Of a DNA stretch of 64,000 nt, positions 1 through 64,000 are shown piece after piece. The notes below the pieces were generated by a model. It searched no databases, was not told the origin of the DNA, and saw only the letters and a program-made list of their open reading frames with translations. A program made the translations under genes and the position numbers. Source of the stretch: Eubacteriales Family XIII. Incertae Sedis bacterium (lineage in GTDB: Bacteria > Bacillota > Clostridia > Peptostreptococcales > Anaerovoracaceae); NCBI GenBank assembly GCA_031261345.1, contig JAISKC010000055.1, positions 1-64,000 on the forward strand. Reading direction: 5' to 3'. The first letter of the stretch is position 1. The number at the start of each line of letters is the position of its first letter.

Positions 1-581
1 TTGCGTGTCCCATTTCCCTTTAGATACAAGTCAAATATTAGCCTTACCGTTTTTGCCTCCTCGGGTACAATCACCAAATTCCCGTGGATATCTTTCGTGT
101 ATCCGAGAAATTGAGAATAGTTTAGTTTCAGATTTCCTTTCTTCATACTTGCTCGTATGCCCAATTTAATGTTTTCACTTTTCGAGAAACTCTCCTCCTC
201 AGCAGCAGCGGCTAAGATTTCATATGTCAATGCTGGTGTTGTCATAGTGTTAATACCTCCTATTTCAAAATAGATTCCAACGTTTATTGATTTTAAAAAC
301 CGAATTTGTTTTATTATTTCTAACGCATCACGCCCAAATCGGCTGACTGATTTGACGATAATCAAATCTATTTTTCCTCTTTTGCAATTCCTTATCATTT
401 CTTTATATCCATTCCTCTTTTCAACTCTGAGCCCCGAAGCCACATCTGAATAGACACCTGCGGATACCCATTCGGTATTTGAATTTATCAATTTTGTGTA
501 ATATTCTGTTTGCATTTTTAAACTTGAAAGCTGCTCTTGACCATTTTTACTCACACGACAATAAGCAGCGACTTTCAACAA
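1..581 (-). CDS. Large serine recombinase, cut by the window edge
   Basis: An open frame on the minus strand runs off position 1. The N-terminus reads LKVAAYCRVS, which is the resolvase start with the nucleophilic serine in CRVS. It is followed by YSDVASG, VKSVSRFGRD and an AAAAEEE-SFSKSENIKLGIR segment, and then LGYTKDIHGNLVIVPEEAK, typical of the recombinase domain of large serine integrases. The likely start is one of two adjacent TTG codons (581 or 578) behind AAAGGTGAT; a GTG near 632 is an alternative. Such enzymes excise and integrate conjugative or mobilisable elements, so this is probably the terminal gene of an element extending to the left. Its neighbour is a duplicated tRNA-Thr end. 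The C-terminal zinc-ribbon and coiled-coil regions lie outside the window. Confidence 0.85.
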   Translation of the reverse strand, partial: MLKVAAYCRVSKNGQEQLSSLKMQTEYYTKLINSNTEWVSAGVYSDVASGLRVEKRNGYKEMIRNCKRGKIDLIIVKSVSRFGRDALEIIKQIRFLKSINVGIYFEIGGINTMTTPALTYEILAAAAEEESFSKSENIKLGIRASMKKGNLKLNYSQFLGYTKDIHGNLVIVPEEAKTVRLIFDLYLKGNGTR

Positions 582-668
582 TCGCTGATCACCTTTTTCT
601 GTTGCAACATTATTTAGATAATGATATTTCTTCACCACTTTATAATGATTATATGAATAATAAATAGA

Positions 669-700
669 AAAGGATACATTTCAACAAAAATGTATCCTTT
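669..700 (-). terminator. Rho-independent terminator next to the tRNA-Thr fragment
   Basis: A perfect 13-bp stem (AAAGGATACATTT and its complement) closes on a 6-nt loop and is followed on the minus strand by TTTCTATTTA. It sits just past the truncated tRNA-Thr 3' end and is probably the original tRNA terminator. The intact tRNA copy has a different, weaker hairpin. Confidence 0.6.
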
Positions 701-734
701 AACATGGAGCTACTGTCGGGAATTGAACCCGAGA
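691..734. repeat. Attachment-site-like direct repeat: 3' end of tRNA-Thr
   Basis: These 44 bases are identical to 1325-1368 and comprise the T-arm, acceptor 3' strand, CCA and 14 bp of downstream sequence of the tRNA-Thr gene. A duplicated tRNA 3' end next to a recombinase is the usual signature of site-specific integration. The two copies are 634 bp apart and enclose a hairpin array and an ATPase remnant. Confidence 0.7.
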
Positions 735-890
735 TGTCGCTTCGCTCCTCCTATGGGGCTCTGCCCCCTTTGGACGGGTGCTTCGCACCCTGACACCCCC
801 GAAGCGGTATCGTTTGGCGGCGAACCGCCAAACTTAGATGAGGGGAAATGCTTTCCCCTCAAACACCCCTTTGTCTCGGGTTCAATTCCC
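718..890. repeat. Array of short hairpins closed by a 17-bp inverted repeat
   Basis: The outer arms 718-734 and 874-890 are perfect inverted copies of the tRNA T-arm segment GGGAATTGAACCCGAGA. Inside lie four strong hairpins: GGGGCTCTGCCCC (755-767), GGGTGCTTCGCACCC (776-790), TTTGGCGG-CGAA-CCGCCAAA (813-832) and one at 840-860 with an AGGGGAAA stem. A further CGCTTCG/CGAAGCG pairing joins 738-744 to 800-806. No credible ORF is present. It could be a structured RNA or a MITE-like palindromic element inserted into the T-arm copy. Confidence 0.7.
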
Positions 891-911
891 TATTTCATAT
901 TCGATATATAC

Positions 912-944
912 AAAAAAGCGACAGGGGTCTCCTATCGCCTTTTT
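912..944. terminator. Bidirectional hairpin terminator
   Basis: The stem GCGACAGG/CCTATCGC is flanked by A6 on the left and T5 on the right, so it could stop transcription from either side. It lies between the hairpin array and the ATPase remnant. Confidence 0.55.
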
Positions 945-1005
945 ATGTTGTAACACCCTGAAAAAGATGCCATACACAAATAGGAAATCTTGGAGTATTT
1001 TTGGC

Positions 1006-1161
1006 TCAATCCTTTAACATAGAAATTGGCACTATATATACGCCATCTTTCTGCCTGTATGTAATACCAACTCCGACAATTACTACTAAACAGCGTGGTT
1101 CTCTACCACCCCTTTGTATTTTTCTATCTATGATGCGCTCTTTATAATTACTTTTATCCAT
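1006..1161 (-). pseudogene. C-terminal remnant of a DUF4143-type ATPase
   Basis: This 51-codon frame ends in VVIVGVGITYRQKDGVYIV followed by PISMLKD. That matches the C-terminus of AAA+/DUF4143 ATPases; compare the full-length protein at 21458-22732, which ends AIITGLGN...ADGIHVIPLHSIKP. The P-loop and central domains are missing. The sequence in front of it still holds a tandem repeat (1229-1290) like those in front of intact ATPase genes in this window. I infer an internal deletion that joined the 5' control region to the last ~30 codons. It might still be translated from the ATG at 1161, but there is no evidence of function. Confidence 0.6.
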
Positions 1162-1228
1162 TATTATTACACCATTTCCTATGTAAAATTATATTCAATT
1201 TATCATCAGTATAGCATACATCAATATC

Positions 1229-1290
1229 CTATTGCGTAAAAATCGAAATTTCTATTGCGTGAAAAACGAAAATTCTACTACGCATAATGC
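1229..1290. repeat. 23-bp tandem repeat, about 2.7 copies
   Basis: Copies begin at 1229, 1252 and (degenerate) 1275. The common part is CTATTGCGTRAAAA, followed by a CGAAA element. It lies upstream of the ATPase remnant, in the position expected for its promoter or operator. Confidence 0.7.
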
Positions 1291-1296
1291 AAAAAA

Positions 1297-1330
1297 GATA
1301 CACCCCATCTGTAGCAGTCTGAAATGTATC
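1297..1330 (-). terminator. Probable terminator of tRNA-Thr
   Basis: GATACA and TGTATC can pair across a 22-nt interval and are followed on the minus strand by T6. The stem is short, so the call is tentative. Confidence 0.4.
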
Positions 1331-1338
1331 CTTTAACA

Positions 1339-1414
<76 letters not shown>

Positions 1415-1468
1415 ATGCTTTTTCATTTGTTCTGCAGAAGAATCTATGATTCATGTAACTTTATTAGT

Positions 1469-2038
1469 TTAGTATAGGGCGAGCAGCTTTTCAACCTTTT
1501 TTTTCATACGGGTCAACGCGTTGTCTATGGACTTGGCGCTGCGGCCCAGCTCCTTTGCTATTGTCTGCGTGCTGTTTCCGTCAACGTAGAAGCCCCAAAC
1601 ACTGAGTTCGAAGTCGCTGAAGATTTTGTCCACATTGCCGCTTATATACGAGAGAAGCTCCGACAAAAGAACCATTTCCTCAGGATCCTCGTCCGCATAA
1701 TAGTTGTCGGTAACATTGATTGACACTGACTCGTTGAGCGGATTGTGCTTCTTTCTGGCAGCCATCTTGACCGCGTTGATGATCTGCCGTCTGATGCAGA
1801 TTTCCGCGAAAGTTCTGAAGGCGGCACCCGCTTCTATGTCGAAGTTTCTTATTGCGTAGAAAAGCCCTATCATGCCCTCCTGTATGACGTCATCCCTGTC
1901 GGCGCCGACCATGAAGTAGAGGTTGGCCTTGCTCTTCAGCGTGATGCGATATCGCTCATAAAGCTCTTCAATCGCCGCCTCATCGCCGCCTTTCGCAAGT
2001 ATTACTAGCTTCTCGTCCGTGAGTCTATTCTCTGCCAT
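1469..2038 (-). CDS. sigH: RNA polymerase sigma factor SigH (Spo0H family)
   Basis: 189 residues, a sigma-70-family factor of the SigH type. Region 2 is seen as YFMVGADRDDVIQEGMIGLF...AIRNFD, with FRTFAEICIRRQIINAVK for the -10-recognition and melting part. Region 4 is a C-terminal HTH (STQTIAKELGRSAKSIDNAL). In Firmicutes SigH directs early stationary-phase, competence and sporulation-entry genes. The ATG start overlaps the end of rlmB by 14 nt, so the two are probably translationally coupled, and rlmB-sigH is the conserved order. The protein is slightly shorter than the Bacillus enzyme. In many Clostridia rpmG-secE-nusG follow sigH; here the tRNA-Thr and an integrated element follow instead. 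Confidence 0.93.
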   Translation of the reverse strand: MAENRLTDEKLVILAKGGDEAAIEELYERYRITLKSKANLYFMVGADRDDVIQEGMIGLFYAIRNFDIEAGAAFRTFAEICIRRQIINAVKMAARKKHNPLNESVSINVTDNYYADEDPEEMVLLSELLSYISGNVDKIFSDFELSVWGFYVDGNSTQTIAKELGRSAKSIDNALTRMKKKVEKLLALY

Positions 2039-2753
2039 AGGAGACCTCGCTTATCACAATTGCTGCGGCTATGCTCGCGTTCAGGGAATTGACCTTGCCA
2101 CGCATAGCTATCGACACGAGAAAATCGCATTCATTCTTTACAATATGGGAAAGGCCCTTGCCCTCCGAGCCAACGACGATACCCACGCCGCCGGAGTAAT
2201 TCTGCTCCCTGTAAGGTTCTCCAGCCATATCGAGACCATACATCCATACGCCCAAATCCTTTAGCTCCTTCATCGCGGCCACAAGATTTGTAACTCTCAC
2301 TACCGGCAGGTGTGCTGCCGCGCCCGCTGAACTTTTCATGACGGTGGCGTTCACCGACGCCGCCCTGTTTTTGGGGATAATGACTCCGTGCACACCTGAA
2401 GCCTCCGCCGTTCTGATGATGGCACCGAGATTGTGAGGATCCTCAATGCCATCGAGCAATACTACGAAGGGAGACTCTCCGCTTTCTTCAGCGGCCTTGA
2501 GAAGATCGTCCAAATCCGCGTATTCAAATTCTTCTATGTAGGCAAGCACACCTTGATGGACGTTGCCATCGGACTGCCTATCCAGTACTTTTCTATCGAC
2601 ACTTTGAACTTTGATACCGGCATCTTTTGCCATGGCAAAGACCTTCTTGCCACTACCTTCAATGTTCTGTTGAATGAGAATCTTCTCGATTTTCGTGCCG
2701 GCCTTGATGGCCTCTATGACGGCGTTCCGACCGTAGATAATATTATTTTCCAA
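2025..2753 (-). CDS. rlmB: 23S rRNA (guanosine-2'-O-)-methyltransferase RlmB
   Basis: 242 residues, TrmH/SpoU family. The N-terminal substrate-binding domain starts NIIYGRNAVIEAIKAG. The SPOUT domain shows LLDGIEDPHNLGAIIRTAEA (motif 1), IVVGSEGKGLS (motif 2) and NSLNASIAAAI (motif 3), the parts that form the trefoil knot for S-adenosylmethionine. It should methylate the 2'-OH of G2251 (E. coli numbering) in the 23S P-loop. The start is a TTG preceded by AAGGAAA, 2 nt after the dihydrofolate reductase stop codon. It lies in the conserved mrnC-rlmB-sigH neighbourhood, here interrupted by the folate genes. Confidence 0.93.
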   Translation of the reverse strand: MENNIIYGRNAVIEAIKAGTKIEKILIQQNIEGSGKKVFAMAKDAGIKVQSVDRKVLDRQSDGNVHQGVLAYIEEFEYADLDDLLKAAEESGESPFVVLLDGIEDPHNLGAIIRTAEASGVHGVIIPKNRAASVNATVMKSSAGAAAHLPVVRVTNLVAAMKELKDLGVWMYGLDMAGEPYREQNYSGGVGIVVGSEGKGLSHIVKNECDFLVSIAMRGKVNSLNASIAAAIVISEVSYGRE

Positions 2754-2755
2754 AT

Positions 2756-3277
2756 TTATTTCCTTTTATATTCACAAAACGAAAACGAAATTCCGTTTTC
2801 CTCAAGGGGTTCGCCGCTATCAGCTTCGTAGAAATTTTCATCCTCATCAAGATTTGGGAAGAATGTGTCGGCCTCATGCACGCCAGAGATTTTAGTAACT
2901 AGGACTGCACTTGCATAGGGCAGCATTCCCGCATAGAGTTGTCCGCCTCCTATTACGAAGATCTTTGATTTATCATTTACCATAACATCATTACTGTCAA
3001 GCAGCGACAACGCTTTTTCAACGCTTTCCGCAAGATAGCAATCCTTTTTCTCGGCATCGGCTGCACTCATCGTTTTCGAAATTACTATATTTACTCGACC
3101 TGCGAGGCCCTTGCCATGAGACAAGGATTCCAAAGTCCGGCGCCCCATCAAGCAGACGCCGCCCAGCGTCTTTTCCCTGAAATATCGCAAATCCGAAGGC
3201 AAATGAACCAGCATACCGCCATCCTTGCCGATACCCCACTCCTCGTCAACAGCAACAATCATCTTTATATCAACCAT
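2756..3277 (-). CDS. folA: Dihydrofolate reductase
   Basis: 173 residues. It has IVAVDEEWGIGKDGGMLVHL at the N-terminus, then LPSDLRYFREKTLGG with the substrate-binding aspartate, VCLMGRRTLESL, and IFVIGGGQLYAGMLPYA for the NADPH site. It reduces dihydrofolate to tetrahydrofolate with NADPH. The thymidylate synthase gene lies 99 bp upstream, so the pair regenerates the folate used for dTMP synthesis. The ATG follows GAGGGG at a good distance. The 99-bp gap to thyA contains no gene I can see. Confidence 0.95.
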   Translation of the reverse strand: MVDIKMIVAVDEEWGIGKDGGMLVHLPSDLRYFREKTLGGVCLMGRRTLESLSHGKGLAGRVNIVISKTMSAADAEKKDCYLAESVEKALSLLDSNDVMVNDKSKIFVIGGGQLYAGMLPYASAVLVTKISGVHEADTFFPNLDEDENFYEADSGEPLEENGISFSFCEYKRK

Positions 3278-3376
3278 CTAAAACCCCTCAGATTGCCGGA
3301 ATTGGATTGCAACACACTGCACTCATGCTCGCCACGCTCACCATGCCGCAGTTCGACTGCCGCACTTCACTCGCCA

Positions 3377-4207
3377 TCAAACCGCCACCTCAATATCCTT
3401 GACCTGCGGCCCCGTCCGATAGTCCTCAAACCACACATCGTCAGGTGTGAAGTCGTAAAAATCCTTCACCTCCTCGTTGATGAAAAACTTCGGAGCAGGA
3501 TACTGCGGCCGCTCGATCAACTCCTCAATGATAGGCACGTGCCTGTCATAGATATGAGCATCAGAAATCACATGAACAAACTCCCCTGCCTCGAGCCCGC
3601 TGACCTGCGCAAACATATATACGAGCACCGCATACTGCATCACATTCCAACCGTTCGCCGCCAATATATCCTGCGACCTCTGATTGAGTATCGCATTCAG
3701 CTTTTTTCCAACCACGTTGAAAGTCATACTGTAGGCGCAGGGCTCAAGCCCCATCTCCGCCAAATCGGAAAAATTGTAAATATTCGTCATGATGCGCCGA
3801 CTATACGGCGTGTTCGCAAGTTGCCAAAGCACGTTGTCAACCTGATCCATCTCCCCGCCGGGAAACTTGTATTTCACGCCGAGCTGGTAGCCATAAGCCT
3901 TGCCGATAGACCCCTCTTCATCTGCCCAACTATCCCAGATGTGGCTGGAGAGATCCTTGATATTGTTCGACTTCCTCTGCCAAATCCACAGAATTTCGTC
4001 AACCGCGAGCTTGAGTGAAACCGGCCTAAGCGTCAGAGCCGGAAATTCCTCCGAAAGATCGTACCTGTTGACCACACCAAAGCGCTTGATAGTATGCGCC
4101 GGAGTGCCATCCTCCCACTTAGGGCGCACAACCTGCCCCGCGGACGAAAACCCGTCTGAAATTATCTCACTGCACATATTTACAAATAAAGTGTCCGCCT
4201 TGCTCAT
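3377..4207 (-). CDS. thyA: Thymidylate synthase
   Basis: 276 residues, ThyA type, converting dUMP to dTMP with methylene-tetrahydrofolate. The catalytic cysteine is in LEPCAYSMTF; the dUMP-phosphate and base contacts are in NQRSQDIL, GWNVMQYA and SDAHIYDRH. One oddity is that the residue after the catalytic cysteine is Ala, where E. coli-type enzymes have His (PCH), and the N-terminal loop around RFGVVNRYD is also divergent. This looks like a divergent clostridial ThyA clade rather than a broken gene, since the other key residues are intact. It starts 3 nt after mrnC ends, with GAGGAGAAA as ribosome binding site. Confidence 0.92.
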   Translation of the reverse strand: MSKADTLFVNMCSEIISDGFSSAGQVVRPKWEDGTPAHTIKRFGVVNRYDLSEEFPALTLRPVSLKLAVDEILWIWQRKSNNIKDLSSHIWDSWADEEGSIGKAYGYQLGVKYKFPGGEMDQVDNVLWQLANTPYSRRIMTNIYNFSDLAEMGLEPCAYSMTFNVVGKKLNAILNQRSQDILAANGWNVMQYAVLVYMFAQVSGLEAGEFVHVISDAHIYDRHVPIIEELIERPQYPAPKFFINEEVKDFYDFTPDDVWFEDYRTGPQVKDIEVAV

Positions 4208-4210
4208 TTT

Positions 4211-4591
4211 CTATTTCTCCTCAATTATCTCTATCGCCCGCTTCACGAACGCGTCGAGCTCCTCCGTCCTATCCGCCAGATAGTAGTGCCCCATCAGAGC
4301 CTCCATCGCCGTCGCGAGCCTGTAGTCCACGGGATCGGCATTTTTGGGAACAGTCTTCGGCTTCCTGTTCCGCGCCCTCTTTACCAGTAATTGGTCCTCA
4401 CTTGAGAGGCTATCCAAAACCACGCGCATCACCTTTGCCTGCGCGCCCGCATTCACGTAACGAATCGAATATCTGTGGAGTTTGTCCGCCGCAGTCCGTC
4501 CGCTTTCGAGGCAGTAACGCCTGACATATACCTCATATATCGCATCGCCCATAAAGGCAAGCGCCGTAGTTCCCAAACTGTTACTGTTCAA
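4211..4591 (-). CDS. mrnC: Mini-ribonuclease III
   Basis: 126 residues, a lone RNase III catalytic domain with no dsRNA-binding domain, the normal size for Mini-III. Visible motifs are LAFMGDAIYEVYVRRY (first acidic site), VNAGAQAKVM, the basic RARNRKPKTVPKNAD segment and YRLATAMEALMGHYYL (second acidic site). In Bacillus it matures 23S rRNA ends as a dimer. The start is TTG behind GAGGGTG. In most Firmicutes it lies directly between cysS and rlmB; here an EamA transporter separates it from cysS and the folate genes separate it from rlmB. Confidence 0.93.
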   Translation of the reverse strand: MNSNSLGTTALAFMGDAIYEVYVRRYCLESGRTAADKLHRYSIRYVNAGAQAKVMRVVLDSLSSEDQLLVKRARNRKPKTVPKNADPVDYRLATAMEALMGHYYLADRTEELDAFVKRAIEIIEEK

Positions 4592-4604
4592 TCAACACCC
4601 TCAA

Positions 4605-5528
4605 TTATTTTCCACTTTCCCGAAGCTTCCGATCGTCCAATTTTCCCTTCTGCCATATTACCACAAAGCCCGAGGCCATCACAATGATACCACCAGCGAT
4701 TTGAACGGGTCCGATGTGTTCGCCCAAAAGAATCCAGCCGAAAATTGTCGTGGCGACAGGAAGCATGTTCGAGTAAACGGAGCACGGCGTCGGCCCGATT
4801 ACATGGATAGCATTGACATAAATGACAAATCCTACCCCCTCGCTAATAGCACCGATGAACAGCAGGCCCGTCCATATAGAGAACGTCCACTGGTCTGGCG
4901 GCGGGCAGTTGTGAATGATGAACGGAAGCGAAAGAAGCGCCGTGCAAAACGTCTGATACATCGTCAGATCCAGAGGCTTGTAGGTGCGCGTCAGCCCCTT
5001 TGTCATGAAGTTGTAGATATTCCACGAAAACACCGCAGCGAAAATGAGCAGATATCCAATGGCCCCGCCGGAAAGGAAAGCGCTGATATCGCCGCCTATG
5101 ACGAGAGCAACGCCAACGATGCTCGCCACAATTCCGAATATTATCATGAAATTCGCCTTGGTTTTGAACAGGAAATACTCAGTAATGACAGACACAGCCG
5201 GTATGAATGCCAAGACGATGGTGATAACGGACACGGGCAAGTGATCCATCGCCTCGTATTCGCAGGCGAAGTATATGAGCTCGCCGACGAGCGCACACAA
5301 AAACAACAGCGGAATGTCCTTCTTTCTGAGAAAGAACCTCCTATCCAAGATGGTTTTCAGAATCGAAATCATACAGAAGCCCAGAAGAAACTTCATGAAT
5401 ACGAGAGTGAGCGGCGAGAAGACCAGTAGAACCGACTTCGCGACGACATACTCATAGCCCCAGACCAATACGACCAGACTCATTGCAATGTACGAAAATT
5501 TTTTCGAATTGAGCAGACGATGCTGCAT
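4605..5528 (-). CDS. EamA/DMT-family transporter
   Basis: 307 residues with about ten hydrophobic segments arranged as two EamA repeats. The N-terminal half has VLVWGYEYVVAKSVL and PLTLVFMKFLLGF; the second half has WNIYNFMTKGLTRTY and LGEHIGPVQIAGGIIVMASG. Members export metabolites or amino acids by antiport; the substrate cannot be told from sequence. It sits between cysS (24 bp upstream) and mrnC (13 bp downstream) on the same strand, so it is probably co-transcribed, but its position in this housekeeping operon is not the usual one. GAGGTAATAAC precedes the ATG. Confidence 0.88.
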   Translation of the reverse strand: MQHRLLNSKKFSYIAMSLVVLVWGYEYVVAKSVLLVFSPLTLVFMKFLLGFCMISILKTILDRRFFLRKKDIPLLFLCALVGELIYFACEYEAMDHLPVSVITIVLAFIPAVSVITEYFLFKTKANFMIIFGIVASIVGVALVIGGDISAFLSGGAIGYLLIFAAVFSWNIYNFMTKGLTRTYKPLDLTMYQTFCTALLSLPFIIHNCPPPDQWTFSIWTGLLFIGAISEGVGFVIYVNAIHVIGPTPCSVYSNMLPVATTIFGWILLGEHIGPVQIAGGIIVMASGFVVIWQKGKLDDRKLRESGK

Positions 5529-5552
5529 GTTATTACCTCGGGATCGTCCCCG

Positions 5553-6965
5553 TTATCTCTTTTCTTTGATGACCTGCACACCCTGCGGCGTGTCCTTTAA
5601 CGTGATTCCTTTTTCCTTGAGAATGTCCCTGATTTCGTCGGCTCTGGCCCAGTCCTTGTTCTCCCGCGCCTTCGCTCTGTCCTCAATCAAGGCGGCTACC
5701 TCGGTATCCTCGCCCTCAGGCTCCACCTCCTCTTCTTTTTCAAGAAGGCCGAGCACATTTGCGAGCTCGGTGAGAAGCGCCAAAGCACCGGTGGCGTATT
5801 CCTTTGAAACGCCCTCGGTTATTCTCAAATTTATCTCGGAAATCAACTCAAAGATGGCGGCAATCGCGTCCGCCGTGTTGAGATCGTCATCCATTACGGC
5901 AATGAATTTGTCCTTGTACTTTTGAAGTTCTGTGAGCTTCAACTCATCCTCTGCTGAAGCAGGCACGTCCGATTTGGCAATCAGGTGCTCAAGGCTATCC
6001 TTCGCATTGTACATACGTTCAAGGCTGCTCAAAGAAGCCTCGAGCAAATCGTCGCTATAGTTGATAGGACTCCTGTAATGCCCCGAAAGCAGGAAAAGCC
6101 TGACGACCTCGCCGTCATATTTTTGAAGTATCTCCCTGACAGTGAAGAAATTGCCTTTGGATTTTGACATCTTCTCCTTGTCGATTGTGATATATCCGTT
6201 ATGCATCCAGTAATTCGCAAAGGGCTTGCCACTCGCAGCCTCCGACTGTGCGATTTCGTTTTCATGGTGCGGAAAAACCAAGTCCTGACCACCGGCGTGA
6301 AGATCGATAGTCTCGTCCAAAAACCTTCTGGACATTGCACTGCACTCGATATGCCAACCTGGCCTACCCTTCCCCCAAGGAGAATCCCACGACAAATCCT
6401 CTCCTTCCTTTGACTTCTTCCAAAGTGCAAAGTCGAGCGGGTTTTTCTTTCTCTCATCAATGCCAATCCTTGCTCCGGACTTGAGCTCATCGAGATTTTG
6501 CCCCGAAAGTTTGCCGTAGTGCTCAAAGCTATCCGTATCAAAATAGACATCGCCATCAATTTCGTAGGCATTGCCCTTTTCGATTAGCGTGGATACCAAA
6601 TCTATTATCGCATCGATATTCTCCGAAACCTTAGGATGATGTGTGGCCTTTCTGACGTTCAGAGACTTGGCATCCTTGAAATACTCGCCAATGTATTTTT
6701 CACTGAGCTCGCTTGAATGAATCCCCTCCTCAGCGGCTCTACTTATGATCTTGTCATCGACATCCGTGAAATTTTGAACGAAATTCACCTTCTCACCGCG
6801 GTATTCCAAATACCGCCTCAGCGTATCGAAGACGACAAAAGGTCTGGCATTGCCAAGATGAAAATAATTGTAAACAGTCGGACCGCAAACATAGATGTTG
6901 AATTCACCTTCCCTGATGGGCTTGAGTTCCTCTTTGCTTCTCGTCATCGTATTGTAAATTTTCAT
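5553..6965 (-). CDS. cysS: Cysteinyl-tRNA synthetase
   Basis: 470 residues, class I. The HIGH-type motif is YFHLGNARPFVVFD, zinc ligands are in CGPTVY, ECSAMS and HHENE, and the KMSKS loop is KEKMSKSKGN. The C-terminal DALR-type helical domain follows, ending GVQVIKEKR. It charges tRNA-Cys. Length is normal for the family. It is probably the first gene of the minus-strand block ending with sigH. No T-box leader is visible in the ~60 bp before the terminator of the upstream gene. Confidence 0.96.
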   Translation of the reverse strand: MKIYNTMTRSKEELKPIREGEFNIYVCGPTVYNYFHLGNARPFVVFDTLRRYLEYRGEKVNFVQNFTDVDDKIISRAAEEGIHSSELSEKYIGEYFKDAKSLNVRKATHHPKVSENIDAIIDLVSTLIEKGNAYEIDGDVYFDTDSFEHYGKLSGQNLDELKSGARIGIDERKKNPLDFALWKKSKEGEDLSWDSPWGKGRPGWHIECSAMSRRFLDETIDLHAGGQDLVFPHHENEIAQSEAASGKPFANYWMHNGYITIDKEKMSKSKGNFFTVREILQKYDGEVVRLFLLSGHYRSPINYSDDLLEASLSSLERMYNAKDSLEHLIAKSDVPASAEDELKLTELQKYKDKFIAVMDDDLNTADAIAAIFELISEINLRITEGVSKEYATGALALLTELANVLGLLEKEEEVEPEGEDTEVAALIEDRAKARENKDWARADEIRDILKEKGITLKDTPQGVQVIKEKR

Positions 6966-7026
6966 ATAAACCTGTCCCGCACCGCTTGCAAAAATTTCAT
7001 CCTATTACTCTTCAAATTACTTGAAT

Positions 7027-7059
7027 AAAAAAGAGTAGCAGACCTGATGTCCGCCACTC
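7027..7059 (-). terminator. Rho-independent terminator of the M23 hydrolase gene
   Basis: The 11-bp stem GAGTGGCGGAC/GTCTGCTACTC (two mismatches) has a 5-nt loop and is followed on the minus strand by T6. It separates the hydrolase transcript from cysS. Confidence 0.8.
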
Positions 7060-7111
7060 CATGATACTACATGCTGCCTGTTATTTCAAATCCAAATAGC
7101 TCCTATAGCAC

Positions 7112-8770
7112 CTATAGCCAACCGAGCGGATTTGAATAAACCCCATTCACGCGAACTTCGAAATGCACATGATTGCCCGTCGCCCAACCCGTGGCTCCAA
7201 CAGCACCGATCGCTTGACCCTTGCCTACAACCTGCCCTGGGCTGACTGAAATCGAACTGCAGTGTGCATAATACGTCTCAATTCCGCCACCATGAGATAT
7301 TTTGATAAGATTTCCATATCCACCCGACCAACCGGCGAATGTAACAGTTCCGCCGTCTGCCGCCATGATTGTAGTCCCATACGGTGCCAAAAGATCCAGA
7401 CCCTTGTGGTCAGCACCGACACCCCTCGACAGATTCCAAATGCCAAGTGGGCTACTCATACTTCCGCTTCCGCCCACGATTGCACCGCTCCATGAACCGC
7501 CCGGCGCATATTTCGCCTTCGTGCCAACGCTCACGACCCTAGATATAGGCTCCGTGATAGTAACCGAACTCAGCTCCGTTGCACTTTGAAGCACGCCGTT
7601 AATCCTCACCTCGTCCTGAACGACCTCCCTTTCTCCATTCACACCGTCAGTCTTCGTCTTCGTCTGGCCGACAAATAGCTCATCGGTCTTTTCTTCGACT
7701 GTTTCAAACGGAATGGCAACGCGAACAGTGGCCTGCCCTGTCGTCTCGTAATGAACATAAGGCTTTGCCGCCGCCACCTTGACCTGATCGCCAACGTGTA
7801 TATTGTCTTCCGCAAGTCCCGGGTTTGTTTCCTTCAATTCATCATCATCAACGGCAAATTTCTCAGCAATTCCCGAAACGGTATCGCCACTGACGACCTC
7901 GTATGTTTTTTCTTCAATCCCACCCGTGAGAATGTAGTCGAGTGCAGATGCGGCCTGAGTAATGTCTTCCAGTTCCGTGTCAACGCTCTCGATGCCGATG
8001 GTTTCTTGGAATTTTCCGCTCCAACCTTCTTCACCGCTCTTAAATTTCTTCGCAATGTCCTTGATGACGCTATTTGCATCTTTCTTCGTCCCGACCGTTA
8101 CGATTGGCTCGCCTTCAACGGTGATGTTATATGCAACAGCCTTGACCGCATCGTTCTCGGTCAGTGCTTCAATCAAGGCTTCCTCATCGACCTTGTCTTC
8201 CGCTGCCGGTTTTGCAACATACTCCGCAGACAATGCGACCTTCGTGTCCTCAATTATTATCTCCGTATTGCTGTTGTCCTGAGAAAGCGTGCTCTTCGCT
8301 TCCTCGACCAATGCCGAGTATTCTGCCTCGTTTGACACATAGCCGATGACTTTGCCGTTCACCTGAACGCCGATGACCTGCGAGCCGAGGAATACGATAG
8401 CAAACAATATTGCAATAGCGCCTCCCGCCGTGGCGGAGGAAAGCACTATAACGGTACGCTTTTCGAGTGAGACCAGCTTGTCCTTGACAAAGACAAACAA
8501 ATCAAACGCCTTTGCATAAGCAAATTTGCATTTCTCAGTAACAAGAACGACCTTGCCCCGATAATCCGTATTGCCCAGGGTGTATATGATCCTTGCCGAC
8601 AATCTATATACCGCATAGCCAAATCTTGCGGCTACCTCCTTGACGCGCTGCGCCATGCCTCTGTAGTCAGCAGTCCTGACCACAAATAAAAAAGACGCCA
8701 GAAATGCTCTCAGCACTGCGCCCACTACTCTTATCTTCGATTTTGATGCTGTTATCAGTTTTGAAATCAT
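7112..8770 (-). CDS. Membrane-anchored LysM/G5/M23 peptidoglycan endopeptidase
   Basis: 552 residues from the ATG at 8770, chosen because AAAGGGTGG lies 10 nt before it; an upstream ATG at 8830 has no such site. A cytoplasmic N-terminus of ~100 residues precedes one transmembrane segment (AIAILFAIVFLGSQVIGV). Then come a LysM domain (VVSGDTVSGIAEKF...NPGL), a G5 domain (VEEKTDELFVGQTKTKTDG) and a C-terminal M23 domain with HKGLD (zinc His and Asp) and HVHFE. It should cleave peptide cross-links in the wall. The gene at 43418-44932 has the same architecture with an NlpC/P60 catalytic domain instead, and the two share promoter layout. Confidence 0.92.
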   Translation of the reverse strand: MISKLITASKSKIRVVGAVLRAFLASFLFVVRTADYRGMAQRVKEVAARFGYAVYRLSARIIYTLGNTDYRGKVVLVTEKCKFAYAKAFDLFVFVKDKLVSLEKRTVIVLSSATAGGAIAILFAIVFLGSQVIGVQVNGKVIGYVSNEAEYSALVEEAKSTLSQDNSNTEIIIEDTKVALSAEYVAKPAAEDKVDEEALIEALTENDAVKAVAYNITVEGEPIVTVGTKKDANSVIKDIAKKFKSGEEGWSGKFQETIGIESVDTELEDITQAASALDYILTGGIEEKTYEVVSGDTVSGIAEKFAVDDDELKETNPGLAEDNIHVGDQVKVAAAKPYVHYETTGQATVRVAIPFETVEEKTDELFVGQTKTKTDGVNGEREVVQDEVRINGVLQSATELSSVTITEPISRVVSVGTKAKYAPGGSWSGAIVGGSGSMSSPLGIWNLSRGVGADHKGLDLLAPYGTTIMAADGGTVTFAGWSGGYGNLIKISHGGGIETYYAHCSSISVSPGQVVGKGQAIGAVGATGWATGNHVHFEVRVNGVYSNPLGWL

Positions 8771-8841
8771 GTCTCTGTTACCACCCTTTGACGTATTTCT
8801 CACGCTTAACCATACATATGCATATTTCATGCAACAACGAA

Positions 8842-8903
8842 AGATTACAGAAATATTACAGGGTGGTCAACAAACTTTACAAAAAGTTCACATAAACTTC
8901 ACA
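8842..8903 (-). promoter_or_regulatory. Sigma-A promoter with three WalR-like half-sites
   Basis: On the minus strand TTGACC (8865-8870) and TAATCT (8842-8847) are 17 bp apart. Immediately upstream are TGTAAA (8876-8881), TGTGAA (8887-8892) and TGTGAA (8898-8903), each separated by exactly 5 bp and continuing the 11-bp phase of the -35 box. The WalR consensus is TGTWAH-N5-TGTWAH, which governs wall hydrolases in Firmicutes. The same layout recurs at 44986-45047. Regulation by WalR is inference. Confidence 0.65.
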
Positions 8904-9176
8904 CAACATAAACAAAACCAAAACCCGCACAATCATTGAAATTCCAACACAACACGGACTTTTTTGCAGTCAACCACACAGGTGTCAAGACATTGTATAC
9001 AATCAAAGTGTGTGAAATCACCTATTTCCTTTACCATAATAATTCTCCCAATCCAATCTTCAAATAAATTCATTTACTACCATATATTACCATGTCATAG
9101 ACAGGTGTCAACCATTATTTTGAAATAATTAAAATTTATTCATTGAAAATTACTGGTTTGAGCCCCAAAGACCCAA

Positions 9177-9247
9177 ATCTCGAGTAAGTGGCTCGTATTC
9201 ACAAAAAAACGCTACTTTTCCGTGAATATCACCTATCTACTCGAGAT
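9177..9247. repeat. Imperfect inverted repeat with CTCGAG ends
   Basis: Perfect 10-bp ends ATCTCGAGTA/TACTCGAGAT enclose a second pair, GTATTCAC/GTGAATAT. A third partial copy (CTCGAGTAAACGCCCCATATT) follows at about 9271. It lies just downstream of the DUF2812 gene. The rest of the gap 8904-9297 is AT-rich and I see no gene in it. Confidence 0.6.
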
Positions 9248-9297
9248 CTAAGCCCTTTGCGAGAATATTTCTCGAGTAAACGCCCCATATTCACAGA

Positions 9298-9888
9298 TTA
9301 CACAATAGAAACGTCCCTTTGTGAGGTTCGGCGTGCTTTGCGACGTCTTTGCAACGCCAAAAGCAAATTTGTAGTATTGTATATACCCCAAAACAGATAA
9401 AATGCAATGAATACAATCCAGAATCCAATTGAAATAGGACTGGGGCTCGCGAATTCTGAATAAAGTTCTAGACGCAGAATATTGCATATACCCAAAATGA
9501 TAAAAACCGCACAGAGAGGAAGTTGCTTGCCAAACCCCGCCACAAGCCAATCGTAGTGCAATTCAGCATATCTAGACTTCAATGATGCGTTCGGCTCGTC
9601 GCCCCTAACAGATATTGAAAATTCGCATATAGCCGGCTCCTTGCATAATCGAAGCCATCCGCTTCTCCCCAAAAATTCCCTGAATCGCCCTGCTTCCACA
9701 GAACCGGAATTCGAATAATCCACAGTATAGGTATACTGCTGCTCCGGATGTTCAACAAAATCATACCGCCAAAATTGAGACCGATAAGTCAAATTCAGTC
9801 CGTTTAGAGACATTTCATTCAGCCATCGCTCCTCCTGCTCAAATGTCCAAAATACCTTACGATACGAAGTCCGAAGTGATTCACTCAT
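9298..9888 (-). CDS. DUF2812 membrane protein
   Basis: 196 residues. The N-terminal ~100 residues match the DUF2812 pattern: an aromatic-rich start (KVFWTFEQEERWLNEMSLNG), YTYTVDYS, FLGRSGW and a later charged segment. Two transmembrane helices follow (LPLCAVFIILGICNILRL and IGFWIVFIAFYLFWGIYN) and a basic tail (RRRKARR). The function of DUF2812 proteins is unknown; many are encoded next to PadR-type regulators, but none is seen here. It is the last gene of the minus-strand bacteriocin-type operon, 6 bp after the Ig-like protein gene, and may be a co-transcribed passenger or part of immunity. Confidence 0.7.
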   Translation of the reverse strand: MSESLRTSYRKVFWTFEQEERWLNEMSLNGLNLTYRSQFWRYDFVEHPEQQYTYTVDYSNSGSVEAGRFREFLGRSGWLRLCKEPAICEFSISVRGDEPNASLKSRYAELHYDWLVAGFGKQLPLCAVFIILGICNILRLELYSEFASPSPISIGFWIVFIAFYLFWGIYNTTNLLLALQRRRKARRTSQRDVSIV

Positions 9889-9894
9889 AATATT

Positions 9895-11118
9895 TCACCA
9901 AAACAAATAGCGACGACGGATTACTATATATATTGCTATGCCTAAAAATACTATACATAAAGCCCCGATGACCCACAATAGCTTGACCCCGAATTTGTCG
10001 AGGTTTTCGTCAGTCAGCAGATATTTTGCCGGCTCGTCGAGGGTGAGCAACTCGCTTGGCTTCGCATTCAACTTTTCATATTGATCTTTTGCCTCATTCC
10101 ATATATAAAGATATTTTCGTTCCTGAGACATTTTCGGAGGCGTGAGCGTCACCTTTCCCGGCAAATTCTCGCCTTCATTCAAAAGAAAGCTGACCCCTTC
10201 GCCCTCTTTTTTGAAACTGATTTGCGTATTCAGCTCATTTTCGTAATTGGAAATGTCCGTGCCTGCGATGGACACCAAGTACTCCTCTGCCTCGACCAGT
10301 AATGTTGACCGTGCCAGCCCGAGCACTTTCAAGACAGGGCTTGTAATAACAGGGCAGTCTGTTTGAGACACGTAGATAATGCCATCGCCCTGCTCGATTT
10401 GGTTAATAATGTTTATTTCTGCCTCGCTCAGTGCTGGCTTAGGAGCGTCAGCCGATGCTACCTGTGGTGTTGCCACACTTCTGCCACTGGTCGCACTCGT
10501 CTGGTTCACGATGACAGAAACAGCGGCGGTCATCTCTCCATTCGAAACGATGATAGACGTGTTTCCCGTCCTAAGCCCCTTCACGGTTCCATCACTATAG
10601 ACCTCAGCAACACTTGGGTCAAGGGCGCGAAAACTTATCTCCTGCACAGCGTCAACAGGGGAAACTGCCACCGCAATTTGAAATGTTTCACTCGGCTTCA
10701 ACACAAGAGATTCCCTATTCAAATTGATGGAGACAGTCTTTGCACCAGTCACCGTGATAGTAATACTCTTGGTGATTTTCTCAGCCGTAAGTTCAATTGT
10801 AGTCTCACCCCGAGAAACTCCCTTGATTTGCCCCTTTGCACTTACGGTAGCAACATCCACATTACTCGATTTGTAAGAAACGGTCTGATTGGTAGCATCA
10901 ACAGGAAGGACAGTCACCTCAAGGTCAACAGTCTCGCCAATATTGATATGGCTCTTATACTCGCCCAACTCAATGCCGGTTGCGACAACCTCCTTGTTTT
11001 CGGTCATTCCGGCCTTCGAGCCGGAATCTAGCCCGTCCTCTTCGGCAACAACGGATGTCACAGACAAAGCAAACACCAATACAACCACCAAAACCACACT
11101 TGAAAATCTCACAATCAT
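9895..11118 (-). CDS. Secreted Ig-like (BIG2) protein with C-terminal membrane anchor
   Basis: 407 residues. A signal peptide (FSSVVLVVVLVFALSVTSVVAEE) is followed by two bacterial Ig-like BIG2 domains (GIELGEYKSHINIGETVDLE and VSINLNRESLVLKPSETFQI, each with a VA.V...G...G.T core). A central segment of unknown fold follows, then one transmembrane helix near the C-terminus and a basic RRRYLFW tail. It is therefore probably displayed outside and anchored in the membrane. It starts 2 nt after the HlyD gene stop codon, so it belongs to the exporter operon; a role in adhesion or in export at the wall is inference. The segment LDSGSKAGMTEN is a palindromic repeat read in frame (11003-11031). Confidence 0.75.
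   Translation of the reverse strand: MIVRFSSVVLVVVLVFALSVTSVVAEEDGLDSGSKAGMTENKEVVATGIELGEYKSHINIGETVDLEVTVLPVDATNQTVSYKSSNVDVATVSAKGQIKGVSRGETTIELTAEKITKSITITVTGAKTVSINLNRESLVLKPSETFQIAVAVSPVDAVQEISFRALDPSVAEVYSDGTVKGLRTGNTSIIVSNGEMTAAVSVIVNQTSATSGRSVATPQVASADAPKPALSEAEINIINQIEQGDGIIYVSQTDCPVITSPVLKVLGLARSTLLVEAEEYLVSIAGTDISNYENELNTQISFKKEGEGVSFLLNEGENLPGKVTLTPPKMSQERKYLYIWNEAKDQYEKLNAKPSELLTLDEPAKYLLTDENLDKFGVKLLWVIGALCIVFLGIAIYIVIRRRYLFW
11003..11031. repeat. Palindromic repeat inside a coding region
   Basis: CATTCCGG...CCGGAATC arms form a short palindrome that is read through in frame near the mature N-terminus of the Ig-like protein. A relative lies at 42734-42761 between lysS and greA. 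Confidence 0.6.
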
Positions 11119-11120
11119 GC

Positions 11121-12254
11121 CTACCCCCTCACAAGCAGCCCAAGCGATTCAAGCACATAATTAAAATATGTGACCTTGTCGTATTGAATCCTTGTCTCCA
11201 CTGCCATACCATTCGAAATATTCACTTTATGCCCATCCTTGCTGACAAGATAATCAGAATCAGGTTCAATGATGGCCTTGAAATAAGGCTGTGCATTATC
11301 CGCTGTCTCACCGCCCTGTGGCATAGTGATATCGCTATCAATCTTCACGACTTTACCTCCTATTGTTCCGTAGATATTTTGTGCCAGCCCTGCCACAGCG
11401 ATATCGACGGTATCGCCTTTCTCGATCCTAGAAGCATCGGCTGCCAAGACATAAGCTTCCACTTTATATTTATCATTTTCCGAGCCAATACTCGCAATAG
11501 GCGAGGCCGTTTGCACGACCATACCAACCTTGTAATCACTAAGCATATGAACAACACCGGACTCATTCGCCAAAATAGCATAGTCGGCCTGTCCCGACTC
11601 TACCGCAGAGAGCTGTGCATCGATAGCACCGATTTGAGACTGAGCCTGAAGAATCTGCTCCTCGGCTGTGCGAATAGTGGAATAGTAAAGCTCGGAAATC
11701 TTGCCTTGATTCTTCGCGATTTCGACATCAATTTGCTCGTCCGTATAGCCATAAGACTTCATGCTGGCAATATCCGGCTTCTGCTGAGCTGTCTGGCTCT
11801 TGTAAAGTTCAAACTGCGAGTAATATAGGTTGTCATCAGCATCAGATGGACTAAACAAGTTCCTGTCCTCCTGCACAGACTGCACAAGTTTGTTGTATTG
11901 CTCAACCTGCTGCTCATAAATATGCCGTTGCTCAGAAAGCTGCTTATCCTGCAAATCTAACTCTGAACTCTTGACGGTAAAAAGCACCTCGCCTTTCTCC
12001 ACAATATCCCCCTCGGAAATATCCACTGAAACAAGCTCACCTGTATAAGGCGACATCACATAGTTCTTGTTGACGCTCTGCACATTTCCCGAAGACTTGA
12101 TGATATACATCTTTGGTATATGTATACTCCAAACAATCACCCCTGCAATAAGCACCAAAATCACAAGCAAGATGATATAGCCGAAGACCGGCAAAGTCTT
12201 CTCATATAGCAAAACGCTATCCTTCAAATTATCTAAAGTCTTAATTCTTTTCAT
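11121..12254 (-). CDS. HlyD-family membrane fusion protein (bacteriocin export accessory)
   Basis: 377 residues from the ATG at 12254, chosen because AAAGGTGA lies just before it; a longer reading from 12317 overlaps the upstream gene. One N-terminal transmembrane segment (YIILLVILVLIAGVIVWSI) is followed by a lipoyl-like barrel (MSPYTGELVSVDISEGDIVE), a coiled-coil hairpin (LQDKQLSEQRHIYEQQVEQY...) and the returning lipoyl half (DYAILANESGVVHMLSDY). Members link an ABC exporter to the cell exterior, as in lactococcin and mesentericin export. Its partner is the C39-type transporter at 16420-18651 in the same cluster. Confidence 0.9.
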   Translation of the reverse strand: MKRIKTLDNLKDSVLLYEKTLPVFGYIILLVILVLIAGVIVWSIHIPKMYIIKSSGNVQSVNKNYVMSPYTGELVSVDISEGDIVEKGEVLFTVKSSELDLQDKQLSEQRHIYEQQVEQYNKLVQSVQEDRNLFSPSDADDNLYYSQFELYKSQTAQQKPDIASMKSYGYTDEQIDVEIAKNQGKISELYYSTIRTAEEQILQAQSQIGAIDAQLSAVESGQADYAILANESGVVHMLSDYKVGMVVQTASPIASIGSENDKYKVEAYVLAADASRIEKGDTVDIAVAGLAQNIYGTIGGKVVKIDSDITMPQGGETADNAQPYFKAIIEPDSDYLVSKDGHKVNISNGMAVETRIQYDKVTYFNYVLESLGLLVRG

Positions 12255-12258
12255 GAAC

Positions 12259-12585
12259 TCACCTTTTCTTTCTCTTTTGCAAAGCTGACTCGTCAGTGAA
12301 TATAGTAAAAATACCAAATATCATGCCTGTGACTATACCCTGTTTTATTGATCCGGCTTGTATGTCAAAAAATAGTATTGGCACGAGAATGCATAAGAGT
12401 CCGATGATGGTAAACAATCTTGGATGCCTTTTCCTCTTTTCATAGCACCATGCTTGCAGTTTCTGAAATCCGAAAGTATATCCAACCAATGAATTGATAA
12501 CAGCACCAAATATGAAAACTGCAATCAACATAGCTACAGCAACAGCAAGTGCAAATATCACATATGGTTTCAAAGAATCAATCAT
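12259..12585 (-). CDS. Small membrane protein of the bacteriocin cluster, unknown
   Basis: 108 residues with three or four hydrophobic segments: one at 8-35, two at roughly 58-75 and 80-95, and a basic C-terminus KRKKR. I do not recognise a family. Its stop codon lies 4 bp before the HlyD start and its 3' end supplies part of that gene's ribosome binding site, so the two are tightly coupled. Size and position fit an immunity or export-helper protein, but this is inference only. Confidence 0.6.
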   Translation of the reverse strand: MIDSLKPYVIFALAVAVAMLIAVFIFGAVINSLVGYTFGFQKLQAWCYEKRKRHPRLFTIIGLLCILVPILFFDIQAGSIKQGIVTGMIFGIFTIFTDESALQKRKKR

Positions 12586-12609
12586 TACAATTTCCGCCTT
12601 TCCAATAAA

Positions 12610-13095
12610 TCAACTCAACTTCGGAATAAATATATCCGCTGTCATCGTGCCATCTTCCTCATTTGAGTCTACAAATACTGTATATGTTTCGTTTGAAAGC
12701 GGTATTTCCTCCTCGTAGCCAACCAAATGCAATTTGTCATAAGCAAACTTCATATTCTCCTCCTCACCAACAAATCTTGTGTAAAGGCAGTCCGAGACAC
12801 GTAGAACACTTTCCATCATGTATGGCGAGTCCACATGATGAATGAATGCGTTAGCCTGTCTAATAAATGTGATAGTCATCTGCGGCCCACCATTATCATT
12901 CACTTTTACATCCGTCTTCTGTATCAAAGGTCCAACGGGTTGTGCCCCTTTTTGCTTGATGTGTAAGTCCATCCGCTCAATCAAAATCTGAAATTTTGTA
13001 AGCTGCTCAAAATCTTCCTCCTTCGAAAGTTCAAGCAACAAAGCGTTTTCCAGTTTTAATGTTTTAGAATGATGTACATTTATTGAATTGACCAT
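12610..13095 (-). CDS. GyrI-like effector-binding domain protein (tentative)
   Basis: 161 residues from the ATG at 13095; an ATG two codons upstream directly abuts GGAGG and is unlikely to be used. The middle and end resemble the GyrI/AraC effector-binding fold: a helix (FEQLTKFQILIERMDLHIKQ), KGAQPVGPLIQK, a strand region and the ending DGTMTADIFIPKL, close to the usual EVWIPV ending. No DNA-binding domain is fused. Such stand-alone domains can bind hydrophobic small molecules or protein partners. It lies in the bacteriocin operon between two membrane-protein genes, so a role in sensing or sequestration is possible but unproven. Confidence 0.5.
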   Translation of the reverse strand: MVNSINVHHSKTLKLENALLLELSKEEDFEQLTKFQILIERMDLHIKQKGAQPVGPLIQKTDVKVNDNGGPQMTITFIRQANAFIHHVDSPYMMESVLRVSDCLYTRFVGEEENMKFAYDKLHLVGYEEEIPLSNETYTVFVDSNEEDGTMTADIFIPKLS

Positions 13096-13142
13096 CTGCA
13101 TCCTCCTTTTCTGCTAATAAAATTGCAATACATATAACGTCA

Positions 13143-14255
13143 TTACACATCACAAATTTTCTTTATTTTATTTTCAATCGAAAAAACTAAATTTCTGTAA
13201 TTCTCAAAAATCATGTATGGCCAATCCCTCTTAAACAGTTTAATCTTGTGGCCAGATGCATCAATCGTCCCATATTTTTTCTTTGTTCCTATTAACCAAT
13301 ATAAATCAAAATTGTTCTGCATTTTAGTTGAAACAGAATTTTTCACATGTCCCATATTATGAAGAGCATAAGCCGCCATGTTGGTTTTCTTTATATCGCC
13401 TGTAATCATTCCATAATACATATACATTTTCACTAGCTCTATCTCATCTCTACCAAAGTAGAACCTATCAAGGGTGAAGGCCTTTACATATTCATGCTCT
13501 ATATATTTTTCTGTCTCAGGTGAAAGAATATCATTGTTCACACAAGTCATAGTGATAATATATTTCCAAGTCTGTAAAATAAGAAATTCAGAATGATTGG
13601 GTGGATTCTGTTCTTCCGTAAAGCATTTAAATCTTAGGACTTCATCTCTTGTAATGTTATCAAATAGAATTCTATAATTTGCATAGTAAAGAAATCCTTT
13701 TTCATTCTCCAAATTTTTGATTACGGTCAACTGTCCATGCATTGGTTGGTTTATTATTGAATAGATAAAGAAAACGCACATTCCAATTACAGAAGATGCC
13801 AATAAAATATAGAATTCATAATTATAGAAAGCAACGATAAAAATCGTAAACAATGCAATCTCCACAGTGAAAACCTCAATTTCAATTGACTTTACATCTT
13901 GAAAATGTGATTTACTTGTCGAATTTAATTCATATTTTGGAGGAAATATCAAAGATGCTACTAAAAAAGGATCTAGCATAATTTTGGACTTGTTTTTCCC
14001 ATCACAGAAAAAGATTATTGGATATAGGATTATTGGCATTGCATCATAGCCACTCAGCTTCCATTCAAAATGCTTCAAAATGCTTCCGAATGAACTCACA
14101 AACCAGAAAATCGGAATGAAAAATATGAATGATTGAATGATAATTGCCATTTGTTTTAACAAAGGTGTCCCGAGTGAAATATTCACCAATGAAAATATAG
14201 TACCTGCTATCACACCAATCAGTATGCATAATGGAGTAATACTACTTGTTTTCAT
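13143..14255 (-). CDS. Unknown multi-span membrane protein
   Basis: 370 residues from ATG 14255 (ribosome binding site GAAGG); a GTG five codons earlier is less likely. Hydrophobic segments lie near residues 5-25, 33-55, 75-90, 130-150 and 155-175, followed by a ~190-residue soluble C-terminal region rich in Tyr and Lys with no motif I recognise. The start overlaps a 21-codon ORF (14242-14307) in another frame, which suggests translational coupling. It is the first large gene after the second promoter of the bacteriocin cluster. GC is lower than in the housekeeping genes, consistent with acquisition. Immunity or peptide processing are possible roles; neither is shown. Confidence 0.6.
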   Translation of the reverse strand: MKTSSITPLCILIGVIAGTIFSLVNISLGTPLLKQMAIIIQSFIFFIPIFWFVSSFGSILKHFEWKLSGYDAMPIILYPIIFFCDGKNKSKIMLDPFLVASLIFPPKYELNSTSKSHFQDVKSIEIEVFTVEIALFTIFIVAFYNYEFYILLASSVIGMCVFFIYSIINQPMHGQLTVIKNLENEKGFLYYANYRILFDNITRDEVLRFKCFTEEQNPPNHSEFLILQTWKYIITMTCVNNDILSPETEKYIEHEYVKAFTLDRFYFGRDEIELVKMYMYYGMITGDIKKTNMAAYALHNMGHVKNSVSTKMQNNFDLYWLIGTKKKYGTIDASGHKIKLFKRDWPYMIFENYRNLVFSIENKIKKICDV

Positions 14256-14307
14256 AACTAGAACCTTCACAGAGAGAGCACATATTTTCCTCGATTATTT
14301 CACTCAT
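14242..14307 (-). CDS. 21-residue peptide ORF in a bacteriocin-cluster leader
   Basis: A short ORF with an excellent ribosome binding site (AAAGGAGAGCAAAG before ATG). The peptide begins MSEIIEENMCSLCEG and ends SSYENK; it is acidic and has a CxxC pair. It overlaps the start of the following membrane-protein gene by 14 nt. It could be a leader peptide for coupling, a pheromone precursor or a small bacteriocin-like peptide. The conserved leader in front of it is a duplicate of the one at 16211-16286. Confidence 0.4.
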   Translation of the reverse strand: MSEIIEENMCSLCEGSSYENK

Positions 14308-14349
14308 CTTTGCTCTCCTTTCTCCAAGCGACCAAGCTATAACGGATTA

Positions 14350-14378
14350 TTGATATGCGTTTGCAACCGCATTGTCAA
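14350..14378 (-). promoter_or_regulatory. Promoter with palindromic site in its spacer
   Basis: TTGACA (14373-14378) and TATCAA (14350-14355) are 17 bp apart on the minus strand. The spacer is filled by ATGCGGTTGCAAACGCAT, a near-perfect palindrome centred on TTGCAA. The same promoter and site occur at 16256-16284, and the site alone at 16073-16090. It should drive the 14.3-9.3-kb operon. Regulator unknown; the Spo0A-like protein of the cluster is a candidate. Confidence 0.65.
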
Positions 14379-14518
14379 ACAATTGTGAAACACGAATATC
14401 GGATTGCTTCGCTCTCAATAATATTAGTTTACAGCCCGAGACAAAGTGCTATTGCTGCTTTTATGCCTCTGACATCAATACACCTTTTAGTTTCGATGTT
14501 TTGAATGATGTATTACGA

Positions 14519-14686
14519 TTATCCTTGTGTATCATCCTTTTTTGTAATTGCAAAAGGAACAATAATTGAAACAAATATCCCTAAGATAAACATACTATGA
14601 TCATCATTAACAAATAAACAGTTCAATATTGTTACCGTAACCAAAACGGAAAATACCGGAATTCGAATAAACCATTTCTTCTTCAT
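14519..14686 (-). CDS. 55-residue membrane peptide, unknown
   Basis: A short frame behind a perfect GAGGAGG at 5 nt spacing before ATG 14686. The product starts MKKKWFIRIPVFSVLV and has two hydrophobic segments separated by NDDHS, ending KKDDTQG. The positive-inside pattern fits a two-helix membrane protein. It belongs to a string of small membrane proteins downstream of the bacteriocin precursor, the typical place and size for immunity proteins. No family is recognised. Confidence 0.5.
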   Translation of the reverse strand: MKKKWFIRIPVFSVLVTVTILNCLFVNDDHSMFILGIFVSIIVPFAITKKDDTQG

Positions 14687-14796
14687 TTGTTCCTCCTCGT
14701 ATTCACAATTTATTATTTAGTACATTTCCTCTATTCGGGATGGAATTTAAGCACTCCATCTCGTTTGAATTTAATGATCGCAAGAGTTCGCAATTA

Positions 14797-15027
14797 CTAT
14801 CTGTCATCACCTTTCTGTGACTTGTGGCAATATATGTAATAGGCCCAAGTTATGGTTGAAAGAATAGTCGTAACTATGCTAACAAGAAAGACTGACAATA
14901 AACGACTATGATCCCCCGTGGCAATATCAATAATATGCCATCCAACAGGACCAAGTGTGACCAACGACATTGCAATCGGAGTGAAGATAGTGAAATCTTT
15001 TTCATGATTTGGCATTCTCTTTTTCAT
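14797..15027 (-). CDS. Small two-helix membrane protein, unknown
   Basis: 76 residues from the ATG at 15027, which overlaps the stop codon of the preceding ORF as ATGA. The basic start MKKRMPNHEKD is followed by helices FTIFTPIAMSLVTLGPVGWH and LLSVFLVSIVTTILSTITWAY, and the end is charged (CHKSQKGDDR). It is likely co-translated with the 15024-15215 ORF. Position downstream of a double-glycine precursor suggests immunity or self-protection; nothing in the sequence proves this. Confidence 0.5.
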   Translation of the reverse strand: MKKRMPNHEKDFTIFTPIAMSLVTLGPVGWHIIDIATGDHSRLLSVFLVSIVTTILSTITWAYYIYCHKSQKGDDR

Positions 15028-15215
15028 GCTACGATTACCCAAAAGAACAACACACTGACAAAATCAGAAACGGGTTGTTGCATTAGTATGCATGTTAATA
15101 TTAGTAGCATCATTAAAATTTCGATTGACATTCCTGCCAACATTATCTTTTTCATTTGTTCCAACCCCAACAAATTATTTGATGTTATATATTCTATTTG
15201 TCTCAGAATCAACAT
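15024..15215 (-). CDS. Small hydrophobic protein, unknown
   Basis: 63 residues if it starts at ATG 15215, 2 nt after the previous stop; 43 residues if it starts at the internal ATG 15155 (MKKIMLAGMSIEILMMLLIL), which has GTTGGAA before it. The second form is a single or double membrane helix with a lysine pair at its start. It ends in an ATGA overlap with the next ORF. Part of the small-membrane-protein run of the bacteriocin cluster; function unknown. Confidence 0.45.
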   Translation of the reverse strand: MLILRQIEYITSNNLLGLEQMKKIMLAGMSIEILMMLLILTCILMQQPVSDFVSVLFFWVIVA

Positions 15216-15217
15216 TC

Positions 15218-15526
15218 TTATAATATTAACGAACTGCCATCAAAGAGATCAATGATAAATAAAATCGAAAGAATCGTGATAACAATAGCCTTCAATGCAA
15301 ATTGAGTCCTAAGTGGTACAACTGCACTTGGCAAATTGCACATAGAACATATTGACATCAAAATTATGAATATACTGCATCGAGTGACAATGCTAGCTAT
15401 ATTGGTCGAAAATTTGCCAGTTCCAAGTATAAGAATTACTATAGCAATAATACACATGGCAATTATTAAAAGATTAAGCATTCTCTTCCTTGCAAACTTT
15501 ACAATTTTCGTTCGATACTTATCCAT
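15218..15526 (-). CDS. Three-helix membrane protein, unknown
   Basis: 102 residues from ATG 15526, chosen because GGAGAG stands 6 nt before it; a TTG four codons upstream overlaps that site. A basic N-terminus (MDKYRTKIVKFARKRML) leads into three hydrophobic segments (LLIIAMCIIAIVILILG, CSIFIILMSICSMC, AIVITILSILFIIDLF). It is the first gene after the double-glycine precursor and fits an immunity protein by size, basic charge and position. No family is recognised. Confidence 0.5.
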   Translation of the reverse strand: MDKYRTKIVKFARKRMLNLLIIAMCIIAIVILILGTGKFSTNIASIVTRCSIFIILMSICSMCNLPSAVVPLRTQFALKAIVITILSILFIIDLFDGSSLIL

Positions 15527-15652
15527 TTTACTCTCCAATTTCCTTATGTATTCCCAAGTGCATTTGTAGCTATAACAAATACACTTGGGTTACTCACGTC
15601 AAACAATTAGACAATGTTTTTCGCTGTAGCTGTCATAAACAATAACGATTGA

Positions 15653-16039
15653 TTAATAATTATCCCAAACATCCCACAAGGCCATGGCTAGTCCATTACG
15701 TTGTCCCATTGTAACACCACTATTATTTCCATTCATCTTGATTAATGTGCTAATTACAGCACTACTCGCTGCGCCATGAAGTACAGACAAACCCAAACCG
15801 ACATAGGGAACCAACCCAATCAAAAAGTTTTTTACAAGAGTCGATAAAGACGATTGTTTTTGGGACAACCCAATGATAAGTTTGGCAATCTCATTACCAG
15901 TATACTTTACTTTCTTGTAAGTTCCATACCATTGACTGCTAGTGCTCAATACAGTTGCTCCGCCCTCGGTATAAGTCATCTCATCTTCTGTCATAGCCAC
16001 GCAATTGCGAGGCATTACTAATGTTCCATTATATTCCAT
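15653..16039 (-). CDS. Double-glycine bacteriocin-type precursor peptide
   Basis: 128 residues from ATG 16039 (GAAAGGAG 8 nt upstream); the longer reading from 16084 lacks such a site. Residues 1-27 form a leader ending MTEDEMTYTEGG, the pattern cut by C39 peptidases after Gly-Gly. The ~101-residue core begins ATVLSTSSQWYG, has a glycine-rich hydrophobic stretch (FLIGLVPYVGLGLSVLHG) and ends WDVWDNY; it contains no cysteine. A large unmodified class II-type bacteriocin is the best guess, since no modification enzyme is encoded nearby and the matching C39 exporter lies directly upstream. A secreted signal or helper protein is the alternative. Confidence 0.75.
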   Translation of the reverse strand: MEYNGTLVMPRNCVAMTEDEMTYTEGGATVLSTSSQWYGTYKKVKYTGNEIAKLIIGLSQKQSSLSTLVKNFLIGLVPYVGLGLSVLHGAASSAVISTLIKMNGNNSGVTMGQRNGLAMALWDVWDNY

Positions 16040-16072
16040 GATGATTCTCCTTTCGTTGAATATCAATATTCT

Positions 16073-16090
16073 AAGCGTTTGCAACCACTC
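16073..16090 (-). promoter_or_regulatory. Third TTGCAA-centred site, before the precursor gene
   Basis: GAGTGGTTGCAAACGCTT repeats the 12-bp core TGGTTGCAAACG found in the spacers of the promoters at 14350-14378 and 16256-16284. A TAGAAT hexamer follows, but no good -35 box is present, so an activator may be needed here. Confidence 0.5.
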
Positions 16091-16163
16091 GTTTTATCTG
16101 TAATAATAATACTGTTGTCTCGGCGTATTGTTTGATGCACTATCGCCGACTCAACCGCTGATT

Positions 16164-16213
16164 GCGTCCGTGTGGTGTTCTCACCTTGCGGACGCTTTTA
16201 TTGTTTTCGCCAT
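16164..16213 (-). other. Ten-codon leader ORF overlapping a hairpin
   Basis: ATG at 16213 follows AAAGGAGAGCAAAG and encodes MAKTIKASAR before a TGA at 16181. The end of the ORF forms the left arm of a hairpin (GCGTCCG/CGGACGC, with GGTG/CACC inside). Because its leader duplicates the one at 14305-14380, this may be either a decayed gene start or an attenuator-type leader upstream of the precursor gene. Confidence 0.35.
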
Positions 16214-16255
16214 CTTTGCTCTCCTTTCTCCAAGCGACCAAGCAATAACTTATTA

Positions 16256-16284
16256 TTGATATGCGTTTGCAACCACATTGTCAA
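16256..16284 (-). promoter_or_regulatory. Promoter of the bacteriocin precursor unit
   Basis: TTGACA (16279-16284) and TATCAA (16256-16261) with a 17-bp spacer containing ATGTGGTTGCAAACGCAT. Sequence from here through the ribosome binding site is nearly identical to 14305-14378, so one region was copied from the other. The rest of the 16040-16419 gap holds the leader ORF and a third copy of the site. Confidence 0.65.
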
Positions 16285-16419
16285 ACTTTTTCAATCACGA
16301 GCACTGGATTGCTTCGCGCCTGTGCCTTTAGGGTATCGCTCGCAACGGCACCACTTTAACGTCCGAGCCGAAGTGCTATTGCCGCTTTTATGCCTTCACT
16401 CAATCCAACTCCAAGGCTT

Positions 16420-18651
16420 TTAAGTATAATGCATATCCTCGTCTTCAGCGGGATTTTCATCTTGAGATCTTTGTCCATTTTCTTCCTCCTCTATCACAAA
16501 ATTGCCTTGCTGCATTTCCCACAGCTTGTAGTACATACCCTCGTTTGCGAGCAGCTTTTCGTGACTGCCCTGCTCTACCACTTCGCCCTTGTCGAGTACA
16601 ATGATTTCGTCGCAGTTTTTGATTGTGCTCAACCTGTGGGCTATGATGAGCATCGTCTTCTTTCTGAACTTGTTGTATATCATGTCGAAGATGATATTTT
16701 CTGTGCCGAAGTCGAGGTTGCTTGTACTCTCGTCCAAGATGTAGAAGTCGTTTGCCTTGAGAAAAGCCCTTGCCAATGCTATTCTTTGACGTTCACCTCC
16801 GCTGAGTCCTTTCCCCGATTCCTCAAGGAATGTGTGATACTGCATAGGAAGTCTTCGTATGAAGTCATGGGCGTCCGCCGCCTTTGCAGCCTCCTTCACC
16901 TCATCGAGCGTCGAGTTCATCTTCGTTACACGGATATTGTCAAATATACTCTTTGAAAACAGCTCGATACTTTGCGGTACATATGATATGCCACGCCGCA
17001 GCGACTCATTGCTATATTCTTCTATGTCGGTTCCACCTGTCAGTATTTCACCTTCTTCCGGCTCGTAGTATTTGAGTAATAGTTTAGCAATCGTAGACTT
17101 TCCGCTACCACTTGCTCCGACCAATGCGACCTTCTTTCCCTGTGGTATTGAAAACGATACATTATTGAGTGCAGGTTTTCTGTTTCCGTATCTGAATGTT
17201 ACATCCTTGAACACAACATCGCCTTGCAATCCCTCAAACTCCTGATACTCCGTTTCGTCCTCTTGTTCTTTCTCATAGTCAAGTATCTCAGCCACGCGCT
17301 TCATGGATATCTGCGCTTCCTGTATTTGAAGTTGCAAGCCGACAAGCCGCTGCACAGGATCCATAAAGTAGCCGGCGAGCGTCATAAAGGCCATGAGTGT
17401 TCCGAGGGTGATATCATTACCTATTACTTGAAGCACGCCAAAGTACATCAGCACTAGATTTCCAATTGTACCGACACCGCCAGAGATTGCACCTTGCACA
17501 TTTGAAAGCATCCCCTCGCGAAAAGCTATACGCAATGAGCGGATATATTCTCGCTCTATATTTTCGAGCTCAACTTCCTCATTGGCATTACCCTTGATGG
17601 TTTCTACGCCATTCAAGCCCTCAATGATTTCGGAATTGAGGATAGAGGCTTGTTGCATCTGTTCAATGTTCAACTTCTTGTATGGTTGTTTGAAACAAAA
17701 GACGAGGATGATATTTATCACAGTGAGCAGTGCAATAATACCAAACAACTGCATATCCATCTTGAACAGGATAACAGCAGTAATGAGTGCCATGGACACA
17801 TCCATAATGAGGGTGAGTGCGATATTTGTGAAAATATCCTTTATGGTAAATGCGTCTGAAAACCTAGTGACGATATCTCCAGTTCTGCGCGTTGCAAAAA
17901 ACCGCATTGGCAGACTGTAAATATGTTTGAAATACCCGAGCATGAGCGGTATATCTATTCGTTGCGACAAAAATAGCATTATCCAACTGCGTACAAAATC
18001 TATGACAATCTGTGTGAGAGCAATAGCCGCAAAGATGATGAGAACGGCAACCAAAAGCCCCTTGAGCTTGTAAGGCAGTATCTCGTCCATGATGATTTTG
18101 TTGAACAGTGATGAAACAATGCCTAGTGCAGTCATCAGTAGCGATGCTATGATAGCAAAGGCAAACAACTTCTTCTGGGGCAATAGCAGTTTCAGGAAAC
18201 GGTCGAAAACTTTCTCACCCTTGACCTTGCCCTTTTCAAATCTGTTGTCAGGCTTGAGTATGAGCAGGTTGCCAGTGAAAGTCTTGTAGAATTCGTCTAT
18301 AGTGACCCGCTCCAAATCCTTGGCAGGGTCTCCGATGATCAAATGCGTCTTGCCAATTTTGAAAACGACTACAAAATGGCTCAGACCTTCTTTGGTGATA
18401 ATGTTGGCTATACATGGGCGAGTGTATTCACTCAGAAATCCTTCACGGTCTACTTTGACAGCCTGCGAGACAAATCCCAGCTCATCTGCACACTTTGAGA
18501 GACCAATGAGATTTGTACCCTTGATGTCCGTCCCCATCATGTCGCGAAGTTTCGTGATGGTCGTTTCCTTCTTGTAGTGAAGGCAGACCATAGCAAGACA
18601 CGCCGCAGCGCAGTCCGTGATGTCGTGTTGTTTTACAAAAGTGTAGCGCAT
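16420..18651 (-). CDS. Peptidase-containing ABC transporter (C39, bacteriocin exporter)
   Basis: 743 residues from ATG 18651, where the family N-terminus MRYTFVKQHDITDCAAACL begins and GGAG stands 10 nt upstream; an ATG at 18702 has no ribosome binding site. The C39 peptidase has Cys in ITDCAAACL, His in LSHFVVV and Asp in LIIGDPA. Six membrane helices follow (about 165-430), then the ATPase with Walker A GASGSGKST, signature LSGGERQRIALARAF and Walker B FYILDEST. It should cut the leader after Gly-Gly and export the peptide, with the HlyD protein as accessory. The acidic tail (QDENPAEDEDMHYT) is unusual. It precedes the precursor gene on the same strand. Confidence 0.93.
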   Translation of the reverse strand: MRYTFVKQHDITDCAAACLAMVCLHYKKETTITKLRDMMGTDIKGTNLIGLSKCADELGFVSQAVKVDREGFLSEYTRPCIANIITKEGLSHFVVVFKIGKTHLIIGDPAKDLERVTIDEFYKTFTGNLLILKPDNRFEKGKVKGEKVFDRFLKLLLPQKKLFAFAIIASLLMTALGIVSSLFNKIIMDEILPYKLKGLLVAVLIIFAAIALTQIVIDFVRSWIMLFLSQRIDIPLMLGYFKHIYSLPMRFFATRRTGDIVTRFSDAFTIKDIFTNIALTLIMDVSMALITAVILFKMDMQLFGIIALLTVINIILVFCFKQPYKKLNIEQMQQASILNSEIIEGLNGVETIKGNANEEVELENIEREYIRSLRIAFREGMLSNVQGAISGGVGTIGNLVLMYFGVLQVIGNDITLGTLMAFMTLAGYFMDPVQRLVGLQLQIQEAQISMKRVAEILDYEKEQEDETEYQEFEGLQGDVVFKDVTFRYGNRKPALNNVSFSIPQGKKVALVGASGSGKSTIAKLLLKYYEPEEGEILTGGTDIEEYSNESLRRGISYVPQSIELFSKSIFDNIRVTKMNSTLDEVKEAAKAADAHDFIRRLPMQYHTFLEESGKGLSGGERQRIALARAFLKANDFYILDESTSNLDFGTENIIFDMIYNKFRKKTMLIIAHRLSTIKNCDEIIVLDKGEVVEQGSHEKLLANEGMYYKLWEMQQGNFVIEEEENGQRSQDENPAEDEDMHYT

Positions 18652-18742
18652 TCTTTCAATGCTCCATGCCACGGATAACAAGTTAATATCACTCATTATC
18701 ATTTTTGTTCATTCAAGTAACTATATATACTCAATTATATGC

Positions 18743-18759
18743 TTTACAATATCTTCACA
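18743..18759 (-). promoter_or_regulatory. TGTGAA-N5-TGTAAA element before the exporter gene
   Basis: On the minus strand TGTGAA and TGTAAA lie 5 bp apart, the same spacing as the boxes before the two wall hydrolases. An AT-rich segment with TATATA follows. A single occurrence in AT-rich DNA could be chance. Confidence 0.35.
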
Positions 18760-18785
18760 ATGATTAGAATTTGTCTGCGGTTTTT

Positions 18786-18804
18786 TATTGCTTTTTGTTG
18801 GTTT
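18786..18804. promoter_or_regulatory. 19-bp box shared by two intergenic regions (copy 1)
   Basis: TATTGCTTTTTGTTGGTTT occurs here, between the divergent exporter and Spo0A-like genes, and again at 19847-19865 before the kinase. An exact 19-bp repeat in two control regions of one cluster is likely to be a regulator binding site. Confidence 0.6.
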
Positions 18805-18873
18805 TTGTCCCAAAATGTAATCACAGTAAAAAATTCAATAGGTAGCCACTGATTAGTTCATTGGAGAATTGGT

Positions 18874-19674
18874 ATGAATGAAAATGATGATAGGGAACTG
18901 AAAGTCTTGCTAGTTGAGGACGACCCGACTGATTGCACAGCATTTTCCACATATGTCGATTTAGTGGAAGATGTTTATCTAATTGGAATCACGAACAATA
19001 CCGCGAGGGCTCTGGAATATGCGCAGGATTCCCTGCCTGATGCAATCATACTTGACTTGGAACTGCATCTGGGCGGAGGGAGCGGATTAACGTTCTTAAA
19101 AGATTTACATGAATTGAACCTCGCGGTCTTTCCATATGTTTTGATAACCACCAACAACACGAGTCAAATCACATATGACTTGGCTAGGCAGTTGGGTGCA
19201 GACTATATCATGTCGAAACATCAGGAAGGATACTCAGCTGAGTCTGTAATTGAATTTTTACGTTCAATTAAATCTGGGCTTCACGGCAAATTACGTCAAG
19301 CCGGTATTGCCAATGAGCTGTTGACCAATGAATCGGTAGAGGAATTATCACGCAGAATCCGAAAGAGGATCAATGCCGAACTCGATTTGATAGGAATTAG
19401 CCCGAAATTGGTTGGCAGGGAGTATTTAATCGACGCCATTCAAATTACTATAAATCAACCTGAGCACTATGTATGTAATATTATAGCCCAAAGACACAGG
19501 AAGTCGGAGAGTACTGTCGAACGTAGTATGCAACATGCCATCAACTCTACATGGAATAAGGCGGATATTGATATTCTGAAAAAACATTACACTGCTGCAA
19601 TCCACCACAAGAAAGGTACACCAACAATCACCGAATTCATCTACTACTATGCACGCAAGATAAAAGATGGGTGA
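18874..19674 (+). CDS. Spo0A-like response regulator
   Basis: 266 residues. An N-terminal receiver domain has the acidic pair in VEDDPTD, the phospho-acceptor in IILDLELHLGGGSG and TTN for the threonine switch. The C-terminal ~110 residues align with the Spo0A DNA-binding domain: LIGISPKLVGREYLIDAI, IAQRHRKSESTVERSMQHAI, NSTWNKADI and KGTPTITEFIYYYARKI mirror the Spo0A order of helices. It is not the chromosomal spo0A, since the receiver is divergent and it lies in a bacteriocin cluster. With the GHKL kinase 240 bp downstream it probably forms the cluster's two-component system, divergent from the exporter. GGAGAATTGGT precedes the ATG. Confidence 0.85.
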   Translation: MNENDDRELKVLLVEDDPTDCTAFSTYVDLVEDVYLIGITNNTARALEYAQDSLPDAIILDLELHLGGGSGLTFLKDLHELNLAVFPYVLITTNNTSQITYDLARQLGADYIMSKHQEGYSAESVIEFLRSIKSGLHGKLRQAGIANELLTNESVEELSRRIRKRINAELDLIGISPKLVGREYLIDAIQITINQPEHYVCNIIAQRHRKSESTVERSMQHAINSTWNKADIDILKKHYTAAIHHKKGTPTITEFIYYYARKIKDG

Positions 19675-19726
19675 TAACGCAACCTATCTCTGTCAAGAAA
19701 ACGGGTTGCGTTAAACATTCGCGAGA

Positions 19727-19762
19727 CTAGTGCCCAAACCATCTGAGAAACCATACCAGCAT
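19727..19762 (-). CDS. 11-residue hydrophobic peptide ORF between regulator and kinase
   Basis: On the minus strand ATG 19762 stands 8 nt after a consensus AAAGGAGG and encodes MLVWFLRWFGH, then TAG. An ideal ribosome binding site in front of such a short frame, between a Spo0A-like regulator and its GHKL sensor kinase, suggests a real translated peptide: possibly a short hydrophobic pheromone, or a leader. A GTG three codons upstream would give a 14-residue form. The ORF track length limit hides it. Confidence is low because peptides this short occur by chance. Confidence 0.4.
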   Translation of the reverse strand: MLVWFLRWFGH

Positions 19763-19846
19763 AATTTTCACCTCCTTTATAATTCCGTTAAAACTAGGAT
19801 ATTAGAAAGGTCAGATGTCTCCGATTAGTCGCTATTAGGTATTTAT

Positions 19847-19865
19847 TATTGCTTTTTGTTGGTTT
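19847..19865. promoter_or_regulatory. 19-bp box shared by two intergenic regions (copy 2)
   Basis: Exact copy of TATTGCTTTTTGTTGGTTT from 18786-18804, about 50 bp before the kinase start and upstream of the minus-strand 11-codon ORF. The gap 19675-19914 also holds a hairpin (CGCAACC/GGTTGCG) just after the regulator gene, which may end its transcript. Confidence 0.6.
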
Positions 19866-19914
19866 CCATTGGTTTATGCAAGTTATTTGTAAATTATGTT
19901 AGGATTTGCTCAAT

Positions 19915-21405
19915 ATGATTATTGCAATGGTTGTATGTATAAAATATTTCACTATAATTTTCTTCAGTATTTTTTTGTATGTGAAAATATTGAACTATGG
20001 AAAGGTAACTTTTATAAAAATTCTATGTTCGGTTATCTTTTCGATCGCGTTAGCTTTTCTGATGTTTATATTACGAGAATCACTTCCGATAGCAAGCATT
20101 GTAATAATGATTGCGCTATTGGGATTGTTTATGACGACATTGACAAAAACAAAATTAAATATCTCAATAACGGCTACAATTATCTCAACAGGAATGAGTT
20201 ATGCAATTCTCACTTTATCTGCAGTTATATCAATTTTCTTGTATGTTCATTTTTTGCAATCTATCATAAGTGAAAAATATGCTGAATTGTTTTTTTCCAT
20301 ATCAACTTTTTTCATTGAGGGATTGCTCGCAAATATACCATTCAGATTTAGTAGATTGAAACGAGGCTTCACTTTTCTGAATAAAAGAGGTGCAGGAAGC
20401 TTAGGCATATTTATTGGTACTATTTTATTGTGCTGTGCTATTATCCTAGGTCAACCTACGGGTGAAGAAAGTAGCTTAATAGTAATAATGTCTGCATTGG
20501 GAATCCTAATATGTTTGGTAGGCATTATATCTTTCTGGAGAAGCGGCATAAAAAAATCATACCTTGAATACTTACAAGCACAAGAGTTAGAGGAGCTTAG
20601 AGCCCAGATTGCTGAGAAAGAAGAGCAAATCGAAGAGCTCATGAAGCACAACGAGCAACTATCAAGCATTATTCACAGAGATAACAAACTCATCCCCGCG
20701 ATGGAGCTTGCAGTTAGAGAATGCATATCATCCTCCGAGCAAAATAGTGAGCAAGCTATAAAGCGAACGGCAATACTTGCACAGCTTGCAGATGAAACAG
20801 CCGAGCGTTCCGGCCTTATATCCACCTACCAAATCAATAATAAAAAATTGCCATCGACCAAGGTCTTCGAAATTGACAATCTACTGAGATACCTTCAGAA
20901 CAAAGCCGCCGAAGAACAAGTCATGTTTGATTTGATTATAGCCTGCGATGTGAAATACATGACCACCGAATTACTTGACCAATCCAAAATGCGAACTATT
21001 TTGGCAGACTTAATTGAAAATGCAATCATTGCAGTCAGAACGTGCAAGTATAAGAGTATTCTCGTATCCATAGTGTTAATTGAAGGGTTCTATACAATAA
21101 GTATTGAGGATAGTGGTGTTGATTTTCAGATAGAGACGCTATGCAATCTCGGGTTGGAAAAAGCCACAACTCATGCTGATGACGGGGGGAGTGGCATAGG
21201 ACTATTTTCGACATTTGAAATTATGAAGCTGCTAAACGCAAGCCTCATAATAAATGAAAATAAAAAAATCAAACATTCATTCACAAAGAAAATCACGATC
21301 AGATTTGACGGCAAAAGTGAGTATATTGTCAACACCAAAAGAGTAGCTGAAATCGCAAATGCAGCTCAGCGATCCGATATGATTCTGAACGATATTCTAC
21401 AGTAA
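19915..21405 (+). CDS. GHKL (AgrC-like) sensor histidine kinase
   Basis: 496 residues from ATG 19915 (a TTG three codons earlier is possible). Six or seven membrane helices fill residues ~1-210. A coiled coil (YLQAQELEELRAQIAEKEEQ) leads to the likely phospho-acceptor in IIHRDNKL. The C-terminal ATPase has LADLIENAIIAVR (N box), IEDSGVDFQ (G1) and DDGGSGIGLF (G2). This is the layout of peptide-sensing kinases of the AgrC type. Its partner is most likely the Spo0A-like regulator just upstream, an uncommon pairing since AgrC-type kinases usually work with LytTR regulators. Confidence 0.85.
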   Translation: MIIAMVVCIKYFTIIFFSIFLYVKILNYGKVTFIKILCSVIFSIALAFLMFILRESLPIASIVIMIALLGLFMTTLTKTKLNISITATIISTGMSYAILTLSAVISIFLYVHFLQSIISEKYAELFFSISTFFIEGLLANIPFRFSRLKRGFTFLNKRGAGSLGIFIGTILLCCAIILGQPTGEESSLIVIMSALGILICLVGIISFWRSGIKKSYLEYLQAQELEELRAQIAEKEEQIEELMKHNEQLSSIIHRDNKLIPAMELAVRECISSSEQNSEQAIKRTAILAQLADETAERSGLISTYQINNKKLPSTKVFEIDNLLRYLQNKAAEEQVMFDLIIACDVKYMTTELLDQSKMRTILADLIENAIIAVRTCKYKSILVSIVLIEGFYTISIEDSGVDFQIETLCNLGLEKATTHADDGGSGIGLFSTFEIMKLLNASLIINENKKIKHSFTKKITIRFDGKSEYIVNTKRVAEIANAAQRSDMILNDILQ

Positions 21406-21457
21406 TCTTGCAGTTTTTCAGTCCAACCGGAACTGTGAAACCACCGGTTGACGTCCC

Positions 21458-22732
21458 TTATGGTTTAATTGAGTGTAAAGGTATGACGTGAATCCCATCG
21501 GCCCTTGTGAAAGCTTTGTTTCCGAGCCCCGTTATGATTGCGAGACACCCGGGATTTCCCATTTTCTCGGTATCAATAGTCTTTGAAAACCTTAGCAATG
21601 TGTCTGCTGCCGCATCAATAACTTGTGCTGTATCTCCAAGTTTCACCTCGAAGGCACCCCAACGCCCATCATTTCCAAGATATATTTGATCAACTTCGAG
21701 ACCTTTGGAGTCGTGATATTGCAAGATTTCACCGCCAAGTATTGAAGCATATGCAGACATATTATGAAATACAAGCGACTCAAACAAAAATCCTAAGTAC
21801 CTCAAATCAGTCTTCAACTGTTCGTGTGTTGCCCCGAGCAAAGCACACGCCAAAGACGGTTCACAATAATGCAGTTTTGCAGCTTTCCTAATGGAATAGC
21901 GAGCCCTTAGATGTGGCATCCAACTTGCCTGCCTTTCGAAAACTCCTATTCTCTCCAAAGCACCAAGATATTCCGAAACTGTCGAAGCCTTGGGCTCTCT
22001 GTCAAGAAATGAGGCCGCCTGCAAAGCCATCGAATCCTTCGTTGCATATGTCGCAACATTCTTTGCGAGAACATTCATTAAGGCTCTGACTCCAATTGGA
22101 TCCCTTTGTATGTCATCAACCTCTGAAATATCTACATTCACAATCTGATCTATATAACCTTGGATATTCATTTGAGCATCTTCCGTTGGATCCCCATAAA
22201 ATCCTGGCCAGTATCCATGCCTTATTTCGTCAATTACATCATCAATAGTCTTTGCCTTATAAACACGAGGAGATATTTTATTCCCTCCAACAATTCCAGA
22301 AAGCGATATGGGATTTTCAATCGCATTTTCGTGTTGCTGAATCTCAAATATTGACAGCGTTCGCATTTTCCGCGACAAAATTCTTCCGGCTCCGCTGTGT
22401 AGTGTGGAGCTTTTCTTGGGAGTAGATGAACCTGTCAGCAAAAACTGTCCCTTATCCTGCCTCTCATCAATCTCATGGCGTACTAGATTCCAAATTTTCG
22501 GATATACCTGCCACTCATCAATAAGTCGAGGGGTTTCGCCCACGAGCAAGAGTTTTGGTGCTGTTTCAATATACAATATTGCATCATCATCTATGTCCAA
22601 GCTAATGCTGCTTTTCGCTATTCTTTTCGTAGAGCTCGTCTTGCCACAGGCTTTTGGTCCCTTGACCAATACACCCCCGCTAATCCTAAGGCTCTCCTCC
22701 AAAACATCATCTATCATTCGTGATATGTACAT
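21458..22732 (-). CDS. AAA ATPase with C-terminal DUF4143 nuclease-like domain
   Basis: 424 residues. The P-loop is LVKGPKACGKTSS, Walker B is PRLIDEWQ, and FLLTGSS is the sensor. A winged-helix-like middle is followed by DUF4143 with the PD-(D/E)xK-like pattern LEVDQIYLGNDGRWGAFEVK. The protein ends in IHVIPLHSIKP. This family is found in many copies in gut anaerobes and archaea; its role is unknown, with mobile or toxin-like behaviour suggested by its spread. It lies between proS and the bacteriocin cluster, a probable insertion. GAGGGAGG precedes the ATG, and three 23-bp repeats stand 46 bp upstream of the start. Confidence 0.88.
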   Translation of the reverse strand: MYISRMIDDVLEESLRISGGVLVKGPKACGKTSSTKRIAKSSISLDIDDDAILYIETAPKLLLVGETPRLIDEWQVYPKIWNLVRHEIDERQDKGQFLLTGSSTPKKSSTLHSGAGRILSRKMRTLSIFEIQQHENAIENPISLSGIVGGNKISPRVYKAKTIDDVIDEIRHGYWPGFYGDPTEDAQMNIQGYIDQIVNVDISEVDDIQRDPIGVRALMNVLAKNVATYATKDSMALQAASFLDREPKASTVSEYLGALERIGVFERQASWMPHLRARYSIRKAAKLHYCEPSLACALLGATHEQLKTDLRYLGFLFESLVFHNMSAYASILGGEILQYHDSKGLEVDQIYLGNDGRWGAFEVKLGDTAQVIDAAADTLLRFSKTIDTEKMGNPGCLAIITGLGNKAFTRADGIHVIPLHSIKP

Positions 22733-22778
22733 TAAATTTATCCTCCCTCATGTGTTATATTATCTCATTGTAGCACAC

Positions 22779-22844
22779 AAGGGAAGAAATAGTACTTTTC
22801 CAAGGGAAGAAAAAGTACTTTTTTAAGGGAAGAAATATTCTCTC
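22779..22844. repeat. 23-bp tandem repeat, three copies, before the DUF4143 gene
   Basis: Copies start at 22779, 22802 and 22825; all begin AAGGGAAGAAA and the first two also share AGTACTTTT. They fill the gap between the proS stop codon and the promoter region of the ATPase, a position suited to an operator for that gene. Two other ATPase loci in the window have equivalent repeats of different sequence. Confidence 0.8.
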
Positions 22845-24626
22845 TTACAGCAGCGTCCGCAGGGGGATACTCGGGTTTGAGCCTTCTTCGGCTATCAGTT
22901 TGCGAGCCTTTTCTATGGCTTCTTCCGCCGTGATTTCCACCCTGTCCTGCTCTCTTCTGAGCTTGTATTCCACTATGCCCTCTGAGGCCCTCTTGCCCAC
23001 GGTGATTCTGATAGGTATGCCTATGACGTCGGCGTCCTTGAACTTGACTCCGGCGCGCTCATCCCTGTCGTCCAAAAGGACTTCCGTGCCCGTGCTGAGA
23101 AGGTCTGTATAGATCTTTTCAGCGAGGGCCGCCTGTTCCTCGTCCGAGTTTTTCACTATCGTGATGATGACGTGATATGGAGCCACCGCAAGAGGCCAGA
23201 TGATGCCCTCGTCATCGTGATACTGCTCGACCACCGCCGCCATAGTCCTTGTGATACCGATGCCGTAGCAACCCATGAACATCAGGTGTTCCTGCATATT
23301 CTCGTCCTTGTATACGCAGTTCATCGCCTTGCTGTATTTCGTTCCGAGGTCGAATATCTGACCGACCTCAATGCCGCGCGTCTTAGAAAGCGGAGCTCCG
23401 CAATGAGGACAGGCGTCGCCCTCCCCTACGAGCTTCAGGTCAGTAATGAGGTCTGCAGTGTAATCCCTGCCATAATTGACATTTTCCATATGTGTGTCGA
23501 ACTTGTTGGCACCTGCTAGCAGATTTTTCAGCCCGGGAATTTCGCTGTCCACGATAATCTTGCAGTTTTTCAGCCCAACCGGACCTGTGAAACCACCGAC
23601 CGCTCCTGTGAGCTCTCCCATTACCGCTTCATCGGCAAACTCTATCATATGCTCTGCTATGCCGAGCGCATTGACGATTTTGATCATGTTCAGCTGGCGG
23701 TCGCCACGCACGAAGGCCGCGACGTATTCCTTGACCCTGTATTTGATTTTGCCGTCCTCTTCATACTCGTCATAGACTTGGAAGAGCAGCGCCTTCAGAG
23801 TCTTTTCCGCTGTGAGGCCGACGAACTCCGCGACGTCATCTATCGTCTTGCAATTTGGCGTATAGACTTCTTTGGTCTCCAAAAGTGGCTCGTCCACGGG
23901 AGGAGCATCGACTCCGGCAGCGTTTTCAGCGGTCGAACCATAGCCGCAAACATCGCAGTATACGAGGTCGCTCTCGCCGTAATCGGAAAATGCCGAGAAC
24001 TCGTGCGAGCCCGTGCCGCCGATAGCACCGTTGTCAGCCTCGACTATTCTGTATTTGAGTCCGCATCTGTCGAAGACCTTCTCGTATGCCACATACATAT
24101 CCTGGTAGGACTTCTTGAAGCTCTCCTCGTCTCTGTCAAACGAGTAGGCGTCCTTCATGACAAATTCTCTGGCCCTCATCAGACCAAATCTCGGCCTCGC
24201 CTCGTCCCTGAATTTCGTCTGTATATGGTAGAGATTGAGAGGCAATTTTTTGTAAGACGATACGTCATTTCGGACGATGTCAGTAATGAGTTCCTCGTGT
24301 GTGGGTCCGAGCAGGAAATCCCTATCGTGCCTGTCCTTGACACGCCAGAGCTCGGGGCCCATCGCGGACCATCTGCCTGTTTCTTCCCAAAGTTCTGCCG
24401 GCATCAGATGCGTCATGTGGAGTTCCTGCGCGCCCGCGGCGTCCATCTCCTGACGAACGATCTCGCCTATTTTTCTGACCGTCCTGTAGCCTATCGGCAT
24501 GAATGTATATACGCCCGAAACGACCTTCTTCATCATTCCGCCGCGAAGCAACCAGATATGACTGGGGATTTCCGCCTCGCCCGGCACTTCCCTGAGTGTA
24601 TGTAGGTGCATTTTTGATAATCTCAT
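22845..24626 (-). CDS. proS: Prolyl-tRNA synthetase (bacterial type with editing insert)
   Basis: 593 residues, class II. Motif 1 lies around TFMPIGYRTVRKIGEIVRQE, motif 2 in FRDEARPRFGLMRAREFVMK, and motif 3 in GCYGIGITRTMAAVVEQ. The INS editing domain (~220-400) lies between motifs 2 and 3, and an anticodon-binding domain closes the protein. It charges tRNA-Pro and hydrolyses Ala-tRNA-Pro. Length is slightly above the usual 570. Between motif 2 and the INS domain a C-x2-C (CDVCGYG) appears. It lies in the ispDF-proS order common in Clostridia. No T-box is visible upstream. Confidence 0.96.
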   Translation of the reverse strand: MRLSKMHLHTLREVPGEAEIPSHIWLLRGGMMKKVVSGVYTFMPIGYRTVRKIGEIVRQEMDAAGAQELHMTHLMPAELWEETGRWSAMGPELWRVKDRHDRDFLLGPTHEELITDIVRNDVSSYKKLPLNLYHIQTKFRDEARPRFGLMRAREFVMKDAYSFDRDEESFKKSYQDMYVAYEKVFDRCGLKYRIVEADNGAIGGTGSHEFSAFSDYGESDLVYCDVCGYGSTAENAAGVDAPPVDEPLLETKEVYTPNCKTIDDVAEFVGLTAEKTLKALLFQVYDEYEEDGKIKYRVKEYVAAFVRGDRQLNMIKIVNALGIAEHMIEFADEAVMGELTGAVGGFTGPVGLKNCKIIVDSEIPGLKNLLAGANKFDTHMENVNYGRDYTADLITDLKLVGEGDACPHCGAPLSKTRGIEVGQIFDLGTKYSKAMNCVYKDENMQEHLMFMGCYGIGITRTMAAVVEQYHDDEGIIWPLAVAPYHVIITIVKNSDEEQAALAEKIYTDLLSTGTEVLLDDRDERAGVKFKDADVIGIPIRITVGKRASEGIVEYKLRREQDRVEITAEEAIEKARKLIAEEGSNPSIPLRTLL

Positions 24627-24680
24627 TCTTCTACTCTCCTTTATTTTTCACTTTACTGTAATCTTATTACTGTAAACGTA

Positions 24681-25940
24681 TCAACCCTTTAACAGCACTA
24701 TTGCTTGGGCTCCTATGCCCTCTTCACGCCCGTAGGTTCCAAGGCCTTCCGTCGTCGTCGCCTTTACGGACACCCTTTCCAAGTCTATCTCGAGTGCCTC
24801 CGCCAAGGACTTTTCAATAAGGCTCCTATAAGGAGCCAGCTTAGGTCGCTCTGCCAAAATAGTCATATCCGCGTTCTCGATATCATATCCGTTTTCGTGC
24901 ATGAGTTCCACTGTTTTTTTTAGTAATTTCATGCTCGATATGCCTTTATATTTGGCGTCGGTGTCGGGAAAGTGCTTTCCGATGTCGCCGAGGTGCAGGG
25001 CTCCGAGTATCGCATCCATCAGCGCATGCGTCAGAACATCTGCGTCGGAGTGTCCAGAAAGCCCCTTCTCGTGCTCTATCAAAACACCGCCGAGTATGAG
25101 CTTTCTGCCCGTTACAAGCTCATGAACATCGAAGCCCGTTCCGACACGGTAAATGTCGTTCGCCGTCATTGCGTCAACTCCACTCGTCGTCATTGCGAGC
25201 GGAGCGAAGCAATCCACTGCAGTGCAATTTGACTGGATTGCTTCGCTATGCTCGCAATGACGCATAATCTCCAAGTCTTCGATAATTGTGATTTTGCTGT
25301 TACTATAATCCCCCACAGCCAAGGCTACGTCAAGTCCGCAGGCGATATAAAGCCCCCCGTCGTCCGAATAGACTTCACCATTTTCATGGGCTCTTCTGTG
25401 CGCGGCGAAGATGCTTCCGAAAGAAAACCCCTGCGGTGTCTGAACGGCGAAAAGTTCATCCCTGTTCGGTATGCTCACCCTTCCGCCCTTGTCTTCGCGG
25501 TAAATTGTATCCTTGAGCGGAACAACGGGAATTGCGCTGCCACTTATGATGACGCCGTCTATCACCCTTTCTATGAGCTCGCGCGTAACGAAAGGACGAG
25601 CGGCATCGTGAATGAGGACGATGTCAGTTTCCGAGGCCAGAGCGTTTTCTTGGATATATGAGAGTGCGTTGTAGACGGACTCTGTGCGAGTGTCGCCTCC
25701 TTTGACGATGTGGATACCGGCTCTATGGCCGGCATGACAGAATAGCCCCTGCGTTTTTTCTTCCTCGCCCGCAGGGACCGTGATGACTCGCACATCGGCT
25801 ACGTCTGCGAATGCGTCCACCGAGTGTTCGAGCATACTCTTGCCACCTATGTCCAAATACTGCTTGGGCATATCCAGGCCCATTCTCGTGCCCGTGCCCC
25901 CCGCAGTGATTATCGCAACAACTCTCTTATCATTTTCCAT
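24681..25940 (-). CDS. ispDF: Bifunctional IspD/IspF of the MEP isoprenoid pathway
   Basis: 419 residues. The IspD half (1-~228) has [18 protein letters not shown] and HDAARPFV and transfers CMP to methylerythritol 4-phosphate. The IspF half (~260-419) has [39 protein letters not shown] and the ending [12 protein letters not shown], and forms the cyclic diphosphate at a zinc site. The joint (about residues 230-257, HCEHSEAIQ...DCFAPLAMT) is a palindromic repeat read through in frame (25189-25261), so the linker is not ancestral protein sequence. IspE is not in the window. The start ATG overlaps no neighbour. Confidence 0.94.
25189..25261. repeat. Palindromic repeat inserted in frame in ispDF
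   Basis: Two 28-bp near-perfect arms (GTCATTGCGAGC...GCGAAGCAATCCA and its complement) flank a 17-bp middle. Single arms of the same family lie at 55017, 57032 and 60441 between surface-protein genes. The full palindrome encodes a linker between the IspD and IspF domains without breaking the frame. Confidence 0.85.
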
Positions 25941-25960
25941 GGTATTACCGGCAAAATCCC

Positions 25961-27064
25961 TTACGGCTTGGCGAATATCATTCGTCCGGCTGAGGTCTGC
26001 AGCACACTCGTTACCGTAACATCGATGTTTTTCCCAATGAGCGACTTGCCGCCCTCGACGACAATCATCGTGCCATCGTCAAGATACGCGACCGCCTGCC
26101 CAGTCTCCTTGCCCTCTTTTACTAAGAAAATCGACATCTTCTCGCCTGGAAGGACGACGGGCTTGAGATTGCCCGCGAGATCGTTGATGTTGAGCACTCC
26201 GACATTCTGAATATGAGCGACCTTGTTCAGGTTGAAATCGTTTGTAACGACCTTGCCCTTCATCGCCTGCGCAAGCTTGAGGAGCTTCACGTCAACCTCG
26301 GGCACATCCGCCAAATTTTTGTCATTCGCGGTATTGTAAATCTCGATACCGAAATCGTTTTGAATTTTGTTGAGAATGTCCAGACCTCTGCGACCTCTGT
26401 TCCTTTTGAGCCCATCCGACGAATCCGCAATGTGCCGTAGCTCGATGAGCACGAAATCGGGAATCACTATCTGCCCCTCTATGAATCCCGTCCTCATGAT
26501 GTCCGCTATTCTGCCATCGATGATGACGCTCGTGTCCAAGATTTTGGGCGTCGACGCGTGTGAGCGGCTCTTTGGCTTCGTGAAGCCCTCCGCCCTCTTC
26601 GCCGCCTGACTCTGAAACCGCGAAAAAGCATCGCCGCCCGTCCTCGAGCCAACGACGATTCCGAGCCACGCAAATACAAGATAAATGACGACCGTTAGAG
26701 CGGCACTCAAATATCCATTTTCAATTAGACCAAATACCGGACTGATGAGGTATGCGATGACCAGTCCTATGATGAGCCCGATGACGCCGGCCAATAAACC
26801 ACTGCCGGAGAACTTCTGAAGCTCAACCTCGATATTCCTTGATGCACGGGCACTCTGTTTGATGATTCTTGGTGTCAGTATAAAAAATAAAATTGCAAAA
26901 ATAATTCCGACAGCTCCGGTGGTCAAAAACACCTTGAAGCCTGTGATTGCACTGAGATCCACGAATTTCGTCTGATTTGCTATGAACCTGAACAGTACAA
27001 AGACACCACATCCGAGCCAGAACCCAAGAAAGGTAATACCGCCTCTTATTAACTTGTTAATCAT
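25961..27064 (-). CDS. yacL: PIN/TRAM-domain membrane protein (YacL family)
   Basis: 367 residues. Four N-terminal membrane helices (about 5-30, 40-68, 95-115, 120-142) precede a PIN-like domain beginning [17 protein letters not shown] with further acids in IELRHIAD and VDVKLLKLA; a C-terminal TRAM-like region reads [19 protein letters not shown]. The family is conserved beside ispD and carD in Firmicutes; PIN folds are usually metal-dependent RNases and TRAM binds RNA, so an RNA role at the membrane is likely but its substrate is unknown. It lies 18 bp downstream of carD on the same strand. Confidence 0.9.
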
Positions 27065-27082
27065 TTACTTTCTATCAACCCC

Positions 27083-27562
27083 CTATTCCATAATCAATTG
27101 TTCAATCAGGTTGTTCAGCTCTTCCTCGCATTTGTCGCTCACGAGTATGAGTTCGCTCATGAGGATATGCTTGGCGTTTGTGAGCATCTTCTTCTCACCC
27201 GTTGACAATTTCTTTTCGTTGTCTACGCGCATGAGATCCCTGACGACCTCGGCAACATCCTCGATATTGCCCGTCTTCAGCTTCTCCATGTTGTCTCTGT
27301 ATCTTCTGTTCCAAATCTGCGCCATCTCGCTGGACTTCCCCTTCAGGGTGATCCTCACGTTTGCGAGCTCCGGCTGACAGATGATGCTGCGGACTCCGAT
27401 ATTCTCCGTATTGTCCGTGGGAATCATGATTTTGATGTCGCCCTGCGGTATCCGCAAGATGTAATAACTCCGCTGTTCGCCCAAAACAATCCGTTCTTCA
27501 AGGCCTTCAATTATACCCGCGCCATGCATCGGATACACAACCTTATCACCTATTGTAAACAC
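27083..27562 (-). CDS. carD: CarD/CdnL-family RNA polymerase-binding regulator
   Basis: 159 residues. The N-terminal Tudor-like RNA polymerase-interaction domain is visible as GDKVVYPMHGAGIIEGLEER and YYILRIPQGDIKIMIPTDN; the helical C-terminal domain follows (WNRRYRDNMEKLKTGN, LSTGEKKMLTNAKHILMSEL). CarD proteins stabilise the open complex at promoters such as those of rRNA. The start is GTG behind GGAAGTAGG. carD-yacL-ispD is the conserved order. It is divergent from the response-regulator gene, with a 157-bp shared control region. Confidence 0.93.
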   Translation of the reverse strand: MFTIGDKVVYPMHGAGIIEGLEERIVLGEQRSYYILRIPQGDIKIMIPTDNTENIGVRSIICQPELANVRITLKGKSSEMAQIWNRRYRDNMEKLKTGNIEDVAEVVRDLMRVDNEKKLSTGEKKMLTNAKHILMSELILVSDKCEEELNNLIEQLIME

Positions 27563-27719
27563 AACCTACTTCCTTCCTAACGCCCTTTTTTGTCACCGTT
27601 TTGACAGCGGCGGACAACCCCGTTCCTTGTAGTTATGTACAAATTATACCACAGAAGTCGCTCATATATGGTATTATTTCCTATGGAAGCCTACGCGGCT
27701 CCGGACGGGAGGTCCGACA

Positions 27720-28394
27720 ATGCCAAAGTTACTCATCGTCGATGACGAGAACAAGATACGTACAGTAATAAAAGAATATGCGGAAGCTCTGCTCGATGCC
27801 GAGGTCACTGAGGCGCCCGACGGTATGGACGCCGTTGCCCTCGTGCGGGACAACGATTACGATATTATAGTAATGGACGTAATGATGCCGAAGCTCGATG
27901 GATTTTCGGCTGTGAAGGAAATCAAGAAGATCAAGGACATTCCCGTGATAATGTTGTCCGCAAGGGGCGAGGAATACGACAAACTCTTCGGCTTTGAGGT
28001 TGGCGTAGACGACTACGTGGTCAAAGACGGAAAGTTCAGCCCCAAGGAACTGATGGCGAGGATAAAGGTCATTCTGGCGAGACGGGTTCCGGCGGAAAAC
28101 ACCTCTGACAAGCTCATTTTCGATGGACTTATCATAGACATATTGGCGAAGGACGTAACGATAGACGGAAACAAGATTGAGCTCACACCTAAGGAATACG
28201 ACCTCCTGCTCTACCTCGTCCGAAACAAAAACATCGCGCTTTCAAGGGACACCCTACTATCGGACATCTGGGGCTACGAATTCGGCGACGTCCGGACCAT
28301 AGACACGCACGTGAAAAACCTCCGCAGTTACCTAGGACCCTATAGAAATAAGATTGCCACAGTCAGAGGAACAGGTTACAAATTTGAGGGATAG
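27720..28394 (+). CDS. OmpR/PhoB-family response regulator
   Basis: 224 residues. The receiver has VDDENKI, phospho-acceptor Asp in IIVMDVMMPKLDG and the switch region VIMLSARGEEY; the winged-helix output domain ends VRTIDTHVKNLRSYLGPYR...TVRGTGYKFEG. The conserved K-P-F loop of receivers is altered to KDGKFSP: the lysine is present but the cis-proline is replaced and residues are inserted. GGGAGGT precedes the ATG. The kinase gene overlaps its end by 11 nt, so the pair is a co-translated two-component system of unknown signal. It precedes radA, with no disA. Confidence 0.92.
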   Translation: MPKLLIVDDENKIRTVIKEYAEALLDAEVTEAPDGMDAVALVRDNDYDIIVMDVMMPKLDGFSAVKEIKKIKDIPVIMLSARGEEYDKLFGFEVGVDDYVVKDGKFSPKELMARIKVILARRVPAENTSDKLIFDGLIIDILAKDVTIDGNKIELTPKEYDLLLYLVRNKNIALSRDTLLSDIWGYEFGDVRTIDTHVKNLRSYLGPYRNKIATVRGTGYKFEG

Positions 28395-29958
28395 ATTTCG
28401 AAATAAATTTGATACGAAGAGCCTGAAGGTCAAAGTTTGGGTGTATTTCGGTCTGTTCACCGTTATCTTGCTAGTGATCCTGTGGTCGCTTCAGGTGCTC
28501 TTCATCAACAACTTCTATCAGGACATGAAGATAAAGGAAACGCAGAAGATAGCCTTGAACATCGCGACTCAATTCCAAGACGCGGACAGGGCACAAATAA
28601 GATCATACATCAGCGATTTGTACAAGAAAAATGAAATGTATATTCAAATAGAATCGGTCGAGGGCGTGGCTGTTTTCATTCCATATATCGACTATGACGC
28701 GAAGGAAAAGGAAGACGCAAAGAGCGATATTGAAGAACTTCCGTCCGACTCGCCTGCCCTGACTTACTATCCCAATATCTATCAAAGCGAAATAGGAAAT
28801 CTGCGTGAGGAGCTTACTTCCGGCAAGACCGAAAGTATCAGCAAGCGCACCATAGAGCCGAAAACCGGACAGGAAACCCTTGAATACGCGGGGTATCTCG
28901 TTCTCGGCAAAAATCTTAAGCCGGAACTTGTTCTTTCCTCATCATCTGCTGAGGAATCGGATAACAGGGTCATCATGTACATATTCTCACCGCTATATCC
29001 GATGGAGTCAACGGTTGATATCCTATCAAATCAGCTAATCTACGTTACGATTATCTCACTTTTGCTTGCGCTGCTACTCTCGTTTTATCTCGCGAACATG
29101 GTCTCAAAGCCCATTACCAAAATCACAAAACAAGCGAACCAACTCGCCGACGGAAACTACGGCGTGGTTTTCGCGGGTGAACATTACTCAGAAATCATCA
29201 AGCTTGCGGATACGCTCACCTACGCATCTATGGAGCTCTCGCGGGCCAGCGAAATGCAAAAGGATCTCATTGCAAACGTCAGCCACGACCTCAGAACCCC
29301 GCTCACGATGATTCGCTCCTATGCCGAAATGATACAGGATCTTTCGGGCGACGATCCGGAGAAGAGGACCGCTCACCTCGGGATCATCATCGATGAAAGT
29401 GAACGGCTCAGCAGTCTGGTTTCCGAATTACTTGAAATCTCGAAGCTGCAGTCGGGCGAACAACTAGTCAAATATTCAGACGTGAGTATTAAAAATCTCA
29501 TCGCGTCCATCATACAGTCGTATCAAGGGCTCGTCGAGCAAGGGGGCTACAATCTCATCTTCATCAGCAAGGGTGAGGGTATGGTTCGCGCCGACGAGGC
29601 GAGGATCAAGCAGGTGGTCAACAACCTCATCAGCAACGCCCTCAAATACGGCGGCAAGGACAAGACCGTCGAAATCAGAATGTTTGAGGAAGACGACTAT
29701 GTCCGTGTTGAGGTTACGGATCACGGTATGGGCATACCGAAGAAGGATATCAAACACATTTGGGATCGCTACTACAAGTCCAGTGCCCACTATAGGCGGA
29801 CCGATTCTACGGGGCTCGGGCTTTCTATCATCAAGGAGATACTGCTTCTGCACGGCGCGGTTTTTGGCGTCGAGAGTACGCTCAGGAAAGGTAGCACTTT
29901 CTGGTTCGAACTGAAGGCGGACGGACCTACAATAGAGGAGGAAACTATCGATGGCTAA
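28384..29958 (+). CDS. Membrane sensor histidine kinase (HAMP-HisKA-HATPase)
   Basis: About 524 residues from TTG 28384, which lies behind GAGGAACAGG and overlaps the regulator's stop codon. One membrane helix (VYFGLFTVILLVILWSLQVL), an extracytoplasmic sensor of ~190 residues, and a second helix (LIYVTIISLLLALLLSFYL) lead to HAMP. The H box is ANVSHDLRTPL, the N box NNLISNALKYGG, and GMGIPKKDIKHIWDRYY with GLGLSIIKEIL close the ATP site. It phosphorylates the regulator encoded just before it. The signal is unknown; the overall layout is like wall- or stress-sensing kinases of Firmicutes. Confidence 0.92.
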   Translation: MRDRFRNKFDTKSLKVKVWVYFGLFTVILLVILWSLQVLFINNFYQDMKIKETQKIALNIATQFQDADRAQIRSYISDLYKKNEMYIQIESVEGVAVFIPYIDYDAKEKEDAKSDIEELPSDSPALTYYPNIYQSEIGNLREELTSGKTESISKRTIEPKTGQETLEYAGYLVLGKNLKPELVLSSSSAEESDNRVIMYIFSPLYPMESTVDILSNQLIYVTIISLLLALLLSFYLANMVSKPITKITKQANQLADGNYGVVFAGEHYSEIIKLADTLTYASMELSRASEMQKDLIANVSHDLRTPLTMIRSYAEMIQDLSGDDPEKRTAHLGIIIDESERLSSLVSELLEISKLQSGEQLVKYSDVSIKNLIASIIQSYQGLVEQGGYNLIFISKGEGMVRADEARIKQVVNNLISNALKYGGKDKTVEIRMFEEDDYVRVEVTDHGMGIPKKDIKHIWDRYYKSSAHYRRTDSTGLGLSIIKEILLLHGAVFGVESTLRKGSTFWFELKADGPTIEEETIDG

Positions 29959-31348
29959 GAAACCCGAAAGTGTCTACGTCTGTTCGGAATGCGGCTACGA
30001 GAGCCCCAAATGGATGGGCCAGTGTATCTGCGGCGCTTGGAACAGCTTTTTTGAGCAGAAAATCACTGCGGATTCCGGCAGACCCCAAGGCAAAATCAAC
30101 TCACGCTCCAAGGCCATGGCAGGTGTTTCCGCTGGCAAGCCCTCGGCCGAGTTACTCAACTCTGTTACTTCGGGACAGACCGACCGAATAGACACCAAAA
30201 TCGGCGAGCTAAACAGAGTTCTCGGCGGCGGAGTGACAAAGGGTTCGCTCACCCTCATCGCCGGTGAGCCAGGCATAGGCAAATCGACGCTGATACTTCA
30301 GGCGGCAATCAATCTTGCTCGGGACGGACTGGATGTGCTATACGTCTCCGGTGAAGAAAGCTCTGAGCAGATTCGCATGCGTGCCGATCGCATTACTCCG
30401 GACATTCCATCGGGGGTTCTGATGCTAGCTGAGACCGACATGTCCACAATAATGGATGTGGTAGCCGAAGTGAAGCCAGGTCTACTCATCATCGATTCAA
30501 TCCAGACCATGTATACGGATGAAATCACTGCGGCGGCCGGTGGCGTGTCGCAGATTCGCGTTTCCACGGACATGCTCATGCACATCGGGAAAAAGGCGGG
30601 AATACCTATTTTCATCGTCGCTCACATCACGAAGGCGGGCGAGCTTGCCGGTCCGAAAGCCATTGAACATCTCGTGGATTGCGTCCTTTCATTCTCGGGC
30701 GAGCGAAGCAGAGATTTCCGGCTTCTCACCGCAAGCAAAAACAGGTTTGGCACGACCGCGGAGGTCGGCGCCTTTGAAATGAGAGAAGAAGGCTTAGTCG
30801 AGATAAACGACCTCTCCGGCTCGCTCCTTGAGGGCATGGAGACGGACACGGAAGGAAGTATCGCTACGGCCGTATACGAGGGCACCCGCCCCCTTCTGAT
30901 GGAGATACAGGCACTCACAGCGGCGGCCGGCACAGGGTTTGCCCGAAGAAATGCCCTAGGCATATCACCCGCCCGCCTCAGCATGATCATAGCCGTTCTG
31001 GAAAAAAAGGCCGGACTCGACCTGACCACTTCCGATGTCTACGTCAACATAGTCGGCGGCATTCGTCCCGAGGGGACATCCTTCGACCTAGCCTGCGCCC
31101 TCGCCATATACTCATCTCAGACCGGCGTCATCATCGACAGCAAAACCTTGGCCGTCGGAGAAATAGGTCTGGCCGGCGAAGTCCGCTCCATAAGAAATGC
31201 GGAGAGAATTGCCACAGAAGCCTCAAAGCTCGGCTTCACAAAAATCATCCTGCCCGAAAAAAATACAGACAAGGCCAAAGCCCTGTCAATAAAAAATCTA
31301 AAAATCATAGGAGTAAGAACAATAGCGGACGCCCTATCCGCCATCTAA
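29951..31348 (+). CDS. radA: DNA repair protein RadA
   Basis: 465 residues, normal for the family. The N-terminal zinc finger is CSECGYES...GQCICGAW, Walker A is GEPGIGKST, the RadA signature is SKNRFGTTAEVGAF, and the C-terminal third is the Lon-protease-like scaffold (IVGGIRPEGTSFDLACALAI). RadA is a hexameric helicase that extends recombination intermediates with RecA. Its start overlaps the kinase stop codon, so it shares the transcript of the two-component system. It ends 52 bp before the repeats that open the defence-like island. Confidence 0.96.
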   Translation: MAKKPESVYVCSECGYESPKWMGQCICGAWNSFFEQKITADSGRPQGKINSRSKAMAGVSAGKPSAELLNSVTSGQTDRIDTKIGELNRVLGGGVTKGSLTLIAGEPGIGKSTLILQAAINLARDGLDVLYVSGEESSEQIRMRADRITPDIPSGVLMLAETDMSTIMDVVAEVKPGLLIIDSIQTMYTDEITAAAGGVSQIRVSTDMLMHIGKKAGIPIFIVAHITKAGELAGPKAIEHLVDCVLSFSGERSRDFRLLTASKNRFGTTAEVGAFEMREEGLVEINDLSGSLLEGMETDTEGSIATAVYEGTRPLLMEIQALTAAAGTGFARRNALGISPARLSMIIAVLEKKAGLDLTTSDVYVNIVGGIRPEGTSFDLACALAIYSSQTGVIIDSKTLAVGEIGLAGEVRSIRNAERIATEASKLGFTKIILPEKNTDKAKALSIKNLKIIGVRTIADALSAI

Positions 31349-31400
31349 ACCCCTCTCAAGGTGAATCAAGTCAACCTCTCCGATGGCACCTAAGAGATGC

Positions 31401-31480
31401 TACACCTTTTCCAACAGATTATTGCACATGTATTACACCTTTTCCAATAACATTTAGCGCGCATTTTACACCTTTTCCAA
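31401..31480. repeat. Three TACACCTTTTCCAA repeats at exact 33-bp spacing
   Basis: The 14-bp unit occurs at 31401-31414, 31434-31447 and 31467-31480. The 19-bp intervals differ from one another except for a few bases. Too few and too short for a CRISPR array. They resemble, in copy number and layout, the repeats found before ATPase genes in this window, but no ATPase is left beside them. Confidence 0.75.
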
Positions 31481-31488
31481 AAAATCCA

Positions 31489-31626
31489 CCCCATCTCGGA
31501 TGTTCATTTATCACATGAAATAAGCACATTTTCGCTCGAGATAGCGAATTTGTCCCACTATTTAGAAGTTCTGCGGCGAAATCAGGGACAAAAGCCACAT
31601 TTCGAGCGATAATGTGGCATGGCCTT
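31489..31626. repeat. ~140-bp direct repeat flanking the AbiE locus (left copy)
   Basis: Closely matches 33523-33661 in the same orientation, with long exact stretches around ATGTTCATTTATCACATGAA and TTTCGAGCGATAATGTGG. It contains TGTCCC/GGGACA and CCACATT/AATGTGG hairpin arms. Its end touches the stop codon of a decayed small ORF, as the other copy does. Confidence 0.8.
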
Positions 31627-31750
31627 TATCTACACGCCTTTTGCAATCACAATAATCTCTTCAGCTCCTACAGCGAAGTCCCCGTTGTTTTCAGAATCCA
31701 CGCGCGTAATATTTTTTGCAATGGTTGCTCCAAACGAATTCTTTCAAGGG

Positions 31751-31978
31751 CTACGGGGCTAACCGCTCTGTATTCATATCATCACACTTTTCAATAACAA
31801 CTGCCGTGCCATTTGCTACTGCACCATATGCTAGTCCTATTCTTAAAGAGTTTGTGCTTAGTCCTACACCCAATGCATGGATACTATTCGAGAATAAATT
31901 GTATAATGCAGATTCGAGATTTTCAGAAACAATATCCGCTCTAATCTTTTTAAAATATTGTTTATAACCTGATAACAT
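31751..31978 (-). pseudogene. Decayed small-protein gene after abiEii
   Basis: A 75-codon frame (start MLSGYKQYFKKIRADI) ends early. A separate frame just downstream ends DFAVGAEEIIVIAKGV with its stop at the edge of the repeat, and may be the displaced C-terminus. The part ALYNLFSNSIHALGVGL ... NGTAVVIE is vaguely like YbjQ-type (heavy-metal-binding) proteins. The frame break and overlap with the end of abiEii suggest a pseudogene. Identity is uncertain. Confidence 0.3.
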
Positions 31979-31988
31979 AAGTACACAA

Positions 31989-32894
31989 CTAATCCCCCCA
32001 ACATAATGATTTATTTCTCCATAGTGCATTGATATTTGTAGCAGATAATATCGGATTTATAAATTTGTCCACCAATGTTATAGCTTCGTTGAATTCCGTA
32101 TATCCTTGAACAGCCGGAGTGGATTTTGCAATCTTCTCATAACGGACTCTCCATGATTCCGGTATTGGCAACTCAAGCGGTAATGGTAGGAATCGATTTA
32201 GCGCCTCAGACTTAACAGCAACCATGAGTTTATTCCCTGAAATATCGAAGCGTGTAATAAACTCTACAATATCAATCAAATCCTTTACGCGACTTGAGGC
32301 ACTGGCGTTATGTGTTTCACAAATAGCACATATTTTATCTGCTATTTGATCAACAATAGGGTAGAGCCGATATGGATAAGATTTCAGTTTCGGTAAATCC
32401 AATTGCTCAATCGGAAAATTTTCAACAATCTCGTCAGTAATAATTCCACCTTCTACCAAGTCAATGTGCATTTTTCCTTTTTGCGATTGACCAATATAAA
32501 TATCGAAGGACACTCGATATCCAACTGTGTTCGGTTGATTTTCACCTCTCCCGATTTCGATATGACCAGCATAGTTAAATTGAAAAAAATCGTAAAGATC
32601 GATTTCTGCGCATTTCGTCAAATCGCTGAGTGATCGATCAATATTTCCGAACTTTGAAAGTAAATCAATATCAATCGTCATACGCGCATCAGGAATCCTC
32701 GCAAGTATTCCTGTTCCGCCTTTTAATACCCAATTGGCACTACCGGAGGAGAAAACTCGGGAAAGAAAGCGGTTTCTGTATTCCTGCTGAATCAAATCAG
32801 AAATACTTGTTTTTGATCCATTTTGAAACTGCATCTTTGCAGCATCCTTAATCGATTGTTCTACTGCATGTGGTGTTAAGTATGTTTCATTCAT
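31989..32894 (-). CDS. abiEii: AbiEii nucleotidyltransferase toxin
   Basis: 301 residues. The nucleotidyltransferase core is visible as VLKGGTGILARIPDARMTID followed by IDLL: the GG(T) strand, the arginine and the D-x-D pair expected of AbiEii/MenA-type toxins. A later DIYIGQSQKGKMHIDLVEGG supplies the third acid, and IADKICAI with RVKDLIDIVEF matches the C-terminal pattern. Such toxins block growth by modifying tRNA or other RNA ends and are abortive-infection effectors. The start overlaps the antitoxin stop codon by one base. Confidence 0.92.
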   Translation of the reverse strand: MNETYLTPHAVEQSIKDAAKMQFQNGSKTSISDLIQQEYRNRFLSRVFSSGSANWVLKGGTGILARIPDARMTIDIDLLSKFGNIDRSLSDLTKCAEIDLYDFFQFNYAGHIEIGRGENQPNTVGYRVSFDIYIGQSQKGKMHIDLVEGGIITDEIVENFPIEQLDLPKLKSYPYRLYPIVDQIADKICAICETHNASASSRVKDLIDIVEFITRFDISGNKLMVAVKSEALNRFLPLPLELPIPESWRVRYEKIAKSTPAVQGYTEFNEAITLVDKFINPILSATNINALWRNKSLCWGD

Positions 32895-33418
32895 CAGGGT
32901 TCACGTGGTCCAATCATGGTGACAGAAGAAATATCTTCATTAGCGGCAATCAAATCCTTATAAGTTTGCTCTTTTGATGTAACTGGAAGTCCATTAACAA
33001 TGACAACAGCAAGCTCATCAATGGAGCGATTCATAAAACGGATTATTCTATTGCGTGATTGCTTTCGGCCAGGATGTGTGAAAACATATTGATCCGAACG
33101 ATAGTCCGCCATTTGATGTAGACTTGCCGCTGTCACGCCAGAAACGATATAGTCGTCATGCAGTGACTTCATACGCTCATATGCCAATTTCGCAGGAATG
33201 AAGCTAAGCCATATCGCTTTCAATTCTTCAAATTCATCGCTTGGCACAGATGTGATTCGATACACGCCATGAACGAGACGTTCTGCATATCCATGTGCTG
33301 CAAGCCGTGATATATCATTACGAGATACGTCTTGCAATTCTGCCTGTGCAGTAGTAAACATTCCCCACTGATACGCAGTAATCTCTGATATTCTTTTCAA
33401 ACTACTCAATATGCTCAT
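32894..33418 (-). CDS. abiEi: AbiEi antitoxin / transcriptional repressor
   Basis: 174 residues. An N-terminal winged helix (AYQWGMFTTAQAELQDVSRND, then ISRLAAHGYAERLVHGVYRI) is followed by the antitoxin domain (DDYIVSGVTAASLHQMADY, then VTSKEQTYKDLIA). AbiEi proteins repress their own operon by binding inverted repeats and counter the toxin. Here a perfect 13-bp inverted repeat stands 2 bp upstream of the start codon. No ribosome binding site is seen in front of the ATG, so the mRNA may be leaderless. Genes are in the usual antitoxin-toxin order. Confidence 0.9.
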   Translation of the reverse strand: MSILSSLKRISEITAYQWGMFTTAQAELQDVSRNDISRLAAHGYAERLVHGVYRITSVPSDEFEELKAIWLSFIPAKLAYERMKSLHDDYIVSGVTAASLHQMADYRSDQYVFTHPGRKQSRNRIIRFMNRSIDELAVVIVNGLPVTSKEQTYKDLIAANEDISSVTMIGPREP

Positions 33419-33420
33419 GC

Positions 33421-33452
33421 TGCAATTGTATCATATTATTGATACAATTGCA
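33421..33452. promoter_or_regulatory. AbiEi operator: perfect 13-bp inverted repeat
   Basis: TGCAATTGTATCA and TGATACAATTGCA are separated by 6 bp and end 2 bp before the antitoxin ATG. A TACAAT hexamer within the arm nearest the gene is a likely -10 box, so a bound repressor would cover the core promoter. Confidence 0.8.
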
Positions 33453-33522
33453 GAATATATTTTAACAACATGTATTCCGGAAAAAAGTATCGCCAATTGT
33501 ATACCCAGATCAGCAATCCAGC

Positions 33523-33661
33523 CCCATCTCCACATCTTGGATGTTCATTTATCACATGAAATAAGCACATTTTCGTCCGAGATAGCGGATTTGTTCCACT
33601 ATTGAACAGTTCTACGTCTAAATCAGGGACAAAAGCCATATTTCGAGCGATAATGTGGCCT
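33523..33661. repeat. ~140-bp direct repeat flanking the AbiE locus (right copy)
   Basis: Homologous to 31489-31626, about 2.0 kb away in the same orientation. On the minus strand it begins directly after the stop codon of a decayed ORF (33662-33798). Both arms of the hairpins seen in the left copy are kept, although one change weakens CCACATT to CCATATT. Confidence 0.8.
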
Positions 33662-33798
33662 TTATTTGCAAAACACTTCCCAAGTTGCTATCTCTTCACT
33701 ACCAGGCAATAGCCCATCTGCTATGGCAAAAGTCATGATAAAATCATCCGTCATCATTGAGGAATAACCGAAAAGCTCAAATTCCGTCGTCTTGATAT
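33662..33798 (-). pseudogene. Truncated ORF tail before the right repeat copy
   Basis: An open frame without a clear start ends EEIATWEVFCK at the edge of the repeat; only 31 codons remain after its first ATG (33757). Its ending (PGSEEIA) is faintly like the tail next to the left repeat (AVGAEEIIVI), so repeat and tail may have been duplicated together. Function cannot be assigned. Confidence 0.3.
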
Positions 33799-33951
33799 TT
33801 ATCTATTAATGGTTAGAGCGGCACCTAGCATTACTCTTCGTTCCATAGCTTTAGCAATCTTTTTGTTATTCGTACAACTAACTTTTTTAGTTGCGAAAGC
33901 TATACCACATGCTACCGCTATTATCCCAAGCCCTACCAATCTCATATTCAT
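33799..33951 (-). CDS. Small single-helix membrane protein (doubtful)
   Basis: 50 residues from ATG 33951, starting MNMRLVGLGIIAVACGIAFA with a basic remainder (KKVSCTNNKKIAKAMERR). One membrane helix. The ribosome binding site (GGGG) is weak. It could be a genuine small protein or part of the decayed region beside the AbiE locus. No family is recognised. Confidence 0.3.
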   Translation of the reverse strand: MNMRLVGLGIIAVACGIAFATKKVSCTNNKKIAKAMERRVMLGAALTINR

Positions 33952-34088
33952 AAATACCCCATTTCTGTATACACTATGCAACTCTATTGCCACAATAATA
34001 TTATATCTAAAATCGTGTCCGATAATCAGGACTTGTTATACTAATAGCATTTCGATTTTCACAATGCTCTGCTCATTGTTGCTCAAAA

Positions 34089-34409
34089 TTATTTGTAGAC
34101 AATCGTTGCAACATCCGATTTAAGAGAGTCCACATCGCGTTTGAGTGTGTCCACTCTATCTTCCAAGTCCTCTTCTTGTTCTTCAACGGTTTTCAGACGG
34201 GTATTGTATCCTCGCAATGCCATGATTGCTTCTACTATTAGCTCCTTCTCACTCAATGCTATGAGCGCATCCTTTTCTTCCTGAATACGCTCTCTCTCCT
34301 TTCTTTCTTCCTCTTCCTTTTTTTCTTTTTCAATACGTTCAAATTCTTCCTTCTTTTTCTTATATTCTTCTTTTACGTCCTTAATTTTATTTTTAGCTTT
34401 TTCAAACAT
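34089..34409 (-). CDS. Charged coiled-coil protein of a three-gene operon
   Basis: 106 residues from ATG 34409, chosen because GGAGAGGTGG stands 8 nt upstream. Residues ~5-60 are a highly charged Lys/Glu helix (KDVKEEYKKKKEEFERIEKE), followed by a short segment (ELIVEAIMALRGYNTRL) and a heptad coiled coil (EEDLEDRVDTLKRDVDSL). No catalytic motif is seen. It follows the two large proteins of the operon by 99 bp and may be a scaffold, sensor or antitoxin-like partner. Coiled coils alone say little about function. Confidence 0.6.
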   Translation of the reverse strand: MFEKAKNKIKDVKEEYKKKKEEFERIEKEKKEEEERKERERIQEEKDALIALSEKELIVEAIMALRGYNTRLKTVEEQEEDLEDRVDTLKRDVDSLKSDVATIVYK

Positions 34410-34508
34410 GATTATATCCACCTCTCCTTATACTAATTCTCATTTTTGTTCAAAATGTATTCGTCAAATTCATACAATCATTCTTCCATTCAAGAAAAAC
34501 GTCCATTT

Positions 34509-36011
34509 CTATTGAAAGAAATCATCGACCGCACTTTTATCTTGCAAAATCAACTCTTCATCTACACCTGACGCATATGCGAGAGCGATAGAAGAGTTGA
34601 ATGCGATATTCACATCTTCATCAAACGCCAAATCTGTAATATTTGCAAATTTTGTAAATTCGCTTTCAACCTCTGTAATAGTAGCTTGCAATTCGGCATT
34701 GAGATTTTCTTTGACTATAGAAATTTCAGAATTGTAGTCTTCAATACACCTAAGTTCCCTTTCACTGAGATAATTTTTCGCGATTCCATACATAAACATA
34801 CCGGTCGCATTTCCAATTACAGTGCCTAAAACTGGAATTGGGATAAGCACCTGACCTGCAATGGAAGCCATGGCACTTATAGACGCTTCAAGACACATTG
34901 CCTCAGAATTGATAATGAAATCTTCTTGAGATATTATTCCACCTCTAAGAAGCTGTGATTGTGATACAACACCAAATGACGCAGACACGAAGGCTGAAGC
35001 TACGGCTGCGGGAGATGCTGTGAAATTTGTCAACGTATAGACAGATGCGCCACGTATTGCACCCTTACCTGCTCCTCGACCAGACTTTATACCAAGTTCT
35101 TGCCAGTCTTCTGATGTAAAGTTAGGAATTTTTTTACCTTCCTTCATCTTTCCAGCAACACCCAAACAAAATACCATTCCACCCTCGACTATAGCAGCAG
35201 TAGCTGTTGCCTTAACCCCCTCTTGCAACGTTGGCTTACTTTGTAGATGTGCTTCGTCGCGACGTTCAAGGTCTTTTTTGCTAATGGCCTTTTCTTCTTC
35301 CTTAATCGTGTTTCCAATATTGCTTTTCTGAACATCATTATAGTCAACGATAGCTGGCTTGACTTTATCTTCAAACTTCACGTTGTTTTGAATTTCCCAA
35401 TCTTTTATATTTTCTACTAATTTTCTTATGGATCTTCCGCCATCCTCCGATGTGCTTGGAATAGCCTTTATATCTTCCGGAGACATATGCAAATAACGAA
35501 TAATATTATCATATTGGTCTTTTGGTATATCGTAAGTCCCTCCATTAGATATGAAATCGGGATATTTCTTTAAATGCTCAGTAATATGATAAAATGATTG
35601 ATTGCCAAATCTACCACCAATAAATTTTAATTGAACCTGCAGTCCGTTATGTAAATAATCTTCAGGAGCCGTTTTCCCAACACCTTCAAAAGTATATTCT
35701 CCTTTAAGTCCCTCAACAATCTTTCGAGCATTAGAAATATTTACTTGAACATGCTCAGCTATTTCGCCATGCTTTGTTTCTGAATTTCCAAGAATATGCT
35801 CCGGTTTATCAATGAACGTTTTTAATTCTTTTAATTCAGACAGAGCGGCCTTCAAATTACCCTTTTGCCCTGTCAATCGAGAAATGCATTCATCTATCCT
35901 AATCTGATTTAATTGATTAATCCATGATGCAACCGCCTGTTCCTGTGTACTCTTTGCAATTTTTGTAACATCATCATAACCGATACGACCTTTTTTATCT
36001 GTGTTACTCAT
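34509..36011 (-). CDS. Unknown protein: nuclease-like N-terminal region plus glycine-rich membrane segment
   Basis: 500 residues. Residues ~80-200 contain KHGEIAEHVQVNI, then LHNGLQVQLKFI and GGTYDIPKDQYDNI. This H-G-x-x-A-E ... V-Q-x-K arrangement resembles uncharacterised bacterial proteins that I suspect have a nuclease-like fold. Residues ~290-430 are a glycine/alanine-rich region (GAGKGAIRGASVYTL..., VLIPIPVLGTVIGNATGMFM) able to insert in membranes. The C-terminus is acidic. Its ATG overlaps the end of the upstream gene by 8 nt, so the two are coupled. Domain order (recognition/nuclease then pore-like) would suit a defence effector, but no function is established. Confidence 0.5.
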   Translation of the reverse strand: MSNTDKKGRIGYDDVTKIAKSTQEQAVASWINQLNQIRIDECISRLTGQKGNLKAALSELKELKTFIDKPEHILGNSETKHGEIAEHVQVNISNARKIVEGLKGEYTFEGVGKTAPEDYLHNGLQVQLKFIGGRFGNQSFYHITEHLKKYPDFISNGGTYDIPKDQYDNIIRYLHMSPEDIKAIPSTSEDGGRSIRKLVENIKDWEIQNNVKFEDKVKPAIVDYNDVQKSNIGNTIKEEEKAISKKDLERRDEAHLQSKPTLQEGVKATATAAIVEGGMVFCLGVAGKMKEGKKIPNFTSEDWQELGIKSGRGAGKGAIRGASVYTLTNFTASPAAVASAFVSASFGVVSQSQLLRGGIISQEDFIINSEAMCLEASISAMASIAGQVLIPIPVLGTVIGNATGMFMYGIAKNYLSERELRCIEDYNSEISIVKENLNAELQATITEVESEFTKFANITDLAFDEDVNIAFNSSIALAYASGVDEELILQDKSAVDDFFQ

Positions 36012-37371
36012 TGATATTCTCCTCTATCGTTGAATTTATATGAGCGGAAAGCGCGTTCGTGTTATTGACTAATGCACCGAGGCTAAGTTGCGTTTCGGAA
36101 TCTAATTGACCATAATCAAACCCGATAAAATCAGATAGTTGTTCATAACTCGAATGAATACCGTGCGTTAGTTCATTGGTTGATTCAATCATCTTTTCGA
36201 TTTTGACTTGTATTGCTCTGTTATCTTTTAGGCGCTCATGAAGTGTTATCGTTAATTCATGCAATTCAGCAGCTTTTTTCTTGTTTCTGTACGACATCAA
36301 CACACCACTTCCTAATATTGATGCACCCGCAATAGACCAACCAATCGGACCAGCTAATACCAATAGTGCATTACCCGCCGCAACACCTCCACCACCTGCC
36401 GCTACTGCACCACCGCCAAGCCACGCTAAAGCAGCATTGGTTGCCGCCGCTCCTCCTAACGCAGATATGGCTGTTCCCGTCGATGCAGTCCCAAATGTTG
36501 TTGCAATCGCAATAGCTGCCGTCGGTGCAAGTGTAGCAACCCCAACACCGGCTGTTATTCCTGCACCAGCTACACCGGCAGACTTCTTCAAGTCTTCTAA
36601 TCTTTCCACTGCGAGATGTTCGGCGCTGTGAAACTTATCAATATTTAGTTTTATTTTCGCAAAATCATCATCAAACGATTTGGGAGTATTGGCTATTGAG
36701 TTTACAAGAGATTCGATATTTGCAATTTCTAATATACTTTGTTCCCTATCACGGTGAAGCTTATCACATGAAAGTTCAAGAACTACAGACTCGCGATCAT
36801 ATTCTTCCCAAACTGGCTTATATTCGTCCATTGTACTTTGCAAAAGTTTCGCATTGAATACTTCTGCTCCCACTTCACCTATTTTGTCACCGGTATCAGC
36901 AATGGCATCCCCCATCTTATTTACATTCTGCTTTACGCCTTTTACAAGTTTAGAATCAAGCACTTCCGCATTAGATTCACCGATTTTCTCTCCGGTATTA
37001 CGAATAGAACTACCTACCTTCTCTGCATTACGCTTTGCACCTTTTGCAAGCATTGTATTCATTATTTCTGCTCCAGCTTCGTTTAAAATTTTTTTCGTTT
37101 TTTTAGCCTTTTCGGAACTCATGACCTTAGCACCAGAATCTTTTAAGACTTCTCCGCCTTTCCCAATGCCATTCTTCAGGGCCTCCGCACCTTTGGATGA
37201 TGCGACAGTATCTAATAGGTTCTTTCTCGCTTTTTGATTCTTCAATTCGATAATAATCATTATTGCGTTGGCAGTATCATTGTTTGAAGATTCCAACGCT
37301 TCTTTCGCTTCCTTATAAGTACAACCAGTTTCCGTCTTTACAACTTCAACATCTTCAATTTTGATCTCCAT
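36004..37371 (-). CDS. Unknown protein: UBA-like N-terminus and glycine-zipper membrane region
   Basis: 455 residues from ATG 37371 (AAGGAG upstream; an earlier start at 37434 has none). Residues 1-45 (VEVVKTETGCTYKEAKEALE) match the UBA-like/DUF4342-type helical motif. Next come repeated amphipathic units (GAEALKNG, GAKVMSS, GAEIMNT, NAEVLDS, GAEVFNA), a coiled coil, and a strongly glycine/alanine-rich hydrophobic stretch at ~290-370 (ALAWLGGGAVAAGGGGVAAG) like glycine-zipper membrane domains. It is the first gene of the operon, divergent from a small HTH regulator gene. I do not recognise a named system. Confidence 0.5.
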   Translation of the reverse strand: MEIKIEDVEVVKTETGCTYKEAKEALESSNNDTANAIMIIIELKNQKARKNLLDTVASSKGAEALKNGIGKGGEVLKDSGAKVMSSEKAKKTKKILNEAGAEIMNTMLAKGAKRNAEKVGSSIRNTGEKIGESNAEVLDSKLVKGVKQNVNKMGDAIADTGDKIGEVGAEVFNAKLLQSTMDEYKPVWEEYDRESVVLELSCDKLHRDREQSILEIANIESLVNSIANTPKSFDDDFAKIKLNIDKFHSAEHLAVERLEDLKKSAGVAGAGITAGVGVATLAPTAAIAIATTFGTASTGTAISALGGAAATNAALAWLGGGAVAAGGGGVAAGNALLVLAGPIGWSIAGASILGSGVLMSYRNKKKAAELHELTITLHERLKDNRAIQVKIEKMIESTNELTHGIHSSYEQLSDFIGFDYGQLDSETQLSLGALVNNTNALSAHINSTIEENINE

Positions 37372-37688
37372 AACCCTACTCCTTTTCATTGACATCTTAA
37401 TTTTATGAATTGCATCTACGCATTTTCTATACAAAAATCCATATTGGCTATTGGACCATTTCCGTTAATCTATACAATTCCCTAGTATCCTATCACAGGG
37501 AGCATTTGCTATTTGTAAATATTCTGTAAGGATTCGGGGGCATCGGCTCATAATTCGAAGTTTATGAGTGATGCGCCGCGATATCCAAAACTATGCCATT
37601 GAATTATATAACACTGCTATGGGTAATACAAGTATCTTATTCTTATTACCTATCCATTGTACAATCGTATTATGTTGGAGATGTGGTC
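37372..37688. other. Divergent control region with a long hairpin
   Basis: The region separates the UBA-like gene from the HTH gene. It contains an interrupted hairpin at 37540-37574 (GCATC-CTCATAA...TTATGAG-GATGC) that could act as an operator or terminator. I see no gene in it. Confidence 0.5.
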
Positions 37689-37898
37689 ATGGTGAAATTC
37701 AATATTGAAGAGTTGCTCGCTCAGAATAAGCGCAGCAAATATTGGCTTTGCCAACAGATGTCAATCACATCACGAAATATCAACCGCCTCATTCGTGGCG
37801 AGACAACAGCTATTTCATTTAAATACATTGAGGATTTTTGTCGTCTACTAAATTGCAGCATTGAAGAACTGATTACCGTCGAGATTGAAAACAAATAA
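37689..37898 (+). CDS. Small Xre/Cro-type HTH regulator
   Basis: 69 residues from ATG 37689, chosen because GGAG lies 8 nt upstream and the family start begins here. The HTH is EELLAQNKRSKYWLCQQMSI-TSRNINRLIRGE, followed by FKYIEDFCRLLNCSIEELI. This is the usual size of stand-alone Cro/C1-like proteins. It is the only plus-strand gene in the island and is divergent from the three-gene operon, so it may control that operon. The Panacea pair lies convergent on the other side. Confidence 0.8.
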   Translation: MVKFNIEELLAQNKRSKYWLCQQMSITSRNINRLIRGETTAISFKYIEDFCRLLNCSIEELITVEIENK

Positions 37899-37958
37899 TT
37901 ACGTTTAAAATTTGTAGAGACTCTGTGCGTTTATCTCCGAGTGATTAATCCCTGACTA

Positions 37959-38384
37959 TTACCCATGATTATAGGCTGAATAATCATAATCAATGCCGAT
38001 AATGTGTAAAATGTCACAGCCATTCGGTCTATATCCTATCAATTGATACTTTTGATGATTAAAACGTATTGAATGGAATTTTGAATCTTTTACTAGCCCA
38101 AGACCTTTTGGTGTTATCTTCACTGAGGATAATGGAATTAGTTCAAACCCCTGCGATTTGCCAGAGGAGCCCAATGCCAACCACCCCATATCGGTCATAA
38201 GTTTGAATTTAGAAAACAACGACAAAATGGCCTCATCTTCTAATTGCTCAAAATTGTGACGCTTATTTGTAGTAACGTGATGAAAAGAAAAAGCAACTAC
38301 ATTTTTGCAATTGCTCTCTCGTTGCGAAATGTCAATCGAATTGTTGATCTTCTCCTTCTTTAGCCTATTTGCTTTGCTCATCAT
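37959..38384 (-). CDS. Probable toxin of a Panacea (DUF4065) toxin-antitoxin pair
   Basis: About 141 residues; the ATG at 38384 overlaps the antitoxin stop codon as ATGA. The sequence has a basic start (SKANRLKKEKIN), a central VVAFSFHHVTTNKRHNFEQL and the ending ILHIIGIDYDYSAYNHG. A small conserved protein of this kind directly downstream of a DUF4065 gene is the usual arrangement in Panacea systems. The molecular target is not evident. Assignment rests mainly on context. Confidence 0.6.
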   Translation of the reverse strand: MMSKANRLKKEKINNSIDISQRESNCKNVVAFSFHHVTTNKRHNFEQLEDEAILSLFSKFKLMTDMGWLALGSSGKSQGFELIPLSSVKITPKGLGLVKDSKFHSIRFNHQKYQLIGYRPNGCDILHIIGIDYDYSAYNHG

Positions 38385-38854
38385 GAACACGCTTCTTCAA
38401 GATAATGTTGCTCAAAATAATCTTTAATAAGAGAAAGGTCTATAACATCGCCGGAGGCGGTTTCTTTCCATGGAGTCTCATCGTGAGTCATATTTCGTAG
38501 CTCCCAAGCGGAGTAACGCCCGAAAACCTCAAAATCTCTTTCCAAAATTTCTGTTTCACCATCCGACAAATCAGGAATCTCAACTCCATTTTCTGAAATA
38601 TCTATGCCGTTTGAACCTATAGAACTAAACCTATGATAAACGGAAGGAACAACAGGTCCATGCATCCACGCTTCAATTTTATCTCGAAAAAGGGGATATC
38701 CTTCAAGTGCAAGAAAAGAGCCCTGAGCGTAATATAGCAGTTTCTGCAACTTCATATTCGACAGGAGTTCACCATCAAATGATGCTTCAAATTGTCTATT
38801 GTATGCCAAAAACCAGTTTGCTATTTGGTCTGCACTGTATTTTGCCGTTTCCAT
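38381..38854 (-). CDS. Panacea-domain (DUF4065) antitoxin
   Basis: 157 residues from ATG 38854, chosen because GGGGAGG lies 6 nt upstream. The domain is clear: SADQIANWFLAYN, MKLQKLLYYAQGSFLALEG, LFRDKIEAWMHGPVVPSVYH, LSDGETEIL and the ending WELRNMTHDETPWKET. DUF4065 proteins neutralise many unrelated toxins and were first known as SocA or phage-associated proteins. The gene is upstream of and overlaps its likely toxin. It is the right-hand end of the defence-like island. Confidence 0.9.
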   Translation of the reverse strand: METAKYSADQIANWFLAYNRQFEASFDGELLSNMKLQKLLYYAQGSFLALEGYPLFRDKIEAWMHGPVVPSVYHRFSSIGSNGIDISENGVEIPDLSDGETEILERDFEVFGRYSAWELRNMTHDETPWKETASGDVIDLSLIKDYFEQHYLEEACS

Positions 38855-38937
38855 GTGTTGCCTCCCCTGATAACCATTAGCCCAACTATATACCAATACT
38901 CCCTATGTGTCAAAGAAACATGGACAGATTTTGTATT

Positions 38938-38974
38938 TTAAAAAATATCGGCAGGGCAACCGCCCTGCCGATAT
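38938..38974 (-). terminator. Strong terminator of the EF-G-like gene
   Basis: A perfect 13-bp stem ATATCGGCAGGGC/GCCCTGCCGATAT with a 4-nt loop, followed on the minus strand by T6. It ends the EF-G-like transcript and insulates it from the Panacea genes. Confidence 0.88.
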
Positions 38975-38993
38975 CAATTAAACTATGGATAAT

Positions 38994-39060
38994 TCCCCTC
39001 TGTGGAGGGGTTGGCCGTATGGGCACCGCACGAAGTGCCGCAAAGCGACCGGGGTGGTCT
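38994..39060. repeat. Short palindromic repeat cluster
   Basis: CCCCTC-TGTG-GAGGGG (38995-39010) and CGGGGTGGTC-type sequence with GGCAC...GTGCC arms (39022-39039) lie between the EF-G-like stop codon and its terminator. The style resembles the hairpin array at 718-890, and similar GC-rich palindromes are common between genes of gut Clostridia. Confidence 0.5.
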
Positions 39061-39070
39061 TCGACCCTGC

Positions 39071-41026
39071 TTAGTGTCCCTCGTGAGCGGCTTCCTGCTT
39101 TGCCTTGTAGTCAGCGATGACCTTCTGAGCCAGCTGAGCCGGAAGCTCCTCGTATCTTTCGAACGTCATAGTGAAGCTACCTCTGGCCTGCGTCATAGAG
39201 CGAAGGTTGATGGCATACTTGAACAGCTCCGCCTGAGGCGCCTCGGCGACGAGCTTCTGCCCTCCGCCAATCTGCGGCTCCATACCCAAAATCTTGCCGC
39301 GACGCTTGTTCATATCACCCATTACATCGCCCGTATAATCATCGGGAACAAAAATCTCAACGTGCATTACCGGCTCGAGAAGTATAGGCTTGGCCTCCTC
39401 AATACCCTTCTTGAAGGCGAGTCCAGCGGCTATCTTGAATGCCATTTCATTGGAGTCAACGTCGTGGTATGAACCGTCATAGAGCACAGCCTTGATACCC
39501 GTGACCTTTGAGCCCGAAAGCGGCCCGCGAATCAAACATTCACGAAGCCCCTTTTCTACGGCAGGAACATAGTTCTTCGGAACCGATCCGCCGAAGAGTT
39601 CCTCGGAGAATTCAAATTCCTCCTGCGTCGGCGAAAATTTGATGTGAACATCGCCATACTGCCCTGCTCCGCCCGACTGCTTCTTGTGCTTGCCCTGGAC
39701 GTCAGCCGTACCCTTGATGGTTTCTCTGTAAGGAACCTTCGGGTCGAGGAGATCGACGTCAACGCCGGCGCGCTCCTTCAGCTTTGTGATGATGATACCA
39801 ATCTGGATTTCGCCTTGACCGCCCAGAAGCGTCTGCGAAGTCTCCGCGTTTCTCTCGATGATGAACGAGGGGTCTTCTTCCCTGAGCTTGTTCAGCCCCG
39901 TTCCGACCTTCTCGTCCTCGCCCTTCGACTTGGGCTCGACCGCCATGAACAGTGACGGCTGCGAGAATTCAACTCTCGGGAACTTGATGATGTTGTGTTT
40001 GTCCGAAAGCGTGTCGCCCGTATGTGTGTACTGAAGTTTCGTCGCCGCAAAGATGTCTCCTGCTACGGCTTCCGGTGCCTCGCTCTGCGTCTTCCCTCTG
40101 CGGAAGAACATGGCCCCGAGCTTTTCCGGTTTTTCGGTCGCTGGATTGAACACTTCCTGACCGTGCTTGACGGTGCCGGAAATGAGTTTGATAAGTGAAA
40201 TTTTTCCGATAACGGGATCGGCAATCGTCTTGAAGACGAAGGCTGCGACCGGCCCTGCGGGATCGACTTTGACCTCGATTTCCTCGTCCTTGTCGTTCAG
40301 TGCGGGATAAGGCGCGTGGGATGTAGGTGCCGGAACATATCTAAGGATGGCATCGAGAAATTCATTGATACCCTCTCCCTTTGTCGAGCTCGCCGTGAGC
40401 ACGATTGCAATATCGCCGGAAGCTATGCCGCTTGCAAGACCCTTGCTGAATTCTTCATCGGTGAACTCGCCTTCGCTGAAGTATTTCTCCATAAGGTCCT
40501 CATCGGTCTCAGCGATAGCTTCCGAAAGCGCATCCTTATCGTCAAGCGTCGCAACGGATGTGCCAAACTTGGCCTTCAAATCCGAAACGACCTGCTCGAT
40601 ATTGACATTCTCTTTATCTATCTTATTTATAAGGATAATTCTAGGGATTGAAGCCTTCTTGCAAACATCCCAAGCCTTCTCGGTTCCGACCTGAACGCCT
40701 GCGGAAGCATCGACGACTATAATTGCAGCCTCGGCCGCTCTGATCGATGAGCTGATTTCGCCTGCAAAATCGAAAAATCCGGGAGTATCCAAAAAATTGA
40801 TCTTGCTCTTCTGATATTCGACCGGTACGATTGAAGTCTGAATCGAATAGCCCTTCTCAATCTCAGTTTTCTCATAATCGGAAACGGTGTTACCGTCCTC
40901 AGTCTTGCCCAATCTACTGATTGCACCCGTCGCCGCCAAAGCCGACTCAACTACCGTCGTCTTTCCGCTGCCTCCATGTCCAAGCAATATCACATTTCTG
41001 ATCTGTTCGCTAATATACCCTTTCAT
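39071..41026 (-). CDS. EF-G-like translational GTPase (FusA paralogue)
   Basis: 651 residues, near the lower end for EF-G. The G domain has GHGGSGKTTVVESAL (G1), FLDTPGFFDF (G3) and INKIDKEN (G4). Domains II-V follow, with GQGEIQIGIIITKLKERAGV in III and YDGSYHDVDSNEMAFKIA in IV. This shape is that of the EF-G2/FusA2-like subgroup, distinct from the housekeeping FusA of the str operon, and its role (recycling, back-translocation or stress) is not settled. It is monocistronic in appearance, with its own terminator at 38938-38974. Confidence 0.9.
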   Translation of the reverse strand: MKGYISEQIRNVILLGHGGSGKTTVVESALAATGAISRLGKTEDGNTVSDYEKTEIEKGYSIQTSIVPVEYQKSKINFLDTPGFFDFAGEISSSIRAAEAAIIVVDASAGVQVGTEKAWDVCKKASIPRIILINKIDKENVNIEQVVSDLKAKFGTSVATLDDKDALSEAIAETDEDLMEKYFSEGEFTDEEFSKGLASGIASGDIAIVLTASSTKGEGINEFLDAILRYVPAPTSHAPYPALNDKDEEIEVKVDPAGPVAAFVFKTIADPVIGKISLIKLISGTVKHGQEVFNPATEKPEKLGAMFFRRGKTQSEAPEAVAGDIFAATKLQYTHTGDTLSDKHNIIKFPRVEFSQPSLFMAVEPKSKGEDEKVGTGLNKLREEDPSFIIERNAETSQTLLGGQGEIQIGIIITKLKERAGVDVDLLDPKVPYRETIKGTADVQGKHKKQSGGAGQYGDVHIKFSPTQEEFEFSEELFGGSVPKNYVPAVEKGLRECLIRGPLSGSKVTGIKAVLYDGSYHDVDSNEMAFKIAAGLAFKKGIEEAKPILLEPVMHVEIFVPDDYTGDVMGDMNKRRGKILGMEPQIGGGQKLVAEAPQAELFKYAINLRSMTQARGSFTMTFERYEELPAQLAQKVIADYKAKQEAAHEGH

Positions 41027-41132
41027 TACAATCTCTCTTTCCTGTTATCCTTAAGGAACACTGCAATTTATATACATCGCGCAGCACCATAGCAAATGGC
41101 ACTACCCGAATATATTAACATTTATTATATTA

Positions 41133-42674
41133 CTACTCAACAATAGGTTTCATTGTGGGGAAAAGTATGATGTCCCTGATGGTCGGTGCGTCAGTAATGA
41201 GCATGATGACCCTGTCAACGCCGATGCCAAGACCACCCGTCGGAGGCAGTCCAACCTCGAGGGCATTCACATAATCCTCGTCCATAGGATGGGCTTCATC
41301 ATCGCCAGCCTCAAGCTGTGCCTGTTGGTCGGTGAACCTCTGAAGCTGATCTATCGGGTCGTTGAGCTCCGAGAACGCATTGGCGATTTCCCACGTGTTC
41401 ACATAGGCTTCAAATCTTCTGGTGATCCTATTGTCGTTCGGATCCTTCTTCGCCAGGGGGCTGACCTCCACAGGATGTCCCGTGATGAAAATCGGCCCCT
41501 CAAGATGGTCTTCGCAATACATTTCAAAGAGTTCCGCTATCACGAGCCCCCTATTCAGCTTGTCCGCATCCTCTATATGATGCTTCTTCGCCACAGCGAT
41601 AGCCTCTTCGTCCGTGTCTATCAAATCAAAGTCCTCACCGGCCCACCTTTTGATGGCGTCCTGCATGGAAAGAACCTCCCAAGGCGGCGTCAAATCAAAG
41701 GTCTTGCCCTGATACTCAATGATCATCGAGCCGTTCGCCGCCATCGCAGCACCCGACACGCTCTCCTCGGTGATACGCATCATATCTTCCAGATTTGCAT
41801 ACGCCTGATAAAGTTCAATGTTTGTGAATTCGGGATTGTGATTCTTGTCCATGCCTTCATTTCGAAACATCTTGCCCATCTCATAAACGCGGTCAAATCC
41901 GCCGACGATGAGCCGCTTCAGAAAGAGTTCATTCGAAATACGAAGTTTCATGTCGATGTCAAGCGCATTGAAATGAGTATTGAACGGTCGTGCATTTGCG
42001 CCACCCGCAATGATTGTCAGGATAGGCGTATCGACCTCCAAATAGCCCTGATCTTCCTCCAAATATCTCTTGATTTCGTGAATGATCTTCTGCCGCTTGT
42101 AGAAGGTTTCCCTGACCTCCGGATTGACGATGAGATCCACATAGCGCTGCCTATACCGCAGCTCCACGTCCGTCAGCCCCTGCCTCTTGTTCGGCAATAT
42201 CTGAAGACTCTTACTCAGTAATACTACATTGTCTGCCTTGATTGAAATCTCTCCGTGGCGTGTCTTGAAGACCGTGCCCGTGAGACCGATGATGTCGCCC
42301 AAATCGTATTTCAGGAAGTAATCGTATTCACCCTCGGGAATGGCATCCTTCCGTATGTAAATCTGGATTCGACCCTTCTTGTCCTGAATATCTATGAACG
42401 AAGCCTTGCCCATGTGACGGTTTGCCATGATTCTTCCCGCAACCGAAACGGACTTTTCTTCATATTCCTCAAAATTGTCCTTTATATCCGTGCTGAACTG
42501 CGTAACGTCCCAGCTCTCCTGCACAAATGGGTCCCTGCCGTCTTCACGCAGTTTCTCGAGCTTTTCTCTTCTGATGAGTCTCAGCTCATTCAGCTCGTCC
42601 GCCGACAATACCTTCTCTTCTATATCCTCGCCGTTCCCATTGTTGTTCCCGTTCTTGTTTCCATTATCACTCAT
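41133..42674 (-). CDS. lysS: Lysyl-tRNA synthetase, class II
   Basis: 513 residues from ATG 42674, chosen because AGGAGTGGG precedes it. An N-terminal Asn/Gly-rich tail (MSDNGNKNGNNNGNG) of low complexity is unusual. The OB-fold anticodon domain has VAGRIMANRHMGKASFIDI; motif 2 is FRNEGMDKNHNPEFTNIE, and motif 3 is GLPPTGGLGIGVDRVIML. It charges tRNA-Lys. It follows greA in the common Firmicute greA-lysS order, separated by 87 bp that carry a palindromic repeat. No T-box is visible. Confidence 0.95.
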   Translation of the reverse strand: MSDNGNKNGNNNGNGEDIEEKVLSADELNELRLIRREKLEKLREDGRDPFVQESWDVTQFSTDIKDNFEEYEEKSVSVAGRIMANRHMGKASFIDIQDKKGRIQIYIRKDAIPEGEYDYFLKYDLGDIIGLTGTVFKTRHGEISIKADNVVLLSKSLQILPNKRQGLTDVELRYRQRYVDLIVNPEVRETFYKRQKIIHEIKRYLEEDQGYLEVDTPILTIIAGGANARPFNTHFNALDIDMKLRISNELFLKRLIVGGFDRVYEMGKMFRNEGMDKNHNPEFTNIELYQAYANLEDMMRITEESVSGAAMAANGSMIIEYQGKTFDLTPPWEVLSMQDAIKRWAGEDFDLIDTDEEAIAVAKKHHIEDADKLNRGLVIAELFEMYCEDHLEGPIFITGHPVEVSPLAKKDPNDNRITRRFEAYVNTWEIANAFSELNDPIDQLQRFTDQQAQLEAGDDEAHPMDEDYVNALEVGLPPTGGLGIGVDRVIMLITDAPTIRDIILFPTMKPIVE

Positions 42675-42733
42675 ATACCCACTCCTATACACAAATTGCC
42701 ATTCCGCCACTCCGTCATTCCGAGCTCCGCTTT

Positions 42734-42761
42734 GTCATTCCGGACTCGCTCCGGAATCCAC
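42734..42761. repeat. Palindromic repeat between greA and lysS
   Basis: GTCATTCCGGA...TCCGGAATCCAC with a short centre; a partial second copy (GTCATTCCGAGC) lies at about 42714. Same family as 11003-11031. Confidence 0.6.
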
Positions 42762-43235
42762 TCAATCTATCGACAATATCTCATACTTCACAACGCCATC
42801 GGGCACATTGACAGAAACCTTTTGCTTCACCTTGCCGCCGAGCAGCGCCGCACCCACGAGGCTCTCGTTTGAAATCTTGCCGTTGAACGGGTCGGACTCA
42901 CTTGAGCCAACGATGATGTACTCCTGCGTCTCCTTGGTCTTCGAGTTTTTCACCGTAACCCTATGTCCGAGGCTGACCACATCGTGTTTGCTGTTGACAT
43001 CGTCCTCGATGATCTTCGCATTTCTGATGAGATACTCGAGCTTATTGATCTTGTCCTCGAGTTCCGCCTGCTCGTTCTTTGCAGAATCGTATTCCGCATT
43101 CTCCGATATATCGCCATAGGATATTGCTTCCTTGAGTCTCTCAGCGACTTCCGGCCTTCTCACCGTTGTCAGCTCCTCGAGCTCAGCTTCCTTTTGATCA
43201 TATCCTTCTTGGGTTAAGAGTATTTCTTCATTCAT
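42762..43235 (-). CDS. greA: Transcription elongation factor GreA
   Basis: 157 residues, the normal length. The N-terminal coiled coil starts ILLTQEGYDQKEAELEELTT and carries the acidic tip in YGDISENAEYDSAKNEQAEL; the C-terminal FKBP-like domain has LGHRVTVKNSKTKETQEYII and ISNESLVGAALLGGKVKQKV. It stimulates cleavage of backtracked transcripts by RNA polymerase. GAGGAAATGAC precedes the ATG. It is probably the promoter-proximal gene of a greA-lysS operon. Confidence 0.95.
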   Translation of the reverse strand: MNEEILLTQEGYDQKEAELEELTTVRRPEVAERLKEAISYGDISENAEYDSAKNEQAELEDKINKLEYLIRNAKIIEDDVNSKHDVVSLGHRVTVKNSKTKETQEYIIVGSSESDPFNGKISNESLVGAALLGGKVKQKVSVNVPDGVVKYEILSID

Positions 43236-43327
43236 GTCATTTCCTCAGACTTTCATAGATTTTTATAATAATTTCTCAAACTAAATATCCTAAATATTAT
43301 ATTGCACACAGCACCTTTTTACAATAG

Positions 43328-43360
43328 AAAAAAGCCGCTCCGAGATTGGTCGAAGCGGCT
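43328..43360 (-). terminator. Terminator of the NlpC/P60 hydrolase gene
   Basis: AGCCGCT/AGCGGCT arms with a 14-nt interior that can extend the stem, followed on the minus strand by T6. It separates the hydrolase transcript from greA. Confidence 0.8.
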
Positions 43361-43417
43361 ATAGTAACTATAGTAACTATTTCTTTTGTGAAACCTATCC
43401 GCGGGAGCAATATCTTA

Positions 43418-44932
43418 TTAGAAGAAGCGAACCGCGAAGCTCGGTGCGTAGTATGCTGACGATCTCAGGCTGACTACTGTCCCGGGGACCGGAGCGTCTA
43501 TATACTGTCCGCCGCCGACGTAGATACCGACGTGGCCACTGCTTCCGGGGCTACCCCAACAGACCACATCTCCAGGTCTTGCTTCCGAAAGTGGGATATA
43601 CTGTCCGGCCGCACTGATTCCGCTTGCTGATACGGGAATGTTGATACCGTTGATACCGTAGACGTATGACACAAATCCTGAGCAGTCAAATCCCGTAGAA
43701 GGAGACTTGCCTCCCGATCTGTATGGCACACCCAGAAGTGCATAGGCATCGGAAAGGATCCCGTTTCCTCCTGAGAAAGAACTGTTGAATGAATAGCCGC
43801 CGTTGCCGCTGCTGACCTTCGCCTTCGTTCCTACAAGAACGACCGCATCAGTTGGGTCAGAAATCGGTGTTGAGCTGAGCTCAGGCGACTCCGTGACAAC
43901 GCCGTTGACCTTTGTTACCTGCCTCGTTACTTCTCTCAGGCCATTCACGCCCTCAGTCTTCGTCTTCTTTTCTCCCTTGTAGAGAGTGTCCGTTTCTTCC
44001 TCGATAGTGTTGTAAGGTATTTCCTCATTCGCCGTCACTTCAGCAACCGTCTGATAGTGGACGTAGGGAACAATCTTCGTGAGCTTGAGCTCGTCGCCTA
44101 TAAGAAATCTCTCAAAATTGAAATCGGGATTGAGTGCTTTGAGCTCGTCCTGCGTGATACCTTCTCTTTCGCAGATAGCCCAAGGCGTATCGCCTTCCTC
44201 AAGCACATATGTCTCTTCCTTAGCACCGCCCGTGAGCAAATACTCGACGGCAGAATCCACCGATTTGAACTTTCCGAGCTTTGTCTCTATGTTTTCGATG
44301 CCGATTTCTTCAAGGAATTCGCCGGTAATGCCGTTTTCAGTGTCATCAAAACGGGCTTTTATTTCTTTTATTACTTTATTTGCGTCCTTCTTCGTGGCGA
44401 CGCTCACAAGATTCTTGTCCGCTACAGCTATTGCGTAGGCGCTTGCCTTGATTTTGCCGCTATCCGATAGCGTGCTGATCAAATCTTTTTCATCTATTAT
44501 CTTTGCTGCGTCCGTATTTGCGACGAACTCGGTCTGTGTCGAAAAATCGGCTTCATCGAAAACGATTTCTGCATTGCTGTTTTCCTTTGAAAGCTGCTCT
44601 TTCGCATTGTCAATGAGTGCGGCATATTCCGCTTCATCATTGACATAGCCTATGATCTTGCCATTGTAAGTAACGCCGATGAGCTGTGAACTGACGAGAA
44701 CCACTGCGACTATGACAGAGACCACTCCAAGACCGCCTATGCCTGCAATTCCGATCTTTTTCTTTTTGTCTAATTTGATACCCTGAATTTTGATACCCTG
44801 AATATTGAACTTGAAATCATGTCTCTGAATTTTGTTTCCAGCGATAGCCAGTGCAATCGCCGCTTTTTTTGATAACTCCGACTTTATGATTGAAAGTCTT
44901 TCCTTTATAATAGCTATGTATTTTGAATTCAT
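43418..44932 (-). CDS. Membrane-anchored LysM/G5/NlpC-P60 wall hydrolase
   Basis: 504 residues. A basic cytoplasmic N-terminus leads to one membrane helix (GIAGIGGLGVVSVIVAVVLV). A LysM domain (EEGDTPWAICEREGITQDEL) and a G5 domain (IEEETDTLYKGEKKTKTEG) follow, then NlpC/P60 with the catalytic cysteine in TGFDCSGFVSYVY and histidine in GHVGIYVGG. It should cleave D-Glu-diamino-acid bonds in stem peptides. Sequence alignable with the 7112-8770 protein through the membrane, LysM and G5 parts shows they are paralogues with swapped catalytic domains. The leader AAGGGTGGGTTAACGGAGAT before the ATG also resembles that of the other gene. Confidence 0.93.
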   Translation of the reverse strand: MNSKYIAIIKERLSIIKSELSKKAAIALAIAGNKIQRHDFKFNIQGIKIQGIKLDKKKKIGIAGIGGLGVVSVIVAVVLVSSQLIGVTYNGKIIGYVNDEAEYAALIDNAKEQLSKENSNAEIVFDEADFSTQTEFVANTDAAKIIDEKDLISTLSDSGKIKASAYAIAVADKNLVSVATKKDANKVIKEIKARFDDTENGITGEFLEEIGIENIETKLGKFKSVDSAVEYLLTGGAKEETYVLEEGDTPWAICEREGITQDELKALNPDFNFERFLIGDELKLTKIVPYVHYQTVAEVTANEEIPYNTIEEETDTLYKGEKKTKTEGVNGLREVTRQVTKVNGVVTESPELSSTPISDPTDAVVLVGTKAKVSSGNGGYSFNSSFSGGNGILSDAYALLGVPYRSGGKSPSTGFDCSGFVSYVYGINGINIPVSASGISAAGQYIPLSEARPGDVVCWGSPGSSGHVGIYVGGGQYIDAPVPGTVVSLRSSAYYAPSFAVRFF

Positions 44933-44985
44933 ATCTCCGTTAACCCACCCTTCGATAAAATAGTATTCTTCCTTTATTTCTTCGA

Positions 44986-45047
44986 ATATTACAGGTATGT
45001 TACCGTGGGGTCAACGAAATCAGCTGTGAGTTCACACAATCTTCACA
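44986..45047 (-). promoter_or_regulatory. Sigma-A promoter with WalR-like direct repeat
   Basis: TTGACC (45009-45014) and TAATAT (44986-44991) are 17 bp apart on the minus strand. Two TGTGAA half-sites (45031-45036 and 45042-45047) are separated by 5 bp and lie in 11-bp phase with the -35 box; the intermediate half-site is degenerate. The layout matches that at 8842-8903. Confidence 0.65.
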
Positions 45048-45142
45048 AAGTGAAACCGTCGGAAAACGTTCATTTTCCAACGGTTTGCAGCTGTTTCGCA
45101 AAAGTTTTGTGAAAGTGTATACAATCCTAAAATATTAGGGTA

Positions 45143-45601
45143 TCAATCATCATGCTGTGCCTGATTTGCTACAGCCCGCGGAGCCAAGCGCCCTGCGATT
45201 ATACCAGAGATGATAGTCAATGCACCGAGCACAATGAGGATCGGAAATATGATTGCTCTGCAAGCCATATCGGGATCGTCGCAAAGTCCGGCAAAAAGCG
45301 GAGTTACTATCGCCGCGATTCCGAGCACTATTATGATGATGGAAAATATGAACTTTTGCTTCAAAGACTTCTTGATAAAATACTGTATTGCGAAGGCGGC
45401 TATGAAACAGCCCACGAACAATTCGATGTTCTGCGTGAGAACACAGTCCATATTGTCCTTCCATTCGTATTCGAGTCTGAGAAATAGAGCCTTCGGGAGC
45501 ACTGCCGTTGCAAGGCCAATTATCACCATTACTGCAACAATCACACTGGGTGCTCGATCCTGCTTCTCCTTGGGGCCGCCATCTTTAATTCTTGTTACCA
45601 T
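45143..45601 (-). CDS. DUF4418 membrane protein
   Basis: 152 residues from ATG 45601 (GGAG 6 nt upstream); a start seven codons earlier is possible. Four membrane helices (VIVAVMVIIGLATAVLPKAL, ELFVGCFIAAFAIQYF, FIFSIIIIVLGIAAIVTPLF, AIIFPILIVLGALTIISGII) and the motif GLCDDPDMACRAI match the DUF4418 pattern of paired cysteines near the membrane. In many genomes such proteins are encoded with ABC transporter genes; no such gene is beside it here. It stands alone, divergent from an EamA transporter. Function unknown. Confidence 0.75.
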   Translation of the reverse strand: MVTRIKDGGPKEKQDRAPSVIVAVMVIIGLATAVLPKALFLRLEYEWKDNMDCVLTQNIELFVGCFIAAFAIQYFIKKSLKQKFIFSIIIIVLGIAAIVTPLFAGLCDDPDMACRAIIFPILIVLGALTIISGIIAGRLAPRAVANQAQHDD

Positions 45602-45699
45602 ATTTTTCTCCAATTCCTTCATTAATTATTCCGTTACACACAAACTGCAACATAGAGGATTATACACTATTGCGCCCATAATTTGTTATTATAATAGGT

Positions 45700-46611
45700 A
45701 TGAAAGATAATTTTGATGACATAGATGAGAAAAAAACGTCAAACGTTCGGGATCTACTCAAGACACATCTTGCGGTAATGCTCTTTGGCGCGTCCGGCGT
45801 TTTGGCGAGAAGCATGACGGCGACGGCACTCTCGGTGACGTTCGGAAGAGTGCTCATCTCGTCCATTTCCCTCTTCACGCTATTGAAGATAAAGAGGGTC
45901 CATCTGAACATACACGACAAAAGGACCCTGCTATTCATGCTTTTCGGCGGTGCTATGATGGCTATTCATTGGTGCTCATTCCTCGGCTCCGTCAAAATCG
46001 CATCGGTCGCAATCGGCACTATCACCTTCGCGACCTTCCCCGTCTTCATTACTTTTCTCGAACCGCTTTTATTTCACGAAAAGCTGCGGCGCATACACAT
46101 AGTCGAGGCGGCCATTACAATCATTGGCGTTTTGGTGATGATCCCCCTAAACGACCTGACCGGAGACGTAGCCTTCGGAGTCTTGCTCGGAATGTTCAGC
46201 AGTGCCTCCTACGCGGTGCTCTCCCTCATCAACAGAAAACTGACGGTAAATCACCACAGCGTGGTCATCTCGTTTTATGAACAGACGATGGCAACGGTCA
46301 TGGTAGCGCCTGTCGTCGCTTTCGTCGGACTCACTTTTGTGACGGGAGACCTCTGGCGGATCCTCGTCCTCGGAGTCGTATGCACAGCATTTTCGCACAC
46401 ACTCTTCATCAGCGCTCTGGGGAAAATCAAGGTGCAGACCGCGAGTATCATCACCGGCATGGAACCCGTCTATGGTATAGTTCTGGCGATAATTCTATTG
46501 CATGAACCACCGGGCGTCCGTGAAATAATCGGAGGCGTGATTGTGTTCAGCGTTACCTTGTATTCAACCCTTTCGGCGGCTAGGAACGGAGTTGTAAATA
46601 ACGTTTCATGA
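45700..46611 (+). CDS. EamA/DMT-family transporter
   Basis: 303 residues, ten predicted helices in two EamA halves. Recognisable parts are VMLFGASGVLARSMT at the start, FVLMIPL-like ends of helix five, and MEPVYGIVLAIILLHEPPGV with REIIGGVIVFSVTLY in the second half. An acidic N-terminus (KDNFDDIDEKK) is notable. Substrate unknown. It precedes the chemoreceptor gene by 33 bp on the same strand and may share its transcript. Confidence 0.88.
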   Translation: MKDNFDDIDEKKTSNVRDLLKTHLAVMLFGASGVLARSMTATALSVTFGRVLISSISLFTLLKIKRVHLNIHDKRTLLFMLFGGAMMAIHWCSFLGSVKIASVAIGTITFATFPVFITFLEPLLFHEKLRRIHIVEAAITIIGVLVMIPLNDLTGDVAFGVLLGMFSSASYAVLSLINRKLTVNHHSVVISFYEQTMATVMVAPVVAFVGLTFVTGDLWRILVLGVVCTAFSHTLFISALGKIKVQTASIITGMEPVYGIVLAIILLHEPPGVREIIGGVIVFSVTLYSTLSAARNGVVNNVS

Positions 46612-46644
46612 TGATATAGTTTATGTTTAATAGAGGGAGTGGCT

Positions 46645-48726
46645 ATGAAAAGGCACGATAGTATCAAGTCCAAGATCGCACGATCCGCAATTCTATGCTT
46701 TTTCGTAGGGATGCTCATTATCTTGCTCACTCTATTCTTCTATCTGAGGTCGGCTTTCGACCAAAACACAAAAGACAATTTCAAGGAACAGGGCGAAAGC
46801 TACGCCAACATGATTCAGACCGAATTTGAAAACCCCGTATCTTTTTTGGCGGGCGTTTGCAATACCGTAGAAGCTCAGATTGAGACGGGGCACGTCGATA
46901 GAATTGAATTACAGAAATTGCTTTTCCGTACATTTGAACAGTATACAATCTCGGAGGGAACGGCCTTCATGATGGAACCGAATGCCTATGATGGATTGGA
47001 TTCGGAGTATATCGCCTCGCAATATGGGACAAAACCGAGCGGACGCATTTCCTATTACTATTTCCGCGATCCGGACGGACAGACTCGATACCTGCCACAG
47101 ACCGAGGAGGATGATCAGGAATTTGTTCAGCCGTATTACACGACCTCCAAAGAGCGCAAGGTGGCAACATTCTCGGAGCCCTACCTTTACACGGTCGATG
47201 GACGCACAGGCTTCATGATTACTGCGTCCTATCCGCTCATAAACGATGCAGGCGAGGTCATTGGCATTATGACTGTGGATATGTATTTGAACAGCATCAA
47301 CGACGTATTAAAGGAAGAAAAAATATACGATACGGGATACATCGTGGTTTTCAGCGAGGAAGGCAAGGTGCTTTACAGCCCAAATCTTGACGATGTCGGG
47401 AAGGATTCGGCGGAAGTCGGGATCGATTACGCTCGGCCAGAAGTAGGCGAGGCCATCGTCTATTCACAGGTGAAATCGATTGTGAACGGCAAAAAATCAT
47501 TGGCGGCCACGGTGCCGGTTCAGCTAAAACTTGCGGATAGCAAATTCTACGTCTCAATAGTCGCGCCCGAAAGTGAGGCGAACGCCGTATATATCAGGCT
47601 ACTGCTGCTCATGCTCGGCATCACGATTTTGGTCGGAATAGCCATAGCAATCGTAATAAACGTCTCCGCCGGCAAAATCACAAGACCGCTGAAGATGATC
47701 AGGCGGCTTTTGAAACAGGTCGGAGAGACAGGCGATTTGAGTTTTTCCGATGAGGAATGGGCGAAAATCCGTGCCGCCGCCGCATTGGAAGATGAAATCG
47801 GGCAGTCGATTGCAGCCTTCGCGAATATGCTGAAACAGTTTGTGTATTATGATGAAGTGCTCCAGCGGGTCGCCGCTCGCGACTTGACCGTTGAGGTCTC
47901 CACCCTTTCAAGTGAAGATACGATGGGAACAGCACTGAACACAGTCGTTTCAAATCTCAACGAAATGTTTGCAAAAATTCATTTCGCAGCGAGTCAAGTG
48001 TCGATAGGCTCAAAGCAAATAGCGGAAGGTTCGCACGGACTTGCACACGGAGCAAACGAGCAGGCATCGGCAGTTGCACAACTTTCAGAAACTATCACGA
48101 CGGTTTCCGATTCGGTCATCTCCGCCGCGAAATCCGCCAGAAATGCCGCCAATCTTGCCGACGACATAAAGAATAAGGCGGAACAAGGCTCCACGCGTAT
48201 GGATGCGATGGTGGAATCCGTCCGCGAGATAAATGAGGCCTCGCATCAGATCTCTCAGGTGATAAAGGTGATTGATGACATAGCCTTCCAAACGAATATA
48301 CTTGCGCTGAACGCCGCAGTCGAAGCAGCTCGTGCAGGACAGCATGGCAAGGGGTTTGCAGTAGTCGCTGATGAAGTAAGAAACCTAGCTACGAGAAGTG
48401 CGAATGCGGCGAAAGACACACAAGCTCTCATAGAAAATTCAGTCACCCGTGCAGATGCCGGTATACAGATAGCGAAAGAAACGAGCGATTCCCTATCAGA
48501 AATCGTCTCCGGTATCGTCGAGTCAAGCCAGATATCAGGTGAGATTGCGACCTCAGCAGACAATCAATCCACAGCCATAGACCAAATCAATTCAGGAGTT
48601 ACACACGTGTCATTGGTGGTTCAGGAAAACAGTGCCACATCGGAAGAGAGTGCCGCGGCCTCAGCGGAGCTTCGAAAACAATCCGAGACGCTCGACGCCC
48701 TGATAGCCCAATTCAAGTTGAAATAG
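46645..48726 (+). CDS. Methyl-accepting chemotaxis protein with dCache sensor
   Basis: 693 residues from ATG 46645, behind GAGGGAG. The first membrane helix ([20 protein letters not shown]), a periplasmic dCache_1-type ligand domain (~40-300, with [20 protein letters not shown] and [11 protein letters not shown]), a second helix ([19 protein letters not shown]), HAMP, and the signalling domain follow. The hairpin tip reads [20 protein letters not shown]. It senses small molecules, often amino acids for dCache domains, and signals to CheA. No che genes are in the window. A second receptor is cut by the right edge. Confidence 0.94.
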
Positions 48727-48732
48727 AACTCT

Positions 48733-49149
48733 CTATATCTCGCTTCCTTTGATATTTGTCACAGTGTAGTCCGTGATATCTCTCTCGGCAAAAATTTCCG
48801 GAAATTTGCCTTCCTTCGCATCACCGCCACCGGACACGAGCACACCTTCAACGGTCTTGCCCTCCGGTATCAAATCTATGCCCGCGTTTATTGGAGCCGC
48901 CTGCGCTCCGCCCCATACAGGTGCAGCCACGACAATCTTGTCATATTTATCAAAATCGACCTCAATCGGCTTGATGGGAAGGCGCTTCAGCTTCCACGAC
49001 TGCGGCACCCCGGGGCAAAACGCTCCGACGATGCCCTTCGGCTTCACAAGCAGAACCTCCGCAAGGTCAGCACCCGTCTCCCGTGCCCTCTTCTCGGCAT
49101 ACCTCTTGGTGCTACCACCAAGCGAATAATAAAGTATAAGTTCACTCAT
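48733..49149 (-). CDS. Flavodoxin-family protein
   Basis: 138 residues. The FMN phosphate-binding loop is LILYYSLGGSTKRYAEKRA, and the second flavin-binding strand has IVVAAPVWGGAQAAPINAGI. It is somewhat short and contains a CPGVPQSWKLKRLPIKP loop typical of a small clostridial subgroup. A low-potential electron carrier or NADPH-quinone-type reductase is likely. It is convergent with the chemoreceptor gene, with 6 bp between the stop codons. Confidence 0.85.
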   Translation of the reverse strand: MSELILYYSLGGSTKRYAEKRARETGADLAEVLLVKPKGIVGAFCPGVPQSWKLKRLPIKPIEVDFDKYDKIVVAAPVWGGAQAAPINAGIDLIPEGKTVEGVLVSGGGDAKEGKFPEIFAERDITDYTVTNIKGSEI

Positions 49150-49202
49150 TTCCTCTCCTCCTTGCTACCACTTATTCTATCATATGTATAGGTGAAACCC
49201 TG

Positions 49203-51482
49203 TTAGGATTTTAGGTGTTTGTGTAACATTTCGAGCACCTCTTTCAAATCCAGAGGCTTGCCCACGTGGTCGTTCATGCCGCAGACCAGACACTGTTCAA
49301 CATCTTCCTTGAACACATTTGCGGTCATTGCCACAATCGGGATGGCTTTCACGTTCGGAACTTCCAGAGCACGAATCCTCCGTGTTGCCTCATAGCCATC
49401 CATCTTCGGCATCTGCAAATCCATGAAAATCATGTCGTAATGCTCGGGCGCATCGCTGAACATCCGAAGAGCCTCCACCCCATTTTCCGCACAATCGATA
49501 TTTATCTTTGTCGGCTCCAAAAGTGCCATCAATATTTCACGGTTGATATCCACATCCTCCGCCAAAAGCAGTTGATAATCCGAAAAATCATCATTCTCAT
49601 CAATCTGCGGTCTATCATCAGCGTTCGCACTGCTTGCACCGATACACTCGTTCACATTATCGATGATGTCGGATGGGAACGTGAAGGCAAATGTCGAGCC
49701 CTTACCAAGTTCAGATTCGACCCAAATGCTTCCGCCCATCATCTCGACAATGTGCTTTGAGATGGCAAGCCCCAGACCGGTTCCGCCAAACTCGCGAGAT
49801 GTGCTTCCTTCGGCCTGCTGGAACGTTTTGAACAATTTGCCCTGTTGCTCCTCGCTGAGACCTATTCCCGTGTCGGTCACCTCAATCTGAATCTTATGCG
49901 CGTCTTTTTCTGACGATAGCAGCTTCGCCTTCAAGTCTATGGAGCCGTGTTCCGGCGTGAATTTCACCGCATTTGACAGCAAATTTGTTATCACCTGTGC
50001 CAGCCTTTGGTCGTCCCCGAACAGATACGCGGGTATATTCTTGTCGATGTGAACTGAGAAATTCTGCTGTTTTTCCTCCATGCGGAAGTTGATGACTCCC
50101 GCAACTTTCTGCAACATTTTTTCAAATCTAAATTCGGCGTGGGACAGTTCCAACTTCCCTGCTTCAATTTTTGACATGTCCAGTATGTCGTTGATAACTC
50201 CCAGCAGATGTGTGGATGCGAGTTCAATTTTCTCAAAAGCGTAGTCCTTGCGCTCGAGATCCTTTGCGGATTGACCGATAGATGTCATGCCGATAATGGC
50301 GTTCATGGGCGTCCGAATTTCATGACTCATATTTGCGAGAAATGAGCTTTTTGCGATGGAGGCGGCTTCTGCGGATTCTTTGAGCCCCACCAGTTTGATA
50401 TTCTGCTCGTGAATTTCAGAAATCATGGAGCGATATTCCGTGATGTCAGACAGCATTACTATACAGCCGACCACCTTGTCGCGAGATGTCATGGTCCTCA
50501 CCGTCATTGAGTAATTCCTATCGTTGCCCTCGGGCGTTTGAAGCCTGAATTCGACATCGATATTTTCTATTTCGCCAAGCAAAAGCGGATTGATGTCCAT
50601 GCCCGACTCGGGTATGCAATCATGGGCATTTTCCTGCAAATATGTAAGGATTGTGTTGATTGGAACAATATCTCCCAAGGACTTTAGCTGCGGAAAAATA
50701 GCCGCCGCGGACTCATTGTAATCAGTAACAAATCCCTCTTCACTCGCCACAATTACTGCGTCTTTCAAAAGGTCCTGCATTTTATTCAAGGATAGGGTCT
50801 TGAAATTCAGAAGATGTGAGCGGAAAGATGTGATAGCGTATAGCATAAACGTTACAAAGTAGCCAAGCGGCGTTACATCATAGCGAATAATTCCACCCAT
50901 CGTGTACATCATGTTCAAAAAATACGGCAAAATAATACCAAAACCGGCAAGTATTACTATAGGCTGATGCCTGGCATTTTTGAATACATAAAACATGATA
51001 TAGGAAAATGCGATAAGCACAAACGTGATGCTCACACCCGTGTGAATCCAGAAAAGTGTGCCATAGAGCGGCTTTGGAAATGCGTAGTCCAAAAACATGA
51101 GCCGATGAATGGGGTTGGTAAGCACCATCAGAGCATCAAGCGATGGAATCACCACGAGCACGGCCTTCACAATACGCGACTTTGCCCATTTGGAGCTGGA
51201 AAGATTCATAAACAGCCAAAGCGTGCTGAACGGCACATAGCAGATGCAGACCATTCTAAGAGAATACACAAACGGAAATGCGGCCTCTGAAGCTGTCAGC
51301 GCAATGGCGTTGAGCAGTATCCAAAAGAACACTATGACGCCCAACAGGAAGAAACAATTTGCCCGATTGTCACGTTTGCCGCCGAACCACAACAATCCCA
51401 AAACATAAAGAATCACGCAACAGACGAGCATGGAAATTGAGAATAATATGTCTATAGTAATAATATCGATTACCTCACACAA
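49203..51482 (-). CDS. Hybrid histidine kinase: 7TM, PAS, HisKA, HATPase, receiver
   Basis: 759 residues if the TTG at 51482 is used; the true start may be a nearby codon behind GAGGT. Seven membrane helices (~10-225) match the HisKA 7TM type. A PAS domain (LLKDAVIVASEEGFVTDYNE), phospho-acceptor (FLANMSHEIRTPMNAIIGM), N box (LSNAVKFTPEHG), G boxes (DTGIGLSEEQQ, GTGLGLAIS) and a C-terminal receiver (DYQLLLAEDVDINREI, MIFMDLQMPKMDGYE) follow. Hybrid kinases of this form pass phosphate through a receiver to a separate output protein; none is encoded beside it. Orphan kinases of this kind often feed the sporulation relay in Clostridia, which is only a possibility here. Confidence 0.92.
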   Translation of the reverse strand: MCEVIDIITIDILFSISMLVCCVILYVLGLLWFGGKRDNRANCFFLLGVIVFFWILLNAIALTASEAAFPFVYSLRMVCICYVPFSTLWLFMNLSSSKWAKSRIVKAVLVVIPSLDALMVLTNPIHRLMFLDYAFPKPLYGTLFWIHTGVSITFVLIAFSYIMFYVFKNARHQPIVILAGFGIILPYFLNMMYTMGGIIRYDVTPLGYFVTFMLYAITSFRSHLLNFKTLSLNKMQDLLKDAVIVASEEGFVTDYNESAAAIFPQLKSLGDIVPINTILTYLQENAHDCIPESGMDINPLLLGEIENIDVEFRLQTPEGNDRNYSMTVRTMTSRDKVVGCIVMLSDITEYRSMISEIHEQNIKLVGLKESAEAASIAKSSFLANMSHEIRTPMNAIIGMTSIGQSAKDLERKDYAFEKIELASTHLLGVINDILDMSKIEAGKLELSHAEFRFEKMLQKVAGVINFRMEEKQQNFSVHIDKNIPAYLFGDDQRLAQVITNLLSNAVKFTPEHGSIDLKAKLLSSEKDAHKIQIEVTDTGIGLSEEQQGKLFKTFQQAEGSTSREFGGTGLGLAISKHIVEMMGGSIWVESELGKGSTFAFTFPSDIIDNVNECIGASSANADDRPQIDENDDFSDYQLLLAEDVDINREILMALLEPTKINIDCAENGVEALRMFSDAPEHYDMIFMDLQMPKMDGYEATRRIRALEVPNVKAIPIVAMTANVFKEDVEQCLVCGMNDHVGKPLDLKEVLEMLHKHLKS

Positions 51483-51562
51483 ACAATTGCATATATGAAT
51501 GTGTCTATTCTACCATGCTTTTGTGTAAACACTATTTGGATTGTGTAAAGTTTTCATGAAAA

Positions 51563-52651
51563 CTAAATGTCCATTTTCGCTAGCATTGATCTCATTATTG
51601 GTATAGTGAAGGAAAATTTTCCCCTACCTATTGGTGTTATTACCCCTTGCTCAACCAACCTGCGCCTATAAGTCCCTACATAATTAACAGAAACACCAAG
51701 CCTACGTGCAATATCCGAAGCCAAACTGTATTTTTCGTCCTCAACCATGGCCAGAAGAAATTTCTTATCCATTTCAGATAATGAATACATAGTTGAATCC
51801 AGTATCATGCTCTCCAAGTCAACATATGATGAATCTATACCAGACTTTGCGTCAGCGACAGAAATCACATCACTATCAGATTGATTGAATGTATGATATC
51901 CAATAAGTTGTATTATAAAAGGAAATCCCCCCGTGCTATCCACGACCAATGCTAATGCTGCTTGATCAATCTCGCGACCTGAAAGCTCTACGGTTTTCTT
52001 TATCACTGCACGAGCTTCAGAATTGCTCAGTGGATCAAGTTTTCGCCTGAAAGCTCTGCGCAAAAATGATATGGAATCGTCCTGAAACATTTGCAGAACC
52101 TTATCTGGAAGACCTGCCATGAGCAATGCAACATTTCTTTTTTCCATTATGTATACTTGAAATGTAGACACAAATTCTATCATCTCAGGTACACTCGCAC
52201 TCACCTCATCAATTGTGAACAATAAACCAACATTCATTTCCTCGAGAAGATTGAGTGTCTTTTCAATATGGGCGCGCCATCCAAGATTATCGTGCTTGAT
52301 AATTTCTCGTGTGATACCAAATCCCGCACCCTGCAAACCTGTCATTTGACTCTTTTGTTTTCGTGGAAGCAGTTCAGCAGTATGAATGTCAATTTGATCC
52401 TTTAGGCTTTCGAGCATGCCCGTAACCGCAGGTACGTGAACGGCAATCCAACCTCTCTCCTGCGCCTCATTTGCAATCTTGGCAAGCAAAACGGTCTTTC
52501 CGCTTCCTCTCGGGCCTGTGAATATCGTGATACGATTTGGGTCTCCGACACCGGCATCAAGTCCGCGAAGAACATCGTCTATCAAGTTGTTTCGTCCTGC
52601 AAGTATCGGAGGTTCATTCCCGAAAACCGGAGTAAATGGATTTTTGTACAT
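51563..52651 (-). CDS. AAA ATPase of the ORC/Cdc6-like family with C-terminal winged helix
   Basis: 362 residues. It has Walker A TGPRGSGKTVLL, Walker B GLLFTIDEVSA, sensor NVALLMAGLP and an arginine-rich FLRRAFRRKLDPLS. The C-terminal ~70 residues form a winged helix (YSLASDIARRLGVSVNYVGTY). This architecture occurs in ORC/Cdc6-like and STAND-type ATPases that are widespread and of unknown function in bacteria. The gene stands alone, with AGGAAGGT before the ATG and three 19-bp repeats beginning 17 bp upstream of the start codon. It should be compared with the DUF4143 ATPase at 21458-22732. Confidence 0.85.
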   Translation of the reverse strand: MYKNPFTPVFGNEPPILAGRNNLIDDVLRGLDAGVGDPNRITIFTGPRGSGKTVLLAKIANEAQERGWIAVHVPAVTGMLESLKDQIDIHTAELLPRKQKSQMTGLQGAGFGITREIIKHDNLGWRAHIEKTLNLLEEMNVGLLFTIDEVSASVPEMIEFVSTFQVYIMEKRNVALLMAGLPDKVLQMFQDDSISFLRRAFRRKLDPLSNSEARAVIKKTVELSGREIDQAALALVVDSTGGFPFIIQLIGYHTFNQSDSDVISVADAKSGIDSSYVDLESMILDSTMYSLSEMDKKFLLAMVEDEKYSLASDIARRLGVSVNYVGTYRRRLVEQGVITPIGRGKFSFTIPIMRSMLAKMDI

Positions 52652-52668
52652 GTCGTACCTTCCTAATC

Positions 52669-52716
52669 CTTTGTATGTTTTTTATTTCTTTGTATTCTTT
52701 TTATTTCTTTGTATTT
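52669..52716. repeat. 19-bp tandem repeat, three copies, before the ORC-like ATPase gene
   Basis: CTTTGTA begins at 52669, 52688 and 52707; the intervening TTTTTATTT segments are nearly identical. The repeats lie directly before the ribosome binding site, where they overlap the probable promoter. Confidence 0.75.
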
Positions 52717-52768
52717 CTCATTGTACTCCTAAACCATCGTGAAGACAACATCATATCTATATTTTGAC

Positions 52769-54979
52769 CTACTTCACCTTCCCACTCGTCTTGGTCTTGC
52801 TCCACGCACTGTAATACTTCACGCCAGACACCGTCTTGTAAGACCGAACCTGAACTTGATAGGCCTTGCCCTTTTTCAGGCTCTTAGCTGTATAAGCCTT
52901 GCTCGTCCCTGCCACGGTCTTCGTCGTCCACTTGCTCGTGCCCTTGACCCGATACCTCACCTCGTATTTTGTAGTTCCAGACACCTTACCCCAAGTGATT
53001 TTGAGCTGTTTCTTTGCAGGTGCGACCTTGGAAACAGACGTAGCCTTCGGCACAATCTTGAACGAAACAGTCTTTGTCCCAGTATAGTTCCCCTTGCCGG
53101 TAATAGTAATGGTAGCCTTGCCAACATTTGTATTATTCTTGTATTTGACAGTAAAATCACTACCGGATTTCAATGTCTTGCCATTCACCTTTACAGACGG
53201 AGTTGGTTTGAGTGCTTTTCCGGTATATGCTTTGCCAGCAATATCCTTGATGGTCGCCTTTGCAACAGAGATTTTCTGGCCGGTAATGATGATTGCCGTT
53301 TCATCTTTGAAGCCTGAGCCATCGATAGCCGTAGCCGTTACTTTCACACTACCGTTGGATTTTGCAGTAACAAGACCTGTTGAATTAATGGTAGCCAGAT
53401 TTGTATCATTTACGGCCCAGTTGACTTTTTGCCTTGCATTTTCAGGTGATACCTGAGCTGACAATTGTAAAGTTCCGCCCAGCGTGCTTATTTTGTTTCC
53501 GCCGCTTATCTCAACGTAAGACGCCGACGGAGTATCAGCAACCGGATTTGAATCTACCGGAATACTCTGAAGCACCGGTGCACCCTCAGCTACCGGCATC
53601 TGCCAGATAGTATCGAAGTCAAAGCCATCATACGAAGCCTGCTGTTTCATCTGTACATCGGACAAAGCTTTTACAAATTGACTATCCGGCGTATTTCCAA
53701 TTGCCGTAAGTACATTATCCTTATAGTAACCATTTTCTAACGTTATTCTATTATCGTGCTTATATCCTAATAACCCACCTGCATATGATTCTAATGGTGC
53801 AGATGACAAAACGTCACCTGAATTATAACTATTTTCTATCTCAACATTGGTATAAAAATTAATACCAATAAGTCCTCCGGCTAATGAATGTATACCGGCA
53901 TCGCCCCCAATGTCAGACGAATTTGTACTTGATGATGATACATTGCCGGCATTATAACTATCCTCAACCATGATACTGCCCGTGGAAGAGTTTGAAACTA
54001 TCCCTCCCGCAGATGAATATATGGAACCCGATGATGATACAGTGCCAATATTATAACTGTTCTTTGATGCGAAAGATCCACCATAAAGATTACCCAAAAA
54101 ACCTCCGGAATGTGGACGCTCGCCTGACGATAAGATATCGCCAGTGTTATAGCTATTTTCTACCGTAATGGAAGTATTATTGGAATAAGAGACAAACCCT
54201 CCTGCCAAATACTCTGATGTAACAGTGCCTGCATTATATCCGTTATTTATCAAAAGCTTGAAATGAGAATTGCCCAAAAATCCTCCCGCATGCTCTGCCT
54301 CAACATCACCAACATTATAACTATTCTCTATTGTAATAAAGGCATTCCCATTGGGGCCACAATAACCAATTAGCCCACCGGCATATGAATGATAAGGCAA
54401 TAATGATATTGAAGATACAGAACTTTTGTTGTAGCTGTTTTCTATAGTGATAGAATAATCAACTAAGAAAGAGTTATCGCAATAACCAATCAGCCCTCCT
54501 GCAAATGCATATACATCTGATGAAGCACTTACATTGCTGCCCTCAATGCCAATATTAGATATATTAAGCTCTCCACCAATAACGACACCGATTAAGCCGC
54601 CACTAGCATTTTCGGCATCCACATGCATATTGGAAATGACATATCCGTTGCCATCCAGCGTCCCATTAAATGGTGCTGAAGATGTTCCGATAGGTGTCCA
54701 TTCGCCATCGTTATAGTCTTCCAAATCTATATCATTTAGCAAAATATATTTCCCGCCAGCAGTCATCCCCGCCAATTCCTCAGGCGTAGTAATAGCTGTG
54801 AAACCTTCCGGAGCTTCTTCCTTTTGTTCAACAGGTACGATGAAGTCATGACTAATCACCTCGTTATTATCCGTCGCATATATGTCCGCTGGTGCAATCG
54901 CGAAAACACTCGTCGCCACTAAATCGACAGTCAGCACCAACGCCAAAAACCGTCTCCTCAAATTCAAATTCTTTGTCAT
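52769..54979 (-). CDS. Secreted surface protein with GLUG-type repeats, BIG2 and FnIII-like end
   Basis: 736 residues from ATG 54979 behind AGGAGAG. The signal peptide (MTKNLNLRRRFLALVLTVDL, cut near YA) is shared with the next three genes. Residues ~85-440 hold GLUG-like repeats (GGLIGYCDNS, AGGFVSYSNN, with ENSYNxGDV units). A BIG2 Ig-like domain (YVEISGGNKISTLGGTLQLS), a YDG-type unit (QKISVAKATIKDIAGKAYTG), and the common FnIII-like end (KKQLKITWGKVSGTTKYEVR) follow. No LPxTG motif is present, so attachment may be through the C-terminal domain or by wall binding. GLUG proteins are adhesins in some families. Confidence 0.82.
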   Translation of the reverse strand: MTKNLNLRRRFLALVLTVDLVATSVFAIAPADIYATDNNEVISHDFIVPVEQKEEAPEGFTAITTPEELAGMTAGGKYILLNDIDLEDYNDGEWTPIGTSSAPFNGTLDGNGYVISNMHVDAENASGGLIGVVIGGELNISNIGIEGSNVSASSDVYAFAGGLIGYCDNSFLVDYSITIENSYNKSSVSSISLLPYHSYAGGLIGYCGPNGNAFITIENSYNVGDVEAEHAGGFLGNSHFKLLINNGYNAGTVTSEYLAGGFVSYSNNTSITVENSYNTGDILSSGERPHSGGFLGNLYGGSFASKNSYNIGTVSSSGSIYSSAGGIVSNSSTGSIMVEDSYNAGNVSSSSTNSSDIGGDAGIHSLAGGLIGINFYTNVEIENSYNSGDVLSSAPLESYAGGLLGYKHDNRITLENGYYKDNVLTAIGNTPDSQFVKALSDVQMKQQASYDGFDFDTIWQMPVAEGAPVLQSIPVDSNPVADTPSASYVEISGGNKISTLGGTLQLSAQVSPENARQKVNWAVNDTNLATINSTGLVTAKSNGSVKVTATAIDGSGFKDETAIIITGQKISVAKATIKDIAGKAYTGKALKPTPSVKVNGKTLKSGSDFTVKYKNNTNVGKATITITGKGNYTGTKTVSFKIVPKATSVSKVAPAKKQLKITWGKVSGTTKYEVRYRVKGTSKWTTKTVAGTSKAYTAKSLKKGKAYQVQVRSYKTVSGVKYYSAWSKTKTSGKVK

Positions 54980-55016
54980 TTTCTCTCTCCTAACATTTTT
55001 AAACAACATTGATACC

Positions 55017-55046
55017 GTCATTGCGAGCGTAGCGAAGCAATCCAGA
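55017..55046. repeat. Palindromic-repeat arm between surface-protein genes
   Basis: GTCATTGCGAGCGTAGCGAA followed by GCAATCCAG, the same family as 25189-25261. One such arm stands in each gap of the surface-protein array. Confidence 0.75.
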
Positions 55047-55055
55047 GTCCTTATC

Positions 55056-56999
55056 CTACTTCACTTTCCCACTGGTCTTGGTCTTGCTCCACGCACTGTA
55101 ATACTTCACGCCAGATACCGTCTTGTAGAAACGTACCTGCACTTGATAAGCCTTGCCCTTTTTTAGACTCTTAGCAGTATAAGCCTTGCTCGTCCCTGCT
55201 ACGGTCTTGGTCGTCCAATTGCTCGCACCCTTGACCCTATACCTCACCTCATATTTGGTAGTTCCGGACACCTTTCCCCAAGTGATTTTGAGCTGTTTCT
55301 TTGCAGGCGTAACCTTGGAAACAGACGCGGTCTTCGGCACAATCTTAAACGAAACAGTCTTTGTTCCCGTATAGTTCCCCTTGCCAGTAATGGTAATATT
55401 AGCCTTACCAACAGCCGTTCTGGTCGAATGCTTGACCGTGTAATGTGTATTCAGCGTGAGCGTAGTGCTACCATGCTTGACAGTAAGAGTCGGTTTCTTA
55501 ACCTTTCCGGTATAGGTCTGGTTCGCAATTTTTGCGACTGTAGTCTCAGAAATACTATGCTCTTTTTCTTTCCAATGTGCGTAGAATGTGATGTTATTTG
55601 AAATTTTCGTAGAGGCTGAAATCTTTGTACCACCGGACTTGGCAGTCCACCACCCATCAAATATGTACCCGTTACGAGTCGTTGTCGGCAACGTGCCTAT
55701 GGAATCTCCAGTTTTGACCGTTTTGTTTGAGACCGCACTGCCGCCATTTGCATCAAAAGTTACTGTATATTGTAATAGCGGGTCGGTGTTTATATATGCT
55801 TTGCCTCCATCTGTTGGTATGGAGTCTGGCAAATCTGTAATCGAAGAAAAGTCAGATATAACTTGATTTGAATTGTTTGTTATCACTACCTCTTTGTTTC
55901 CCTGAACAAGTGCACCGTTGTCGTTGAAATGACTAAAAAAACCGCCACCCGCTATTGTGATGCTTGAAGTATCAAAGGAACCTGCTGGTAAACTTGTTAA
56001 CGCACCGCCACAGTTGAAACCCCTAAAGAAACCGTCACCCACTGTTGTAATGCCTGATGTATCAAATGACCCGACTAACAAACTTGTTAGCAAACCGTAG
56101 TAATTGAAATAACTGAAGAAATCGCCACCCACAGTAGTTATGTCTGAAATATCAAATGAACCCTCTGGCAAACTTGTTAGCGAACCTCTTTCGTTGAAAC
56201 TATTGAAGAACCACCCTTCAGATGTTGTTATGTTTGATATATCAAATGAGCCTGCTGGCAAGCTTGTTAGAGCACCACCAGAGTTAAAGAAACTGAAGAA
56301 GCACCCTTCATATGTTGTTATGCTTGATGTATCAAATGAACCCTCTGGCAAACTTGTTAGTTTACCACTAGAGTTGAAACAAAAGAAAAAACCGCCACCC
56401 ACTGTTGTGATGCTTGATATATCAAATGAACCTACTGGTAAACTTGTTAGCTCGCCACCACGGTTAAAAAAATAGAAGAAGTCGCTACCCACAGTAGTGA
56501 TGTTTGAAGTATCAAATGAATCCTCTGGCAAACTTGTTAGCGAACCATAATAGTTGAAACAAAAGAAGAATCTATCACCCGCAGTATTGCCAGTTATGTC
56601 TGATGTAAACTTACCCATTTCAGGCATTTCTGTTAATGCACAATTTACGTTCTTGACAAGTGGCTCATCCGTCCAATTCCAACCCCTAAACGTACCATTC
56701 TCACTTTCCGTAATGGTAACTGTAGTACCATTTGAAACATCGATTTCAATACTAGTGCTTGACGCCAACTCTGCGGCTACTATATCTCCACCATTTACTA
56801 TTATTGGTGTCGTCCATTCGTTATATATGGTTGCCGTTCCGGAGTCTGTGAATGTGAGCGTTATTATATCTGCTACCCCATCATCAATTACATCTGCATA
56901 GGCGTTTTCAGGTGCAACCACAAAAACACTAGTCGCCACCAACGCAACAGTCAGCACCAATGCCAACAACCGTCTTCTTAAATTCAAATTCTTCGTCAT
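55056..56999 (-). CDS. Secreted repeat protein (BspA/DUF285-like), 7 repeats
   Basis: 647 residues. The shared signal peptide precedes ~100 residues with ITLTFTDSGTATIYNEWTTP, then about 7 units of 30 residues (LTSLPxGSFDTSxITTVGxx, then FFxxFNxxG) like BspA/DUF285 leucine-rich surface repeats. An InlB-type B-repeat (VTFDANGGSAVSNKTVKTGD, ending ITFYAHWKE), one YDG/MBG-like unit and the common FnIII-like end follow. BspA-like proteins bind host proteins and other bacteria. The gene is one of four tandem paralogues, with AGGAGAG and ATG preserved. Confidence 0.82.
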   Translation of the reverse strand: MTKNLNLRRRLLALVLTVALVATSVFVVAPENAYADVIDDGVADIITLTFTDSGTATIYNEWTTPIIVNGGDIVAAELASSTSIEIDVSNGTTVTITESENGTFRGWNWTDEPLVKNVNCALTEMPEMGKFTSDITGNTAGDRFFFCFNYYGSLTSLPEDSFDTSNITTVGSDFFYFFNRGGELTSLPVGSFDISSITTVGGGFFFCFNSSGKLTSLPEGSFDTSSITTYEGCFFSFFNSGGALTSLPAGSFDISNITTSEGWFFNSFNERGSLTSLPEGSFDISDITTVGGDFFSYFNYYGLLTSLLVGSFDTSGITTVGDGFFRGFNCGGALTSLPAGSFDTSSITIAGGGFFSHFNDNGALVQGNKEVVITNNSNQVISDFSSITDLPDSIPTDGGKAYINTDPLLQYTVTFDANGGSAVSNKTVKTGDSIGTLPTTTRNGYIFDGWWTAKSGGTKISASTKISNNITFYAHWKEKEHSISETTVAKIANQTYTGKVKKPTLTVKHGSTTLTLNTHYTVKHSTRTAVGKANITITGKGNYTGTKTVSFKIVPKTASVSKVTPAKKQLKITWGKVSGTTKYEVRYRVKGASNWTTKTVAGTSKAYTAKSLKKGKAYQVQVRFYKTVSGVKYYSAWSKTKTSGKVK

Positions 57000-57031
57000 T
57001 CTCTCTCTCCTAACATTCCTTATCGATACCC

Positions 57032-57060
57032 GTCATTGCGAGCAAAGCGAAGCAATCCAG
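57032..57060. repeat. Palindromic-repeat arm between surface-protein genes
   Basis: GTCATTGCGAGCAAAGCGAA then GCAATCCAG; same family and position as the arms at 55017 and 60441. Confidence 0.75.
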
Positions 57061-57068
57061 CCCTTATC

Positions 57069-60000
57069 CTACTTCACTTTCCCACTAGTCTTGGTCTTGC
57101 TCCACGCACTGTAATATTTCACGCCCGACACTGTCTTGTAAGACCGCACCTGCACTTGATAGGTCTTGCCCTTCTTCAGGATCTTGGCCTTATAGGCTTT
57201 GCTCGTCCCTGCCACAGTCTTCGTTGTCCACTTGCTTGTACCCTTGACCCGATACCTCACCTCGTATTTGGTAGTTCCGGACACCTTGCCCCAAGTGATT
57301 TTGAGTTGCTTCTTTGCAGGCGTAACCTTTGAAATAGACGTAGCCTTCGGCACAATTTTAAACGAAACAGTCTTTGTCCCAGTATAGTTCCCCTTGCCAG
57401 TAATAGTAATAGTGGCATTGCCAACATCTGTTCTGATAGAATGCTTGACCGTGTAATGTGTATTCAGCTTGAGCGTCACGCTACCGTGCTTGACAGTAAG
57501 GGTCGGCTTCTTAGCCTTGCCATCGTTCACCTGATCCTTGATGACCGCAACAATGAACACGCTGACATTCGCAGGCACAATTTTGAAAGTGGCTGACGCA
57601 GTTCCCGTATAGTTTCCATTGCCAGTAATAGTAACTTTTGCTGTGCCAGCGTTGATGTTATTGCTATAGGAAGCAGTATAATCCGTGCCCGATACAAGAG
57701 TTTTGCTACCATCTTTGACGGTAAGTGTCGGCTTCTTCGCTTTGCCGGTATATGTCTGATTCGGAATTTTTGCGATTATGACATCAGAAATACTATTTTC
57801 TTTTTCCGACCAATGTGCATAAAAAGTCGCCTTTGCAGTAATCTTCGTGTTTTCGCTAATCTTTGTGCCTCCTATCGCCGAAGTATACCAGCCATCAAGG
57901 GTGTAACCACTGCGTGTTGACACAGGTAAAACTCCAAGAGCATCACCGAAATTCACTGTCCAATTTTCAATCGCACTTCCTCCCAATGAATCAAATTTCA
58001 CAAGGAATTGATTGGCTATCCAGTGCGCATAATAAGTTGTATTCGCAGTTACCGTTGTTTCCTCGCTTATCTTTGTACCACCGACGGATTCTGTATACCA
58101 ACCGTCAAAGGCGTAGCCAGTACGAGTCGTTGTCGGCAATGTGCCAATAGAAACTCCAGAGTTAACCGCTTTGCTAGAGACCGGACTGCCGCCATTCGCA
58201 TCAAAAGTTACTGTATGCGATGAATATGATGGATCGGTGTTTATATATGCTATACCTCCTGCTATTGGTATGGAGGCTGGCAAATCGGTACCCGAGGAAA
58301 AGTTGGATATAACTTGATTTGAATTGTTTGTTATTACCACCCCTTTGTTTCCTTGAACAAGAGCACCGTAGTAGTTGAAATTACTGAAAAAATCGTCACC
58401 CGCTATTGTGATACCTGATGTGTCAAATGAACCTGCTGGCAAACTTGTTAGTTTACTGTACCAATTGAAATAACTGAAAAAATCGTTGCCCACTGTTGTG
58501 ATGCCTGATGTATCAAATGAACCTACTGGTAAACTTGTTAGGTTACTGTGATAATTAAAAGAACGGAAAAAATCGTCACCCACTGCTGTGATACCTGATG
58601 TATCAAATGAACATGATGGCAAACTTGTTAGTGAACCATAAGAATTGAAATTATCGAAAAATTCGCCACCCGCAGTAGCTATGCTCGATGTATCAAATGA
58701 ACCCTCTGGCAAACTTGTTAGCGAACCACCACTGTTGAAAGAACTGAAGAACACGCCATCCGCTGTTGTGATGTTCGAAGTATCAAAGGAACCTTCTGGT
58801 AAACTTGTTAGCGAACCATCATTGTTGAACCAACCGAAGAAATCGACACTCGCTGTTGTGATGCTTGATGTATCAAATGAACCTGTTGGCAAACTTGTTA
58901 GCGCACCACCACTGTTGAAATAACGAAAAAAACCGGGACCCATTGTTGTGATGCTTGATGTATCAAAGGAACCTTCTGGTAAACTTGTTAGAGCACCACT
59001 AGAGTTGAACCCACCGAAAAAATAGAAACCCGCTGTTGTGATGCCTGATATATCAAATGAACCCGCTGGTAAACTTGTTAGCGAACCTACAGCGTTGAAC
59101 CCATCGAAGAAATGGGCACCCACTGTCGTGATGCTTGATGTATCAAAGGAACCTGCTGGCAAACTTGTTAGCGCACCACCATCGTTGAACTCATAAAAGA
59201 AGTGGGGACCCGCTGTTGTGATGCTTGATGTATCAAAAGAATCTTCTGGTAAACTTGTGAGCGAACCACCATCTTTCCAACCACCGTTGAACCTATCGAA
59301 GAAACCGTACATCGCTGTTGTGATGCTCGATGTATCAAAAGAGCCCTCTGGCAAACTTGTTAGTGAACCACCATCAGCATTGAAATTACTAAAAAACGAT
59401 CCACCCACTGTTGTGATGCTCGATGTATCGAATGAACCTGCTGGTAAACTTGTTAGAGCACCACTAGAGTTGAACCCACCGAAGAAATAGACACCCGCTG
59501 TTGTGATGCCTGATGTATCAAATGAACCCGCCGGTAAACTTGTTAGCGAACCACCAGCGTTGAAATCACTAAAAAAATATTCGCCCACTGTTGTGATGCT
59601 CGATGTATCAAAAGAGCCCTCTGGCAAACTTGTTAGCGAACCACCAGCATTGAAGCTACCGAAGAAACTGGCACCCGCAGTAGCTATGCTTGATGTATCA
59701 AATGAACCCTCTGGCAAACTTATTAGTGCACCACCAGAATTGAAACTATCGAAGAAACTGCCACTCGCAGTAGCTATGCTCGATGTATCAAAAGAGCCTT
59801 CTGGCAAACTTGTTAGCGAACCACCAAAATTGAAACTATCGAAGAAACTGCCACCCACAGTAGTTATGCTCGATGTATCAAATGAATCCTCTGGCAAACT
59901 TGTTAGCGAACCAGAATAGTTGAAACAAAAGAAGAATCTATGTCCCACAGTATTGCCAGCTATGTCTGATGTAAACTTACTTATTTCAGGCATTTCTGTT

Positions 60001-60371
60001 AATGCACAATTTACGTTTTTCACAAGTGGCTCTTCACTCCAATGCCAATTCCTAAACACATCATTCGCACTTTCTGTAATGGTGACAGCAGTACCATTTG
60101 AGACAGCGACTTCAATATTGCCCCCTGACGCCAACTCTACATTATCTTTATCTCCACCATTCACAATTATTGGTGTCGTCCATTTGTTTTGTATAGTTGC
60201 CGTTCCGGAGTCTGTGAAAGTGAGCGTTATTACATCCGCTACACCATCATCAACATCCTCACCTTCTGCAAACGCATTCGTAGGCACAATCGCGAAAACA
60301 CTCGTTACTACCAACGCGACAGTTAGCACCAACGCCAACAGACGTCTTCTCAAATCCAAACCTTTTGTCAT
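57069..60371 (-). CDS. Large secreted repeat protein (BspA/DUF285-like), 17 repeats
   Basis: 1100 residues from ATG 60371; a reading from 60464 runs through the upstream palindromic repeat and is rejected. The signal peptide and N-terminal domain are as in the neighbours. About 17 units of 30 residues follow, the most in the array; DNA between units differs by few changes at exact 90-bp spacing. Two InlB-type B-repeats (SHTVTFDANGGSPVSSKAVN and FLVKFDSLGGSAIENWTVNF), two YDG/MBG-like units and the common FnIII-like end complete it. Repeat number probably changes by recombination. One unit has an inserted WKDGG-type segment near residue 370. Confidence 0.82.
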   Translation of the reverse strand: MTKGLDLRRRLLALVLTVALVVTSVFAIVPTNAFAEGEDVDDGVADVITLTFTDSGTATIQNKWTTPIIVNGGDKDNVELASGGNIEVAVSNGTAVTITESANDVFRNWHWSEEPLVKNVNCALTEMPEISKFTSDIAGNTVGHRFFFCFNYSGSLTSLPEDSFDTSSITTVGGSFFDSFNFGGSLTSLPEGSFDTSSIATASGSFFDSFNSGGALISLPEGSFDTSSIATAGASFFGSFNAGGSLTSLPEGSFDTSSITTVGEYFFSDFNAGGSLTSLPAGSFDTSGITTAGVYFFGGFNSSGALTSLPAGSFDTSSITTVGGSFFSNFNADGGSLTSLPEGSFDTSSITTAMYGFFDRFNGGWKDGGSLTSLPEDSFDTSSITTAGPHFFYEFNDGGALTSLPAGSFDTSSITTVGAHFFDGFNAVGSLTSLPAGSFDISGITTAGFYFFGGFNSSGALTSLPEGSFDTSSITTMGPGFFRYFNSGGALTSLPTGSFDTSSITTASVDFFGWFNNDGSLTSLPEGSFDTSNITTADGVFFSSFNSGGSLTSLPEGSFDTSSIATAGGEFFDNFNSYGSLTSLPSCSFDTSGITAVGDDFFRSFNYHSNLTSLPVGSFDTSGITTVGNDFFSYFNWYSKLTSLPAGSFDTSGITIAGDDFFSNFNYYGALVQGNKGVVITNNSNQVISNFSSGTDLPASIPIAGGIAYINTDPSYSSHTVTFDANGGSPVSSKAVNSGVSIGTLPTTTRTGYAFDGWYTESVGGTKISEETTVTANTTYYAHWIANQFLVKFDSLGGSAIENWTVNFGDALGVLPVSTRSGYTLDGWYTSAIGGTKISENTKITAKATFYAHWSEKENSISDVIIAKIPNQTYTGKAKKPTLTVKDGSKTLVSGTDYTASYSNNINAGTAKVTITGNGNYTGTASATFKIVPANVSVFIVAVIKDQVNDGKAKKPTLTVKHGSVTLKLNTHYTVKHSIRTDVGNATITITGKGNYTGTKTVSFKIVPKATSISKVTPAKKQLKITWGKVSGTTKYEVRYRVKGTSKWTTKTVAGTSKAYKAKILKKGKTYQVQVRSYKTVSGVKYYSAWSKTKTSGKVK

Positions 60372-60440
60372 TTTCTCTCTCCTAACATTCCTTATCAATA
60401 CTCGCCACTCCGGTCTAAACCCCCGTTCATAGAGAGCAAC

Positions 60441-60470
60441 GCGAACGTGAGCGTAGCGAAGCAATCTAGC
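60441..60470. repeat. Palindromic-repeat arm between surface-protein genes
   Basis: A diverged arm, GCGAACGTGAGCGTAGCGAA followed by GCAATCTAGC, at the same place as the arms at 55017 and 57032. Confidence 0.65.
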
Positions 60471-60480
60471 CCTTATAGAC

Positions 60481-63111
60481 CTACTTCACTTTTCCACTCA
60501 CCTTAGTCTTACTCCACGCACTGTAATACTTCACGCCCGACACCGTCTTATATGACCGCACCTGCACCTGATACGCCTTGCCCTTCTTCAGATTCTTCGC
60601 AGTATAAGCCTTACTCGTCCCAGCCACAGTCTTTGCCTTCCACTTGCTCGCACCCTTGACTCGATACCTCACCTCATACTTGGTAGTCCCAGAAACCTTG
60701 CCCCAAGTGATTTTGAGCTGCTTCTTTGTAGGCGTGACCTTTGAAACAGACGTAGCCTTGGGCACAATCTTGAACGAAACAGTCTTTGTTCCCGTATAGT
60801 TTCCCTTGCCAGTAATAGTAATGGTAGCCGTGCCAACCGACTTATTATTCGAATGTTTGACCATGTAATGTGTATTCAGCTTGAGCGTCGTGCTGCCATG
60901 CTTGACAGCCAATATCGGCGATTTAGCTTTGCCATTATTCACCTGATCCTTGATGGTTGCAACGCTGAACACACTAGCATTAGCTGGCACGATTTTGAAA
61001 GTAACAGATTTAGTTCCGGTATAGTTCCCCTTACCAGTAATAGTAACTGTCGCTGTGCCAGCATTGATGTTGTTGTTATATGAAACAGTATAATCCGTGC
61101 CAGAAACGAGAGTTTTGCTGCCATCCTTGACGGTAAGAGCCGGCTTCTTTGCTTTGGTGTCATAGGTCTGATCCTCGATTTTTGCGATATTAGCCTCAGA
61201 AAGACTCTTTTCATTTTCTTTCCAATGTGCGTAGAATGTGATGTCATTTAAAATTTTCGTAGAGGATGAAATCTTTATGCCATCGGACTTGGCAGTCCAC
61301 CACCCAGCAAATGTATACCCCGCAAGAGTAGTTGTTGGCAATGTACCTATGGAATATCCGGCTTTGACCGTTTTACTAGAGGTCGCACTGCCGCCATTTG
61401 CATCAAAAGTTACTGTATATTGTAATAGCGGGTCGGTGTTTATATATGCTTTGCCTCCATCTGTTGGTATGGAGTCTGGCAAATCTGTTCCAAAGGAAAA
61501 TTCAGATATGTCTTGATTTGAATTGTTTGTTATTACCACACCCTTGTTTCCTTGAACGAGCGAACCGTAGTAATTGAAATACCTAAAGAAATCACCACCC
61601 GCTATTGTGATGCTTGAAGTATCAAAGGAACCTGCTGGTAAACTTGTTAACGCACCGCCACGGTTGAAACCCCAAAAGAAAAGGCCACCCGCTGTTGTGA
61701 TGCTTGAAATATCAAAGGACCCTTCTGGTAAACTTGTTAGCGAACCCGAATTGACGTTAACCCCACTAAAGAATGTGTCACCGACAGTGGTAATCTTTGA
61801 TGTGTCAAACGAACCTAATGGCAAGCTTGTGAGCGAGCCATTACTGTTGAACCCACTAAAGAATGCGCCACCGACAGTGGTAATCTTTGACGTGTCAAAC
61901 GAACCTAATGGCAAGCTTGTGAGCGAACCATTATTGTTGAACCCATAAAAGAAGTTGTCACCCGTAGTGGTGATACTTGAAATATCAAATGAACCTGCTG
62001 GCAAACTCGTTAACGAACCATTGTAGTTGAAATAAGAGAAGAAGTAGTCACCAATAGTAATGATACTTGAAGTATCGAAAGAACCATCTGGTAAACTTGT
62101 GAGCGAACTATAGTTGCAGTTAAATCCATAAAAGAAGCAGTCACCCGTAGTGGTGATACTTGAAATATCAAATGAACCTTCTGGCAAACTTGTTAGCGAG
62201 CCAGCGAGATTGAAAGAAGCGAAGAAGTAGCCACTCGCAGTAGTGATGCCCGAAGTATCAAATGAACCATCTGGCAAGCTTGTTAGTGAGCCATGGTTGT
62301 TAAATTCATAGAAAAAGTTATAATCCACAGTAACTATGCTTGAAGTATCAAAGGAACCTGCTGGCAAACTTGTAAGCGCACCATAGAAATTGAAGTAAGC
62401 GAAGAACAATGAACCCACAGTAGTGATGTTTGAAGTATCAAAGGAACCTGCTGGCAAACTTGTTAGCAAACCATCCCTGTTGAAAGCACTAAAGAACCCA
62501 CCACCCACAGTAGTGATTTTTGATGTATCAAATGAACCTTCCGGCAAACTTGTTAGTAAGCCACCTGCGTTGAAACCACTAAAGAAGCTGCTTCCCACAT
62601 TAGTGATACTTGACGTATCAAATGAACCTTCTGGCAAACTTGTTAGCGCACCACTAGAGTTGAAATCACCGAAGAACCATGCGCCCGCAATAGTGCCGGC
62701 TATGTCTGATGTAAACTTACTCATTTCTGGAATCTCTGTTATTGCACAATTTACGTTCTTGACAAGTGGCTCATCCGTAAAATCCCATTTCCTGAATGTA
62801 TCATTCTCACTTTCTGTAATGGTGACAATACTATTATTTGAAACAGCGACATAAATAACCGAGTATCGCGACACCGCTACATTATCTTTATCTCCACCAT
62901 TTACTATTATTGGTGTCGTCCATTCGTTATATATGGTTGCCGTTCCAGAGTCTGTGAATTTGAGCGTTATCACATCTGCTACACCATCATCAACTGTCTC
63001 ACCTTCTGCAAACGCATTAGTAGGTGCAATCGCGAAAACACTCGTCGCCACCAACGCGACAGTCAACACCATTGCCAAAAACCGTCTTCTCAAATCCAAA
63101 TTCTTTGTCAT
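60481..63111 (-). CDS. Secreted repeat protein (BspA/DUF285-like), 12 repeats
   Basis: 876 residues from ATG 63111 behind GGGAGAG. The same architecture: signal peptide, N-terminal domain, about 12 units of 30 residues, one InlB-type B-repeat (VTFDANGGSATSSKTVKAGY), two YDG/MBG-like units (SEANIAKIEDQTYDTKAKKP and SVATIKDQVNNGKAKSP) and the common FnIII-like end (ending WSKTKVSGKVK). Two successive units (residues ~410-470, SFDTSKITTVG) are near-identical in DNA. It is first in the minus-strand array and follows a leader with a terminator-like hairpin. Confidence 0.82.
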   Translation of the reverse strand: MTKNLDLRRRFLAMVLTVALVATSVFAIAPTNAFAEGETVDDGVADVITLKFTDSGTATIYNEWTTPIIVNGGDKDNVAVSRYSVIYVAVSNNSIVTITESENDTFRKWDFTDEPLVKNVNCAITEIPEMSKFTSDIAGTIAGAWFFGDFNSSGALTSLPEGSFDTSSITNVGSSFFSGFNAGGLLTSLPEGSFDTSKITTVGGGFFSAFNRDGLLTSLPAGSFDTSNITTVGSLFFAYFNFYGALTSLPAGSFDTSSIVTVDYNFFYEFNNHGSLTSLPDGSFDTSGITTASGYFFASFNLAGSLTSLPEGSFDISSITTTGDCFFYGFNCNYSSLTSLPDGSFDTSSIITIGDYFFSYFNYNGSLTSLPAGSFDISSITTTGDNFFYGFNNNGSLTSLPLGSFDTSKITTVGGAFFSGFNSNGSLTSLPLGSFDTSKITTVGDTFFSGVNVNSGSLTSLPEGSFDISSITTAGGLFFWGFNRGGALTSLPAGSFDTSSITIAGGDFFRYFNYYGSLVQGNKGVVITNNSNQDISEFSFGTDLPDSIPTDGGKAYINTDPLLQYTVTFDANGGSATSSKTVKAGYSIGTLPTTTLAGYTFAGWWTAKSDGIKISSSTKILNDITFYAHWKENEKSLSEANIAKIEDQTYDTKAKKPALTVKDGSKTLVSGTDYTVSYNNNINAGTATVTITGKGNYTGTKSVTFKIVPANASVFSVATIKDQVNNGKAKSPILAVKHGSTTLKLNTHYMVKHSNNKSVGTATITITGKGNYTGTKTVSFKIVPKATSVSKVTPTKKQLKITWGKVSGTTKYEVRYRVKGASKWKAKTVAGTSKAYTAKNLKKGKAYQVQVRSYKTVSGVKYYSAWSKTKVSGKVK

Positions 63112-63146
63112 TTTCTCTCTCCCAATCAATCATAATACTCTGATAC

Positions 63147-63183
63147 ATCAAAAGCGGCGGAACACAAAATGCGTCCACCGCTT
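63147..63183 (-). terminator. Hairpin terminator or leader attenuator before the surface-protein array
   Basis: AAGCGGTGGA/TTCCGCCGCTT arms (one mismatch) followed on the minus strand by TTTTGAT. It lies 36 bp before the first surface-protein ATG and 265 bp after the chemoreceptor stop codon, so it either ends the receptor transcript or attenuates transcription into the array. Confidence 0.55.
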
Positions 63184-63231
63184 CATTTACTATTCATTCT
63201 GTATTGAAAAAATTTGTAATGCTTTGCGATT

Positions 63232-63345
63232 TTATCGTGTGGGAATTTTGAAAATATCTCCTTGGAAATACCCCCCCCCATTGTAAAATAATACCAAATC
63301 GCCAATATTCAAATTAGTTACTGGAATGTCTATTCTTGCCATCAT
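63232..63345 (-). CDS. 37-codon ORF containing a run of nine G (doubtful)
   Basis: From ATG 63345 the frame reads MMARIDIPVTNLNIGDLVLF, then YNGGGYF and on to a TAA. Three glycines are encoded by nine consecutive G (63271-63279). The ribosome binding site (GGGGG, 10 nt away) is moderate. It lies in the 338-bp gap between chemoreceptor and surface-protein array. A homopolymer of this length can slip, so expression might be phase-variable; alternatively it is leader sequence with no peptide function. Confidence 0.3.
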   Translation of the reverse strand: MMARIDIPVTNLNIGDLVLFYNGGGYFQGDIFKIPTR

Positions 63346-63449
63346 ACTGCATTTGCCCCCGCTTCACATTGCAAGAAAAGTGCTCCCCAACACCTTTGTA
63401 ATTCTGTATAGTAATTGTAACAATTCACGTTGAAATGTCAAGGGAAATA

Positions 63450-64000
63450 TTACTTCAGCTTGAAAGACTCCACTATATGCTTCAGCGTGCTCGATTCCGC
63501 GGACAGTTGCTGTGCGGAAGACGAGGACTTTTCGGCCATGACCGTATTTGTTTGCACGACGGATGAGATATCGGCTATGCCAGAGTTGACGTCGCGGATT
63601 GCGCTGCTCTGCACCAAGGCCGTCTTGTGCAAGCGATTGACCATGGCTGAATTGCTCGCGATAAGTTCCTCTATTTCAGTAATGCGGCTACTGATAACAT
63701 CGACGATTTCACTTCCGCTCTCCACGTTTGAAACGCTAGCTTCTATAAGGGCGGCCGTTTCCTTTGCCGCATTGGCCGATTCGCCGGCCAAACTTCTCAC
63801 CTCATCAGCAACCACGGCGAAACCTTTTCCGTGTTGTCCGGCTCTGGCGGCTTCAACCGCAGCGTTCAGTGCGAGAATATTTGTCTGAAACGCTATTGAA
63901 TCGATGACCGAAATCACCTTTGCAACCTGACGGGAGCTATCCTTGATGCTGTTCATGGCAGAAATCATATGCTCCATTTCCTGAGATATTTCCTTGATCC
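63450..64000 (-). CDS. Methyl-accepting chemotaxis protein, C-terminal part
   Basis: The frame continues past the right edge of the window. The signalling hairpin tip [20 protein letters not shown] and [20 protein letters not shown] are complete, with a methylation-helix tail ending [13 protein letters not shown]. The last residues match those of the receptor at 46645-48726, suggesting related receptors. The sensor region lies outside the window. Confidence 0.93.

Follow-up and report, generated by a model that had tools for sequence, protein, structure and literature searches.

Organization of the Cluster

The window, a 64,000-nt stretch of contig JAISKC010000055.1, carries a bacteriocin-like cluster (table 1). 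In addition to the minus-strand genes listed, the cluster has minus-strand genes for small membrane proteins and a 375-aa membrane protein. Related clusters that encode an exporter, a precursor, p163, and an HlyD protein are present in other genera of the family. The precursor (15653–16039) has no match in Pfam or NCBIfam, and p163 has none in Pfam, NCBIfam, or PDB sequences that would speak for or against DNA binding. The HlyD-like protein scores below the cut-off for the TIGR01000 accessory protein (85.3 vs. 258.85 bits). The Spo0A-like regulator mentioned in an earlier note on this DNA exists, has a Spo0A_C domain, and is the only dedicated DNA-binding protein recognized in the cluster. No AgrB was found among the Pfam-scanned cluster genes, and no candidate repressor was recognized among those scanned against Pfam and NCBIfam.

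Table 1. Genes, promoter-like sequences, and candidate control elements of the cluster (positions in the window)
Feature	Position	Strand	Remarks
HlyD-like secretion accessory protein	11121..12317	-	HlyD_3 in Pfam
p163, conserved cluster protein	12610..13101	-	Homologs in L032, L033, L023, L034, and L035
Promoter/leader cassette, duplicate copy A	14294..14500	-
Promoter-like TTGACA-N17-TATCAA around copy 1 (putative promoter)	14350..14378	-	Toward 21-codon ORF and 375-aa membrane-protein gene
Element copy 1	14355..14372	-	ATGCGGTTGCAAACGCAT (coding strand); inside promoter spacer
Double-glycine-type precursor peptide, bacteriocin-like	15653..16039	-	Leader matches L034 and L035 peptides
Element copy 3	16073..16090	-	GAGTGGTTGCAAACGCTT; directly upstream of TAGAAT (16068-16073), without -35; precedes bacteriocin-like precursor
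Two-hairpin element	16105..16206	+	Plus strand ends in hairpin and U-rich tail
Promoter/leader cassette, duplicate copy B	16200..16420	-
Promoter-like TTGACA-N17-TATCAA around copy 2	16256..16284	-	Followed by short ORF MAKTIKASAR and stable hairpin
Element copy 2	16261..16278	-	ATGTGGTTGCAAACGCAT
Peptidase_C39 peptide cleavage/export ABC transporter	16420..18702	-	TIGR01193, 607 bits (cut-off 523.85)
10-bp-phased repeat	18788..18807	+	TTGCTTTTTG TTGGTTTTTG; predicted regulator site, between regulator and ABC genes
Response regulator, Spo0A_C output domain	18874..19674	+	Below Spo0A ortholog cut-off
Short ORF MLVWFLRWFGH	19727..19762	-	Shine-Dalgarno-preceded; candidate signal peptide
10-bp-phased repeat, three units	19849..19878	+	Predicted regulator site, between peptide and kinase genes
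GHKL-type membrane histidine kinase	19906..21405	+

Three Copies of a TTGCAA Element

The TTGCAA-centered palindrome that the earlier note placed at 14357–14370, 16073–16090, and 16263–16276 is present at all three locations. Its core is less uniform than had been described, as copy 1 reads CGGTTGCAAACG and exact matches to the 12-mer TGGTTGCAAACG are limited to two sites. Outer arms of ATGCG/CGCAT, attributed to one copy, are indeed found, in copy 1 only. Copies 1, 2, and 3 have 8, 7, and 6 of 9 positions paired, respectively; 18-mers with at least 8, 7, and 6 of 9 pairs make up 0.013%, 0.15%, and 1.0% of those in the window. The full palindrome holds in copy 1 only. The part that is constant across copies, GGTTGCAAACGC, is asymmetric: one arm is constant and the other varies, and the two half-sites of a symmetric dimer operator are not both kept.

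Copies 2 and 3 have in common a 14-mer, GTGGTTGCAAACGC, with different flanks. When the 216-bp leader of copy 3 was shuffled with dinucleotides preserved, none of 4000 shuffles had its 14-mer (the closest were 8 with two mismatches), and its occurrence is not due to chance. Up to two mismatches from the 12-mer, the 64-kb window has 10 matches relative to a shuffle mean of 6.2, and 9 of 100 shuffles reach 10, which is no clear excess. The element therefore gains its significance from its placement and from the exact match over a longer stretch rather than from the count of 12-mers in the window.

In copies 1 and 2, the element occupies the 17-bp spacer of a TTGACA-TATCAA promoter, as had been claimed for two of the copies. 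Both thus agree with a spacer operator in a sigma-70 promoter, for which a site within a spacer of 16–18 bp is looked for, an arrangement that copy 3 lacks. The distance from copy 3 to its TAGAAT -10 is equal to that in copies 1 and 2, and the position of the -35 reads TAAAAC, which is no -35. Duplication of the regions around two copies, which had been put at roughly 75 bp, is real and larger (87 nt at 90% identity and a further 60 nt at 77% upstream), making a cassette of ∼200 bp with a 22-nt gap in one of its copies. Because copies 1 and 2 are inside the duplicated cassette, they are not independent and count as one event. Separately, REP-like intergenic repeats are found at L004:326-407 and L102:6926-7162 (GTCATTGCGAGCG...GGCAATCC and GCGAAGCAATCC), and a piece of GCGAAGCAATCC is present in both cassettes.

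The Element Is Private to the Cluster

A motif search of the genome (2.42 Mb, 91 contigs, 94.6% complete), proposed in the earlier note, confines exact matches of the 17-mer GYGGTTGCAAACGCWTA to the three cluster sites, and there are no matches with one mismatch in the 2.42 Mb. With up to three mismatches, the genome has 25 matches versus 23 for a reversed-pattern control. Seven of eight inspected inexact sites fall within coding ORFs, and an exact 12-mer on another contig, C36, is within a coding region that is repeat-rich as judged by eye. The palindrome as the site of a genome-wide regulon was rejected on the basis of only three sites in the genome.

The search was extended to 349 genomes of the family, which include the genome itself and 348 of other genera. 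Only the two sites of the cluster match the promoter-embedded form exactly. The remaining 33 matches all have three mismatches, compared with 43 for the reversed control (hand count); these are chance-like, and no promoter-embedded copy was found in the 348 other genomes. Likewise, the element was not found in related clusters L032, L034, L035, and L041, where contig ends cut off part of the upstream sequence, and a search of the plasmid collection with the DNA at 14200–16420 gave no match. A single related form, TTGCATACGCATA, with 1 mismatch in 13, is found in another genus (G020), directly upstream of the p163 homolog at both paralogous loci. These loci are near-identical duplicates with like bases around TTGCATACGCATA and amount to one observation. 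In a post hoc comparison, none of 3000 shuffled versions of the 205-bp region contained this form, and shuffling the entire 20 kb gave a mean of 0.18 matches.

The suggestion that the element is common to cluster promoters as a control element is thus upheld by its three sites, equal distance to the -10, and restriction within the genome. We conclude that GGTTGCAAACGC[A/T], placed immediately 5' of the -10, is a genuine promoter element and that it is confined to the bacteriocin-like cluster.

The Spo0A-Like Regulator and Phased Repeats

Relative to the Spo0A model TIGR02875, the regulator scores 99.4 bits, below the ortholog cut-off of 200, and no second Spo0A_C protein was found in the genome (94.6% complete). 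Relatives of the regulator (46–52% identity) have upstream repeats that approximate TTGSTTTYYR with a period of 10 bp. The period is supported in a lag-10 test at p ≤0.014 in eight of nine relatives and in the window, with weaker values in L015 (0.014) and L019 (0.010). The exception, L021, gives p 0.766 (500 shuffles, 150 bp) and is matched by 408 of 1000 shuffles at 260 bp.

A matrix of the unit was built from eight relatives, hand-aligned on TTG, with the window, L021, and G096 left out. Its top three tandem pairs in the 64-kb window start at 18788, 19849, and 19859. Near copies 1, 2, and 3 of the TTGCAA element, the highest-scoring tandems rank 258, 36, and 245 of 383,880; the rank for copy 2 is better than the roughly 800 expected, by our own arithmetic, for a region of that size. 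A 10-bp periodicity is absent at the palindrome promoters, where the observed value is equaled or exceeded in 467, 77, and 338 of 500 shuffles. Across eight genomes of relatives, 12 tandem sites have at most one mismatch, 10 of which are at regulator, kinase, or p163 loci (control, 1); three of the eight genomes have no such site. In G096 (locus L024), the recognition helix of the regulator has ITH where others have VER, and the upstream repeats have the unit GTGTACATTY, still with a 10-bp period; they give 25 of 30 matches, which none of 1000 shuffles attains. This joint change, a single case, is of the kind expected between a protein and the DNA site it binds. We take the Spo0A-like regulator to be the most likely reader of the phased repeats in the regulator/exporter and peptide/kinase intergenic regions.

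In the genome, the phased repeat with at most one mismatch has 11 matches versus 6 for the control. A third copy, on contig C28 (L101:8584), has ∼40 bp in common with the copy upstream of the regulator gene. On contig C37 (L102:7226-7252), three phased units overlap the stretch immediately 5' of uvrB, between uvrA and uvrB (genes named by eye). The sites on C28 and C37 may be further targets of the regulator or chance occurrences.

Short ORFs of 11–15 aa, aromatic and hydrophobic and preceded by a Shine-Dalgarno sequence, lie between the regulator and kinase genes in 9 of 11 loci (the window, L015–L018, and L020–L023), giving the linkage of a short peptide gene to kinase and regulator that is looked for in a pheromone system. 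In the window, the ORF is on the strand opposite to the regulator and kinase. None was seen in L019, which has no kinase match, or in L024, where the kinase adjoins the regulator. We consider these ORFs to be candidates for a leaderless pheromone of the Spo0A_C/GHKL two-component system.

What May Read the Element

Our preferred reading, which may well be correct though we stop short of calling it probable, is that the element is a cluster-private operator of a dedicated factor, probably other than the Spo0A-like regulator, which itself would act at the phased repeats. The dedicated factor would sit in the promoter spacer and block RNA polymerase, and three promoters, those of the bacteriocin-like precursor, the duplicated leader, and the 375-aa membrane-protein operon, would be switched together. 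The Spo0A-like regulator would act elsewhere, at two sets of TTGSTTTYYR repeats, one in the gap that separates its gene from the exporter gene and the other in the gap from the short peptide gene to the kinase gene. The two control elements are kept apart because of the matrix ranks, the lack of a 10-bp period at palindrome promoters, and the change of both helix and repeat in G096. Protein binding at either kind of site, the direction of control, and transcription starts are what we infer.

Properties of the element also point in other directions. An asymmetric invariant part and unconserved outer arms are odd for the operator of a symmetric dimer, and since copy 3 has no -35, repression there is less natural than activation; the two together make an activator or a promoter element possible. 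If the element were itself part of the promoter, contacted by RNA polymerase or an alternative sigma factor without a dedicated regulator, its constant spacing from the -10 across the three copies, its asymmetric core, and the missing -35 of copy 3 would be accounted for. But other promoters should then have it, and with no further exact or one-mismatch copy in the genome and only chance-like matches beyond the cluster among 349 genomes (its own included), we regard this as improbable. A rather unlikely, though weightier, alternative is that the element is a further type of site for the Spo0A-like regulator itself. A regulator with two kinds of site would make the reading in the earlier note right. 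It is the sole dedicated DNA-binding protein recognized in the cluster and the sole Spo0A_C protein found in the genome, GTTGCAAA resembles the last repeat units in the regulator promoters of relatives (GTTGAAAA / GTCGAAAA), some of these last units being TTGAAAA or TCGAAAA, and copy 2 has TTG at 0, 10, and 22 bp. Nevertheless, matrix and periodicity place the palindrome promoters near background, and Spo0A binds head-to-tail repeats, not palindromes. The conserved site that is linked to the regulator is the 10-bp-phased repeat, which was not seen at the three palindrome promoters, and comparison therefore does not support binding by the Spo0A-like protein.

Two further explanations concern individual copies. 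The TTGCAA of copy 3 could double as the -35 of a divergent plus-strand promoter (TTGCAA-17-AATAAT at 16079–16107, its -10 preceded by TG), which would make a two-hairpin RNA of ∼95 nt, such that the element serves both directions. The strong fold at 16105–16206, between copies 2 and 3, with a U-rich tail on the plus strand, is consistent with such an RNA (folding z of -5.96), but the fold is equally good on the minus strand (-6.47) and has no match in Rfam, and 349 family genomes yielded short weak matches and no convincing homolog. Moreover, the region has 31 promoter-like matches, barely above the 26.9 in shuffles, and a terminator scan did not list the hairpin of the two-hairpin element. 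We doubt strongly that copy 3 has this second role. It is less plausible still that the copies are functionless debris of duplication, with copies 1 and 2 from one event and copy 3 a remnant: the first two are within a duplicated cassette, yet the flanks of copy 3 are by eye unlike those of the cassettes and its motif is intact at an equal distance from the -10.

Relation to Known Systems

Spacer operators between the -35 and -10 are known, for example, for repressors of the BlaI/MecI or TetR type. As in those systems, an inverted-repeat-like site fills a 17-bp spacer at several promoters of one cluster. Unlike them, no linked repressor gene was recognized here, the core is asymmetric, and one of three promoters has no -35. 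The earlier note had allowed for either a repressor or a DNA-distorting activator on account of the placement in the spacer. A repressor is compatible with these findings; an activator that distorts DNA in the manner of MerR is disfavored because MerR-type sites have a spacer of 19–20 bp and the spacer here is a normal 17 bp. Matches to other known sites were also sought in the window. The CcpA cre consensus, TGNAANCGNTNNCA, has none. The 0A box of Spo0A, a TTTGTCRAAA-like site, has 14 matches with one mismatch compared with 16.6 by chance; at the three elements it is absent with up to one mismatch, which also counts against the regulator as their binder.

The regulator resembles Spo0A, with its tandem head-to-tail 0A boxes, in having a Spo0A_C domain and predicted tandem sites with a spacing of about one helical turn. 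It differs in scoring below the ortholog cut-off, in a unit of TTGSTTTYYR rather than TTTGTCRAAA, and in having a neighboring GHKL kinase as partner. Similarly, a locus that combines a C39 exporter and a candidate peptide with a response regulator and a membrane GHKL kinase recalls the ComCDE/Blp and Agr pheromone control of class II bacteriocins. Here, however, the output domain is Spo0A_C rather than LytTR, the candidate signal is a leaderless 11–15-aa ORF on the opposite strand, and AgrB was not seen among the cluster genes scanned with Pfam.

It is possible, and we propose it only tentatively, that a peptide signaling system runs the cluster, in which a leaderless aromatic peptide of 11–15 aa and a GHKL kinase would control a nonsporulation Spo0A_C regulator acting on phased repeats, with repeat and helix changing together and the TTGCAA element forming a second, cluster-private layer for the toxin-side promoters. 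In the open-licence literature, we found no description of a Spo0A_C regulator joined to peptide signaling or bacteriocins. According to a paper on the sporulation pathway, the Spo0A_C domain uniquely distinguishes Spo0A from other response regulators (PMC6136694). If our proposal is true, that view would meet a clear exception in a Spo0A_C regulator that is tied to a neighboring kinase, a candidate signal peptide, and a bacteriocin-like cluster, in a genome with no other Spo0A_C protein found, and the system would offer a simple site code. The TTGCAA element would, in turn, be a private switch of the toxin-side genes, apart from the promoters for signaling and export.

Follow-up and report, generated by a model that had tools for sequence, protein, structure and literature searches.

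Private direct repeats upstream of a PDC-S01-type ATPase-nuclease gene and their probable role as its own operators

A short tandem array in front of a DUF4143 ATPase gene raises the question of whether such ATPases each read a repeat of their own and, if so, to what end. The locus lies in the window, the 64,000-nucleotide stretch analyzed here (positions 1 to 64,000 of contig JAISKC010000055.1, assembly GCA_031261345.1) from an Eubacteriales Family XIII. Incertae Sedis bacterium. The encoded protein is of the PDC-S01 type, an ATPase fused to a PD-(D/E)XK domain (COG1373/DUF4143). PDC-S01 is a PADLOC defence candidate and reportedly the fourth most common prokaryotic defence hit, with ∼39,000 genes distributed over bacteria and archaea and several transfers between the two domains (PMC12988326), and it is also catalogued in a further study (PMC13356809). 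Its antiviral role is a possibility only, with no validation in the open-licence literature searched. The same search yielded no reports of promoter repeats, winged-helix DNA recognition, or private specificities for PDC-S01.

The repeat array and the gene behind it

An earlier note, made from the sequence alone, had described three 23-bp units filling the gap between proS and the ATPase promoter, an observation that is confirmed and turns out to reflect a wider rule. The array (22779 to 22844, minus strand; unit on the strand of the gene, GGAAAAGTACTATTTCTTCCCTT) is located between the proS stop codon (22845 to 22847) and the candidate -10 elements of the ATPase gene, GATAAT (22759 to 22764) and TACAAT (22767 to 22772), which lie just downstream on the minus strand (22759 to 22772) and whose position is inferred from the sequence. 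TRF reports a 23-bp tandem array at 22778 to 22837 with 2.6 copies and 89% matches. Inspection by eye shows the core AAGGGAAGAAA three times, at 22779, 22802, and 22825, with a spacing of exactly 23 bp. The second half of the unit, AGTACTTTT, is present only in copies 1 and 2, so the array comprises two full units and half of a third. With a score of 31.6, it exceeds the best of 2,000 dinucleotide shuffles of the 112-bp gap (14.4), none of which equals it; together with the control genes considered below, this rules out a chance origin of the repeats. In a search of the whole 2.42-Mb genome at ≤3 mismatches, the own promoter is the sole site of the window unit. A regulon beyond the own gene is rejected in the absence of any further site at this threshold. 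The units of other paralogs match almost only their own loci, in a search confined to 0.52 Mb of the window's genome and the archaeal loci. Specific sites at the own promoter and nowhere else are thus established genome-wide for the window gene and in part for its paralogs.

Domain, profile, and model evidence identify the gene itself (21458 to 22732, minus strand, with its ATG at 22732) as that of an ATPase-nuclease of 424 amino acids. The protein consists of an AAA+ domain (residues 1 to 175), a linker, a winged helix (∼209 to 290), and a PD-(D/E)XK-like domain (∼291 to 424). It matches DUF4143 (1.5e-21), AAA_14 (1.9e-11), and the PADLOC PDC-S01 profile (8.3e-52); all 19 members match this last profile, as do all clades tested, and the window protein and its relatives thereby fit the PDC-S01 definition. 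The AlphaFold2 model (pLDDT 92; 89 for the model of a clade B protein) shows the winged helix with helices at 212 to 224 and 232 to 243, a recognition helix at 249 to 261, and a wing at ∼269 to 285. On the basis of covariation and the model, the part of the gene coding for residues 209 to 290 (21863 to 22108, minus strand) is the predicted repeat reader. The ATPase residues G25, G30, K31, D72, and E73 are retained, as are E346, D348, E362, and K364 of the PD-(D/E)XK-like domain, and the Walker and nuclease residues show 98 to 100% conservation in ∼154 clade A proteins. A search by sequence found no solved structure of a relative. The nearest folds are those of Cdc6/Orc1 and the archaeal ATPases Sso1545 and PABY2304, followed by STAND proteins such as CED-4 and plant NLRs, and the AAA+ domain plus winged helix also aligns with antiviral EfAvs5. 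The alignments to STAND-type ATPases, made by fold alone, reach Z scores of 10 to 14.6 at 10 to 16% identity and an rmsd of 4 to 5 Å. Card1 and Cdn1, which are PD-(D/E)XK effectors, are also among the Foldseek matches.

Repeats had further been noted before two other ATPase loci of the window, and both are real. The 23-bp repeats of a DUF4143 remnant (1229 to 1290, minus strand) are equaled in 0/1000 shuffles and have a unit unlike that of the window gene; the remnant (1006 to 1161, minus strand), recognized by phmmer matches in two parts, is a clade A gene reduced to 51 amino acids, in which the N terminus is fused to the C terminus and the middle is deleted. The AT-rich repeats at 52669 to 52716 (minus strand), with a 19-bp spacing and 4/1000 shuffles, are weaker. 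They precede an ORC-like ATPase of 362 amino acids (51563 to 52651, minus strand), which belongs to a different ATPase family and has a C-terminal winged helix. This family is small, and all seven clear members found (L332 to L336, L339, and L340 among the loci) have AT-rich upstream repeats of their own with periods of 19 to 39 bp, without a control comparison; that ORC-like ATPases form a second family with private operators is conceivable. Separately, TRF finds long arrays of 90-bp repeats at 55923 to 62676, which probably lie within the coding sequence of repeat-rich surface proteins.

Repeats across the DUF4143 family

The window's genome contains 25 DUF4143 matches, 22 of them full length, and a reading of the upstream DNA shows that ∼15 of these 22 genes are preceded by two to four direct repeats whose sequence differs from gene to gene. 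In a comparison of 228 nonredundant DUF4143 genes with 327 control genes, a repeat score of ≥20 is reached by 107 of the former (47%) and 10 of the latter (3%), and the interpretation in the earlier note thereby passes the enrichment test that the note itself had set. Among genes scoring ≥16, periods of 23 bp (89 genes) and 32 to 33 bp (23 genes) predominate, with few others, while the periods of control genes are scattered. One of the few high-scoring control genes, which encodes a 508-amino-acid protein outside the DUF4143 set (L118, 10776 to 12299, minus strand), is preceded by a near-perfect pair of 24-bp direct repeats (CAACGTAAAACAATAGC...).

The repeat period follows the protein clade on the family tree. 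In clade A, which is characterized by the motif GPKWCGKT and includes the window gene, 23 bp is the best period in 132/142 genes and in 26/27 held-out genes, giving a total of 158/169; a clear 23-bp array is absent from ∼10 genes of the clade. These loci were collected with a clade A query, gene starts were set by a simple rule, and the relatives stem mostly from metagenome assemblies. The GPRQSGKS group has a period of 22 to 23 bp, and the sister clade B (GARQVGKTW) has one of 32 to 33 bp. Clades C and E, judged by the family tree and the upstream scan, are as a rule without direct repeats, which excludes repeats as a universal DUF4143 feature and indicates that they are not required for the function of the whole family. 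The claim that every ATPase locus of this kind carries three repeats of its own is therefore valid for some subfamilies but not for all DUF4143 genes. Some clade C genes of the GIRRCGKS type (for example, L019, L108, and L110) show weaker repeats ∼39 to 42 bp apart or palindromes, perhaps a third spacing class. Two ATPase genes of the PDC-S27 type (L024 and L025) carry long inverted repeats upstream, two copies each, rather than direct repeats.

Clade A genes with the 23-bp period are found in Clostridia, Bacteroidota, Treponema, Bifidobacterium, Gardnerella, Fibrobacter, and archaea, and one archaeal genome of the Methanomassiliicoccaceae contains >20 clade A genes in 1.6 Mb. The size of the arrays in this clade reaches ∼9 copies. 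The ∼nine copies upstream of one gene (L103, ending at 6766 of G014 C17) are near perfect, which suggests a recently expanded or homogenized array.

For relatives from different orders, for example, G011 and G060 with 93% protein identity, the shared DNA starts at the first repeat and ends ∼17 bp beyond the stop codon; the flanks are unrelated. The distribution is patchy, with close relatives in bacteria and archaea. No recurrent partner gene was found, as each neighbor family is limited to at most 5 of the 83 loci, and clade A relatives are rare on plasmids (9/72,556 records) and phages (4/50,697 records). From the conserved block, the lack of a recurring neighbor, and this rarity, it follows that repeats and gene appear to pass as a pair, both in descent and in transfer; it is likely, by inference, that a unit of ∼1.4 kb comprising both moves between lineages. 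An addiction-type (toxin-antitoxin) module, one of the possibilities raised in the earlier note, requires a conserved partner gene and is less supported, as no such gene recurs. A plasmid or phage origin is rejected, given the few records with relatives and the location of the loci on chromosomal contigs.

Covariation with the protein and register with the promoter

The frame of the clade A unit is fairly constant (GCCAAA-nnnC-GGAAnnAAAA), with variable positions. More similar proteins have more similar units (Mantel rho of 0.46; 0/200 permutations), and this correlation is strongest for residues 256 to 285, i.e., the end of the recognition helix and the wing. Background-corrected mutual information ranks residue 250, the second in the recognition helix, at the top (unit position 1, z of 10.6; position 0, z of 8.4). 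When the influence of shared ancestry is limited by the use of 64 disjoint, divergence-corrected sister pairs, the associations of residue 250 with positions 22, 0, and 1 rank 1st, 4th, and 6th among 7,981 residue-base associations. Lys or Arg at residue 250 goes with G at position 0, and Asp or Glu goes with G at position 1, i.e., C on the opposite strand, a pattern that is chemically sensible, with no binding data at hand. In held-out genes, Asp or Glu at residue 250 is accompanied by G1 in 9/9 cases, versus 4/15 for other residues (p=6e-4), and the pairing of Lys or Arg with G0 shows only a trend in this small set. A code linking residue 280 to position 14 was strong in the first set and failed to reproduce in the held-out genes. 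The counts are modest, with an Neff of ∼65 for clade A, and clade B sequences are too few for such an analysis (Neff of 26).

The second test set by the earlier note, covariation of repeat and protein, is thus passed as well, most strongly at a residue of the recognition helix and with one rule that holds in new genes. Since the letters of the unit change together with one amino acid, each clade A protein very probably binds its own repeats. This evidence is indirect, resting on covariation alone without binding data. Enrichment and covariation together lend good support to the proposal that the ATPase recognizes its own repeat, with autoregulation as the natural consequence.

The array also tends to stand in register with the promoter. 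In bacterial clade A promoters, the start of the -35 hexamer usually falls within the last unit, near its position -2, or roughly one period later, at +19 to +21. Among the 65 promoters with a good sigma-70 match, 53 have the start of the -35 element in only 4 of the 23 possible phases, and the mean -35/-10 match is 8.1, compared to 6.6 for shuffled sequences. Because the sequence of the unit is similar to a -35 box (TTGCCA), the inside-unit class is partly built in; the downstream class is not. The last repeat ends just upstream of the -35 element in about half of the well-predicted promoters, and the other half have the hexamer inside it. In some genes, the -10 box lies 5 to 8 nucleotides before the ATG, suggesting leaderless messages. 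At five loci (L006, L008, L013, L016, and L020), a -10-like box lies only 3 to 7 nucleotides before the start codon, which likewise suggests leaderless bacterial messages.

Autoregulation, rival readings, and known systems

The reading preferred here, with a probability of about 0.72, is that of a self-contained, horizontally moving, and autoregulated (probably autorepressed) ATPase-nuclease whose private operators insulate it from its paralogs; no binding, expression, or activity data are available. The repeats would form the private operator array of the gene, along which neighboring molecules would occupy neighboring units through their winged helices, at intervals of 23 bp or roughly two turns of the helix. 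Since the -35 element is either overlapped or bordered by the array, the bound protein should act as a repressor and keep its own level low. How tightly it binds would depend on the oligomerization and ATP state of the AAA+ domain, and the protein would act as the effector through its conserved nuclease site. With every paralog confined to its own unit, a genome could hold up to ∼25 copies without cross-regulation. Direct binding, the preference for repression over activation, and a derepression or nuclease activation at the time of infection are inferences only; an antiviral role and any role in anchoring or sensing are possible and unproven.

An unlikely alternative takes the array as a storage or sensing site, on which an NLR-like (STAND-like) effector is parked in an inactive form. 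Loss of DNA contact would free the protein to oligomerize and cut, and gene regulation would be a side effect. The alignment of AAA+ domain and winged helix with Sso1545, PABY2304, CED-4, plant NLRs, and EfAvs5 speaks for this view, as do the joint conservation of ATPase and nuclease sites, the restriction of the window protein's specific genomic sites to its own gene, and arrays of up to ∼9 copies, which exceed the need of simple repression. However, the -35 register favors ordinary transcription control, clades C and E manage without a direct-repeat array, the resemblance of the folds is modest at the identity and rmsd given above, and there is no evidence of nuclease inhibition by DNA contact. 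In its boldest form, which is equally improbable, the array would be the sensor and safety catch of cross-domain NLR-like ATPase-nucleases, with dozens of orthogonal, DNA-anchored immune effectors per genome; if this were true, each new paralog would evolve a new array-reading specificity. Activation of the own promoter, a positive feedback switch that is low at rest and amplifies itself once the ATPase is activated, is also doubtful. The half of the promoters with the last repeat just upstream of the -35 element show the position expected of an activator, and MalT and IniR are ATPases that activate transcription (PMC5760070). The other half argue against activation, as a protein bound there would block the polymerase, and the good -35/-10 matches suggest that no activator is necessary.

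Two further readings concern DNA movement and replication. The repeats could be the ends or target sites of a mobile unit, with the nuclease acting in its movement, in line with the sharply bounded DNA shared across orders and the patchy distribution over bacteria and archaea. This is very unlikely: the repeats lie on one side only, with no unit copy downstream (the best match within 300 bp of the gene has ≥7/23 mismatches in 129/129 genes, like coding DNA), the window repeat has no second copy in the genome, the -35 element is in register with the repeats, and the conserved boundaries may merely mark the limit of selection. A transposable element would have matching terminal repeats at both ends, which the 129 genes lack. 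The earlier note's suggestion of a mobile unit holds only in that repeats and gene appear to travel between lineages, and its addiction-type variant has less support. All but excluded is an iteron system, a relic of a plasmid origin in which an Orc1/Cdc6-like protein starts replication at the repeats. Origin-DNA-bound Cdc6/Orc1 is indeed among the nearest folds, and phased direct repeats resemble plasmid iterons, but the genes are chromosomal and number up to ∼25 per genome, relatives on plasmids are as rare as stated above, and the nuclease site is conserved.

Under the preferred reading of private operators, studies of the PDC-S01 mechanism gain a starting point from the repeats: for each protein the DNA ligand is defined, a contact residue is predicted, and a recognition code is available in part. 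Nearly every gene of the main branch of this very common family, whose virus-fighting role is suspected and not proven, has its own 23-letter repeats. Private operators suggest how dozens of paralogs coexist, and the pairs of repeat and protein would provide regulators that are naturally orthogonal, for bacteria and archaea alike.

Among known systems, the proposed regulation comes closest to that by RptR, the restriction-modification-proximal transcriptional regulator, which binds three direct repeats in front of its own gene and thereby represses a defence promoter (PMC12255303). The likeness lies in a repressor acting on three direct repeats in its own promoter. RptR, however, is a 9-kDa dimer whose 9-bp repeats have a palindromic core that its homologs share, whereas in the window family DNA reading is assigned to a domain of the effector itself, the repeats recur every 23 or 32 to 33 bp, and the sequence differs for each gene. 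STAND and Orc1/Cdc6-type ATPases (Sso1545, PABY2304, MalT, IniR, CED-4, and NLRs) share the layout of AAA+ domain plus winged helix. MalT and IniR bind DNA through a separate C-terminal LuxR-type domain and regulate other operons, in contrast to the window family, in which the winged helix beside the ATPase apparently reads the sites of its own gene. Plasmid iterons likewise are phased direct repeats beside the gene of a presumed binding protein; the window family differs from them in its chromosomal location, many unlike copies, overlap with the promoter, nuclease domain, and few plasmid copies.
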